Below are positions 1-39,199 of a stretch of DNA of 39,199 bases, piece after piece. The position numbers and the translations under genes are program-made. This stretch comes from Nitrosopumilaceae archaeon. GTDB taxonomy: Archaea; Thermoproteota; Nitrososphaeria; Nitrososphaerales; Nitrosopumilaceae. Position 1 is the first letter of the stretch. The number at the start of each line of letters is the position of its first letter. The notes under the pieces were generated by a model that was not told the DNA's origin, did not search any database, and saw only the letters and a program-made list of their open reading frames with translations. The DNA lies in assembly GCA_024644385.1 (NCBI GenBank), contig JAHELB010000011.1:1-39199 (forward strand), in the 5' to 3' direction.

Positions 1-601
1 TTTTTACATCTTCCCCATGATGTGGTTTTTCAGTCATTTCAATAGTGTCTTTTACTTTTTTTTCTGTTTGCTCAATATCTGCCCATCTTCGAATTAGGGT
101 TACATCAAATCTGATAATATCTTCTCCATATCTTTCCCTAAGAGGTTCTAAAATTCGTCCCATTCCAGTAACATTGCAACTCCCTTGCATGACATGTTTT
201 TTTCCTACTGCCAAATCAAAATTGGAGCGAGAATTAAAAAGAAAGTCTGAAACAGCCTGATCGCCTACAATTGTCTCGCCTCCCTGATAAATCCCCATTA
301 GATTTTTAGGCTCGTAAAGATTTTTTTTATTCTTATAACCATATCCACCAGGTGCAGCATCAATTACTAAATCACATTCATCTAATGCAGATTCAATTGA
401 ACCTGAAATTTTAAAATCCTTAAAATCTTCAATCCTTTTTTCAGGGACATATACTTTAAGGCCCCTAGCGATGGCAGAATTTACTTTTTCATCTGGAGAG
501 TATTTGCCAACTCCGATCACCGAGATTTCGGGATCATCTTTAAAAAATGAAGTAATTCTGCTTCCAATTGAACCATATCCATTAACAAAGACCCTCTTCA
601 T
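1..601 (-). CDS. gap: Class II (archaeal) glyceraldehyde-3-phosphate dehydrogenase, C-terminus beyond window
   Basis: Reading the minus strand from the ATG at 601 gives 200 codons that run off the left edge. The N-terminus has the Rossmann nucleotide-binding signature VNGYGSIGSR (residues 6-15). The catalytic cysteine lies in GSCNVTGMGR, which matches the SCNTTG motif of the archaeal class II enzyme. It is followed by the conserved RRWAD and HHGEDVK segments. The family interconverts glyceraldehyde-3-phosphate and 1,3-bisphosphoglycerate; in an autotrophic ammonia oxidiser it most likely serves gluconeogenesis. An AT-rich stretch near 624-633 (minus strand CTAAATAAAC) is at the right distance to be the TATA box of a nearly leaderless transcript. 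Truncation is due only to the window edge. Confidence 0.9.
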   Translation of the reverse strand, partial: MKRVFVNGYGSIGSRITSFFKDDPEISVIGVGKYSPDEKVNSAIARGLKVYVPEKRIEDFKDFKISGSIESALDECDLVIDAAPGGYGYKNKKNLYEPKNLMGIYQGGETIVGDQAVSDFLFNSRSNFDLAVGKKHVMQGSCNVTGMGRILEPLRERYGEDIIRFDVTLIRRWADIEQTEKKVKDTIEMTEKPHHGEDVK

Positions 602-920
602 GGTTTTTGTACAATTGGACTTGTTTATTTAGATTAGTTCTTGAATGAAATTTTTGGCATGTGTTTTTGCAGAAATAAAATTTGAAAAAAGGTTTAGTAC
701 AGTAAAATAATTTTAGCTAAAATTTGTAACATTATTAAGCTACAAAACATGTTTTTTTCTTCCTAGTGACGATCATATTATTAAATTTATTTTTTAATTA
801 AAATAAAAACCTCAAAAAAATTTTATTTAAAAATTTTTAGTTTTAAAATAAAATAAATACAAAGCGGGAACAATTTTAAATAACACATCAAAAATCATAT
901 GTTGGGCATTGAGAGGTAAT
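602..920. other. AT-rich divergent intergenic region
   Basis: About 320 bp without a credible gene between the minus-strand GAPDH and the plus-strand operon starting at 921. It contains a perfect 16-bp palindrome, AATTTTAGCTAAAATT, at 709-724, which may be chance in such AT-rich DNA. A likely plus-strand TATA box is TTTTAAATAA near 874-883, about 40 bp before the ATG at 921. No RNA gene was recognised. Confidence 0.5.
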
Positions 921-1136
921 ATGGAAACTGCATTAATTAAAAATGGTTTAGGAGTTATTCCATATTATATAATCCAAAATAAATTTTTAAAAAAATCATT
1001 TAGTTTACTTCAAGGGTACAATTTTAATGAAACTTGTAATCTTAATGAAAAACCTCTAAATGGCATTAAACTTCCTTACTTGAAGACTCCATATTCTAAA
1101 AAAGTTCCTTTACATTCTTTTGATGAGGGGATTTAA
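921..1136 (+). CDS. Small hypothetical protein (71 aa) heading the PIG-L/ATP-grasp/GT2 operon
   Basis: ATG at 921 is preferred over the in-frame TTG at 909 because GAGAGGT lies just upstream of it at ribosome-binding-site spacing. The protein is small, has one mildly hydrophobic N-terminal stretch (LGVIPYYIIQ) and a basic, proline-containing C-terminal half. It has no recognisable domain. It ends four bases before the deacetylase start, so it is probably cotranscribed and translationally coupled with the sugar-modifying genes that follow. It could be a remnant of a longer enzyme, but no coding signal continues upstream. Function unknown. Confidence 0.55.
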   Translation: METALIKNGLGVIPYYIIQNKFLKKSFSLLQGYNFNETCNLNEKPLNGIKLPYLKTPYSKKVPLHSFDEGI

Positions 1137-1139
1137 AGA

Positions 1140-1766
1140 ATGGAAAACGTTTTGTTTCTTAGTCCACACCCAGACGACGTAGAATTGGGTTGCCTTGGAA
1201 CAATAAACGAGTACGTGAAAAGAGGTTACAACGTTTTTGTTGCAATAGCCACTGATGGTGAAAGGGGAAATATTGACCCGGATAAATATGATCGAATAGA
1301 AGAAAGTGTTGAGTGTTTGTCCAAAGTTGGTGTGAAAAGAGATAACATTTTACCATTTCATCTACCAGATACTAAATTAAATGATCACCGAACCGATATT
1401 TTTGAAATGGTTGAGGGATTTTGTATCAAAAATAATATTGACACGATATACATTAATTCAAACAAGGATTACCATCAGGATCATTTGGTAGTTTTTGAAG
1501 AGGCACTACGAGCAGCGCGAAAAGTAAAAAATATTCTTACTTACGAATCAAACTCTTCTACATTTTCTTCCTTTTCTCCTAACTACTTTGTGAACGTCTC
1601 AGAGTTTATTGACGAAAAAGTAAACTATCTAAAATCTCATAAATCTCAGGACGGAAAACACTTCATACTAGACCACTCTGTGAAATCCTTGGCAAAGTTC
1701 AGAGGCAACCAAACCAAGAACCTTGATTATGCTGAAGCCTTTGAAGTTTTCAGAATGACAAATTGA
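1140..1766 (+). CDS. PIG-L/LmbE-family N-acetylglucosaminyl deacetylase
   Basis: The 208-aa protein starts with the metal-binding signature SPHPDDVELG (His10, Asp12, Asp13) and has the second metal/catalytic motif YHQDH (His112, Asp114, His115), both diagnostic of PIG-L (LmbE/MshB/BshB) zinc hydrolases. The C-terminal RGNQ...YAEAFEVFR also fits the family. These enzymes remove the acetyl group from N-acetylglucosamine linked to a lipid, nucleotide, inositol or other aglycone. No signal peptide is present, so it is cytoplasmic. Neighbours are an ATP-grasp ligase 12 bp downstream and a membrane glycosyltransferase. That order suggests a sugar is de-N-acetylated, possibly acylated by the ligase, and transferred. 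The exact substrate cannot be read from sequence. Confidence 0.88.
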   Translation: MENVLFLSPHPDDVELGCLGTINEYVKRGYNVFVAIATDGERGNIDPDKYDRIEESVECLSKVGVKRDNILPFHLPDTKLNDHRTDIFEMVEGFCIKNNIDTIYINSNKDYHQDHLVVFEEALRAARKVKNILTYESNSSTFSSFSPNYFVNVSEFIDEKVNYLKSHKSQDGKHFILDHSVKSLAKFRGNQTKNLDYAEAFEVFRMTN

Positions 1767-1778
1767 GGTATAGACCAA

Positions 1779-2735
1779 ATGAAAATTTTGGTAACGGGAG
1801 CTGGTGGACCAGCTGGTGTATGTATAATCAAAGATTTAAAGAAACACCATGAGATAATCGGTGTAGATTCTGATTTTTTAGCATCGGGACTTTTTCTTGT
1901 TGAAAAAAGATATACCGTTCCACCATCTGATTGTCCTGAATCTATTTCAAAAATTTTAGAAATTGTAAAAAATGAGCAAGTTGATGTCGTTATTCCGACG
2001 GTAGAAGAAGAGTTAATCAATTTTGCCAATAAGGTTGTAGAGTTTCAAAAGAACGGGGCAGTTGTCATTGTTTCAAACCCAAAATCAATTGAAATATCGA
2101 CGAATAAATTTGATACATACAATTTTTTTCGTGGAAGTAAGTACTGTCCTATGGTTTATGATAAAAAAAATGTAAAGTTTCCTTGCGTAGTCAAGCCAAC
2201 CAATTCAAGAGGTTCTAGGGGATTTTATTTGTGTCACTCTAAAGAAGATTTAGATTTTGCATTAAATAAGAACAAATCAGAGTTAGGAGATTCAGTAATA
2301 ATGGAATTTCTTGAGGGTGTAGAGTTTTCAGTTTATGGAATATCTGACCTTAAAGGAAATCCGTTGGTCAGTGTTGCAAACAAGAGAATAAAAGCTACCG
2401 GTGAATCAAAAAAGGCTCAAATTATTGATGATAAAGAGATCTTAGAAACGGCAAATGACATTGCAGCAAAATTGGAATTGTATGGTCCGTGGAACATACA
2501 GATCATGAAAACAACTAATGGACCAAAATTAATTGAAATAAATCCAAGATTTGGGGGGACTCTTTCCCTTCCAATAGCCTCAGGATTAGATTTCGTAGAG
2601 ATTTCAATTAGAATCTTTAGGAAAGAAGAGATTAATCCAAGTGAACTTGAATATGAGAAAGACCTAATCATGACAAGGTACAACGAGGAGATATTTGTAC
2701 GACCTACCCAATTGAATTTATCCGGCGTGGTGTAA
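1779..2735 (+). CDS. ATP-grasp family ligase (CarB-like)
   Basis: 318 aa. It has an N-terminal Rossmann-like segment (ILVTGAGGPAG, residues 3-13), then an ATP-grasp fold. CVVKPTNSRGSRGF (~136-149) carries the ATP-binding lysine and the glycine-rich loop. IMEFLEGVEF (~174-183) is the hinge. LIEINPRFGG (~251-260) holds the Glu and Asn that bind magnesium. The family makes acyl-phosphate intermediates and joins a carboxylate to an amine or other nucleophile. Placement between a de-N-acetylase, which would produce a free amino sugar, and a glycosyltransferase makes ligation of an amino acid or other carboxylate to that amino group an attractive but untested role. The stop codon abuts the next start (TAAATG), indicating one operon. 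Confidence 0.82.
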   Translation: MKILVTGAGGPAGVCIIKDLKKHHEIIGVDSDFLASGLFLVEKRYTVPPSDCPESISKILEIVKNEQVDVVIPTVEEELINFANKVVEFQKNGAVVIVSNPKSIEISTNKFDTYNFFRGSKYCPMVYDKKNVKFPCVVKPTNSRGSRGFYLCHSKEDLDFALNKNKSELGDSVIMEFLEGVEFSVYGISDLKGNPLVSVANKRIKATGESKKAQIIDDKEILETANDIAAKLELYGPWNIQIMKTTNGPKLIEINPRFGGTLSLPIASGLDFVEISIRIFRKEEINPSELEYEKDLIMTRYNEEIFVRPTQLNLSGVV

Positions 2736-4202
2736 ATGTATATTGAAGTTTTAATCTACATTACACTCCTAATAGGGTATAGCATTGTTTCTCTGTCTTT
2801 AATTTTGGTATTTCTTGCAATTTTCAACAAGGTTAGATATAAAATAAAAAAATATGTTTTTGACGAAAATATTAGACCGTATATTTCGGTAGTGACACCT
2901 GCACATAATGAGGCAGATGTAATTGAGAGAACGATCAAAAAATTTATCCAGGCATATTATCCAGAAGATAAAAAAGAGTTGATTATTGTTAATGATGGTT
3001 CAGATGATGACACAGAGAAAATCGTGAGAAAGTATGCATACAAAATAATAGATTCAGAAACAGGGTTGGCAACTTATAAAAAACAAACTCAGCCTTTACC
3101 AATTAACCAAAACATCGTTTTGGTCAACAGAAAAATAGGTGGTTTAGGAAAAGCACAAGTTTTGAATGATGCTAAAAAGTATGCTAAAGGGGAACTAATC
3201 TTCGCAATTGATGCAGATATACAGTTACACAGAAATTCTTTGCTTCAAGCTGTAAGGCATTTTGCTGATGAGAGAGTAGGAGCGGTTATTGGATATATCT
3301 CCATTGTCGATAAAGGTGACATCCTAACAGGTTTTATCAATTGGGAGTTTTCTATTGGCCAAAAAATTACCAGAGTTGGCTATGACACCTTAGGGATTCA
3401 TTATATTATTCCTGGAGGATGTGGGATTTTTAGAAAGAGTATTTTCAAAATTCTTGGTGATTACTCTTCGGAAACTTTGGCTGAAGATACTGACATGTCG
3501 TTTAAACTTCTTACCAAAACTAAAAAGAAGGTACATTTTGATCCCTCAGTTCAAGTTGTGGCAGATGAACCTGTACAATTAAAGAGTTTATGGAATCAAC
3601 GAGTGAGATGGGCTAGAGGAAATATAGAGGTAACGAAAAAAAACATTGGACTTTTTGGAAATATTAAATATGGAAAGGGGGTAACAATTGGATACCCCTT
3701 CTGGTTAGCATCGGTAATAATGCCATTAGGTTTTGTTCTTACTGCTACAGGCTTCTTGACAATGAATTTGCTTGACATTTCAATGGAGCCTTTTCTTTTT
3801 GTTTCCAGAATAATCGCAGTAATGTTTGTTGGAGCTATAGCATATACGATTATTTCTAACAAAGGAAAGTATTGGCTTCATGGAATTGTGTCACCAGGTT
3901 TCCCTATCATTATAACGATGTTGTCTGCTATCTTATGGGCAGATGGTATTCAAGGACTAATGGAAACGGTCGAATATCCCGAATACACAAAAGCTACCAT
4001 CATAACACTTCTACTATGGTTATTGGTTCCTATCCCACTTACACCTGCAGTAGTGAGACTTTCTACCAAATTTCCAAAATTGGCTAATTTTATTCAATTA
4101 ATTTTATTTGGGTATTGGTCCATTTTAATCGTGAGTGGAATTTACGCACACTATAAAGAACTAAAAGGCGAAGAAAGAGTGTGGATTAAAACAATAAGGT
4201 AG
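2736..4202 (+). CDS. Membrane-bound family 2 glycosyltransferase (processive type)
   Basis: 488 aa with an N-terminal transmembrane helix (~5-30), a cytoplasmic GT2 domain (~48-300) and several C-terminal helices (~310-475). All processive GT2 motifs are visible: VNDGSDDDTE (~85-94), DAD at 159-161 (UDP-sugar/metal), ED at 250-251 (catalytic base) and QRVRW at 288-292. This is the cellulose/chitin/hyaluronan/PNAG-synthase type, which polymerises and may extrude a glycan. Its ATG follows the ATP-grasp stop without a gap. The substrate is unknown; the PIG-L partner suggests an aminosugar. It is only distantly similar to the synthase at 12795-14375, so it probably serves a different glycan. Confidence 0.85.
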   Translation: MYIEVLIYITLLIGYSIVSLSLILVFLAIFNKVRYKIKKYVFDENIRPYISVVTPAHNEADVIERTIKKFIQAYYPEDKKELIIVNDGSDDDTEKIVRKYAYKIIDSETGLATYKKQTQPLPINQNIVLVNRKIGGLGKAQVLNDAKKYAKGELIFAIDADIQLHRNSLLQAVRHFADERVGAVIGYISIVDKGDILTGFINWEFSIGQKITRVGYDTLGIHYIIPGGCGIFRKSIFKILGDYSSETLAEDTDMSFKLLTKTKKKVHFDPSVQVVADEPVQLKSLWNQRVRWARGNIEVTKKNIGLFGNIKYGKGVTIGYPFWLASVIMPLGFVLTATGFLTMNLLDISMEPFLFVSRIIAVMFVGAIAYTIISNKGKYWLHGIVSPGFPIIITMLSAILWADGIQGLMETVEYPEYTKATIITLLLWLLVPIPLTPAVVRLSTKFPKLANFIQLILFGYWSILIVSGIYAHYKELKGEERVWIKTIR

Positions 4203-4388
4203 AATTTAGGAAATATGGCAATAAACTAATCAAACATTAAATCCAGATTTTTTTTCAACCTAGAATTGGTATTTTTGGATAAAATTATGATTCTTAATTA
4301 AATTAATATTTTTTATCAAAAAATTTTTTCACTCTTTAGCATTTCGCAAATTTATAAAGTAAAACGTTATAATGAAGTATTATTAATC

Positions 4389-5606
4389 TTGATTTTATTG
4401 TTATACAAAATAATTATTTTGCCGATTTTAATTTTTGGTTTAATTGGGTTTAATTCACAAGCTTTTGGTGAAACCTTTGGGATCGAAAATGATGAGAACG
4501 GAGGAGATTGTAATGACATTGGAACTTGGGATAACGTAAATAAAACTTGTTTTTTAAATAAAGATTTGGCAATAAATGATCAAATCCTAATTATTAATAC
4601 CAATGGAGTTACTTTAGATGGTCAAGGACACCATATTATTGGGGATGGGTTATCGGATGGAATCTATATTGGGAATAGCAATAACCTAAAGATTCTTAAT
4701 CTTCAAATATCTAACACCCGAAATGGAATTTTCCTAAATAATTCATCAGATAATACTATTGCAAATGTTACCACAGTTTGGAACACTGAAAATGGGATAT
4801 GGGCTATTCATGATTCGGATAACAATATAATAAAAAATAATCTATCTGGATTTAATATACAACATGGGATTAGTATAGGTGATGCAGATAATAGTTATAT
4901 CATAGATAATTTGGTTACTCATACAAAAGATGCCATAAGGTTAGAAAAAGCAAATTACAATACTGTTTCTGGAAATTATGTTTGGGAAAATAGGGTTGAA
5001 GGTATTGATTTACATGAATCATCAGAAAATTTAATTTATAATAATAATGTCTTTGAGACCTTTGCTATTTCAGTTTTAGATGATTGTGAGGAATGTGCAA
5101 GTCAATATTTTATGAATAGTGTTGGTAATTATTATCAAGTTTACGATGCAATAGCTGAAGGGTGTAATGATTCTGATTCTAACGGAATTTGTGATGAGCC
5201 ATATATTTTTGATGAAGGAATGGATAAATTTCCATCTGTGAAAATTATAGAGGGCGAATCACCAAACCCCTACATTCATGATTATCCCTTAAAATTCGAT
5301 GATTGGGGATTGGAAGAAAAACCTCTTGGATCAATAAACTTTATCGATGATTGGAAACAGTATCTTGCTTTATGGTATTACGAGGAGAATATATCCGAAC
5401 AAAATTTTCTTACGGCTATTGAATACTTGATAAAAAATGAAATTATTACAATCCCTGTCATATCTGTCTCTGAACCTTTAGAAGATGGCATTTCAGATCC
5501 TGTAAAGATAAAACTGGGGTTATGGGGGCATGGTCTGGTTGATAATAACGAATTTATCAAAATATTAAATTACCTAGCGGAAAAGGGGATAATTTCATAT
5601 GATTAA
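4389..5606 (+). CDS. Secreted right-handed beta-helix (NosD/CASH-like) protein with two C-terminal thaumarchaeal modules
   Basis: 405 aa from a TTG start. A signal peptide (LLLYKIIILPILIFGLIGF, cut near residue 27) is followed by parallel beta-helix rungs (~60-225) rich in N-x-I/V repeats and a GNYY...DSDSNGICDEPY segment typical of NosD/CASH proteins. These folds bind or epimerise/cleave polysaccharides (AlgG, pectin lyases) or occur as NosD in copper-enzyme maturation. At the C-terminus are two degenerate ~37-residue modules of the W-x5-W-Y...F-x2-A-I-x-Y-L-I type also found in the next three secreted proteins. Given the glycan genes around it, a surface polysaccharide-modifying or -binding role is likelier than nitrous oxide reductase maturation. 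It converges on the gene at 5699-8989, with a T-rich gap. Confidence 0.72.
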   Translation: MILLLYKIIILPILIFGLIGFNSQAFGETFGIENDENGGDCNDIGTWDNVNKTCFLNKDLAINDQILIINTNGVTLDGQGHHIIGDGLSDGIYIGNSNNLKILNLQISNTRNGIFLNNSSDNTIANVTTVWNTENGIWAIHDSDNNIIKNNLSGFNIQHGISIGDADNSYIIDNLVTHTKDAIRLEKANYNTVSGNYVWENRVEGIDLHESSENLIYNNNVFETFAISVLDDCEECASQYFMNSVGNYYQVYDAIAEGCNDSDSNGICDEPYIFDEGMDKFPSVKIIEGESPNPYIHDYPLKFDDWGLEEKPLGSINFIDDWKQYLALWYYEENISEQNFLTAIEYLIKNEIITIPVISVSEPLEDGISDPVKIKLGLWGHGLVDNNEFIKILNYLAEKGIISYD

Positions 5607-5698
5607 AAATTGGATTGTTTTTCTAATAATTTTATAAATTAAATAAATTCAATTCCTGCAATATAGAAATTAATAGGAAATATGTATTACCTTTAGGA

Positions 5699-8600
5699 TC
5701 ATACAGATATAGTTATCATTCCATGATTTATCAGATATTCTATTCCATAAATAAAATCATTGTCTGGGATTATTCCTTCTGCCCACCAACCCGCTGTGTC
5801 CTTTACCCAATTAGGTATCTCTGAACCTCCAAAACCTTGACTAGTTTGTGGGGTCTGTAATATTTCCTCTTTAATTAAAAACTGAATTCCTTGTAAAAAT
5901 GATTTGTCGTCAACGTGTCCATCTCGCCACCACCCTGCGGTATTTTTTATCCATCCAGGAATAATCTTTGGACCAAGGGAATCATTTGAAGTCTCAGAAA
6001 CAATTATTCTCGAAACATTTTGATTAATTTTTTCAATTGGTACCAAAGAGATATTTTCTGCCCTTAATTTTTCAAATAAATTTTCTAATTCCTTGAACTG
6101 ATCACGGTTTATTACGTTTACATATGCACCATTTCTATAAACTGAAAAATCCTGTGAATTAATTGTAATAATAGCATATCCATGAGTATCAATTCCTTTT
6201 AAAACATCTGACAAGGTTTCATCGCTTGGAATCTCTATCAATCTTTTTTCTAATTGATTAAATTTTGCAGTAAAAGCAAGTGTTGGAAATCTGTAAAGAG
6301 ATTCATCTTGCAATGGGAAAGGAGGAGTATCTGTACTCAGACCTGCACTTAGGTGGGTATATTCATTCTCTAGCAGTGCTTTTTCGGTATCTTTATTGAA
6401 TTGATATTTTGGAGGGACAAAGATTTTTGGGGTTACATTAAATTCTTCAAAAATTTTATTTGTAGATTTTTTTATAAGATCACTTTGTTTTTGTTTATCC
6501 AAATTTGTAACAAGTGTATTGTTTAGTCCATGATTCGCAATGGTTATTTCATTATTTTCAATTCCTTCTTTTATTAACTCAACAAGATTCTCATCTTCAC
6601 CTAGTGTAGTAATAGAAACTCCAATAGTAAGAGGAACATTGTTTTTTGAAAATATTTTAATTAATTCTGTTTGAGCTTTATTTAACCAAAAATCTTGCAC
6701 ATTATCTAGTTTGAACGAAACACAATTGCAAGAAAATTTAATGTCTTGTTGATAATAAATTATTGGTTCAGGTAAAACTTTAGATGCAGGGTCGGAGGCG
6801 ACATTTGGATCTGGTTCGAGTATCGGATCAGTGGATGGTAAAGTATTCTCAGTAATTCCTGCAATTACCGCTCCAGTCATCCATGGATGAAGTTCACAAT
6901 AATACTCGTAAGTTCCTTCAATTGTAAATTGATGAGAAAATGTTTGACTTTTACCAAATGATCCACTATCAAAAATGCCGGCAGATTTGCTAGTTACTGT
7001 ATGTAATTTTACATCATCATTTGTCCAAGTTACCGTTTCATTCAAATCTACTGTTATGGTATTCGGAGTGTAAATCTCTGAAGGTAAAATAATCACATTG
7101 TTGGGGGTAATTTGGCCTGAACTTGGTGCAGGGTCAGGTGCAGGGTCAGGTGCAGGATCAGGTGCAGGATCAGGTGCAGGGGGAGGAGTAGTAAAAGGAA
7201 CAGGGATTGGCTGTTCTAAATTTATTTGATGTAAATCATATTTATTCTGAATCCCCGCAATAACTATTTGTGAATCTACCCATTTAGGATCCTTTATGCC
7301 ATTTTTTAAAACTGAAGCCGTGTAAACTCCAGATGGAATACTCGAAAAGAAAATTTCGCCATTTTTGCTAATAAAGGATTTTTGATATTGCTTATTTTTT
7401 TGATCTGTAAGTAGTACTGAATAATTTGAATTGTTATTTACAATTTTATTTAATTCTGTGTCATATAGTCTAAAGGTAATTAATTCCTCTACAACAGCTG
7501 GTACAGGCAGGACAATTTTTTGTGCTTGAGATATACCCTGATGTATTTTTATTTTTGGGACAGTAGTAAGTAAAAATTCATCAAAATATACTTCAGCGAT
7601 ATAATAGTCCTGTTCTCGATTGGTTGACTGAAGCCAGTATCTCATCGTGTCTCCATTTTTATCAGTTTTTCCAGAAGCTTGTTGATCACCATCATTAGAT
7701 TTTATTATGACAGTGGCATTCTCAACTGGTTTTTCTCCCCTTTCAAAAAACACATTTAATTTTAAACCCCCAGACTGGGGAATGTTGATATTTAATTTTT
7801 TAGACTCGATTAATTCTACATATCCCACTTCGGTATACATCCCGTTAACATAAACTTCTATTTTGTATTTGTGATCTTTTGGGAGAGATATGGTTTCGGG
7901 ATTACTATCTAAATTTTTTTCTAAAAATGGAGTTTTTTTAGAATCTTGGTAAATTTTGTAGTTAGTTTGGAAACCACTAATTCTGTCACCATTTATAGTC
8001 TTTATTTCAATTTGCAAATTTTCTTTTTTTTCCAAGTCAGATGTAATTATTGGACCTGTGATTTGATCCGGTAATGGTAGTGTAGGATCTCTCTGATTCA
8101 AATTAAAATTATTTTGAGTCCCTGCAATAGATATTCTAGTATCCATCCAAAGGAGATCTTTTACACCATTTTTTAAAACTGAAGCCGTGTATACACCGGA
8201 AGGAATGTTGGAAAAGAAAATCGCCCCTTTATTGGCAGTTATAGTACTTTTAAAGGAAAGATCATTTTTCCCTACAAGTAGCACAGAAAAGTTTCCATCT
8301 GTTTTTAGAATTAGGTCAGATTCTATATCATATAATCTAAATGTAATCAAATCTTCGACTACAGCCGGTACCGGGACAACAATTTTCTGGTCTTGTTGGA
8401 TACTGTGTTGTATTTTTATTTTTGGGACAGTAGTAAGTAAAAATTCATCAAAATATACTTCAGCAATATAATAATCTTGATCACGATTAGTTGATTGTAA
8501 CCAGTATCTCATTGTATCTCCTTTTTCATCTGTTTTTCCAGAAACCTGTTGTTTCCCATCATTAGATTTTATTATAACAGTGGCATTTTCGATAGGTTTT

Positions 8601-8989
8601 TCTCCCCTTTCAAAAAACACATTTAATTTTAACCCTCCAGACTGTGGAATACTAATATCTAGTTTTTTGGGTTCATTTAATTCCACATATCCAACTGTGG
8701 TATACATTGAATTAGTAAAAAATTCAATTTTGTATTTATGACCTTTTGGGAGATTAATGGTTTCAGGATTACTATCTAAATTTTTTTCTAAAAATGGAGT
8801 TTTTTTAGAATCTTGGTAAATTATGTAGTTTGTTGACCCAGTACCTATTCTATCACCTCCCGTAGATTTTATTTCGATTTGTAATGATTCTTTTTCTTCA
8901 GCGTATGATGAAACGAATGGTAAAACCAACAAAAAAATAGAGAGAAGTGCACAAATTTTAAAAATTTTTAAATTCAAAATAATACTCAT
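5699..8989 (-). CDS. Large secreted protein: duplicated beta-sandwich region, blue-copper domain, polysaccharide-deacetylase-like domain, two C-terminal modules
   Basis: 1096 aa. Signal peptide at 1-30 (cut near SSYA-EE). Residues ~34-300 and ~323-590 are two copies of one unit, probably prealbumin/CNA-B-like beta sandwiches. A (PAPD)n linker (~604-622) leads to a cupredoxin domain (~625-710) with type 1 copper ligands His663, Cys698, His701 and Met704; the CELHPWM loop has amicyanin-like length. A CE4/NodB-like deacetylase domain follows (~750-990). Compared with the family, it appears to lack key residues: LDNV for the motif 1 Asp pair, HGLNN for HxxxH, and INSQ where the paralogue has IHPQ. 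It may therefore be a pseudoenzyme. Two PxW-[IV]-K-x2-AGWW modules end the protein (~1010-1045, 1058-1095). Start ATG 8989 has GGGGTAATGAT just upstream. It is divergent from the GH18 gene. Confidence 0.78.
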   Translation of the reverse strand: MSIILNLKIFKICALLSIFLLVLPFVSSYAEEKESLQIEIKSTGGDRIGTGSTNYIIYQDSKKTPFLEKNLDSNPETINLPKGHKYKIEFFTNSMYTTVGYVELNEPKKLDISIPQSGGLKLNVFFERGEKPIENATVIIKSNDGKQQVSGKTDEKGDTMRYWLQSTNRDQDYYIAEVYFDEFLLTTVPKIKIQHSIQQDQKIVVPVPAVVEDLITFRLYDIESDLILKTDGNFSVLLVGKNDLSFKSTITANKGAIFFSNIPSGVYTASVLKNGVKDLLWMDTRISIAGTQNNFNLNQRDPTLPLPDQITGPIITSDLEKKENLQIEIKTINGDRISGFQTNYKIYQDSKKTPFLEKNLDSNPETISLPKDHKYKIEVYVNGMYTEVGYVELIESKKLNINIPQSGGLKLNVFFERGEKPVENATVIIKSNDGDQQASGKTDKNGDTMRYWLQSTNREQDYYIAEVYFDEFLLTTVPKIKIHQGISQAQKIVLPVPAVVEELITFRLYDTELNKIVNNNSNYSVLLTDQKNKQYQKSFISKNGEIFFSSIPSGVYTASVLKNGIKDPKWVDSQIVIAGIQNKYDLHQINLEQPIPVPFTTPPPAPDPAPDPAPDPAPDPAPSSGQITPNNVIILPSEIYTPNTITVDLNETVTWTNDDVKLHTVTSKSAGIFDSGSFGKSQTFSHQFTIEGTYEYYCELHPWMTGAVIAGITENTLPSTDPILEPDPNVASDPASKVLPEPIIYYQQDIKFSCNCVSFKLDNVQDFWLNKAQTELIKIFSKNNVPLTIGVSITTLGEDENLVELIKEGIENNEITIANHGLNNTLVTNLDKQKQSDLIKKSTNKIFEEFNVTPKIFVPPKYQFNKDTEKALLENEYTHLSAGLSTDTPPFPLQDESLYRFPTLAFTAKFNQLEKRLIEIPSDETLSDVLKGIDTHGYAIITINSQDFSVYRNGAYVNVINRDQFKELENLFEKLRAENISLVPIEKINQNVSRIIVSETSNDSLGPKIIPGWIKNTAGWWRDGHVDDKSFLQGIQFLIKEEILQTPQTSQGFGGSEIPNWVKDTAGWWAEGIIPDNDFIYGIEYLINHGMITISV
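7125..7180. repeat. 12-bp tandem repeat encoding the Pro-Ala-Pro-Asp linker
   Basis: The plus strand carries about 4.7 tandem copies of GGTGCAGG[GA]TCA, coding on the minus strand for repeated PAPD. It forms the spacer before the copper domain of the 1096-aa protein. Because the unit is a multiple of three, copy-number changes would only alter linker length. Confidence 0.85.
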
Positions 8990-9250
8990 ACTATCATTAC
9001 CCCAGTATAGATATGCAGGTCCCTTTTTTATTTATTCTCTACCATGTTTTGACTTTTTTAAAAAAATGTATTTTTATTTTGTTACAAATTTCCTCGTGTC
9101 TTCTATACTTTATTTTAAAAATTTTGAAGGGGTAAATTTTAACGGTATTTTAAAAACAGAATAATTATTCATGAGTAAAAAATGGTTTTAATGTTTAATA
9201 TCTTAAATATGAATTAGTTTTTTGTAAATATCCATAATGGAGAAAAATTA

Positions 9251-10621
9251 ATGAAACGCATAACTAAATTTTTACCCATAATTTTTTTAGGATTTATTTT
9301 AACTTCTATTTCAGGACTTCAGTTTGGATCAAATGAAATCATAGAAACTTTTGGGGAGCCTTCTAAAAGAATAGTTGGGAATTTTCCTGAATGGAAATCC
9401 GAAAAAATTGATGACATCGATTATTCTAAAATAAGTGATATAATGTATTTTCACATAAAACCAAACCCAGATGGAAGTTTAGATACTAGTGATGTTAATT
9501 TTAATGATCTTAAAAAAATTAGAAACAAAGCCCACGCCGCAGGAGTAAATGTCTTAATTGCCATAGGAGGTTGGGGATCATCAGATGAGTTTCCATCTGT
9601 AGCAAAAGACCCTGAATTAAGAACAAAATTTGTGAGAAATGTAGAGAATTTTATCACCAAAAATAATCTTGATGGAGTAGATATTGATTGGGAAACTAAA
9701 ATTAATCAAGAAAAAATTGACAACCAAGACCTATTATTGTCGGATTTATCTGATGTATTGCATCCTTTAGGAAAATTAGTAACAATCTCAGTGATTGGAA
9801 ACAAATTAGAATTGAAATCTACTGCAGCTGATCATGTAGATTGGGTAAACCTAATGTCATTCAACATGAACGATGATAATGTTCATCATTCAAGTTTTGA
9901 TGATTCAATTGCTACTTTGCATCTATATGAAAACGTAGGAATTCCTAAAGAAAAACTCAATTTGGGAATCCCATTTTATGGAAGACATAATGAAAAAGGT
10001 GATGAAAAGTCCTACGAAGATATTGTTTCAGAATGTTCGCCTTCCCCATCTGATGAATATTGTAAAGGCTATTTTTTTAATGGTATAGAAATGGTGAAAC
10101 AAAAAAGTCGTCATGTGTTACATAATGGGTATGGCGGAATAATGATTTGGAGTTTAGCCCACGATACCAATGATCAAACATCACTTCTTAACGCAATATA
10201 TGAGATATTTCCTGACCCAAATCTTCCTGAAAAAAAGAATCCCGTTATTACTGAAGTCAAAAAAACTTCAAATGGAATACTGATTTTTTGGATGCAAGAA
10301 GAACCAATTGCACCTAGCTACGATATTTTCATAGATGGTATCGATACTGACGGTCAATATCGTACTGAATCTAGTCCTCAGCTAGTTGAATATGGAGAAT
10401 GTTTTATTGTCCAGGCCAGATATTCTGAAGTGGATCTCTTATCTACAGAGGTTTGTTTAGACATTGAATCCCCAAGTACCACTGAACTTACTTCTGATAA
10501 AAAAATTCCAGAGTGGGTCAAAAATATAATGGGGTGGTATGCAGAAGGATTAACGGAAGAACATGAAATAATATCTGCAATTAAATTTTTGATTGAAGAG
10601 GGGATTATCATTTTAGATTAA
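9251..10621 (+). CDS. Secreted GH18 family glycosidase (chitinase-like) with C-terminal module
   Basis: 456 aa. The N-terminal hydrophobic segment (~4-22) is a signal peptide. The GH18 TIM barrel covers ~38-320 and keeps the catalytic signature DGVDIDWE (141-148, Glu148 the proton donor), plus the strand VLIAIGGWG (~101-109) and LMSFNMND (~201-208). A Fn3-like beta domain (~327-405) and one thaumarchaeal C-terminal module (IPEWVKNIMGWYAEG, ~418-455) follow. GH18 enzymes cleave beta-1,4-linked GlcNAc polymers; a GH18-like domain also forms the C-terminal half of bacterial PgaB. TATA-like CTTAAATAT near 9202 and GGAG before ATG 9251 support this start. It faces away from the copper/deacetylase gene and converges with the gene at 10748, so it probably trims a glycan made by the nearby synthase. 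Confidence 0.87.
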   Translation: MKRITKFLPIIFLGFILTSISGLQFGSNEIIETFGEPSKRIVGNFPEWKSEKIDDIDYSKISDIMYFHIKPNPDGSLDTSDVNFNDLKKIRNKAHAAGVNVLIAIGGWGSSDEFPSVAKDPELRTKFVRNVENFITKNNLDGVDIDWETKINQEKIDNQDLLLSDLSDVLHPLGKLVTISVIGNKLELKSTAADHVDWVNLMSFNMNDDNVHHSSFDDSIATLHLYENVGIPKEKLNLGIPFYGRHNEKGDEKSYEDIVSECSPSPSDEYCKGYFFNGIEMVKQKSRHVLHNGYGGIMIWSLAHDTNDQTSLLNAIYEIFPDPNLPEKKNPVITEVKKTSNGILIFWMQEEPIAPSYDIFIDGIDTDGQYRTESSPQLVEYGECFIVQARYSEVDLLSTEVCLDIESPSTTELTSDKKIPEWVKNIMGWYAEGLTEEHEIISAIKFLIEEGIIILD

Positions 10622-10713
10622 TGTGATTGTTTTGCAAAAAAATCAAATTAAAAATTTAAATTGAAAGGAAAATTAAAAATTTTTGAAGGCTAATAACACC
10701 TTTAAACGAAAAA

Positions 10714-10735
10714 AACTGAATTTGCAGGCTCAGTT
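10714..10735. terminator. Possible hairpin between convergent genes
   Basis: AACTGA (10714-10719) and TCAGTT (10730-10735) form a 6-bp inverted repeat with a 10-nt loop, followed by TTATTGTT. It lies between the convergent GH18 and deacetylase-like genes, where a bidirectional terminator is expected. Archaeal termination depends mainly on T tracts, so the hairpin's role is uncertain. Confidence 0.25.
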
Positions 10736-10747
10736 GTTATTGTTAAA

Positions 10748-12793
10748 TTATAATTCTATGGTAATTATTCCTTGATTTACCAAATAGTTTACCCCATAAA
10801 TAAAATCATTATCAGAGATTTTACCTTCTGCCCACCAACCTGCATTATCCTTTATCCAATCAGGTATTTCTGACCCCCCAATTCCTTGGGTGGTTGGCGG
10901 AATTTGCACAATATTCTCTTTAATTAAAAACTGAATTCCTTGTAAAAATGAATTATCATCTATATGTCCATCTCGCCACCAACCTGCATTATTTTTAATC
11001 CACAAAGGTATGACATAGGTATCAGAGTTAGTTTTTGGATTTTCATATTCAACCATACCTACTTTTTTGTTAATATCACCCAAAGAAACAATGTTGATTT
11101 TTTGAGCTTTGATGTTTTCAATGAGATTTCCTAATTCTTTAAATTGTTCTGAATTAATTGCATTAGTATATTCTCCCCCCTCATAAATTGAAAAGGCTTG
11201 AGGATGAATTGAAATTACTGCAAAACCATAATTTTGAATTCCATTCATGACATCCAAAGAGGTCTTTTCAGAAGAAATTCCTAAAATTCTATTTTGTGAT
11301 GGAATATATTCTCCGGTAGTAGCAACTGCGGGAAATCTATAAAGATACTCATCGCTAAATGGAAAAGGAGGAGAATCATTTAGCATGCTTGCACTAAGGA
11401 TTGTGTAACCATTATCAATAAGGACCTTTTGTGTATCGTCGTTAAATCTATTTTCCGGAGGTATGAAAATATTAGTAGTTACTTTTAGTTTCTCGTAAAT
11501 CTTATTAGTTGATTCTTGTAACATGGCATTTTGTTTTGGTTCATCAAAAATTGTATATGGTTTGGAATTCAGCCCATGATTTGCAATTTCAATTTTACCC
11601 TCTTGAATATTTTTAGATACCATATCATAAAGATATGAATCATTTCCAAATGAATCAATAATAACACCTAGGGTAATTGGAGTGTTATTTTTGGTAAAAA
11701 CGCTTATCAATTCATACTGAACATTGTTAAGCCAAAAATCTTGAACACCATCTAAACGGAAGGAAACGCAGTTGCAAGATAATTTGTAATTTTTAACGGA
11801 TGTATGGTAAATTTTCGGCTCTGATACTGGCTCTGATACTGGCTCTGATACTGGCTCTGATACTGGCTCTGATACTGGCTCTGATAGCTCCGTAGGATTT
11901 AGCGCAACCAAATCAAAATTATTTTGATTTCCTATAATGGTCAATCTTGTATCTGGCCATCGTGGATCTTTTACACCATTCTCTAAAACAGACACAGAAT
12001 ATATCCCTGAAGGGATACTTGAAAAGAAAATTTCTCCTTTATTCCCCGTCATGTAATTTTCTAACATAAGGTTATTTTTCCCTAGGATTTGTACTGAAAA
12101 ATTTCCATCTGTTTTAAGAAATTGATGAGATTCTGCATCATACAGTCTAAAGGTAATTAATTCTTCTACAACAGATGGTACAGGTATTACAATTTTTTGT
12201 TCTTGAGCTATGCCTTGCTGTATTTTTATTTTAGGAATACTAGCAAGCAAAAATTCATCAAAATATACTTCAGCGATATAATAGTCCTGTACCCTGCTTG
12301 TTGGCTGGAGCCAATATCTTAATGTATCACCATTTTGATTTGTAGTTCCCAATCGCTGTTGTTCACCATTTTGGGATTTAATTATTACCTTAGCCCCATC
12401 AATAGGTTTTTCTCCATCTTTATAGACTACATTTAATTTTAAACCTCCTGGTAGTGGAATATTAATATCTAATTTTTCTGAATTATTTTTTAAATTTACA
12501 TATCCTACTTCAGAAAACATTCCGTTTACAAAAACTTCAACTTTGTATCTATGGTCTTTGGGAAGTGTAACAGTTTCAGGATTACTGTCCAAATTTTTTT
12601 CTATAAATGGTGTTTTTTCTAGATCTTGGTAAATTAAATAATTTGTTTGATAAGCATCTATTCTATCCCCATTTGTATATTTTATTTCAATTTTTAGTGT
12701 TTCTGTTTCTTCAGAATATGATGAAGTAAATGGAATAACTAAAGAAAAGATTACTGTAAACGCACAAATTTTGTAAATATCAAATTTTTCCAC
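10748..12793 (-). CDS. Secreted polysaccharide-deacetylase-like protein with beta-sandwich region and two C-terminal modules
   Basis: 681 aa if started at the GTG at 12793, which has GGTGAT (a perfect part of the archaeal ribosome binding site) four bases upstream; an in-frame GTG at 12817 would overlap the synthase gene. Signal peptide at ~1-27. A single copy of the beta-sandwich unit duplicated in the 1096-aa protein follows (~33-295), then a (SEPV)6 linker (~303-326), a CE4/NodB-like domain (~340-570) and two AGWW modules. The deacetylase domain has RLDG for motif 1, HGLNS (second metal His apparently absent) and an intact IHPQAF motif. There is no copper domain. It is the third gene of the operon response regulator - synthase - this gene, so it most likely acts outside the cell on the synthase product, like PgaB/IcaB. 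Confidence 0.78.
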   Translation of the reverse strand: MEKFDIYKICAFTVIFSLVIPFTSSYSEETETLKIEIKYTNGDRIDAYQTNYLIYQDLEKTPFIEKNLDSNPETVTLPKDHRYKVEVFVNGMFSEVGYVNLKNNSEKLDINIPLPGGLKLNVVYKDGEKPIDGAKVIIKSQNGEQQRLGTTNQNGDTLRYWLQPTSRVQDYYIAEVYFDEFLLASIPKIKIQQGIAQEQKIVIPVPSVVEELITFRLYDAESHQFLKTDGNFSVQILGKNNLMLENYMTGNKGEIFFSSIPSGIYSVSVLENGVKDPRWPDTRLTIIGNQNNFDLVALNPTELSEPVSEPVSEPVSEPVSEPVSEPKIYHTSVKNYKLSCNCVSFRLDGVQDFWLNNVQYELISVFTKNNTPITLGVIIDSFGNDSYLYDMVSKNIQEGKIEIANHGLNSKPYTIFDEPKQNAMLQESTNKIYEKLKVTTNIFIPPENRFNDDTQKVLIDNGYTILSASMLNDSPPFPFSDEYLYRFPAVATTGEYIPSQNRILGISSEKTSLDVMNGIQNYGFAVISIHPQAFSIYEGGEYTNAINSEQFKELGNLIENIKAQKINIVSLGDINKKVGMVEYENPKTNSDTYVIPLWIKNNAGWWRDGHIDDNSFLQGIQFLIKENIVQIPPTTQGIGGSEIPDWIKDNAGWWAEGKISDNDFIYGVNYLVNQGIITIEL
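11817..11886. repeat. 12-bp tandem repeat encoding the Ser-Glu-Pro-Val linker
   Basis: About 5.8 near-perfect copies of GGCTCTGATACT on the plus strand, coding on the minus strand for repeated SEPV between the beta-sandwich region and the deacetylase-like domain. Low divergence between copies suggests recent slippage expansion. Confidence 0.9.
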
Positions 12794-12794
12794 T

Positions 12795-14375
12795 CTAATC
12801 ACCAATTCTCTTTGCACTAGTCCACGTAGCTTTTTTCCCTGTTAATTGTTCAAATATCGCCTTTAATAGTAAAAAGTCAACAATTTGTTTAAAACCAAAT
12901 AATAAAAATCCCGCATAAAATAATAATTTTGGGTCCTCATTATCAATTCTAATTGCCAAGGCGCACATTAGAAAATGGACCACGGTGAAAATTCCAGCGG
13001 CTTCTAAAACCCACAAACCGTCACCCGCTAGAACTCCTAGAACAACGTTTACCAGAGCGGTAAAACCAATAATCGGAGTTATTATCATTCCTAAAAAGAG
13101 GTAAGGTAATGCTAATTTCTGCAAATATCCAAATCTTGGATTTATTAATGCATCTGAATGTCTTTTTAAAACCTGAATATTTCCACGATACCATCGTTTT
13201 CTTTGCTTTTTAAAATCGGAAAAAGTTGAAGGTGCCTCAGTATATGCTACAGCTTTTACACTTCCTTGTGTGATCAACCCGGCCTTTAGAAGTTTTATTG
13301 TTTGGTCAAAATCTTCAACAATTGTTTCTTTTCCGTAAGAACCAGTTCCTGATACACATGATTTTTTAAATGCTCCCAAAGCACCTGGAACAACAGTTAT
13401 TGAACCAAATGCATCAAAAGCTCGTCTTATAACTTGAATTCCCGTAAGATATTCTAAAGCTTGGCACTTAGTAATCCAATTTACCCTGTTTCTCACTTTA
13501 ATATTACCAGCTACAGCAGCAACGTGTTTATCCACCTCAAATCCTTTTACAATTTCTTTGATCGAATTTCGTCCTATTATGGTATCTGCATCAACAACTA
13601 CAATGATTTCTCCTTTTGCATATACCAGACCATAGTTTAAAGCAGAAGCTTTTCCTCCATTATCTTTGTGTAAAACGCTTATTTTATTTTTAAATTCATT
13701 TGCTATTTCTAGAGTTTCATCAGTACTTCCATCATCAACAAAAATAATTTCTTTTCGAGGATATTGGGTTTCGAGCATAGACTCTAAAGTTTTTCTAATA
13801 ACTTTTTCTTCATTAAATGCAGGGATTATTACTGAGACCTTTGGATAGTTTTTTAGATCTGGTTGTAGGGTTTCACGATGTTTACTTACAACGGACATTG
13901 GAACAAATAACATTGTAGTCCAAAAAGAAATGGTCATTGCTGAAAGTAGAATTACTCTTGTTGGAGCCTCTGCCAAGGAAGTCCCCTCATAGGCAACCAA
14001 ACCTCCCATAACAAATGGTGAAACTATTAAAATAACTAAAAAAACTGAAGGTCCTTTTTTACCCTCTTTATTTTTTGAGAATAATTTATGATGAGAGTTA
14101 AACATATGATAAATTGCCAATCCGCCTCCCATACCCATTGCGACCACGCTTATTGGACCTAAAATATAGTAAATGGTGCCTGCAAGAAAAATGAAAATTG
14201 ATGCAGTTATGATTACTTGAACTGGGTCGGTTCGGATTTTTTTTTCGTTTTTAGACCGCTTCAGATTTATCCTTTTCATTTTTTCAACATAGTCAGGATC
14301 ACAGAACGCTGTAGGGCTTTTTGATTTAACAAATTGTGTGGATTCAATTTTTTGTTTTTGATTTGGATTAAACAT
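12795..14375 (-). CDS. PgaC/IcaA/NodC-like polysaccharide synthase (GT2, membrane)
   Basis: 526 aa. It has a polar N-terminus, transmembrane helices at ~53-72, ~75-90, ~110-128 and ~140-162, a GT2 domain at ~178-400, and further helices at ~418-450, ~458-474 and ~484-505. Processive GT2 motifs are complete: FVDDGSTDE (212-220), NGGKASALN (239-247), DAD at 262-264, ED at 354-355 and QRKRW at 391-395. The NGGKASALN and TVVPGALGAF segments resemble poly-beta-1,6-GlcNAc, chitin-oligosaccharide and hyaluronan synthases more than cellulose synthase. It probably polymerises UDP-GlcNAc and threads the chain through the membrane. It lies 19 bp downstream of the response regulator and its stop abuts the start of the secreted deacetylase-like gene, so the three are one operon. 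Confidence 0.87.
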   Translation of the reverse strand: MFNPNQKQKIESTQFVKSKSPTAFCDPDYVEKMKRINLKRSKNEKKIRTDPVQVIITASIFIFLAGTIYYILGPISVVAMGMGGGLAIYHMFNSHHKLFSKNKEGKKGPSVFLVILIVSPFVMGGLVAYEGTSLAEAPTRVILLSAMTISFWTTMLFVPMSVVSKHRETLQPDLKNYPKVSVIIPAFNEEKVIRKTLESMLETQYPRKEIIFVDDGSTDETLEIANEFKNKISVLHKDNGGKASALNYGLVYAKGEIIVVVDADTIIGRNSIKEIVKGFEVDKHVAAVAGNIKVRNRVNWITKCQALEYLTGIQVIRRAFDAFGSITVVPGALGAFKKSCVSGTGSYGKETIVEDFDQTIKLLKAGLITQGSVKAVAYTEAPSTFSDFKKQRKRWYRGNIQVLKRHSDALINPRFGYLQKLALPYLFLGMIITPIIGFTALVNVVLGVLAGDGLWVLEAAGIFTVVHFLMCALAIRIDNEDPKLLFYAGFLLFGFKQIVDFLLLKAIFEQLTGKKATWTSAKRIGD

Positions 14376-14394
14376 GATCCTGTTTATCCTTTAA

Positions 14395-15351
14395 TTATAC
14401 TACTGCGAGCTTGTAGTTACAGCTGCTTTGCCAATTTACATCTTCTAGATTGAATTTATTTTCGCATTTTAAACAAAGATATTCTGAATCTAGTTGGGAA
14501 AACACATCACTGCAATTATTACATATGTAATGATTTGGTAAAACTCTATAATCAACTCCTAATGCAACAATTTCTTTGTTACAACTAGGGCATTTGTCTT
14601 GGAGATAAGTTCTTTCCTCAGAAACATTTCCACAGTTATAATGTTCAATTAATTTTCCTAGTCGGAAGTGAGAACTGTTACAAGAAGGACATGAAAATAC
14701 CTGGGTTGTTTTTACAGAATTACATTTGTTACAAGAGATTTCCTTTTTCTCTCCAAGATTAACAATTTTTCCTTCTCGCTCTAATTCGTTAAGATGTAGC
14801 CTAATGGTTTCATCTGAAAATCCTATCATTTGTTCGATTAAATTAAGACTAACTTGTTTGGAAGAATTTAAAATAAAATCAACTCGGTCGATCACTTTAG
14901 TTTTAACTTCCTCCTCGGCATTTTCTAACATTTTTAGTTGTTCAGATTCTTTTTGGAAAAAGAAATCTTCTTTTTCAATGGTTTCAAAAGTATTTTTTAG
15001 ACTCTCAAATCTTATTGGCTTTTCCAAATATTGGTAAATTCCCAATCGAATTAGTTCCTTTACTCCTTCATCTTCTTTTTCAGTTGCAGTTTCTAAAATT
15101 ACACGTGCATTTGGTTGTATGTCAAGAATTTGAGTAAGAACTGATCTGCAATCCATGTCCGGAAGCATATAATCTAAAAGCACTATGGGAGGAGTATTTG
15201 CTTTGATTAGTTTTTTAAATTCCTTGACTGCAGTATAACCATTATCGCTAGAATGAATATCTCTGTAATCTAGCTTTTCTAAAAAACTCTTTAACAGCAT
15301 AGTTACCGCTGGGCTGTCCTCAACAATCAAAACTGGTGGTTTGGTAGTCAA
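14395..15351 (-). CDS. Response regulator: receiver domain, winged helix, multi-zinc-ribbon (TackOD1-like) output
   Basis: 318 aa from a TTG start. The receiver domain (~5-120) has the acidic pocket E11/D12, phosphoacceptor D60 (VLLDYMLPD), switch Thr in ILETATEKED and K111 (LEKP). A coiled segment (~130-152) leads to a winged-helix-like region (~153-200). Cysteine pairs follow: C207/C210, C221/C224, C240 with C254/C257, C277/C280 and C293/C296. The LIEHYNCGNVSEE stretch recalls the thaumarchaeal output domain TackOD1; that assignment is from memory. The protein probably transduces a histidine-kinase signal, perhaps with metal or redox input, to transcription. It heads the operon with the polysaccharide synthase. 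A likely TATA, CTATTTATAAG on the minus strand, is near 15416-15426. Confidence 0.85.
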   Translation of the reverse strand: MTTKPPVLIVEDSPAVTMLLKSFLEKLDYRDIHSSDNGYTAVKEFKKLIKANTPPIVLLDYMLPDMDCRSVLTQILDIQPNARVILETATEKEDEGVKELIRLGIYQYLEKPIRFESLKNTFETIEKEDFFFQKESEQLKMLENAEEEVKTKVIDRVDFILNSSKQVSLNLIEQMIGFSDETIRLHLNELEREGKIVNLGEKKEISCNKCNSVKTTQVFSCPSCNSSHFRLGKLIEHYNCGNVSEERTYLQDKCPSCNKEIVALGVDYRVLPNHYICNNCSDVFSQLDSEYLCLKCENKFNLEDVNWQSSCNYKLAVV

Positions 15352-15634
15352 TACTATTATTTTTCTTTATAATTTGCATAAATACCCCTGTATGATTGAA
15401 TTGAACATATTCTAATCTTATAAATAGAATTTTTAAAAGTAAACGCGAGCAAAAAAGTTTATTCATCAAATGAAAAAGAAAAATTTTGGTAGTTCAAAGG
15501 AAAATTTATTTCATAAAAAATGGTCCTAAAAAAGATTTAAAATTTAAAAAAATTGAAAATTCTATGCATATTTTAAATTTTTTAAATGATTCGATTTACA
15601 AAAACCTAAATGGACAACACTAAAAAACAAGTTA

Positions 15635-16345
15635 TTGATTCATGGTCCTTCGCTAGGCATTGGTGCAGGCATTACCTCTGTTGTAATAATAATTTCGTTT
15701 TTAATATTCAATTCAATAAATAATGAACCAGAACTTTTTTTTGAACCTACTTCAAATACACCAGATATCATTTCCCCTAATGTAATCTCATCTACAATTA
15801 TTGCAAATGGATCTCCCATCCGTGGAGATATTAATGCTCCAATAACTCTAATTGAGTTTGGGGACTATCAATGTCATTTTTGTAATGTACATTTTCATAA
15901 CACAGAGCATCTGTTGTTAGAAAATTACATTAATAATGGAAAAGTGAAAATGATTTTCAAGGATTTCACCATTATAGGGCCTGATTCCATAAATGCAGCA
16001 CATGGAGCTCACTGTGCAAATGATCAAGGAAAGTTTTGGGAATATCATGATATTCTGTACAATAATTGGACTGGAGAAAATAATGGATGGGCTTCTTCAA
16101 TTAATTTGTTGAAATTTGCCCAAGAAATAAAATTAAACATTGATGAATGGTCTGATTGTATGATTGAAGCAAAACACTCCCAAATTATAACTGAAAGTAG
16201 TAAAAATGCTAGGGAACTTGGAATAACGGGAACACCAGCGTTTTTTGTGATTGGACCTGACAACAAGATAACCAAATTAATTGGAGCCCAACCATTTGAA
16301 GAATTTAAGCGAATATTTGATTCAGAATATGATAAACTTTCATAA
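15635..16345 (+). CDS. Membrane-anchored DsbA-like thiol oxidoreductase
   Basis: 236 aa from TTG 15635, with an N-terminal transmembrane anchor (~8-26) and an extracytoplasmic DsbA/thioredoxin domain (~60-230). The active site is C80-HF-C83 in IEFGDYQCHFC; the cis-proline loop is GITGTPAFFV. It should oxidise or isomerise disulfides in exported proteins. The start is doubtful: an ATG at 15610, well placed for a near-leaderless transcript after TTTTAAATTTTTTAAA, is in another frame. Removing one A from the A6 run at 15622-15627 would join it to this frame as MDNTKNKLLIHGPSLG. A sequencing error or real indel there is possible. The domain itself is intact. Confidence 0.87.
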   Translation: MIHGPSLGIGAGITSVVIIISFLIFNSINNEPELFFEPTSNTPDIISPNVISSTIIANGSPIRGDINAPITLIEFGDYQCHFCNVHFHNTEHLLLENYINNGKVKMIFKDFTIIGPDSINAAHGAHCANDQGKFWEYHDILYNNWTGENNGWASSINLLKFAQEIKLNIDEWSDCMIEAKHSQIITESSKNARELGITGTPAFFVIGPDNKITKLIGAQPFEEFKRIFDSEYDKLS

Positions 16346-16529
16346 TCAAAAATATCTAAAATCCCTTTGAATTTAGGAGGAAGCAAGTAGAAGAAAAACA
16401 TAGTAAAAAGATCGAGTAAAATCTATTGACCTTTTTAAATATTTAGGCATAAATTCCTAGGTTTGGTCTATTTTTGAGCTAAAATTTATCATAGTTAATC
16501 CTTATATGAGAATCCAAGGACGCAAGCTT

Positions 16530-17924
16530 ATGGCAGCAGGTATTGACGATATTGCGATTTACATACCTAGATTATATGTAGACGCTTCCGATTTTGCAAA
16601 AGCACGTGGTCTAGACCCTGAAAAATTACAAAAGGGGTTGGGGGTGTCTCAAATGGCAATTGTTGACGCTAATCAGGATCCTGCTTGCCTTGCTTCAAAT
16701 GCATGCCTTTCAATTATGCAAAACAACAAATTATCTCCAGAAGACATTGGGCGGCTTTATGTGTCAACAGAATCTTCATTTGATGAATCAAAAGCAATGA
16801 ATTCTTATGTAATTGGAATGCTTGAGCAAATTTATGGGCAAGGTGCATTTGAACACTGCGGTGGGGTTGAAACAAAATTTGCGTGTGTTAGTGGTTCTTA
16901 TGCATTGTATGACAATACCAACTGGATTAGAGCAGGGGAAGCAGAAGGAAAAGCTGCACTAGTAGTTGTTTCAGATATAGCAAAATACGATATGGGGAGT
17001 AGTGGGGAAATGACACAAGGAGCTGGCGCAGTTGCAATGCTACTAAATGATAAACCAAGACTACTAGAATTTGACCCAAAGGTGACTGCAACATCAATAA
17101 AAGATGAATATGATTTTTATCGACCATTTGGAAAAGAAACTCCAATTGTTCATGGACAGTATTCCAATTTACTTTATATGATTCAGGTAAGAAAGGCCCT
17201 AGAAATTTACAAGAAAAAAGCGATTGCAACTGAACTGATTAAACTTGAACCAGGTGAAACTATTCTAGATCATATGGACTACATTCACATGCATTTGCCA
17301 TATAGCAACATGGGTAAAAAAGCCCTAGCATATTTAGTAAGGCACGAGTGGCGTCAACTTCCAAGATGGAGAAAAATTATTCAGGAAATTGGAATAGAAG
17401 AACCAATACCAAAAGACCCTAGAGGAACTATTGAATCCGTCTTAGGAGATCAAGAATATATGGCAAAGGACCATGAATTTACAAAATTATTCACAAAAAC
17501 TCCTGAATTTCAAGAAGTTTATGAGGCAAAACTTGCAAGTTCACTTATCGCATCCAAGATGATAGGGAATTTGTATACTGCATCACTTTACCTTGGATTT
17601 AGAAGTAGTCTTGAATTTGAATTTCAGAAGGGGGTTAATCTTAATGGAAAACGAGTAGGATTTGGATCCTATGGTAGTGGTGCAAGTGCAATGGTGTTTA
17701 GCGGCGTAATTCAACCAGAATACGAGGAAGTTGTTAAATCTATGAATTTAGAGGCAGAGCTTGGACCGAGAAGAAAATTGACTTTAAATGAATATGAAAG
17801 AATCCATGAAAGCAAACTAAGTCCCGAAGAATCAATGCTTAATCCAAAGCAGGAATTTATCCTAGTAGATGTAAATACTAGTACCGAATCTAGAGGCGAA
17901 AGAAGATATATTTTCACCGAATAA
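16530..17924 (+). CDS. Hydroxymethylglutaryl-CoA synthase
   Basis: 464 aa from ATG 16530, chosen because AAGGA lies nine bases upstream and MAAGIDDIAIYIP is the usual family N-terminus; an in-frame ATG at 16506 adds eight residues. It condenses acetyl-CoA with acetoacetyl-CoA to HMG-CoA, the entry to the mevalonate pathway for archaeal ether lipids. Thiolase-fold motifs are visible: the catalytic acid in STESSFDESKA, the acyl-accepting cysteine in KFACVSGSYAL and the active-site histidine in HMHLPYSNMGKKA. The glycine-rich GSYGSGASA lies near the C-terminus. The length fits the eukaryotic/Gram-positive type of the enzyme rather than the shorter archaeal form. It is followed four bases later by an unknown gene. 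Confidence 0.92.
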   Translation: MAAGIDDIAIYIPRLYVDASDFAKARGLDPEKLQKGLGVSQMAIVDANQDPACLASNACLSIMQNNKLSPEDIGRLYVSTESSFDESKAMNSYVIGMLEQIYGQGAFEHCGGVETKFACVSGSYALYDNTNWIRAGEAEGKAALVVVSDIAKYDMGSSGEMTQGAGAVAMLLNDKPRLLEFDPKVTATSIKDEYDFYRPFGKETPIVHGQYSNLLYMIQVRKALEIYKKKAIATELIKLEPGETILDHMDYIHMHLPYSNMGKKALAYLVRHEWRQLPRWRKIIQEIGIEEPIPKDPRGTIESVLGDQEYMAKDHEFTKLFTKTPEFQEVYEAKLASSLIASKMIGNLYTASLYLGFRSSLEFEFQKGVNLNGKRVGFGSYGSGASAMVFSGVIQPEYEEVVKSMNLEAELGPRRKLTLNEYERIHESKLSPEESMLNPKQEFILVDVNTSTESRGERRYIFTE

Positions 17925-17927
17925 TCT

Positions 17928-18479
17928 ATGAAAGAAAAAAATCATCTAGCAAAAGATTATCTTTTTAGTTACATCAAAAATTCCGAAAAAAGATTTCAAG
18001 ATTTATTATCTCAAACAAAATTTGATAAAATAATTAATGAAATTTTGGAAAATTGTTACGATAAAGTTTCACTGATGGAAAACAAAGAAGAAAGTCTAGG
18101 TGTTTTTGCTACTGGAATATTGCACTATATGCTTACTAGCGCCATGATTACAAGTCAAAGAAAAATAGAGCATAAAAACATAAAAATAGATATCGCAATT
18201 CCTGATTTAAAAACATTAGAGAATGATCCCAAAAAAACTTTGATCATTTGTATACCAAAAACAATAGAAAAAAATTATATAAAAAAAAAATTAACCCAAT
18301 TACAACAGGTTCAGCCAGAAAAACAAAACATATGGTTTGTTTTAACTCATGACGTAAAGTTAGGATGTAAAACATATGTTATCAAAAGAGAAAATTCGAC
18401 ATTTTCAAAAATTATTTACGATATTGGTAATTTTGTAAATTTACAAGGGTCCAACAAATTGAAAATTTTACGAGTTTAA
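17928..18479 (+). CDS. Hypothetical protein (183 aa)
   Basis: ATG 17928 is three bases after the HMG-CoA synthase stop, so the gene is probably cotranscribed with it. The protein is lysine-rich and soluble. It has a helical N-terminal half (~1-85) and an alpha/beta C-terminal half with alternating strands: IKIDIAIPDL, TLIICIPKT, NIWFVLTHDV. The pattern I-D-x-A-I-P-D followed by a strand with I-C-I-P-K vaguely recalls nuclease-fold cores, but catalytic residues cannot be assigned. It converges on bioD only three bases away. Function unknown. Confidence 0.7.
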   Translation: MKEKNHLAKDYLFSYIKNSEKRFQDLLSQTKFDKIINEILENCYDKVSLMENKEESLGVFATGILHYMLTSAMITSQRKIEHKNIKIDIAIPDLKTLENDPKKTLIICIPKTIEKNYIKKKLTQLQQVQPEKQNIWFVLTHDVKLGCKTYVIKRENSTFSKIIYDIGNFVNLQGSNKLKILRV

Positions 18480-18482
18480 GAA

Positions 18483-19169
18483 TTATTTTATTATTAAATT
18501 CATTTTTACATTTTTTTTGAAATTTTTGTACAGAGAATTATCACTAAGGTTTTCTATAAAAGGGATTGTACCTAAAATAGGAAGACCGGTTAGGGCTGGA
18601 ATGTCCCTTTTTAGAGTTTTTAATGGATATCCACCCACATCAAAATTATTAATTATTATTCCCTTGACAGGAATTTTTTTCTTTGTGCACATTTCGTAGG
18701 TCATGAAAGTGTGATTAAGGGCTCCAACTCTTGAGCGGGTCACTATGATGGTAGATAATCCCATGTCTTTTATTAAATCTGCAACAAAATAATTTTTTAA
18801 AATAGGAGTCATGATTCCACCCATACCTTCCACAAGCACCAAAGAATGGTTTTTTGATAATTTTTTAAAACTAGCCAATACTTTCCTAACTTTAACTTTA
18901 ACTTTCAATTCTTTTGAAGCAGTGTAGGGAGATGCCTCCAATTTGAAAAATTGAGGATTCAATAAGTTTTCTGGATCCGAAACTTGTGCAGCTCGAGATA
19001 AAATTTCCACATCTTCAGATTTGAAGCCTTTTTTTTGTGGAACGCCAGCCGCAAATGGCTTCATAATCCCTACATCCACTCCCATTTTACGCAAAGTAAC
19101 CGCTAGTCCAGCTGTAACGTAAGTTTTTCCAACATCAGTATCGGTTCCAGTTACGAATATGGATTTCAC
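18483..19169 (-). CDS. bioD: Dethiobiotin synthetase
   Basis: 228 aa from GTG 19169. The P-loop GTDTDVGKT (8-16) is the diagnostic BioD signature. KPFAAG (~37-42) carries a substrate/nucleotide lysine, and VEGMGGIMTP matches the family's VEGAGG motif. BioD uses ATP and CO2 to close the ureido ring of 7,8-diaminopelargonate, giving dethiobiotin. It is divergent from the rest of the biotin cluster, across a 214-bp region with a degenerate BirA-like palindrome. Length is normal. Confidence 0.93.
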   Translation of the reverse strand: MKSIFVTGTDTDVGKTYVTAGLAVTLRKMGVDVGIMKPFAAGVPQKKGFKSEDVEILSRAAQVSDPENLLNPQFFKLEASPYTASKELKVKVKVRKVLASFKKLSKNHSLVLVEGMGGIMTPILKNYFVADLIKDMGLSTIIVTRSRVGALNHTFMTYEMCTKKKIPVKGIIINNFDVGGYPLKTLKRDIPALTGLPILGTIPFIENLSDNSLYKNFKKNVKMNLIIK

Positions 19170-19193
19170 AGATTATTCTTAAAGGGAATTGTT

Positions 19194-19222
19194 GATTAAC
19201 CTTTCATTTTCAATGGTTGATA
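19194..19222. promoter_or_regulatory. Degenerate BirA-like inverted repeat upstream of bioD
   Basis: GATTAACC (19194-19201) and GGTTGATA (19215-19222) form an imperfect inverted repeat with 13 bases between the CC and GG. It resembles the clearer GTTAACC-N14-GGTTAAC box upstream of bioB. It lies 25-53 bp upstream of the bioD start, between divergent genes. Spacing is one base short and the arms are imperfect, so this is tentative. Confidence 0.35.
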
Positions 19223-19383
19223 AAAAATTTAAATTGGAAAAACGATCATTCGAAAAACTAAAGGTTGTTTCAGGTTTAGTCTTAATTTAAAAAGACAATC
19301 TTTCTGGGGCGTACAAAAAGGTCCTATATGCTAGATTGGAAATTTAGGGATTGACCTATAAAGGAAAGGAAAAGAAGAAGGTT

Positions 19384-19695
19384 ATGATTACAGTGAATTG
19401 TAAAGATGTTTTACCCATTCAGCACCAAATATTGGTTTACGTTGCTGATAGTGTTGGTGCAATCCCAGCAATAAAACACGATGAATTTATTTTATCTTCA
19501 ATTGAAAACGATGAAAAAATTGATAGTATGGAGGTGAGAAAATCAATTCAAGAATATCTCGACTCTATTGGGGAAGGAAGTAATTTTACAGTAATTCCTG
19601 ATTCCGTTAAACTTTACATCAAATCAATTAATGGAAAAAAAATTAACAAAATTACCCCTCCTGTAAAAACTGTAAAAACTTGTTGTGGTTTTTAA
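19384..19695 (+). CDS. Hypothetical protein (103 aa) in the biotin cluster, ending in Cys-Cys-Gly-Phe
   Basis: ATG 19384 is preferred (GAAGG directly upstream); an in-frame TTG at 19351 would add a lysine-rich dozen residues. The protein is a small alpha/beta domain with strands MITVNCKD, ILVYVADS and VKLYIKSINGKKI. Its C-terminal tail TPPVKTVKTCCGF has adjacent cysteines next to the last two residues. It lies between bioD (divergent) and bioA (same direction, 110 bp away), so a biotin-related or sulfur/metal-handling role is possible but unproven. No known family was recognised. Confidence 0.7.
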   Translation: MITVNCKDVLPIQHQILVYVADSVGAIPAIKHDEFILSSIENDEKIDSMEVRKSIQEYLDSIGEGSNFTVIPDSVKLYIKSINGKKINKITPPVKTVKTCCGF

Positions 19696-19805
19696 AAAAT
19701 TTAAAGATTAAAAATTTTATAAAATAATATTAAAACAGAATTGTTAGGTAGGAGTGTCTTTCGTATAATTATTAAGCTTAATCGATTTAAAAAAATTACT
19801 TGAGA

Positions 19806-21122
19806 ATGAATAGTTTTATCTGGCATCCAAATACTCAAATGAAAGAATGGGAAACTTTTGATAAAATTACCCATGCTAAAGGTGTGTGGCTATTTGATTC
19901 AAAAGGTAACAAAATGCTTGATGCTGTTGCTTCTATGTGGTGCAATGTATGGGGGCATTCCAAGAAAGACCTGATAAAAGCAATCGTGAAACAAAGTCAA
20001 AAACTACAACACTCTTCAATGTTTAATCTTACAAATGCACCTGCAGAAAACCTAGCAGAAAAGTTAGTAAAAATTTCTCCGGGAATGCACAAGGTGTTTT
20101 ATTCCGATAATGGATCCTCTTCCATGGAAATTGCTATAAAATTAGCATTACAGTATTGGCAGAATGTAGGGGAAAATCAAAAATCAAGAATTGTTACTCT
20201 TGAAAACGGATATCATGGAGATACATTTGGAGCAATGTCAGTTGGATATGTTCCAGAATTTTTTGGCAAATTCAAAAAACAATTATTCCCCACAATACAA
20301 ATCCCTGCTCCAAACAAGTATAGAATTCCAAAAGGGTTCACATTTTCTGATTATGAGAATTTTTGCTTAGATAAAATAGAAAATCATTTTTCTAAAGATA
20401 ACAAGATTGCTGCTTTTGTAATGGAAAGTGGAGCTCAGGTCGCAGGAGGTGTTTTAATTTTTCCTAAAAATTTTCAAAAAAAAATTAGAAAAATTTGTAA
20501 AACCTATGATGTTTTATTTGTGCTAGACGAGATTGCAACTGGGTTTGGACGATTAGGGTCCATGGTCCAATACACAGAACAAAAAAGTACTCCGGACATT
20601 GTAGCTTTTGGAAAGATGCTAACAGGAGGTTATTTGACGATGGCTGCAACTCTTGCTAGTAAAAAAATTTATAATTCATTTTTAGGAGAATTTAATGAAA
20701 AAAGACATCTTTTTCATGGACACACATATACTGGAAACCCAATAGCTGCTGCAGTATCCCTTGAGAATTTAAAATTATATCAAAAAGAAAATTTGATTAA
20801 AAAAATCCAAAAAAAATCTAAAATTTTTGAAAAGTATTATGATGAATTTCTGAAATTTGAATCTGTAGGAGATATTCGACATAAAGGAATGCTTATGGGA
20901 ATAGAGATGGTAACGAATAAAAAAACTAAAACTCCGATTCATCCAAATAAATCAATAAATAAAATTTTCTTTGAAATTGGTAAAAAACATGGAATTTATC
21001 TTCGGACTTTGGGGAATATTGTAATGTTAGTTCCCCCCTTAGCCATATCAGAGAAAGAACTGGACTTGTTACTAAATCGGACAATTCAAACAATAAGATC
21101 TGCTCAAAAACATATTCTTTAG
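19806..21122 (+). CDS. bioA: Adenosylmethionine-8-amino-7-oxononanoate aminotransferase
   Basis: 438 aa from ATG 19806 (a TTG six bases earlier is also in frame). It is a class III PLP aminotransferase. WHPNTQMKEW at the N-terminus is the BioA hallmark. DNGSSSMEIAIKLA is the cofactor phosphate-binding region, LENGYHGDTFGAMS follows, FVLDEIATGFGRLG includes the PLP-ring Asp, and FGKMLTGGY has the Schiff-base lysine. BioA converts 8-amino-7-oxononanoate to 7,8-diaminopelargonate using S-adenosylmethionine. It precedes bioB by 75 bp, with a palindromic operator in the gap, so bioB has its own promoter. Confidence 0.93.
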   Translation: MNSFIWHPNTQMKEWETFDKITHAKGVWLFDSKGNKMLDAVASMWCNVWGHSKKDLIKAIVKQSQKLQHSSMFNLTNAPAENLAEKLVKISPGMHKVFYSDNGSSSMEIAIKLALQYWQNVGENQKSRIVTLENGYHGDTFGAMSVGYVPEFFGKFKKQLFPTIQIPAPNKYRIPKGFTFSDYENFCLDKIENHFSKDNKIAAFVMESGAQVAGGVLIFPKNFQKKIRKICKTYDVLFVLDEIATGFGRLGSMVQYTEQKSTPDIVAFGKMLTGGYLTMAATLASKKIYNSFLGEFNEKRHLFHGHTYTGNPIAAAVSLENLKLYQKENLIKKIQKKSKIFEKYYDEFLKFESVGDIRHKGMLMGIEMVTNKKTKTPIHPNKSINKIFFEIGKKHGIYLRTLGNIVMLVPPLAISEKELDLLLNRTIQTIRSAQKHIL

Positions 21123-21126
21123 GAAC

Positions 21127-21154
21127 GTTAACCTCTAAATATTTCAAGGTTAAC
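21127..21154. promoter_or_regulatory. BirA-like operator overlapping the bioB promoter
   Basis: GTTAACC-N14-GGTTAAC; the 8-bp arms GTTAACCT and AGGTTAAC are perfectly complementary with 12 bases between. The consensus I recall for BirA biotin operators in bacteria and archaea is GTAAACC-N14/15-GGTTTAC, close in arm sequence and spacing. The spacer contains TCTAAATATTTC, a plausible TATA box about 55 bp before the bioB GTG, so a bound repressor would block TBP/TFB. Confidence 0.65.
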
Positions 21155-21197
21155 CTTTCCAGAAATCTTATTTAATGTAATTTTTCTCAGAATTACT

Positions 21198-22175
21198 GTG
21201 GATGTAAACGAGTTTATCCAAGAAAGTAAAGAGAATGTTTTGTCAGGAGTCGGAATTACATCAGAAGATGCTACTAAATTGTTCAATATTCCCGAGGAGT
21301 TTCTAAGTGAGCTTGGAAGAGCTGCCAACCAGATAACTCGAGAATTTAATGGAAACAAAGTAGATGTAGAACAACTAAACAATATCAAAAAGAATTCTTG
21401 TAGTGAAGATTGTTCTTTTTGTGGTCAATCAGCATTTTTTGATACTAAGATAGAAACATACCAATTGCCCTCTCCCCAAGAAGTTGTGACTAGAGCTAAA
21501 AAAGCAAAAGATGAAGGGGCTGAATCATATTGTCTAGTTGCGGCATGGAGAGAACCATCTCCAAATGACTTTGATAAAGTTTGTCAAATTATTGAACAAG
21601 TAAATGAGCAAGTAGATATCAGTTTAGAATGTAGTTTAGGATTTTTATCAGAACCGCAAGCGAAAAAACTCAAAGAACTCCATGTTAAAAGGTATAACCA
21701 TAATTTAGAGACCGCGAAATCCAAGTTTTCTGAAATATGCACCACCCATACCTATGAAGACAGGATGAAAACGTTGCAAATTGCAAGGAATGCAGGATTG
21801 GAGCTTTGTACTGGCGGTATTATAGGATTAGGAGAAACGAGGAAACAGCGTTTAGAGTTAGTTTTAGAATTAGCTTCAATTTATCCTGAAGAAGTAACAA
21901 TCAACATTTTGGTTCCAGTACCTGGAACTCCATTGGAATTGCAAACACCGCTTGAAAAATCAGAAATTATTCGCATGTTTTCCATTATTAGATTTTTACT
22001 TCCAGAGTCTATGATAAAAATTTCTGGAGGCCGTGAAACCAATCTTGATGATTCTGGAGAAGAATTACTTCAAAGTGGGGCAAATGGCATAATCACCTCT
22101 GGATACCTCACCATGGGTGGAAATGAGGCTAAAAAAGACATTAACATGATAAAAAAAATTGGCCTTGAAATCTAG
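21198..22175 (+). CDS. bioB: Biotin synthase (radical SAM)
   Basis: 325 aa from GTG 21198. Radical-SAM [4Fe-4S] cysteines are C68, C72 and C75 (NSCSEDCSFCGQ). The [2Fe-2S] cluster that donates sulfur should be held by C112 (SYCLVAAW), C145 (LECSLGF) and C204 (LELCTGG), with the arginine in ISGGRETN. YNHNLETA and GIIGLGET are also typical. It converts dethiobiotin to biotin. The GTG start and length suit the family. bioF overlaps or closely follows, giving a bioB-bioF unit under the BirA-like box. Confidence 0.95.
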   Translation: MDVNEFIQESKENVLSGVGITSEDATKLFNIPEEFLSELGRAANQITREFNGNKVDVEQLNNIKKNSCSEDCSFCGQSAFFDTKIETYQLPSPQEVVTRAKKAKDEGAESYCLVAAWREPSPNDFDKVCQIIEQVNEQVDISLECSLGFLSEPQAKKLKELHVKRYNHNLETAKSKFSEICTTHTYEDRMKTLQIARNAGLELCTGGIIGLGETRKQRLELVLELASIYPEEVTINILVPVPGTPLELQTPLEKSEIIRMFSIIRFLLPESMIKISGGRETNLDDSGEELLQSGANGIITSGYLTMGGNEAKKDINMIKKIGLEI

Positions 22176-23295
22176 ACTCGGTTTTGTGGATTCTGAGCTT
22201 AAGCAGATAAAACAAAACCATCTTTATAGAAAATTAAGATATGGTACCATAAATGGTGCAAAAATTACCATTCAACAAAAAAATCTAATTAATTTGTGCT
22301 CTAATGATTATCTTGGAATTCCACCTTTAAGGATGAAAATAAAGCAAATGCAATCCAGTTCTCGATTAGTTTCTGGAAATGATAAATCATATCAGACTTT
22401 GGAGAAAAAGCTCGCTAGACATAAATCTCAGGAAACAAGTTTAATTTTTCCAACTGGATATATGGCAAATTTAGGTGGCATCTCTGCAATAGCAAAAGCA
22501 GGTGACCTGATTTTAAGCGATGAGTTAAACCATGCAAGTATAATTGAAGCTTGTAAACTATCCGGAGCAAAAATTTCTATTTACAAACACAATAACATGG
22601 AAGATCTTTACCGTAAATTAAAACCAAATTACAAAAACAAATTTGTAATTACCGAAGGCATTTTTAGTATGGATGGAGATTTTTCAAACCTTAAAGAGAT
22701 TACGGAAATTGCCATAAAGACTAATGCAAATACAGTCCTTGATGACGCCCATGGGGATTTTATAGAAGGATTAGACGGGAAAGGCACAGGTAATTATTTA
22801 GGGGTTTCAAAAAAAATTGATTTGTATATTAGTAGTTTAAGTAAAGGGTTAGGATCCTTTGGAGGCTATATTTCTTCTCAAAAAAATGTAATTGATTTAT
22901 GTATTAATAAATCAAAAACAATAATCTATACTTCTGCCCTCCCATCATTTTTGGTAGAATATTCTTTAAAGAGATTTGAATCAAACAGAGAGAAATATCG
23001 AAAAAAATTACATGCAAATAAAAAAGCCCTTTTAAAAGGACTAAATGAAATCGGCTATTCAATTAATTCCAAAACGCATATTATTCCAATAATAGTTGGT
23101 AACGAAAAAACTGCAATCAATTTTGGAAAATATTTATTAAAAAAAGGAGTTTTCGCTCAACCAATACGATATCCTACTGTTCCTAAAAATAAGGCAAGAT
23201 TAAGAATATCCGTCACAGCTTGGTTATCCCCTAGAGACATACAAAAATCATTAGAAGTGTTCGATTTAGCATTTAATAAATTCATGAAAAATTAA
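22159..23295 (+). CDS. bioF: 8-amino-7-oxononanoate synthase
   Basis: 378 aa from TTG 22159, overlapping bioB by 17 bp; TTG 22165 and GTG 22186 (giving MDSELKQIKQNHLYRKL) are also in frame and the last gives a typical family N-terminus. It is an alpha-oxoamine synthase with LCSNDYLGI, the PLP-stacking region SDELNHASI, LDDAHGDF (Asp/His contacts to the cofactor) and SLSKGLGSFGGY with the Schiff-base lysine. It condenses pimeloyl-CoA or -ACP with alanine. No pimelate-forming gene (bioW, bioC/H, bioI) is present in the window. Confidence 0.92.
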   Translation: MALKSRLGFVDSELKQIKQNHLYRKLRYGTINGAKITIQQKNLINLCSNDYLGIPPLRMKIKQMQSSSRLVSGNDKSYQTLEKKLARHKSQETSLIFPTGYMANLGGISAIAKAGDLILSDELNHASIIEACKLSGAKISIYKHNNMEDLYRKLKPNYKNKFVITEGIFSMDGDFSNLKEITEIAIKTNANTVLDDAHGDFIEGLDGKGTGNYLGVSKKIDLYISSLSKGLGSFGGYISSQKNVIDLCINKSKTIIYTSALPSFLVEYSLKRFESNREKYRKKLHANKKALLKGLNEIGYSINSKTHIIPIIVGNEKTAINFGKYLLKKGVFAQPIRYPTVPKNKARLRISVTAWLSPRDIQKSLEVFDLAFNKFMKN

Positions 23296-23300
23296 TTTTT

Positions 23301-23405
23301 TTATCTCATTGAATCAAATCCAAGAAAGGCAGGCGATCCCACAATCACTGCAATTGTAATGATAATTCCTAAAACAATTCCTACTAAAACAAAACGTTTG
23401 TTCAT
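23301..23405 (-). CDS. Small single-span membrane protein (34 aa)
   Basis: A minus-strand ATG at 23405 opens 34 codons ending in TAA at 23301-23303. After MNKR comes a strongly hydrophobic helix (~5-27, rich in I, V, G), then a short polar tail GFDSMR. Charge distribution (positive N-terminus) predicts an N-in anchor or uncleaved signal. It fills the gap between bioF and ccdA. No strong ribosome binding site is seen, and such a short ORF could be fortuitous, though the amphipathic pattern argues for coding. Confidence 0.5.
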   Translation of the reverse strand: MNKRFVLVGIVLGIIITIAVIVGSPAFLGFDSMR

Positions 23406-23495
23406 TATTAAAAAATAGGACTACCCAGATAAAAAGCAAGGGAGTGGGGAGTAATCTGGAAGAATCTTTTAAAGGAAAAATTGGAACTCTAAATT

Positions 23496-24227
23496 ATGGT
23501 AGAAGTTACCCTAGCCGTCGCCCTTTTGGCAGGATTAGGATCCTTTGTGGCTCCATGTATCTTACCAATGATACCAGCTTTTTTAGCATATATTTCAGGC
23601 TCAACCTTAAGTGAGTTAAATCAGAAGGGCGGATCTAAAACAATTTCCGTAAACAGGACAAAAATTATTTTAAATACGGTGTTTTTTGTTCTAGGTTTTT
23701 CATTGGTGTTTTCCACATTAGGCGTAATCATAAACAGCACTCTTGCAACGTCTTCAGGAGATCTAATAAGTGGTTTTAACCAAGTGGGCGGTATAATCAT
23801 AATTGGTTTTGGTATTTTCTTATTACTATCTTCAAAAATTAACCAGTTAAATTTTGAAAAAAAATTTATCCCAAAAAGATCTAAAACTAGTTACCCTTTA
23901 TCCTTTATTTTTGGTTTAGCATTTGCAGCAGGATGGACTCCTTGTGTTGGACCAATTTTAGGGACAATTCTTACTCTTGCAGCTACCACTCCATCAATTG
24001 CCTTTAACCTCTTATTGGTATATTCACTAGGCTTGGGGATTCCTTTTGTTTTGATAGGAGTATTTTTCTCAAGAGCTAATAAAATTATTAAGGCAATGAG
24101 TAAACATTTAAAATATTTCAACGTTGTTTTAGGTGGATTTATCATTATTTTAGGAATACTAGTATTTACAAACCAGTTGGCCTATATTGCAAATTTTCCA
24201 TTGCTAAATGAATTATTATTAGGATAA
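23496..24227 (+). CDS. ccdA: CcdA-type cytochrome c biogenesis / thiol-electron transfer membrane protein
   Basis: 243 aa with six predicted transmembrane helices. The two redox cysteines are in the standard positions: C21 in FVAPCILPMIP on helix 1 and C150 in AAGWTPCVGPILG on helix 4. CcdA (the DsbD transmembrane domain) carries electrons from cytoplasmic thioredoxin to extracytoplasmic thioredoxin-like proteins. The next gene, four bases downstream, encodes such a partner. CTTTTAAAGG near 23468 suggests a promoter with a very short leader. Confidence 0.9.
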   Translation: MVEVTLAVALLAGLGSFVAPCILPMIPAFLAYISGSTLSELNQKGGSKTISVNRTKIILNTVFFVLGFSLVFSTLGVIINSTLATSSGDLISGFNQVGGIIIIGFGIFLLLSSKINQLNFEKKFIPKRSKTSYPLSFIFGLAFAAGWTPCVGPILGTILTLAATTPSIAFNLLLVYSLGLGIPFVLIGVFFSRANKIIKAMSKHLKYFNVVLGGFIIILGILVFTNQLAYIANFPLLNELLLG

Positions 24228-24231
24228 TATA

Positions 24232-25344
24232 ATGAAATCAGAAATTAAAATTGCAGTAGTTTTTGGAATCGCAATAGTATTAACTATTGGAATAATTAGT
24301 GTCCTATTTTCCTCACTGGATTTACAAGTTGAGCAATCATTAATAAATCCAAGCCAAAGCAATCCTGGAAATTTAATTGACAAATCCAAATTCAAAAAAG
24401 CACCAGAGATTGTGGGCATTAGTCATTACCTGAACACAACCCCCGAACAATTAACCTCTGAAATCAAAGGAAAGGTGGTGCTATATGATATTTGGACTTA
24501 TAGTTGCATCAATTGTATTAGAACCCTTCCCTACATTACAGCATGGAATGATAAATATTCAGATGAGGGGTTGCTTATCATAGGAATTCATTCTCCAGAA
24601 TTTGAATTTGAAAAAGATAAAGATAATGTAGAGTTGGCAATATCCAAACATGGAATTACATATCCAGTAGTGATGGATAATGAATGGGAAACTTGGAACG
24701 CATTTGAAAATAGATACTGGCCTAGAAAATATATTGCAGATCATGAAGGATATCTTCGATATGATCATATTGGTGAAGGAGCATATCAAGAAACAGAAAA
24801 AATTATTCAACGGCTTTTAGAGGAAAGATCATTATCTCTTGGAATGCAAATAGTATCTGCTGAACCCCTTGTAGATATTGAAGAATTTGAACACACCAGT
24901 TTTAGAACTCCGGAATTATATTTTGGATATTCACTTGCTCAAGGGAGAAATCAATTAGGAAGCGCAGAAGGATTTAACCAAAATAAAATTACAACATATA
25001 ATGAACCAAATAATCTACAACTCCATAAATTTTACCCCATTGGAAAATGGTTAAACCTTGAGGATAGCATGAAATTAGAGTCAGATTCAGGTTCAATAAA
25101 AATTCTATATCATGCAAAAGAGGTAAACATTGTAACTGCAAACCAAGCAGAACTGGAAATATTCTTAGATGGTAAACCACTTGATGAGAGATATTCTGGA
25201 AAAGACATTAAATCAGGAAATAAGATCATTACTTCCGACCCTGATTTATACAACATCATAAATAGTGAAAAATCTGCAACTCATGAATTAGAAATTAAAA
25301 TCAACAAAAAAGGATTTGAGATTTTTACCTTCACCTTTGGTTAA
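24232..25344 (+). CDS. DipZ-like membrane-anchored thioredoxin-fold protein with C-terminal beta domain
   Basis: 370 aa. N-terminal anchor at ~7-26. A TlpA/ResA-like thioredoxin domain (~55-205) has the active site C92-IN-C95 within WTYSCINCIRTLP, as in mycobacterial DipZ. A C-terminal beta-rich domain (~220-370; FRTPELYFGYSL...KILYHAKEVNIV) matches the carbohydrate-binding-like domain at the end of DipZ. CcdA just upstream supplies the membrane electron relay, so the pair is a split version of the single DipZ polypeptide. Likely roles are reduction of exported disulfides or cytochrome/copper-protein maturation. Confidence 0.87.
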   Translation: MKSEIKIAVVFGIAIVLTIGIISVLFSSLDLQVEQSLINPSQSNPGNLIDKSKFKKAPEIVGISHYLNTTPEQLTSEIKGKVVLYDIWTYSCINCIRTLPYITAWNDKYSDEGLLIIGIHSPEFEFEKDKDNVELAISKHGITYPVVMDNEWETWNAFENRYWPRKYIADHEGYLRYDHIGEGAYQETEKIIQRLLEERSLSLGMQIVSAEPLVDIEEFEHTSFRTPELYFGYSLAQGRNQLGSAEGFNQNKITTYNEPNNLQLHKFYPIGKWLNLEDSMKLESDSGSIKILYHAKEVNIVTANQAELEIFLDGKPLDERYSGKDIKSGNKIITSDPDLYNIINSEKSATHELEIKINKKGFEIFTFTFG

Positions 25345-25362
25345 ACTGTACCTTTTTACCCC

Positions 25363-25378
25363 TGTAACTAGAGTTACA
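25363..25378. promoter_or_regulatory. Inverted repeat upstream of cdvB
   Basis: TGTAACT-AG-AGTTACA: two perfect 7-bp arms with a 2-bp spacer, 64-79 bp upstream of the cdvB TTG and about 20 bp upstream of a TATA-like TAGTTTAAAAC (~25397). It could be an operator for cdvB, or part of the end of the upstream gene's transcript. Confidence 0.4.
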
Positions 25379-25441
25379 CCTCAGATAGGGACAAATTAGT
25401 TTAAAACATAATTTCAAAGGAAACCTTGGAGAAATTAAAAT

Positions 25442-26095
25442 TTGATTAGTAATTCTTGGAATAAAGGTTCAGAAGAAAGCTTGTCCCAAAAAATAATGGG
25501 TAAAGTAAAACCAGATGAACCCCTAAAAAACAAAATTGAGTTCGCCCAAAGAAAGTTACAATCCCAGATTAGCAAATTAGAAGGAATTAATATAAAATTA
25601 CAAGCAAAGCATGATGTCATTTTTGAGAAAATTGTAAATGCTCAAAAATCTCATAACAACGGTTATGCAAAAGCTTATGCTGTCGAATTAACTCAATTAA
25701 GAAAAATGAAAAATATGGTAAGTGGCGCAAAACTTTCTATGGAGCAAGTTCAACTTAGGTTAGGAACTGTTTCAGAACTCGGCGATGTGGTAGTAACTTT
25801 AAGTCCGGCAATGTCACTTATCAGAGGCTTAAGTTCTTCATTAAGTGGAATTATGCCCGAAGCAAATGCTTCAATGCAAGACTTGTCACAAATATTAGGT
25901 GATGTCATGACTGGGTCATCAGTAAGTGATAACGGATTAATGGATGCAGGAATATCTGAAAATGCTGATACCATGGCTATTCTTGAAGAGGCACATTTAG
26001 TAATTGAAGGGCAAACCAAAACTTCCATTCCAGAGATTCCAGATAATCTCAAACACGAAATTATTCAAAGACGTCCAGCAGATGTTTTATTGTAA
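25442..26095 (+). CDS. cdvB: ESCRT-III-like cell division protein, CdvB family (Snf7)
   Basis: 217 aa from a TTG start, with GGAG upstream. Residues ~25-120 form the long basic helical hairpin of ESCRT-III proteins (PLKNKIEFAQRKLQSQISKLEG...), then the acidic helices with SPAMSLIRGLSSSLSGIMPEA, very typical of archaeal CdvB. SIPEIPDN (~195-202) resembles the proline-rich MIM2 motif that recruits the Vps4-like ATPase CdvC. No clear C-terminal winged helix follows the MIM2-like motif, so this may be one of the CdvB paralogues rather than the one that binds CdvA. CdvA and CdvC are not in the window. Confidence 0.88.
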   Translation: MISNSWNKGSEESLSQKIMGKVKPDEPLKNKIEFAQRKLQSQISKLEGINIKLQAKHDVIFEKIVNAQKSHNNGYAKAYAVELTQLRKMKNMVSGAKLSMEQVQLRLGTVSELGDVVVTLSPAMSLIRGLSSSLSGIMPEANASMQDLSQILGDVMTGSSVSDNGLMDAGISENADTMAILEEAHLVIEGQTKTSIPEIPDNLKHEIIQRRPADVLL

Positions 26096-26106
26096 GAAAA
26101 TATTTT

Positions 26107-26448
26107 TTACTTTGATCTCTTTTTAGCTTTTTGAATTAGTATTTTTTTAATTCTAGATATCGTAGGATAACTATATCCTCTTCGACGATAATTTGCTATC
26201 ATCATCTTCCAATTTTTTAATCTCCATTGAGCTTGCTCATATGTAACAGAATGAACCTCCTTTTGAATAATGCTTTTTCGTCCAACTTTTAGAGTCCCGG
26301 CATCTTTGGCTGACCACCGATTTCTTGCAAATTTTAATCCAGTTAAAATTTCCGCCATTGGCATCTCTTTAAAATATTCTTTCAATTTTTTGAGTTCAGC
26401 ATCTGTGGGTTTTTCTAATATTGAAAGTTCGATTAATGATTTTTTCAT
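26107..26448 (-). CDS. Basic hypothetical protein (113 aa)
   Basis: ATG 26448. Highly basic and mostly helical, with a C-terminal cluster RRRGYSYPTISRIKKILIQKA and a central segment rich in Trp/Arg (FARNRWSAKD, QAQWRLKNWKMM). The charge suggests nucleic-acid binding. It converges with cdvB, 11 bases apart. No known family recognised. Confidence 0.65.
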   Translation of the reverse strand: MKKSLIELSILEKPTDAELKKLKEYFKEMPMAEILTGLKFARNRWSAKDAGTLKVGRKSIIQKEVHSVTYEQAQWRLKNWKMMIANYRRRGYSYPTISRIKKILIQKAKKRSK

Positions 26449-26534
26449 AAAAATAGTAGAAAGCAGTAGTTTAAGAAATTCTTGCTAAATCAGATTTTAC
26501 TAAACAAAAGAAAAATTGAAATCAAAAAATCGAT

Positions 26535-26657
26535 CTAGCAACCAAAAAAATCAAAATTTGAATTTTTACATATTGTGTTATACATTCCAATTCCCATTAC
26601 AACGGCAGACAAAAGGATGAGGGGGATAAGAATAAAGATTTTTGTTCTCAGCCCCAT
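26535..26657 (-). CDS. Small membrane protein (40 aa)
   Basis: Minus-strand ATG 26657, with GTGAT seven bases upstream as a ribosome binding site. A hydrophobic helix (~5-27, IFILIPLILLSAVVMGIGM) is followed by a short tail YNTICKNSNFDFFGC with two cysteines. The tail's composition looks constrained rather than random. It lies between the basic protein gene and DUF371, all on the minus strand. Function unknown. Confidence 0.6.
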   Translation of the reverse strand: MGLRTKIFILIPLILLSAVVMGIGMYNTICKNSNFDFFGC

Positions 26658-26695
26658 ATGAACAATCACATTAATTCCTATAAATTTGTCACAGT

Positions 26696-27112
26696 TTATT
26701 CTACAATAATGGCAAAAGTACCTTGAGATTTTGGGTTTTTTAACAAGTTTACCATTTTTCTAGGCAAAAGATCTGATGCCTTATCACAATTTACTGCAAG
26801 TGTTCGTGGACATACAAAATTACTTTTTCTAATTACAATATCTTCAGGATGAGTTAGTATTAAATTCTGATGTCCTCTACCTTTTACAATAAATTTTAGT
26901 TGCTCTACTTGAATTTCAAATGTTATCTTTGATTTTGGATCCTGGAGTTTTTTCTTTAGGGGAATTGGAAGATCCAAGCAGCTAGAGGATGCATTTACCC
27001 CAATTATACAATCACCCTTAGGGGTCAGTTTGGAATCTTTTGTGATTTCAATAGTTTTTTTGTGGTTAGATCTAATATTTTTATGGCCTGAAAATTTAAC
27101 TTCGAATCTCAC
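26696..27112 (-). CDS. DUF371 family archaeal protein
   Basis: 138 aa from GTG 27112. The pattern FSGHKNI-x5-H...TIEITKDSKLTPKGDCIIGV is the recognisable DUF371 signature; the second half has GRGHQNL and VIRKSNFVCPRTLAVNCDKAS. It is a small soluble beta-rich protein of unknown function conserved in archaea. It is divergent from psmA, with 53 bp between starts, so the two share a promoter region. Confidence 0.82.
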   Translation of the reverse strand: MRFEVKFSGHKNIRSNHKKTIEITKDSKLTPKGDCIIGVNASSSCLDLPIPLKKKLQDPKSKITFEIQVEQLKFIVKGRGHQNLILTHPEDIVIRKSNFVCPRTLAVNCDKASDLLPRKMVNLLKNPKSQGTFAIIVE

Positions 27113-27165
27113 GGCAAAACAGATTGGCTAGACTTAAATTAATCTTCCAGAGTATTCAAGACTAA

Positions 27166-27903
27166 ATGCTTCCTGCACAACAAGGTTACGATAGAGCGAT
27201 TACAGTTTTCTCTCCAGATGGGAGGTTATACCAGGTCGAATATGCAATTGAAACCGTAAGAAGAGGTACAATAGCCGTAGGCATAAAAAGTAAGGAAGGA
27301 GTGGTTATTGCAGTAGAGGAAAAACCAAGAAAATTACAAATTTCAGACGTTGCACAAAAAATCTTCCAGATAGACGACCATGTTGGTGTGGCTGCAGCTG
27401 GATATATCCCTGATGCAAGAAGTCAGGTAGATAATGCCAGATTCTTTTCTCAAAGTAACAAATTGATTTATGATGAACCAGTAGAAGTAGAAACAATCGC
27501 CAAACATTTGGCAGACCAATCTCAGCAGTATACCCAGTATGCAGGAGTAAGACCATTTGGGGTATCATTGATTTTAGGCGGAGTAATAAATAAAGAACCA
27601 AAAGTGTATCTAACTGATCCTAGTGGAACGTACATTTCCTATGATGCCATAGCAATTGGTTCAGGCTCTGATCAGGTTACTGACTTTTTAGAGAAATCCT
27701 ACACAAATGATTTATCACTGGATGATGCATCTGCACTAGCTGTTGCTAGCATTTATCTATCAAGTGAAGATAAAGAAGGCACTAGTCATATCAGAATGGC
27801 TCAAATCAAAACTGAAACGGGTCTTTTTGAATTAGTTTCAGAAAATCAGATCGAGGCATTTGCAAAGATAGCAAAACAAAAATTTCCGCATGGAGATAAA
27901 TAA
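27166..27903 (+). CDS. psmA: 20S proteasome alpha subunit
   Basis: 245 aa. The N-terminal alpha signature GYDRAITVFSPDGRLYQVEYA gates the barrel, and GVKS/GIKSKEGVVIA and GVRPFGVSLILGG follow the family closely. It forms the outer heptameric rings of the archaeal proteasome. TTAAATTA about 33 bp before the ATG indicates a nearly leaderless transcript. The next gene, an RNA methyltransferase, starts 29 bp after the stop. The alpha subunit lies directly upstream of ribosomal and RNA-processing genes. Confidence 0.96.
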   Translation: MLPAQQGYDRAITVFSPDGRLYQVEYAIETVRRGTIAVGIKSKEGVVIAVEEKPRKLQISDVAQKIFQIDDHVGVAAAGYIPDARSQVDNARFFSQSNKLIYDEPVEVETIAKHLADQSQQYTQYAGVRPFGVSLILGGVINKEPKVYLTDPSGTYISYDAIAIGSGSDQVTDFLEKSYTNDLSLDDASALAVASIYLSSEDKEGTSHIRMAQIKTETGLFELVSENQIEAFAKIAKQKFPHGDK

Positions 27904-27932
27904 GTAAAAATTATTCTCAGTAGACCACTACA

Positions 27933-28745
27933 TTGAATCTTTCGATTGCAATCCCTGATTCGTCTCTTTCTGATGAGACACTAAAACTAGATAAAACTAG
28001 AAAGTTAGGAGAGATAGCAAGAGCATGTGCGATTTTTAGAGTAAATAATATTTTCATTTACCAAGACGGCCCAAACAAAGATGATAGAAATTTAATGTTG
28101 CTTATTTTGAAATATTTAGATACACCACAGTTTTTAAGAAAACGATTATTTCCTAAAATGAATGAATTAAAATTTGCAGGGGTATTACATCCATTAAAGA
28201 TTCCAAGTCATATTACAACTGCAGATGCAAAAAAAATTAAAAAAGGAGATGTAAGAGAAGGAATAATTGTAAGTTTTAAAGGGAGGAAATTTGTAGACGT
28301 TGGAATTAATCAACTTGTACAATATTTTGGACATGAAAATATTGGAAAGCGAACAACAATTCAATTCAAAAGAGGATATCCAAATTTTGAAGTGAAACCA
28401 ATTACCAAAGATGAGGCTCCATCATTCTGGGGATTTTCAATTAAAGAACGAGCTAACCTTTTCTCGTTAATTTCTGAATGGAAAGGATTTACAATTATTA
28501 CCTCAAAAAAAGGAAAAATAGTAACTAAAGAACAAATTTCAAAACATTTAAACTCAACTGAGCCAATTTTGATAGTTTTTGGTTCTCCTCAAAAGGGGGT
28601 CCATCAAATTCTAGGTGGAAAAATGAGTAATTTACAAAAATCAAAAATCTTGAATTTCTTTCCTAACCAAGCTACAGAAACAGTAAGATTGGAAGAGGCA
28701 ATTCTCGGAACTTTATCAATAATTAACGCATATCGTGTAGGATAA
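27933..28745 (+). CDS. SPOUT-fold RNA methyltransferase (archaeal MTH1 / human C9orf114-like)
   Basis: 270 aa from TTG 27933. The N-terminus (LSIAIPDSSLSDE...KLGEIARACAIFRVNNIFIYQD) and the C-terminal SAM-knot region (PILIVFGSPQKGVHQIL...NFFPNQATETVRLEEAILGTLSIINA) match the putative RNA methylase family. A small beta-barrel insert (~100-150, GDVREGIIVSFKGRKFVDVG) is probably the OB-like RNA-binding domain. In archaea this gene commonly precedes rpl3, as here, which suggests rRNA modification. Start codon choice is by frame and context only. Confidence 0.83.
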   Translation: MNLSIAIPDSSLSDETLKLDKTRKLGEIARACAIFRVNNIFIYQDGPNKDDRNLMLLILKYLDTPQFLRKRLFPKMNELKFAGVLHPLKIPSHITTADAKKIKKGDVREGIIVSFKGRKFVDVGINQLVQYFGHENIGKRTTIQFKRGYPNFEVKPITKDEAPSFWGFSIKERANLFSLISEWKGFTIITSKKGKIVTKEQISKHLNSTEPILIVFGSPQKGVHQILGGKMSNLQKSKILNFFPNQATETVRLEEAILGTLSIINAYRVG

Positions 28746-28756
28746 AAAATTAAGAG

Positions 28757-28867
28757 ATGCCTGAAAAAAAGAATTTTTTAATTTTAGCAATTGGAATAGG
28801 GATTTTTGGAGTAGTAATTGGAAGTATTACGATATGGAATTTGATAAATGACGTTTTAGAACCCTAA
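28757..28867 (+). CDS. Small single-span membrane protein (36 aa)
   Basis: ATG 28757, preceded by AAGAG, encodes MPEKK, then one hydrophobic helix (~6-27, rich in I/G/V) and a tail WNLINDVLEP. It starts 11 bases after the methyltransferase stop and ends 95 bases before uL3, so it may be cotranscribed with psmA and the methyltransferase. The basic N-terminus plus a single helix is a plausible micro-membrane protein. No family recognised. Confidence 0.5.
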   Translation: MPEKKNFLILAIGIGIFGVVIGSITIWNLINDVLEP

Positions 28868-28884
28868 ACCTTGTCTTTATTGTT

Positions 28885-28912
28885 GTTAACCTGTATTATT
28901 TAATAGGTTAAC
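28885..28912. promoter_or_regulatory. BirA-like palindrome over the uL3-operon promoter
   Basis: GTTAACC-N14-GGTTAAC, with the same 8-bp arms and the same 12-base inner spacer as the box upstream of bioB. The spacer includes TATTATTTAAT, the best TATA candidate for the ribosomal operon, about 60-70 bp before the uL3 ATG. Either the same regulator acts here or the palindrome belongs to a broader promoter class. Confidence 0.55.
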
Positions 28913-28962
28913 GATATTCTCATAGCGTTTATTAGACGGCTATCGATGATTTCGTTTTATCA

Positions 28963-29955
28963 ATGGGAGCTAGAAAACATAGTCAGCCAAGGAGAGGTAG
29001 TCTCGCATACTCGCCTAGGGGACGTGCCAAAAGTATGGAGGCAAGAATCAGATCTTGGCCAGAGGTAACTTCAGATGAGCCAAAAATTCTAGCTCATTGT
29101 GGTTTTAAAGCAGGTTGTGTACAAATCGTAAGTATTGATGATAGGGAAAAAACACCTAACGCAGGAAAACAACTGGTTAGTCTTGGAACAGTTCTTGTAA
29201 CTCCACCCGTAACCATTTTGGGGATTAGAGGATACTCAAGAGATTTAGATGGAACACATGCTGAATTTGATGTTTATGCAAAGGATATCCCTAAAAATAT
29301 TGCAAAAGAAATTACCTTAAAGTCCAAAGAAGGTGCCATCGAGGAGGCAGAAAAACATCTAAAGAGGATTAAAGAGATTTTTGCAGTAGTTGCAGTATCA
29401 CCACGCCAAGCAGGTTTAGAGCAAAAAAAGCCATATGTGTTTGAAGCTTTAGTAAGAGGAGGAGATGTTGAAAAGCAATTTCAACATGTAAAAGAATTAT
29501 TAGGAAAAGAGATAAAAATTGATCAGATTTTTGAAACTGGCGCAACTGTCGATGTTGCTGCAATTACAAAAGGGAAAGGTTGGCAAGGAGTAATTCAAAG
29601 ATGGGGGGCAAAGAAAAAACAACACAAATCAAGAAAAACAGTTAGAGAGTTGGGTTCTCTTGGTCCAATCTCACCACAATACGTCATGTATACTGTTCCA
29701 AGAGCAGGGCAAATGGGATTCCATCAAAGAGTGGAATATGATAAAAGAATTATGATTATGGGTAATACTGATGAAAACAATCTTAAGATAAATCCAGATG
29801 GTGGTTACAAACACTTTGGATTGGTTAAGGGAGATTTCATTATTCTAAAAGGTTCAGTTCCTGGAACATATAGAAGACTAATCAAACTAAGAAGACAAAT
29901 TCGAAATGCCCCCGCAAAAATTACTAAACCAAATATCTTGGAGGTAGTAGTTTGA
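28963..29955 (+). CDS. rpl3: Large-subunit ribosomal protein uL3
   Basis: 330 aa, normal archaeal/eukaryotic length. N-terminus MGARKHSQPRRGSLAYSPR and the central KGKGWQGVIQRWG and AGQMGFHQRVEYDKR loops are diagnostic; the latter region reaches towards the peptidyl transferase centre. It heads the operon. Its stop overlaps the start of uL4 (TTGA). Confidence 0.97.
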   Translation: MGARKHSQPRRGSLAYSPRGRAKSMEARIRSWPEVTSDEPKILAHCGFKAGCVQIVSIDDREKTPNAGKQLVSLGTVLVTPPVTILGIRGYSRDLDGTHAEFDVYAKDIPKNIAKEITLKSKEGAIEEAEKHLKRIKEIFAVVAVSPRQAGLEQKKPYVFEALVRGGDVEKQFQHVKELLGKEIKIDQIFETGATVDVAAITKGKGWQGVIQRWGAKKKQHKSRKTVRELGSLGPISPQYVMYTVPRAGQMGFHQRVEYDKRIMIMGNTDENNLKINPDGGYKHFGLVKGDFIILKGSVPGTYRRLIKLRRQIRNAPAKITKPNILEVVV

Positions 29956-30767
29956 TCAAAACAACTTCACTTGCCCTAAATGGTGATAAAGAAGAGGAAA
30001 TTGAATTGCCATTAGTTTTTTCAACCCCATTTAGAAGAGAATTAATTCACAAAGCTTGGACGAATCTAAATTCTCATAAATTTCAAAGACAGGGAAGACA
30101 TCCAACTGCAGGAATGGACGTTGTTGCAGATAGCAATGATCCTCCAACAGGTCAAGGTATTTCTCGTATTGCAAGAATGAGAGGTGGTGGTGGCGGTAGA
30201 CAAGGTCAAGCGGGAGAAGTTGCATCCACTAGAGGAGGTAGACAAGCACATCCACCAAATGTAAATAAAGTTATTTTCAAAAAATTAAACAAAAAAGAAA
30301 ACAAACTGGCATTATGTTCTGCTATCGCTGCTACAGCTTCCAAGGAACAGGTTCAATTAAGAGGTCACAAAGTCGACGACATTGAATCATTTCCAATAAT
30401 AGTATCTAATGACTTGGAATCGATTTCTAAAGCAAGTGAAATTTCCAAAGTTTTAGAATCTTTAAAACTTTCAAAAGATGTTGAAAGACTCTTATCAAGA
30501 AAACCCAGAAGTGGTCAAACTGCTCTTAGAGGAAGAGGTAAAAAAGTAGGAAAAAGTGTTTTGTTTGTTACAAAAGATTCTGAGAAAATAAACAAAGCTT
30601 GTGGATCCATACCTGGGGTGGAGGCAAGATCAGTTAAAGATTTGAGTGTATTGGATTTATCACCAGGATCTGATCATATTAGATTAACGGTCTATTCAAA
30701 AGCAGCAATAGAAGAGATTGCAAAAATTAAATCAGCGCATCTTCAATTGATGGAGAAGACAACATGA
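29952..30767 (+). CDS. rpl4: Large-subunit ribosomal protein uL4
   Basis: 271 aa from TTG 29952, overlapping uL3 by four bases. It has the long glycine/arginine-rich exit-tunnel loop (GRHPTAGMDVV...ARMRGGGGGRQGQ) and the archaeal RGRGKKVGKSVLFV segment. It binds 23S rRNA and lines the exit tunnel. The stop overlaps the uL23 start (ATGA). Confidence 0.96.
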   Translation: MIKTTSLALNGDKEEEIELPLVFSTPFRRELIHKAWTNLNSHKFQRQGRHPTAGMDVVADSNDPPTGQGISRIARMRGGGGGRQGQAGEVASTRGGRQAHPPNVNKVIFKKLNKKENKLALCSAIAATASKEQVQLRGHKVDDIESFPIIVSNDLESISKASEISKVLESLKLSKDVERLLSRKPRSGQTALRGRGKKVGKSVLFVTKDSEKINKACGSIPGVEARSVKDLSVLDLSPGSDHIRLTVYSKAAIEEIAKIKSAHLQLMEKTT

Positions 30768-31030
30768 ACGTAGATCAGGCTAATAGAATCATTTTGAAAC
30801 CATACATTACAGAAAAAACATTTGCAATGGTTGAAAATGAGAGTAAAATTTGTTTTATTGTTGAAAGAGAGGCAAACAAACCACAAATTGCTGAAGCTGT
30901 AAACACACTTTACAATCAAAAAGCCATCAATGTAAACACTGCAAGGACAATTTATGGTAAAAAAGCATTTGTTCAATTTGAAACTATAGAAAAAGCAAGA
31001 GACTTGGCTACTAAGATAGGAATGCTATAA
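30764..31030 (+). CDS. rpl23: Large-subunit ribosomal protein uL23
   Basis: 88 aa, typical archaeal length. ILKPYITEKTFAMVENESKICFIVEREANKPQIAEAV is the standard family core. uL23 sits at the exit-tunnel mouth and docks SRP. A 44-bp gap follows before uS19, where uL2 is found in most archaeal operons; no uL2 is present. Confidence 0.95.
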   Translation: MNVDQANRIILKPYITEKTFAMVENESKICFIVEREANKPQIAEAVNTLYNQKAINVNTARTIYGKKAFVQFETIEKARDLATKIGML

Positions 31031-31074
31031 TATGGACTATAAAACCTCAAAGCTACGGATATTGGAGAAGAAAT

Positions 31075-31470
31075 ATGGTTAAAGAATTTTTATACAGAGG
31101 ACTCTCAAAAGAAGATCTTGATAACACTTCGTTAGAAAAATTATTTCAACTATTCAATTCTAGACAAAGAAGGTCACTCACTCGTGGAATTACAGACAGT
31201 AAAAGAAAATTAATTGAAGAGATAAAATCGGCAAAAGCTGGTAAATTAAAAACTCCAATCAAAACTCATCTTAGAGATTTGATTATTCTACCATACATGG
31301 TAGGTGTTACAGTAAATGTTTTCTCCGGGAAAGACTTTGTACCAGTTAAAATGAAAACCGAGATGGTTGGACATTATCTTGGAGAATATGTAATTACCAA
31401 CAAAAGAGTAAGCCATGGTGCCCCAGGAGTTGGTGCGTCAAGATCCAGTCTCTACGTACCATTAAAGTGA
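31075..31470 (+). CDS. rps19: Small-subunit ribosomal protein uS19
   Basis: 131 aa. FLYRGLSKEDLDN at the N-terminus and the conserved C-terminal core (IILPYMVGVTVNVFSGKDFVPVKMKTEMVGHYLGEY) identify archaeal uS19, which binds the head of the small subunit. Its TGA stop forms part of the GTGAT ribosome binding site of uL22. Confidence 0.96.
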   Translation: MVKEFLYRGLSKEDLDNTSLEKLFQLFNSRQRRSLTRGITDSKRKLIEEIKSAKAGKLKTPIKTHLRDLIILPYMVGVTVNVFSGKDFVPVKMKTEMVGHYLGEYVITNKRVSHGAPGVGASRSSLYVPLK

Positions 31471-31475
31471 TTATT

Positions 31476-31934
31476 ATGGGAAGATTCAACTACGCATTTC
31501 AAAATTATGACACAACAAAACATGTACGTTCTTCACTAAGAGAAAAAGACATTTCACATAAACATGCAAGAGAAATCGCTGTAGCAATAAGAGGACTATC
31601 AATTGAAAAGGCCCGAGACTATTTACAAGCAGTCATAAATAAACAAAGAGCCATTGCATTTGGAAGATACAAAAATCAAGTGGGTCATAGGTCAGATCCA
31701 GGAATGATGTCAGGTAGATATCCCCAAAAATCAGCAAAAGAGTTTATCAAAGTTTTAGATAATTTAGAATCAAACGCAGAATACAAAGGAATGGATTTAG
31801 ACAGATTAAAAATAATTAATGCGACAGTCCACAAGGGAGTTCTTGTAAAGAGATTCACTCCAAGAGCGATGGGGCGAGCTACACCAAAAAACAATGTTCT
31901 AACACATGTAGAGTTGGTAGCTCAGGAGATTTAA
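31476..31934 (+). CDS. rpl22: Large-subunit ribosomal protein uL22
   Basis: 152 aa from ATG 31476, chosen because GTGAT lies five bases upstream and [12 protein letters not shown] is the usual N-terminus; GTG 31467 would overlap uS19. Conserved [19 protein letters not shown] and the tunnel-loop [12 protein letters not shown] are present. Confidence 0.95.
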
Positions 31935-31935
31935 T

Positions 31936-32715
31936 TTGTCGTCAGTAAAAAATGTGATCAAAGATAATTATAATATGATGCTTCTCAAAGATTATCTTCG
32001 AGAAGCAATTAAAGACGCTGGTTTCTCACATGCAGAAATTTCAAAAACTCCAACTGGAACAAGAGTAGCCCTGCATGTAACAAGACCGGGAATTGTTATT
32101 GGAAGGAAAGGTTCCGGCATAAGAGAGCTTACTGAAAAACTTGCAATAGATTTTGGTCTTAAAAATCCACAAATTTCGGTAAATGAGATTGAAAAACCGG
32201 AATTATCCCCAAGTGTAATGTGTAATAGAATGGCATCTCACCTAGAACGTGGAACAGCATTTAGACGAGCTACCATGTGGACATTAAAACAAATAATGGA
32301 GGGAGGGGCAATGGGAGTACAAATAACAATTTCAGGTAAACTTAGAGGTGATCGTTCAGCTTTTGAGAAACATACTGCAGGAGTTTTGCCAAGAGCCGGG
32401 CATCATGCAGAGGTGATAGTTGACGAAGACATTGCTCATGTAAACACTGCAATGGGGTTAATAGGTATCAGGATTAGAATTGCCATAAAAGAAAAATTTG
32501 TTCCAGAATTTGAATTAAGAAAAGAAAAAGATCAACGGGAGAGAACAAAAAAAGTCAAAGTAGAAGAAATAGAAATTGAAGATGTTAAAGTAGAGGTTGT
32601 CAAGGCTTCAGGAAAGAAAGATAAGGCAAAATCAGAATCAGAAGTAATCGAATTGGAATCCAAGAAGATGGAGAATTTAGAGACACTTGAAGAGGAAGAG
32701 GCGAAATTAAAGTAA
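31936..32715 (+). CDS. rps3: Small-subunit ribosomal protein uS3
   Basis: 259 aa from TTG 31936. The KH type 2 domain (~20-95) contains the [10 protein letters not shown] loop (~54-63); the C-terminal S3 domain has [21 protein letters not shown]. Beyond residue ~200 is a long charged, Lys/Glu-rich extension that is likely disordered. It forms part of the mRNA entry channel. Its stop codon overlaps the uL29 start. Confidence 0.96.
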
Positions 32716-32918
32716 TGACCAGGATAAGTATGAAAACAATAAGGGCCTTAAATGAAAAAGATCTTAAAAGTAAAATTCAAGAAACAAGAAGTGAACTTGG
32801 TAAATTAAGAGTTGATGGTTCAAAAGGCACTTTACGAAAAGAAAGTGGCAAAATAAAAGCCTTAAGACATGATATTGCAAGAATGCTTACAAGACTAAAC
32901 GAGGAGAAAAATAAATGA
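32715..32918 (+). CDS. rpl29: Large-subunit ribosomal protein uL29
   Basis: 67 aa, two-helix protein. ALNEKDLKSKIQETRSELGKLR and the C-terminal IKALRHDIARMLTRLNE match uL29. It overlaps uS3 by one base (TAATG) and the RNase P gene by four (ATGA). Start could instead be ATG 32730 (MKTIRAL). Confidence 0.93.
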   Translation: MTRISMKTIRALNEKDLKSKIQETRSELGKLRVDGSKGTLRKESGKIKALRHDIARMLTRLNEEKNK

Positions 32919-33181
32919 TAACCGCTGAAAATTTTACTCAACATGAGTTTATTGGATCAAAAACTCATATTACAAAATCAACAAATTCACAAAATGTCGG
33001 ATTATATGGAACAATAATTAATGAGACTAAATCAATGTTTTACTTGAGCACCAAAACTGGAATAAAATCAATTCCAAAAAACAATAGCACTTGGAGGTTT
33101 AATGTGCAGCATCAAGAGGTTTCTGTAGATGGCTCTAAAATCCAAAAAAGATCCTTTGATAGAATAGGAGGAAAAGCATGA
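32915..33181 (+). CDS. rnp1: RNase P protein component 1 (Rpp29/Pop4)
   Basis: 88 aa Sm-like barrel. NFTQHEFIGSKTHITKSTN...GLYGTIINETKSMFYL matches archaeal Rpp29, which binds the specificity domain of RNase P RNA with Rpp21. Position between uL29 and uS17 is the classic archaeal arrangement. It overlaps both neighbours by four bases (ATGA), so translation is coupled. Confidence 0.92.
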   Translation: MITAENFTQHEFIGSKTHITKSTNSQNVGLYGTIINETKSMFYLSTKTGIKSIPKNNSTWRFNVQHQEVSVDGSKIQKRSFDRIGGKA

Positions 33182-33501
33182 CTCAAAATATAGGGTTGAA
33201 GGTAAAGTCACCAACAAAAGAATGTGATGATATTCATTGTCCCTTTCATGGAAGACTTTCAATTAGAGGGAAATTATTTGACGGTAAAGTAACAGGTGAT
33301 AAAGCAAAACAGACCATAACATTACAAAAGGAAGCCCCTGTATATTTTAGTAAATTCAAAAGATATGCAAGAAGCACAAATACAATTCATGCACATGTTC
33401 CTGAATGTATCGATGTTTCTATGGGGGACCATGTTGTCACTGCAGAATGTAGACCGATAGCAAAATCAGTGTCCTATGTTGTAGTAGAGGTTAAAGAGTA
33501 G
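33178..33501 (+). CDS. rps17: Small-subunit ribosomal protein uS17
   Basis: 107 aa, archaeal length. The ECDDIHCPFHGRLSIRG segment and KFKRYARSTNTIHAHVPECIDVSMGDHV are family hallmarks; it is an OB-fold primary 16S rRNA binder. Confidence 0.96.
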   Translation: MTQNIGLKVKSPTKECDDIHCPFHGRLSIRGKLFDGKVTGDKAKQTITLQKEAPVYFSKFKRYARSTNTIHAHVPECIDVSMGDHVVTAECRPIAKSVSYVVVEVKE

Positions 33502-33502
33502 T

Positions 33503-33925
33503 ATGGCAAAACAGGCAGGAAAAGGAGTTTCGGAATTCCGTCCATATGTTACAAGAGTAATCCCTGTGGGAGCAAACATTGTTTGTGCGGATAATACAGG
33601 GGCAAAAATTCTAGAAGTAATCAATGTAACTAAATACAAAACAAGGGTTTCAAGACTTCCTGCAGGAGGGGTGGGAGACTTTTGCAATGTTGTTGTAAAG
33701 AAAGGTCCTGCTGAACTTCGAAAACAAGTTTATGGAGCAGTTATCATTCGACAAAAGTATCCAGTTAGAAGATTAAATGGTGTTAGAGTATGTTTTGAAG
33801 ATAATGCGGCGGTTTTGATTACTCCAGAGGGTGAAGTAAAGGGGACAGACATTAAAGGACCAGTAGCAGCTGAGGCTTCTGAAAAATGGCCACGAGTAGC
33901 TAATTTGGCATCAATGGTGGTATAA
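33503..33925 (+). CDS. rpl14: Large-subunit ribosomal protein uL14
   Basis: 140 aa. VPVGANIVCADNTGAKILEVI near the N-terminus (here VIPVGANIVCADNTGAK) and GVRVCFEDNAAVLITPEGEVKGT are diagnostic. It lies at the subunit interface. It starts one base after the uS17 stop. Confidence 0.97.
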   Translation: MAKQAGKGVSEFRPYVTRVIPVGANIVCADNTGAKILEVINVTKYKTRVSRLPAGGVGDFCNVVVKKGPAELRKQVYGAVIIRQKYPVRRLNGVRVCFEDNAAVLITPEGEVKGTDIKGPVAAEASEKWPRVANLASMVV

Positions 33926-33926
33926 A

Positions 33927-34406
33927 ATGAAACCGACAAAAATGAGAAATCAAATGATTTATCTTGCATCACAGGTTACAAAAAGTAAACAAATTTCAAG
34001 TCCATTATCAAAAGAACTCCAAAAAAAATATTCCAAAAAAAGTGTACGGGTAGTTGAAGGAGATAGTATAAAGATTATCAGAGGAGAATTTAAAGGAGTA
34101 GATGGAAAGGTTGCAAAAATTTCCATTCAAAAAAACAGCTTAGCAATAGAAGGGGTAAAGAAGGAGAAAACCAAGGGAGATAAATTTGATGTCTATATTC
34201 ATCCTTCAAATATCATTGTCACTGGTCTAAAATCTGATGATGGGTGGAGAATCTCAAAATTAGAAGGAAAAAAACCTTCCAAGAAAAAAATTTCTACAAA
34301 CAAAGAAACAAAAGTAGAAAAAACAAAAGAAAAGGAAGATGAGAAAAAGGCTTCAACCAAAGAAACAAAAGTAGAAAAAACAAAAGAAAAGGAAGATGAG
34401 AAATAA
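33927..34406 (+). CDS. rpl24: Large-subunit ribosomal protein uL24 with duplicated charged tail
   Basis: 159 aa. The KOW domain (~40-105) includes VRVVEGDSIKIIRGEFKGVDGKV. The C-terminal ~40 residues are two copies of KETKVEKTKEKEDEK, a Lys/Glu repeat absent from standard uL24 and probably disordered. The last base of the stop overlaps the eS4 start. Confidence 0.93.
   Translation: MKPTKMRNQMIYLASQVTKSKQISSPLSKELQKKYSKKSVRVVEGDSIKIIRGEFKGVDGKVAKISIQKNSLAIEGVKKEKTKGDKFDVYIHPSNIIVTGLKSDDGWRISKLEGKKPSKKKISTNKETKVEKTKEKEDEKKASTKETKVEKTKEKEDEK
34302..34403. repeat. Tandem duplication in the 3' end of rpl24
   Basis: Two identical 45-bp copies (34302-34346 and 34359-34403, period 57 bp) encode KETKVEKTKEKEDEK twice. 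Exact identity at DNA level, including synonymous sites, indicates recent duplication. Confidence 0.9.
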
Positions 34407-35122
34407 TGGTAAGCATAGCTGGAAGTAAAAAACTAAAGAGGCAAATGGCGCCTCTGTTTTGGGGAATTAATAGAAAAAACAAAAGATTTGTAATAACGGT
34501 GAGACCAGGACCACATAGAAAAGAATTTTCAATTCCTAGTGCTGTTTTTCTAAGAGATACATTAAAAATCGTAAATACTTTAAGAGAAGCCAAAACTGCG
34601 ATTTATTCGGGGAGAGTGAAGATTGATGGAATGGTTAGGAAGTCCCTACATCAAGGCATAGGTTTAATGGATGTCGTAGAGTTGAAAGATGTTCCTGATA
34701 TTTACAGATTGGTTCCTAGTGACGGAAAATTTTTGAAGCCAGTGAAAATTAATGATTCAGAAAAAACAAAAAAAATTGTTAGAGTAAAAAGTAAAACTAC
34801 CATAAAAAATGGAAAAACACAGATTGGGTTTCACGATGGACGTTCAACCATTTCAGATACAAAAGTAAATGTCGGAGATAGTTGCCTTATACAGATTCCA
34901 GATCAAAAAATTCTCGAAGTGTTAAAATTGGAAAAAAATGCACATGTCCTAGTTACTCGTGGGGTTAACGCTGGTAAAATTGGAAAAGTAGAAAATATTG
35001 AAGAAGGAACCTTTAGTCTTCCAAAAAGAATTCTATTAGATTTAGAAGAGAAAAAAATTGAAATTCCATCAGATGTCGTAATGGTAGTAGGTAAAGAGGA
35101 GCCAATAATCCAAATAAGGTGA
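34406..35122 (+). CDS. rps4e: Small-subunit ribosomal protein eS4
   Basis: 238 aa. GSKKLKRQMAPLFWGINRK at the N-terminus, the S4-type RNA-binding region (KTAIYSGRVKIDGMVRKSLHQGIGLMDVVEL) and the C-terminal KOW segment (GVNAGKIGKVENIEEGTF) identify the archaeal/eukaryotic eS4, absent from bacteria. Starts within the uL24 stop. Confidence 0.96.
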   Translation: MVSIAGSKKLKRQMAPLFWGINRKNKRFVITVRPGPHRKEFSIPSAVFLRDTLKIVNTLREAKTAIYSGRVKIDGMVRKSLHQGIGLMDVVELKDVPDIYRLVPSDGKFLKPVKINDSEKTKKIVRVKSKTTIKNGKTQIGFHDGRSTISDTKVNVGDSCLIQIPDQKILEVLKLEKNAHVLVTRGVNAGKIGKVENIEEGTFSLPKRILLDLEEKKIEIPSDVVMVVGKEEPIIQIR

Positions 35123-35126
35123 TATC

Positions 35127-35648
35127 GTGTCTCAAACTCAAGAAAACCCAATGAAAAAAATTTTTCTAGAAAAGGTTGTGCTAAATATGGGATTAGGTAG
35201 GTCAGGAGACGTAATTGAAATTGCTAAAACCGCATTACAACAAATCTCCGGTAAGAATCCATCTGCAAGAGAAGCAAAAGAAACCCAAAGAGATTGGGGA
35301 ATAAGGAAAGGAGAACCAATTGGAGTAGCGGTCACCATTAGAGGTCAGGATGCAAAAGAATTACTAAAGCGTCTTTTTGAAGCAAAAGGAAACCAAGTCA
35401 AACAAAAATCAATCGATAACTTTGGAAATTATTCGTTTGGAATAAATGAACATATAGATATTCCAGGAGTGAAATATGATCCAAAAATAGGAATTTTAGG
35501 ACTAGGAATATCTGTCACACTATCAAGACCGGGTTATGGAATAAGAACAAGAAGCAAACACAAAGCAAGAGTAGGTAAAAACCATGTAATAAAACCCGAA
35601 GAAACAAAAGAATATCTAGTCAAAGAGTTTGGAGTGACGGTAGAATAA
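35127..35648 (+). CDS. rpl5: Large-subunit ribosomal protein uL5
   Basis: 173 aa. KVVLNMGLGRSGDVIEIAKTALQQISGK and GIRKGEPIGVAVTIRG are conserved; it binds 5S rRNA. GTG start at 35127 lies within GATATCGTG; an in-frame ATG at 35151 (MKKIFLEKVV) is an alternative. Last stop base overlaps the uS14 start. Confidence 0.95.
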   Translation: MSQTQENPMKKIFLEKVVLNMGLGRSGDVIEIAKTALQQISGKNPSAREAKETQRDWGIRKGEPIGVAVTIRGQDAKELLKRLFEAKGNQVKQKSIDNFGNYSFGINEHIDIPGVKYDPKIGILGLGISVTLSRPGYGIRTRSKHKARVGKNHVIKPEETKEYLVKEFGVTVE

Positions 35649-35827
35649 TGGCTAAAGATAGATCCTATGAATTTACAGGAAGAAAAAAACATGAATTCGG
35701 GAGAGGATCTCGATGGTGTAAACGGTGTGGAGATTACACAGCAGTTATTCAAAAATATGATTTAATGTTATGTAGAAGATGTTTCAGGGAAGTTGCAGTA
35801 TCTTTAGGATTTAGGAAAAATCAGTGA
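35648..35827 (+). CDS. rps14: Small-subunit ribosomal protein uS14 (zinc-binding)
   Basis: 59 aa from ATG 35648. RGSRWCKRCGDYTAVIQKYD contains the first CxxC and LCRRCFREVA the second, giving the four-cysteine zinc site of archaeal uS14. The TAATG junction couples it to uL5, and GTGATAAT at its stop is the ribosome binding site of uS8. Confidence 0.96.
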   Translation: MAKDRSYEFTGRKKHEFGRGSRWCKRCGDYTAVIQKYDLMLCRRCFREVAVSLGFRKNQ

Positions 35828-35832
35828 TAATA

Positions 35833-36225
35833 ATGCCAGCGACCAACATCTTAGCAAATTTATTTGGAACTCTATACAATAACGAAGCTAGAAGAAATAA
35901 AGAATGCATCATACTTCCAACTTCAAAGCTAGGAATCGAAGTTCTCAAGTCCCTTCAAAAACACGGGTATATTGGAGAGTTTGAACACATTGATGATAAG
36001 AGAGGAGGGAAATTTAAAATTAAATTGTTAGCAAAAATCACAAAATGTGGTGCCATTTCCCCACGATTTAAAGTAAAAAAAGATGCGTATAACTCCTGGG
36101 AGCAACAATATTTGCCTGCATACAATCGAGGAATGTTAGTTGTTACGACGAACCAAGGGGTAATGTCTCATCATGAGGCAGTTTCAAAAGAAATTGGAGG
36201 ATTTTTGATAGGATATGTCTACTAA
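35833..36225 (+). CDS. rps8: Small-subunit ribosomal protein uS8
   Basis: 130 aa from ATG 35833 (GTGAT just upstream; GTG 35824 would overlap uS14). NILANLFGTLYNNEARRNKECIILPTSKLG and the C-terminal QGVMSHHEAVSKEIGGFLIGYVY are typical. It overlaps uL6 by 11 bases. Confidence 0.95.
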   Translation: MPATNILANLFGTLYNNEARRNKECIILPTSKLGIEVLKSLQKHGYIGEFEHIDDKRGGKFKIKLLAKITKCGAISPRFKVKKDAYNSWEQQYLPAYNRGMLVVTTNQGVMSHHEAVSKEIGGFLIGYVY

Positions 36226-36769
36226 ACTAGATGAGTTCCAAGAAACCCTGGAAATTCCAGAGGGTATCAGTATTACGATAAAAAATCATATGATGCAAAT
36301 TCAGGGACCGCTAGGTAAAACCTTCAAGAGTTTTAGAAAAATTCCTGTAAATTTTGAAATTAATGGTGAAAAATTAAACATCAAAGCCCAAGGAAAAAGA
36401 AAAAAAGATTATTCAGTATTACACACTGCACGATCATTAATCAAAAATATTTTTGAAGGTTTGACAGACGGTTATACCATCAAAATGAAGGTAGTCTATG
36501 CACATTTTCCAATTACTGTTAAAATTCAAAACAAAACAATCTCGATAGAAAACTTTCAAGGAGAAAGGGCACCTCGAACCACTACCATTGTAGGCAACAC
36601 CAAAGTAGTTTCAAAAGGAGAAGACGTTATTTTAACGGGTGAAGTTTGGACAGACATTACACAAACAGCTGCAAATATAGCATTAAAAACCAAAGTAAAA
36701 AATAAAGATCACAGAGTTTTCTTGGATGGAATTTACATTTTTGAAAAGAAAAAAGGAATTGAAAAGTAA
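36215..36769 (+). CDS. rpl6: Large-subunit ribosomal protein uL6
   Basis: 184 aa. Two beta/alpha repeats; IPEGISITIKNHMMQIQGPLG and TARSLIKNIFEGLTDGYTIKMKVVYAHFP match archaeal uL6. It is the last ribosomal gene here; eL32, eL19, uL18, uS5, uL30, uL15 and SecY, which follow in many archaea, do not. Confidence 0.95.
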   Translation: MSTKLDEFQETLEIPEGISITIKNHMMQIQGPLGKTFKSFRKIPVNFEINGEKLNIKAQGKRKKDYSVLHTARSLIKNIFEGLTDGYTIKMKVVYAHFPITVKIQNKTISIENFQGERAPRTTTIVGNTKVVSKGEDVILTGEVWTDITQTAANIALKTKVKNKDHRVFLDGIYIFEKKKGIEK

Positions 36770-36796
36770 AAATAAAATTTTTAACAATTTTCCTAA

Positions 36797-37084
36797 ATGA
36801 CTCTTGACTCTGAATTCCAGCAACAAACGACAAAACTAATACAAGAGACATTAGAGTTGTACAAAGCTGCAGGTGCTTCTCCAAGAGTGGGAGAAATTTG
36901 GGAATGTAACAACATAGGGGACTTTCTTTGTGGTTTTTTTGTAGGAGAGATGGTAGGTTCCGCTCTAAGCGCATTTCAAATTGTGCACAAAAGAGAACCT
37001 ACTGGTGAGGAACATCTTGAAATAATTGAACTCGTCGAGAATTACTCCAAAGAGATTAAAGATTTTTTTGCCAAGTTCAATTAA
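36797..37084 (+). CDS. Hypothetical protein (95 aa)
   Basis: Starts 27 bp after uL6. Soluble, helical and acidic, with a Gly/Phe-rich middle CNNIGDFLCGFFVGEMVGSALSAFQ that could be an amphipathic or membrane-associating helix. No family recognised. It may be cotranscribed with the ribosomal operon and precedes tRNA-Asn. Confidence 0.72.
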   Translation: MTLDSEFQQQTTKLIQETLELYKAAGASPRVGEIWECNNIGDFLCGFFVGEMVGSALSAFQIVHKREPTGEEHLEIIELVENYSKEIKDFFAKFN

Positions 37085-37155
37085 GCATATTTGCAAATCT
37101 TCAAAAAGGATTCGTAGCAAGGATTAAATCACTTTTACCAAGGTACAAACATGTT

Positions 37156-37229
37156 GCCGCCCTAGCTCAGCGTGGTAGAGCATCCGACTGTTAATCGGAC
37201 GGTCGCCAGTTCAAGTCTGGTGGGCGGCG
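37156..37229 (+). tRNA. tRNA-Asn (anticodon GTT)
   Basis: 74 nt cloverleaf. Acceptor stem GCCGCCC/GGGCGGC, D stem GCTC/GAGC, anticodon stem TCCGA/TCGGA with loop CTGTTAA (anticodon GTT, 37190-37192), variable loop CGGTC, T stem GCCAG/CTGGT with loop TTCAAGT, discriminator G. No intron and no encoded CCA. Confidence 0.97.
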
Positions 37230-37233
37230 CTTA

Positions 37234-37261
37234 ATATTTCTAAATTCGAATTTGGAAATAT
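37234..37261. promoter_or_regulatory. 28-bp palindrome, copy 1 (downstream of tRNA-Asn)
   Basis: Symmetry centre TTC|GAA at 37247/37248 with 13 of 14 positions paired (one T-G mismatch). Core TTTCTAAATTCGAATTTGG. Shares TTCTAA...TCGA...(T/G)(T/G)(A/G)GAA with two further copies at 37293 and 37965. It starts five bases after the tRNA, so it could also affect tRNA transcript termination or promoter activity of the next gene. Confidence 0.6.
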
Positions 37262-37292
37262 ATAATTTAAGTTGCTAGAGATAAACATGTAA

Positions 37293-37320
37293 ATATTTCT
37301 AATTTCGAGTTTAGAAACAT
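37293..37320. promoter_or_regulatory. 28-bp palindrome, copy 2 (upstream of zinc-ribbon gene)
   Basis: Core TTTCTAATTTCGAGTTTAGA, with 11 of 14 positions paired. The centre is exactly 59 bp from copy 1, near a whole-to-half number of helix turns. It lies about 90 bp before the TTG of the 81-aa zinc-ribbon gene. Confidence 0.55.
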
Positions 37321-37408
37321 AGATCGATTGCAACAAAATGGTGTATTCAATTAGACAGGATAGATCTAATAGATGATCGCATATTACAATAAATGCAGGA
37401 GGATTACA

Positions 37409-37654
37409 TTGGTCAGAATTAAAAGAGCCAATAGATACTGCGTTGATTGCGGAGCAAGATTGGTGTATTATCCAAGATTATCTAATCCCAAAGCACCCAA
37501 TGAGCACAGAGTGTTGGTTTATGCCTGTCCTGATTGCACCGAAGATTTTGAAAAACCAAAAATGTTTTCAATTAAACGAAACCAAGTAGAAGATCCTCTT
37601 GAAACAGTTGAGATAGAGATTACGCAAATCCAGAAAAAAACTGGAACAAAATAA
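37409..37654 (+). CDS. Small zinc-ribbon protein (81 aa)
   Basis: TTG 37409 is chosen because AGGAGGAT, a near-perfect ribosome binding site, ends four bases upstream; an in-frame ATG at 37373 would include that site as coding. Two CxxC knuckles, CVDC (~11-14) and CPDC (~42-45), should bind one zinc. The rest is basic, then an acidic/Lys tail (QVEDPLETVEIEITQIQKK). Probably a nucleic-acid or protein adaptor; no specific family recognised. Confidence 0.72.
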   Translation: MVRIKRANRYCVDCGARLVYYPRLSNPKAPNEHRVLVYACPDCTEDFEKPKMFSIKRNQVEDPLETVEIEITQIQKKTGTK

Positions 37655-37690
37655 GAATATATTTTATCATGGAGGGTAATAAAAAATACA

Positions 37691-37915
37691 ATGTATCCTG
37701 AAAAGTCTAGAAGCAACCTTTGGTTTCTTTTACCCATTTTTCTAGGTCTAATTGGGGGGATTATCGCCTATTTTGTACTGCGTCAAGATGACAATAAAAA
37801 AGCAAAAAATTGCCTTTATTTGGGAATTGCTCTTGCAGTAATTGGGCTTTTCTTAAATATTTTAATCCTAACGCAGATTCCTGATCTTGAACAAAATTTC
37901 AACATTAATGTGTAA
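37691..37915 (+). CDS. Small two-helix membrane protein (74 aa)
   Basis: Two hydrophobic helices (~10-29, FLLPIFLGLIGGIIAYFVL, and ~41-60, CLYLGIALAVIGLFLNILIL) flank a charged turn RQDDNKKAKN. The helix-QDD-K-K-A-helix pattern is one I associate with a common archaeal membrane-protein type of unknown function. Ribosome binding site GGAGGGTAAT lies about 20 bp upstream. Confidence 0.7.
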   Translation: MYPEKSRSNLWFLLPIFLGLIGGIIAYFVLRQDDNKKAKNCLYLGIALAVIGLFLNILILTQIPDLEQNFNINV

Positions 37916-37964
37916 AAAATTTGAAAAACGCTAACAACAAAAGGAATTACAATAACAATATTGA

Positions 37965-37992
37965 ATAGTTCTAAACTCGAAATTAGAAATAT
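37965..37992. promoter_or_regulatory. 28-bp palindrome, copy 3 (upstream of DUF2299-like gene)
   Basis: Core TTCTAAACTCGAAATTAGAA, with 11 of 14 positions paired and the centre at 37978/37979. It lies 20 bp upstream of the ribosome binding site GGGAGGT and 95 bp before the ATG at 38060. With copies 1 and 2 it defines a shared motif TTCTAA-N2-TCGA-N2-TTAGAA. Confidence 0.6.
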
Positions 37993-38015
37993 TACAAATT
38001 AAGGGAGGTAAACTA

Positions 38016-38063
38016 TTGCATGATTTAGAATCATATAGGACTACTTGGAGTGTTTTGCAATGA
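38016..38063 (+). CDS. Possible 15-codon leader ORF coupled to the DUF2299-like gene
   Basis: GGGAGGT (38003-38009) is followed after six bases by TTG 38016, opening MHDLESYRTTWSVLQ and stopping with TGA 38061-38063. That stop overlaps ATG 38060 of the next gene (ATGA). The strong ribosome binding site is in a different frame from the downstream gene, so it can only serve this short ORF. It may be a translated leader that couples or regulates the next gene. A frameshift joining the two frames is an alternative. Confidence 0.4.
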   Translation: MHDLESYRTTWSVLQ

Positions 38064-38509
38064 GCAGTAATAAAATGAGGGATAATGTAGAAAGATGGCT
38101 AACACATGAGAGCCACTCATTTGAATTTGTAAAAAATCCAGACAATTCATTTCATGTACTAGTAAAACATGCTGGTCAGGCTGGCGTTCCCATTGAAATT
38201 TTTGAGCCAAAAAAACAACCAGGAATTATAGTAGTTGGCTCCAAAGTAATAATGAGAAATAATCAAATTGCACGATTTTTGGGTTTTAGTCCTGAGGAGA
38301 AAGAAAGATTTGAGAAAAAGGTAGGTGATTATTGCTATTCCTTACAGGCTATTCACAAGCTCATCGAGGAGGACGGAAAGCAAAAAGTGGGAGTTTATGT
38401 TGTTTTGGATAACAAGGTAGACCTTAATCAGCAAACTCTTTTTGATGCAATAAATAGAGTTTCAGAAATGCACGAAAAAACCGCGCGTTTTCTTTTAAAG
38501 ACATTTTAA
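38060..38509 (+). CDS. DUF2299-like protein
   Basis: 149 aa from ATG 38060, with GGAG about 10 bases upstream; TTG 38045 would add MECFA. The start MSSNKMRDNVERWLTHE and the pattern of a domain with a beta sheet (FHVLVKHA, IIVVGSK) followed by helices resemble DUF2299/T3SS-chaperone-like archaeal proteins; family assignment is from memory. Function unknown. It is preceded by palindrome copy 3 and the leader ORF. Confidence 0.72.
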   Translation: MSSNKMRDNVERWLTHESHSFEFVKNPDNSFHVLVKHAGQAGVPIEIFEPKKQPGIIVVGSKVIMRNNQIARFLGFSPEEKERFEKKVGDYCYSLQAIHKLIEEDGKQKVGVYVVLDNKVDLNQQTLFDAINRVSEMHEKTARFLLKTF

Positions 38510-38516
38510 AAATTAG

Positions 38517-38642
38517 ATGAAATTTCTTTTTCAGGTGTTCCTACTGTATGGATTAGTTAATCTCCTGTACATGTTCAAAAAATTGAACAAACAGATTATT
38601 AGGTATCAAAATAACATGGAAATAGAAATGGAGGACGATTAA
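38517..38642 (+). CDS. Small protein (41 aa) with one hydrophobic helix
   Basis: ATG 38517, seven bases after the previous stop. MKFLFQVFLLYGLVNLLYMF forms a hydrophobic helix, followed by a basic then acidic tail (KKLNKQIIRYQ...EIEMEDD). The stop immediately precedes the TTG of the next gene (TAATTG), and the GGAGG within its 3' end is that gene's ribosome binding site. The tight junctions support it being a real gene. Confidence 0.55.
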   Translation: MKFLFQVFLLYGLVNLLYMFKKLNKQIIRYQNNMEIEMEDD

Positions 38643-38885
38643 TTGGCAGTAGGAGACGATATTCAAGAAGGCATTGCAGGTGCTGGAGAAAAATCAGTTG
38701 AGGCGATAAACAAAGCCCAAGATTTTTCAGATATTCCTGGCTATACTGAAGAAAAACAGACCATTGTTGATGAGGACCAAATAAATGAACAATTCGACCC
38801 TGCAAATAATTTGATGGATCAATTAAGGGAGGGGGGAGAGTGGCTTTTTAATATGATTGCCGATTTTATTGCCTCGCTATTTTGA
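38643..38885 (+). CDS. Small acidic protein (80 aa) with C-terminal hydrophobic end
   Basis: TTG 38643, preceded by ATGGAGG at correct spacing. Acidic and helical; the C-terminus LFNMIADFIASLF is hydrophobic and could be amphipathic, associating with the membrane. It appears cotranscribed with the 41-aa membrane protein upstream. No family recognised. Confidence 0.6.
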   Translation: MAVGDDIQEGIAGAGEKSVEAINKAQDFSDIPGYTEEKQTIVDEDQINEQFDPANNLMDQLREGGEWLFNMIADFIASLF

Positions 38886-39199
38886 ATTGTACAGTATACC
38901 CCATTTTAGAGTAAAAATATGGCCTTGCCCCCCTGCTTTTTGATCAAGAAAGATGGTGTTAATCCAATTTTGCAATAAAATTACAGACCATTGACTTCCG
39001 TCAAATTAAAATGGAAAAATCTAAAAATTTTGAAAATCATTATTTTACGCATAAAAGCTAAACCCCCCATCAAATTTAGTCTCAATAGGCATAATACGAT
39101 ATTATTGAAAATGCCATTTTTTAGGGGGGGTTGAACACTCATGCCTAACTATGACAAGCAACCATGAAACCACCAAGCTCTCCCAGCTAAAGTGTTGTT
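38886..39199. other. Gene-poor end region with C- and G-tracts; possible partial minus-strand ORF
   Basis: No complete gene is seen. The stretch 39059-39135 is bounded by AACCCCCC (39061-39068) and AGGGGGGGTT (39123-39132), which can pair. Inside is a small hairpin ATAATA-CGA-TATTAT (39091-39105). From the right edge, a minus-strand frame runs 39199 to the stop at 39102-39104 and ends ...CSTPPKKWHFQ. This might be the C-terminus of a gene outside the window, but about 31 codons are too few to identify. Confidence 0.3.

Follow-up and report, generated by a model that had tools for sequence, protein, structure and literature searches.

Two of the described systems closest to the locus considered here couple a family-2 glycosyltransferase (GT2) to a protein of the CE4 fold. 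In the PgaC/PgaB (IcaA/IcaB) system, a processive GT2 synthase adjoins a secreted protein of this fold, and the poly-beta-1,6-GlcNAc (PNAG) that is made is deacetylated by the CE4 activity and cleaved by the GH18 one. In the NodC/NodB chitooligosaccharide system, the GT2 shares one operon with a CE4 protein of NodB1 topology. The PNAG deacetylases have the NodB2 order, in which the MT5 motif is N-terminal to MT1 (PMC10967932). The zinc ligands of CE4 enzymes are Asp-His-His, e.g., Asp206, His264, and His268 in BA0330, one of the two CE4 lipoproteins (BA0330/BA0331) that stabilise the cell wall of Bacillus anthracis (PMC4505593). The NodB fold can also hydrolyse without a metal, an example of which is the allantoinase PuuE (PMC10967932).

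The window, i.e., the whole stretch of 39,199 nucleotides that was analysed, comes from a 1.56 Mb genome of the Nitrosopumilaceae with Nitrosopumilus, Nitrosarchaeum, Nitrosotalea, and Nitrosotenuis as kin. The initial annotation had read six genes at positions 4389-15351 as an archaeal PNAG/chitin-like exopolysaccharide locus. Domain profile searches (GT2, CE4-like, GH18, beta-helix, REC) found all six at the places and with the identities given there. The range itself starts too late, because a PIG-L gene, an ATP-grasp gene, and a second GT2 with QxxRW, all on the (+) strand between 1140 and 4202, belong with the locus. The named genes form two layers rather than a single conserved PNAG locus. 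The features are as follows:

2-601, (-): type II GAPDH gene, the far flank of the island
602-10747, no strand: lineage-specific island of 10.1 kb between the GAPDH gene and CE4b
1140-1766, (+): PIG-L family cytoplasmic de-N-acetylase (BshB1-like), by profile search; island gene
1779-2735, (+): ATP-grasp ligase (PylC/CPS-like), by profile search; island gene
2736-4202, (+): GT2b, second processive-type GT2 (QRVRW), by profile search; island gene
4389-5606, (+): right-handed beta-helix protein (NosD/CASH-like, PF13229/NosD), secreted; island gene
5699-8989, (-): CE4a, paralogue of CE4b (Polysacc_deac_1, 1.1e-07), hydrophobic N-terminus; island gene
5708-5962 and 10757-11011, both (-): tandem helical-hairpin C-terminal domain, also at about 20 other sites of the genome
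9251-10621, (+): GH18 protein (chitinase-like; PF00704, 5e-42), secreted; island gene
10748-12817, (-): CE4b, secreted partner of the synthase (Polysacc_deac_1, 3.3e-08), hydrophobic N-terminus; core gene
12795-14375, (-): processive family-2 polysaccharide synthase (GT2, PF00535, 1.1e-34), membrane helices on both sides; core gene
14395-15351, (-): response regulator with REC, weak winged-HTH, and zinc-binding TackOD1 domains (PF00072, 5e-18; PF18551, 2e-22); core gene

The first layer is the conserved core. The regulator, the synthase, and CE4b apparently form one operon, with a gap of 19 bp between the first two genes and an overlap of 23 bp between the last two. The synthase is present in 60 of 121 Nitrosopumilaceae genomes and absent from 61. 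In 39 of the 40 Nitrosopumilaceae loci read, which cover about 11-12 genera, a CE4-fold gene adjoins it on the same strand, and a REC/TackOD1 gene lies near it in 29 of the 40 (counted by eye). Such anatomy and conservation make a synthase-dependent surface-glycan system the likely identity of the core, whose polymer chemistry, export, and control are put forward conditionally below. A search of a limited literature collection found no earlier description of the locus. Work on N. viennensis by Kerou et al. in 2016 reportedly treats EPS genes.

The second layer is the island, which is found in two of the 121 family genomes and runs in the same order in the window and in genome G073: orf75, PIG-L, ATP-grasp, GT2b, beta-helix, CE4a, and GH18. 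In the sister loci L042, L043, and L063 it is absent, and the GAPDH gene follows CE4b after 41-43 bp. Among the 40 synthase loci, only that of G073 joins the GH18, CE4a, and beta-helix genes to the synthase as in the window, and this company is rare because the genes are carried on the island. GT2b was likewise found in two family genomes only (G000 and G073). The PIG-L, ATP-grasp, and GT2b genes form a tight run, which suggests that an amino sugar is de-N-acetylated and then re-acylated in the cytoplasm before it is polymerised.

The GH18 protein keeps the acid motif DxxDxDxE as DGVDIDWE (residues 141-148). Its MxYD motif is changed to MSFN in the window and to MAFN in G073, and the paralogues of the genus have MAYD. 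In the Serratia chitinase ChiB, the Tyr214-Asp215 pair supports catalysis, and the activity of the island enzyme may be reduced or shifted. GH18 occurs in six of the 121 family genomes, all of the window's genus, and in none of the 111 outside it; one of the six (G067) has no synthase match. The 248-residue neighbours of the synthase that carried a GH18 label are not GH18 genes, because their genomes have no GH18 match at all; the labels are most likely matches to the shared C-terminal domain.

This domain closes CE4a and CE4b as tandem helical hairpins of about 43 residues each (IPxWIKNNAGWWxxGxIxDxxF), and degenerate copies close the GH18 protein and, as two repeats, the beta-helix protein. 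A Pfam search with the repeat gave no match. All 39 sampled Nitrosopumilaceae genomes have between 6 and 22 matches to the domain, whereas the 211 other genomes of the phylum sample have none. It is present also in genomes without the synthase, and it is therefore a general surface module rather than a glycan-specific one. It is a candidate family-specific module of surface retention. Such a module is what would be expected if the place were an accumulation hot spot for unrelated genes of surface proteins near a glycosyltransferase, and the presence of GH18, CE4a, and beta-helix genes at the locus in two of 121 genomes fits that explanation as well. The explanation is nevertheless quite unlikely, as the core of regulator, synthase, and CE4b recurs with conserved neighbours, its parts are fused or adjacent in other phyla, and the island is collinear in a second genome. 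The earlier expectation that the genes would stay together in relatives, as one joint system, thus holds for the synthase with its overlapping same-strand CE4-fold partner and for the regulator, but not for GH18, CE4a, and the beta-helix gene as conserved members.

The synthase carries the motifs DDGS, DADT, ED, and QRKRW, which are invariant across 21 homologues. In its model (mean pLDDT 74.5), helices follow the QRKRW region, and the fold aligns with the Chlorella virus hyaluronan synthase 7sp6 (TMq 0.60, rmsd 4.0 Å); in the fold search, BcsA had the best E-value. The family stands apart from the ArnC-type transferase in the tree, where the placement of E. coli PgaC, BcsA, ArnC, and NodC is unreliable owing to their long branches, so that only the separation from them is used. 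Assignment as a dolichol-phosphate transferase, named beforehand as the grouping that would count against a processive enzyme, is rejected on motifs, fold, and tree. Polymer synthesis by this protein is what its motifs and model predict.

Named relatives of the synthase that align along almost its entire length with 43-44% identity belong to Chloroflexota (Dehalococcoidia), then to haloarchaea and Bathyarchaeota. A CE4-like/DUF2334 neighbour is present in haloarchaea, e.g., beside the Halorussus copy, and in another lineage of Thermoproteota (L186). The relatives from Bacteroidota and Armatimonadota are about 1130 residues long, and both Bacteroidota proteins tested are GH18-CE4-GT2 fusions, which gives the association of the three domains a precedent. 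The synthases of loci L046, L054, L056, L058, L060, L068, L070, and L080 have an extra cytoplasmic N-terminal region with the Cys/His pattern CxxC...WYHxxC. This region is zinc-finger-like, is missing in the window's genus, and is possibly a regulatory input.

CE4b consists of a signal segment, prealbumin-like beta-sandwich repeats, a CE4/NodB1-fold domain, and the C-terminal tandem WIKNNAGWW domain. In its AlphaFold model, the N-terminus is a hydrophobic helix, beta-sandwiches and a CE4 barrel (pLDDT about 90) make up the body, and two helical hairpins stand at the C-terminal end. The NodB fold is backed by Pfam, by profile alignment to PDB entries, and by Foldseek, which retrieved pilin-type sandwiches as well as CE4 proteins, among them the CE4 pseudoenzyme BA3943. 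In CE4a, the N-terminal repeats are duplicated and a cupredoxin domain is inserted; the protein groups with the CE4b clade of the genus in the domain tree.

When CE4b is aligned by profile to solved CE4 proteins, the DD motif is matched by RLDG, and HxxxH by HGLNS. The Asp-His-His triad is therefore incomplete, as DG with HGLNS in CE4b and DN with HGLNN in CE4a; both domains keep the first Asp and the first His and lack two of the three zinc ligands. Of the two secreted deacetylase-like proteins proposed originally, the CE4 fold and the hydrophobic N-termini stand, but deacetylase activity of the two is unsupported, both metal sites being broken. Such a loss is common among the synthase partners. 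Counted per protein, with motif state scored per domain (about 18 partners have tandem CE4 domains), an intact CE4 domain is present in 6 of 54 partners but in 11 of the 14 remaining CE4 proteins, and 48 of 54 partners against 3 of 14 non-partners have none (Fisher 2e-6, relatedness ignored). The intact partners are those of L043, L059, L066, L100, and L116, together with one beside another GT2 (L198); the L043 and L066 members fall inside the window's own genus, and the state switches at least eight times on the CE4 domain tree. The pair at L198 (contig C12 of the same genome, 15126-18705) is a second CE4-GT2 pair, with an intact CE4 metal site. In one partner clade, the replacement motif NGW[SN]FEDFT (e.g., NGWSFEDFT) is fixed, which argues for a changed and retained function rather than mere decay. 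A synthase partner that lost its deacetylase site several times over offers a clear, testable case of enzyme-to-pseudoenzyme conversion.

With its zinc site lost, CE4b probably serves not as a deacetylase but as a non-catalytic guide or anchor that binds the glycan. Its inactivity is only probable because some partners are intact and PuuE works metal-free. Alternatively, the glycan could be chitin-, chitosan-, or hyaluronan-like and CE4b an active hydrolase, either metal-independent, as the PuuE precedent allows, or atypically liganded through the first Asp, the first His, and the motif-5 His that it retains; the match of the GT2 fold to hyaluronan synthase agrees with such a product. This alternative is unlikely, since none of the three ligands is left in the Nitrosotalea-type partners, where the motif-5 His position is N or S, and in several genomes an intact CE4 paralogue lies next door.

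The possibility of a true PNAG system can be considered at the same point. Among the NCBIfam families, the synthase indeed matches PgaC_IcaA (TIGR03937) best, and the Bacteroidota kin fuse GH18, CE4, and GT2. That match scores 198.1 bits, however, and the equivalog cut-off is 422.3; the MT5-like VISIHPQAF of CE4b lies C-terminal of MT1-MT3, i.e., in the NodB1 order, whereas PNAG deacetylases have NodB2; and both metal sites are broken. The GH18 protein belongs to the chitinase family and is not recognisable as the hydrolase that forms the C-terminal part of PgaB, and the domain is lacking in the 111 family genomes outside the genus. A PNAG system is therefore very unlikely, and the PNAG identity of the initial annotation is unsupported.

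The third core gene encodes a response regulator whose TackOD1 (80.0 bits, gathering threshold 32) and REC (65.6 bits, 30.2) domains both pass. The function of TackOD1 was termed obscure by Galperin and colleagues in 2018, and its proteins are recorded in type IV pilus loci as well (PMC5847659). Outside the family, 22 of 32 Thermoproteota genomes encode TackOD1 no more than 2 kb from the synthase, at a rough chance expectation of about 1% per genome. Within the Nitrosopumilaceae sample, it is present in all 25 genomes with the synthase versus 5 of 14 without it (p = 9e-6, relatedness ignored). TackOD1 proteins adjoin the synthase also in Bathyarchaeota and Chloroflexota, some of them with an Mrr_cat (restriction-endonuclease-like) domain, as in the Chloroflexota loci L120, L122, and L123. 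At L183 (G119, 2451-8327) and L184 (G041), ORFs of about 2000 residues adjoin a TackOD1-type regulator gene, and by Pfam that of L183 fuses a Vgb-lyase/NHL beta-propeller and a DM13 domain to a processive GT2. The linkage to the synthase offers the first functional hypothesis for this orphan output domain.

The preferred reading, held at a probability of about 0.62, is that the core is a synthase-dependent surface-glycan system with CE4b as its non-catalytic guide or anchor, TackOD1 in control, and the island in tailoring. The GT2 synthase, whose fold and motifs are seen, would polymerise a nucleotide sugar at the cytoplasmic face of the membrane and thread the chain through its own channel, like HAS and BcsA. 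CE4b, exported as its signal segment predicts, would hold the emerging chain with its zinc-less CE4-fold domain and is probably retained at the cell surface by its C-terminal tandem domain, which is common on Nitrosopumilaceae surface proteins. The TackOD1 regulator, given its linkage, would govern production. In the window's lineage, the island added a second synthase, the PIG-L/ATP-grasp cytoplasmic amino-sugar chemistry, a CE4b duplicate, GH18, and the beta-helix protein, and these proteins may modify the polymer or cut it back. Ammonia-oxidising archaea rank among the most abundant marine cells, and the conserved three-gene core is a defined target for their surface glycan.

Compared with PgaC/PgaB, the core has the same pairing of genes but differs in a synthase far under the equivalog cut-off and in a NodB1-ordered CE4 domain with a lost metal site; its GH18 is chitinase-type and lineage-specific only. 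Among the listed neighbours in the 40 loci, only the regulator and CE4 genes are conserved and no PgaA or PgaD was found; an outer-membrane exporter such as PgaA is not expected in archaea. The Bacteroidota fusions (L138, L132) have a homologous synthase domain (about 38-40% identity) with CE4 and GH18 in one polypeptide and a CE4 Pfam score of about 110 bits, whereas the archaeal genes are separate and the degenerate CE4 scores 34 bits. NodC lies on a distant branch (placement unreliable, long branches), and the NodB site is intact. BA3943 and BA0330/BA0331 have the CE4 fold without deacetylase activity, as proposed for CE4b; none of them is described as GT2-coupled, and BA0330/BA0331 retain the Asp-His-His triad. 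Hyaluronan synthase and BcsA share the fold, the transmembrane helices, and QxxRW with the synthase, but no PilZ match is present here, and a TackOD1 regulator is linked in place of c-di-GMP control. By analogy with the bacterial c-di-GMP effectors, the locus could tentatively represent a distinct class of synthase-dependent exopolysaccharide system whose GT2 synthase would be controlled by a TackOD1 protein. The class would span the Nitrosopumilaceae and other Thermoproteota, with Chloroflexota and haloarchaea sharing part of it, and in ammonia-oxidising archaea the chain would be received outside the cell by a CE4-fold guide or anchor that lost catalysis repeatedly.
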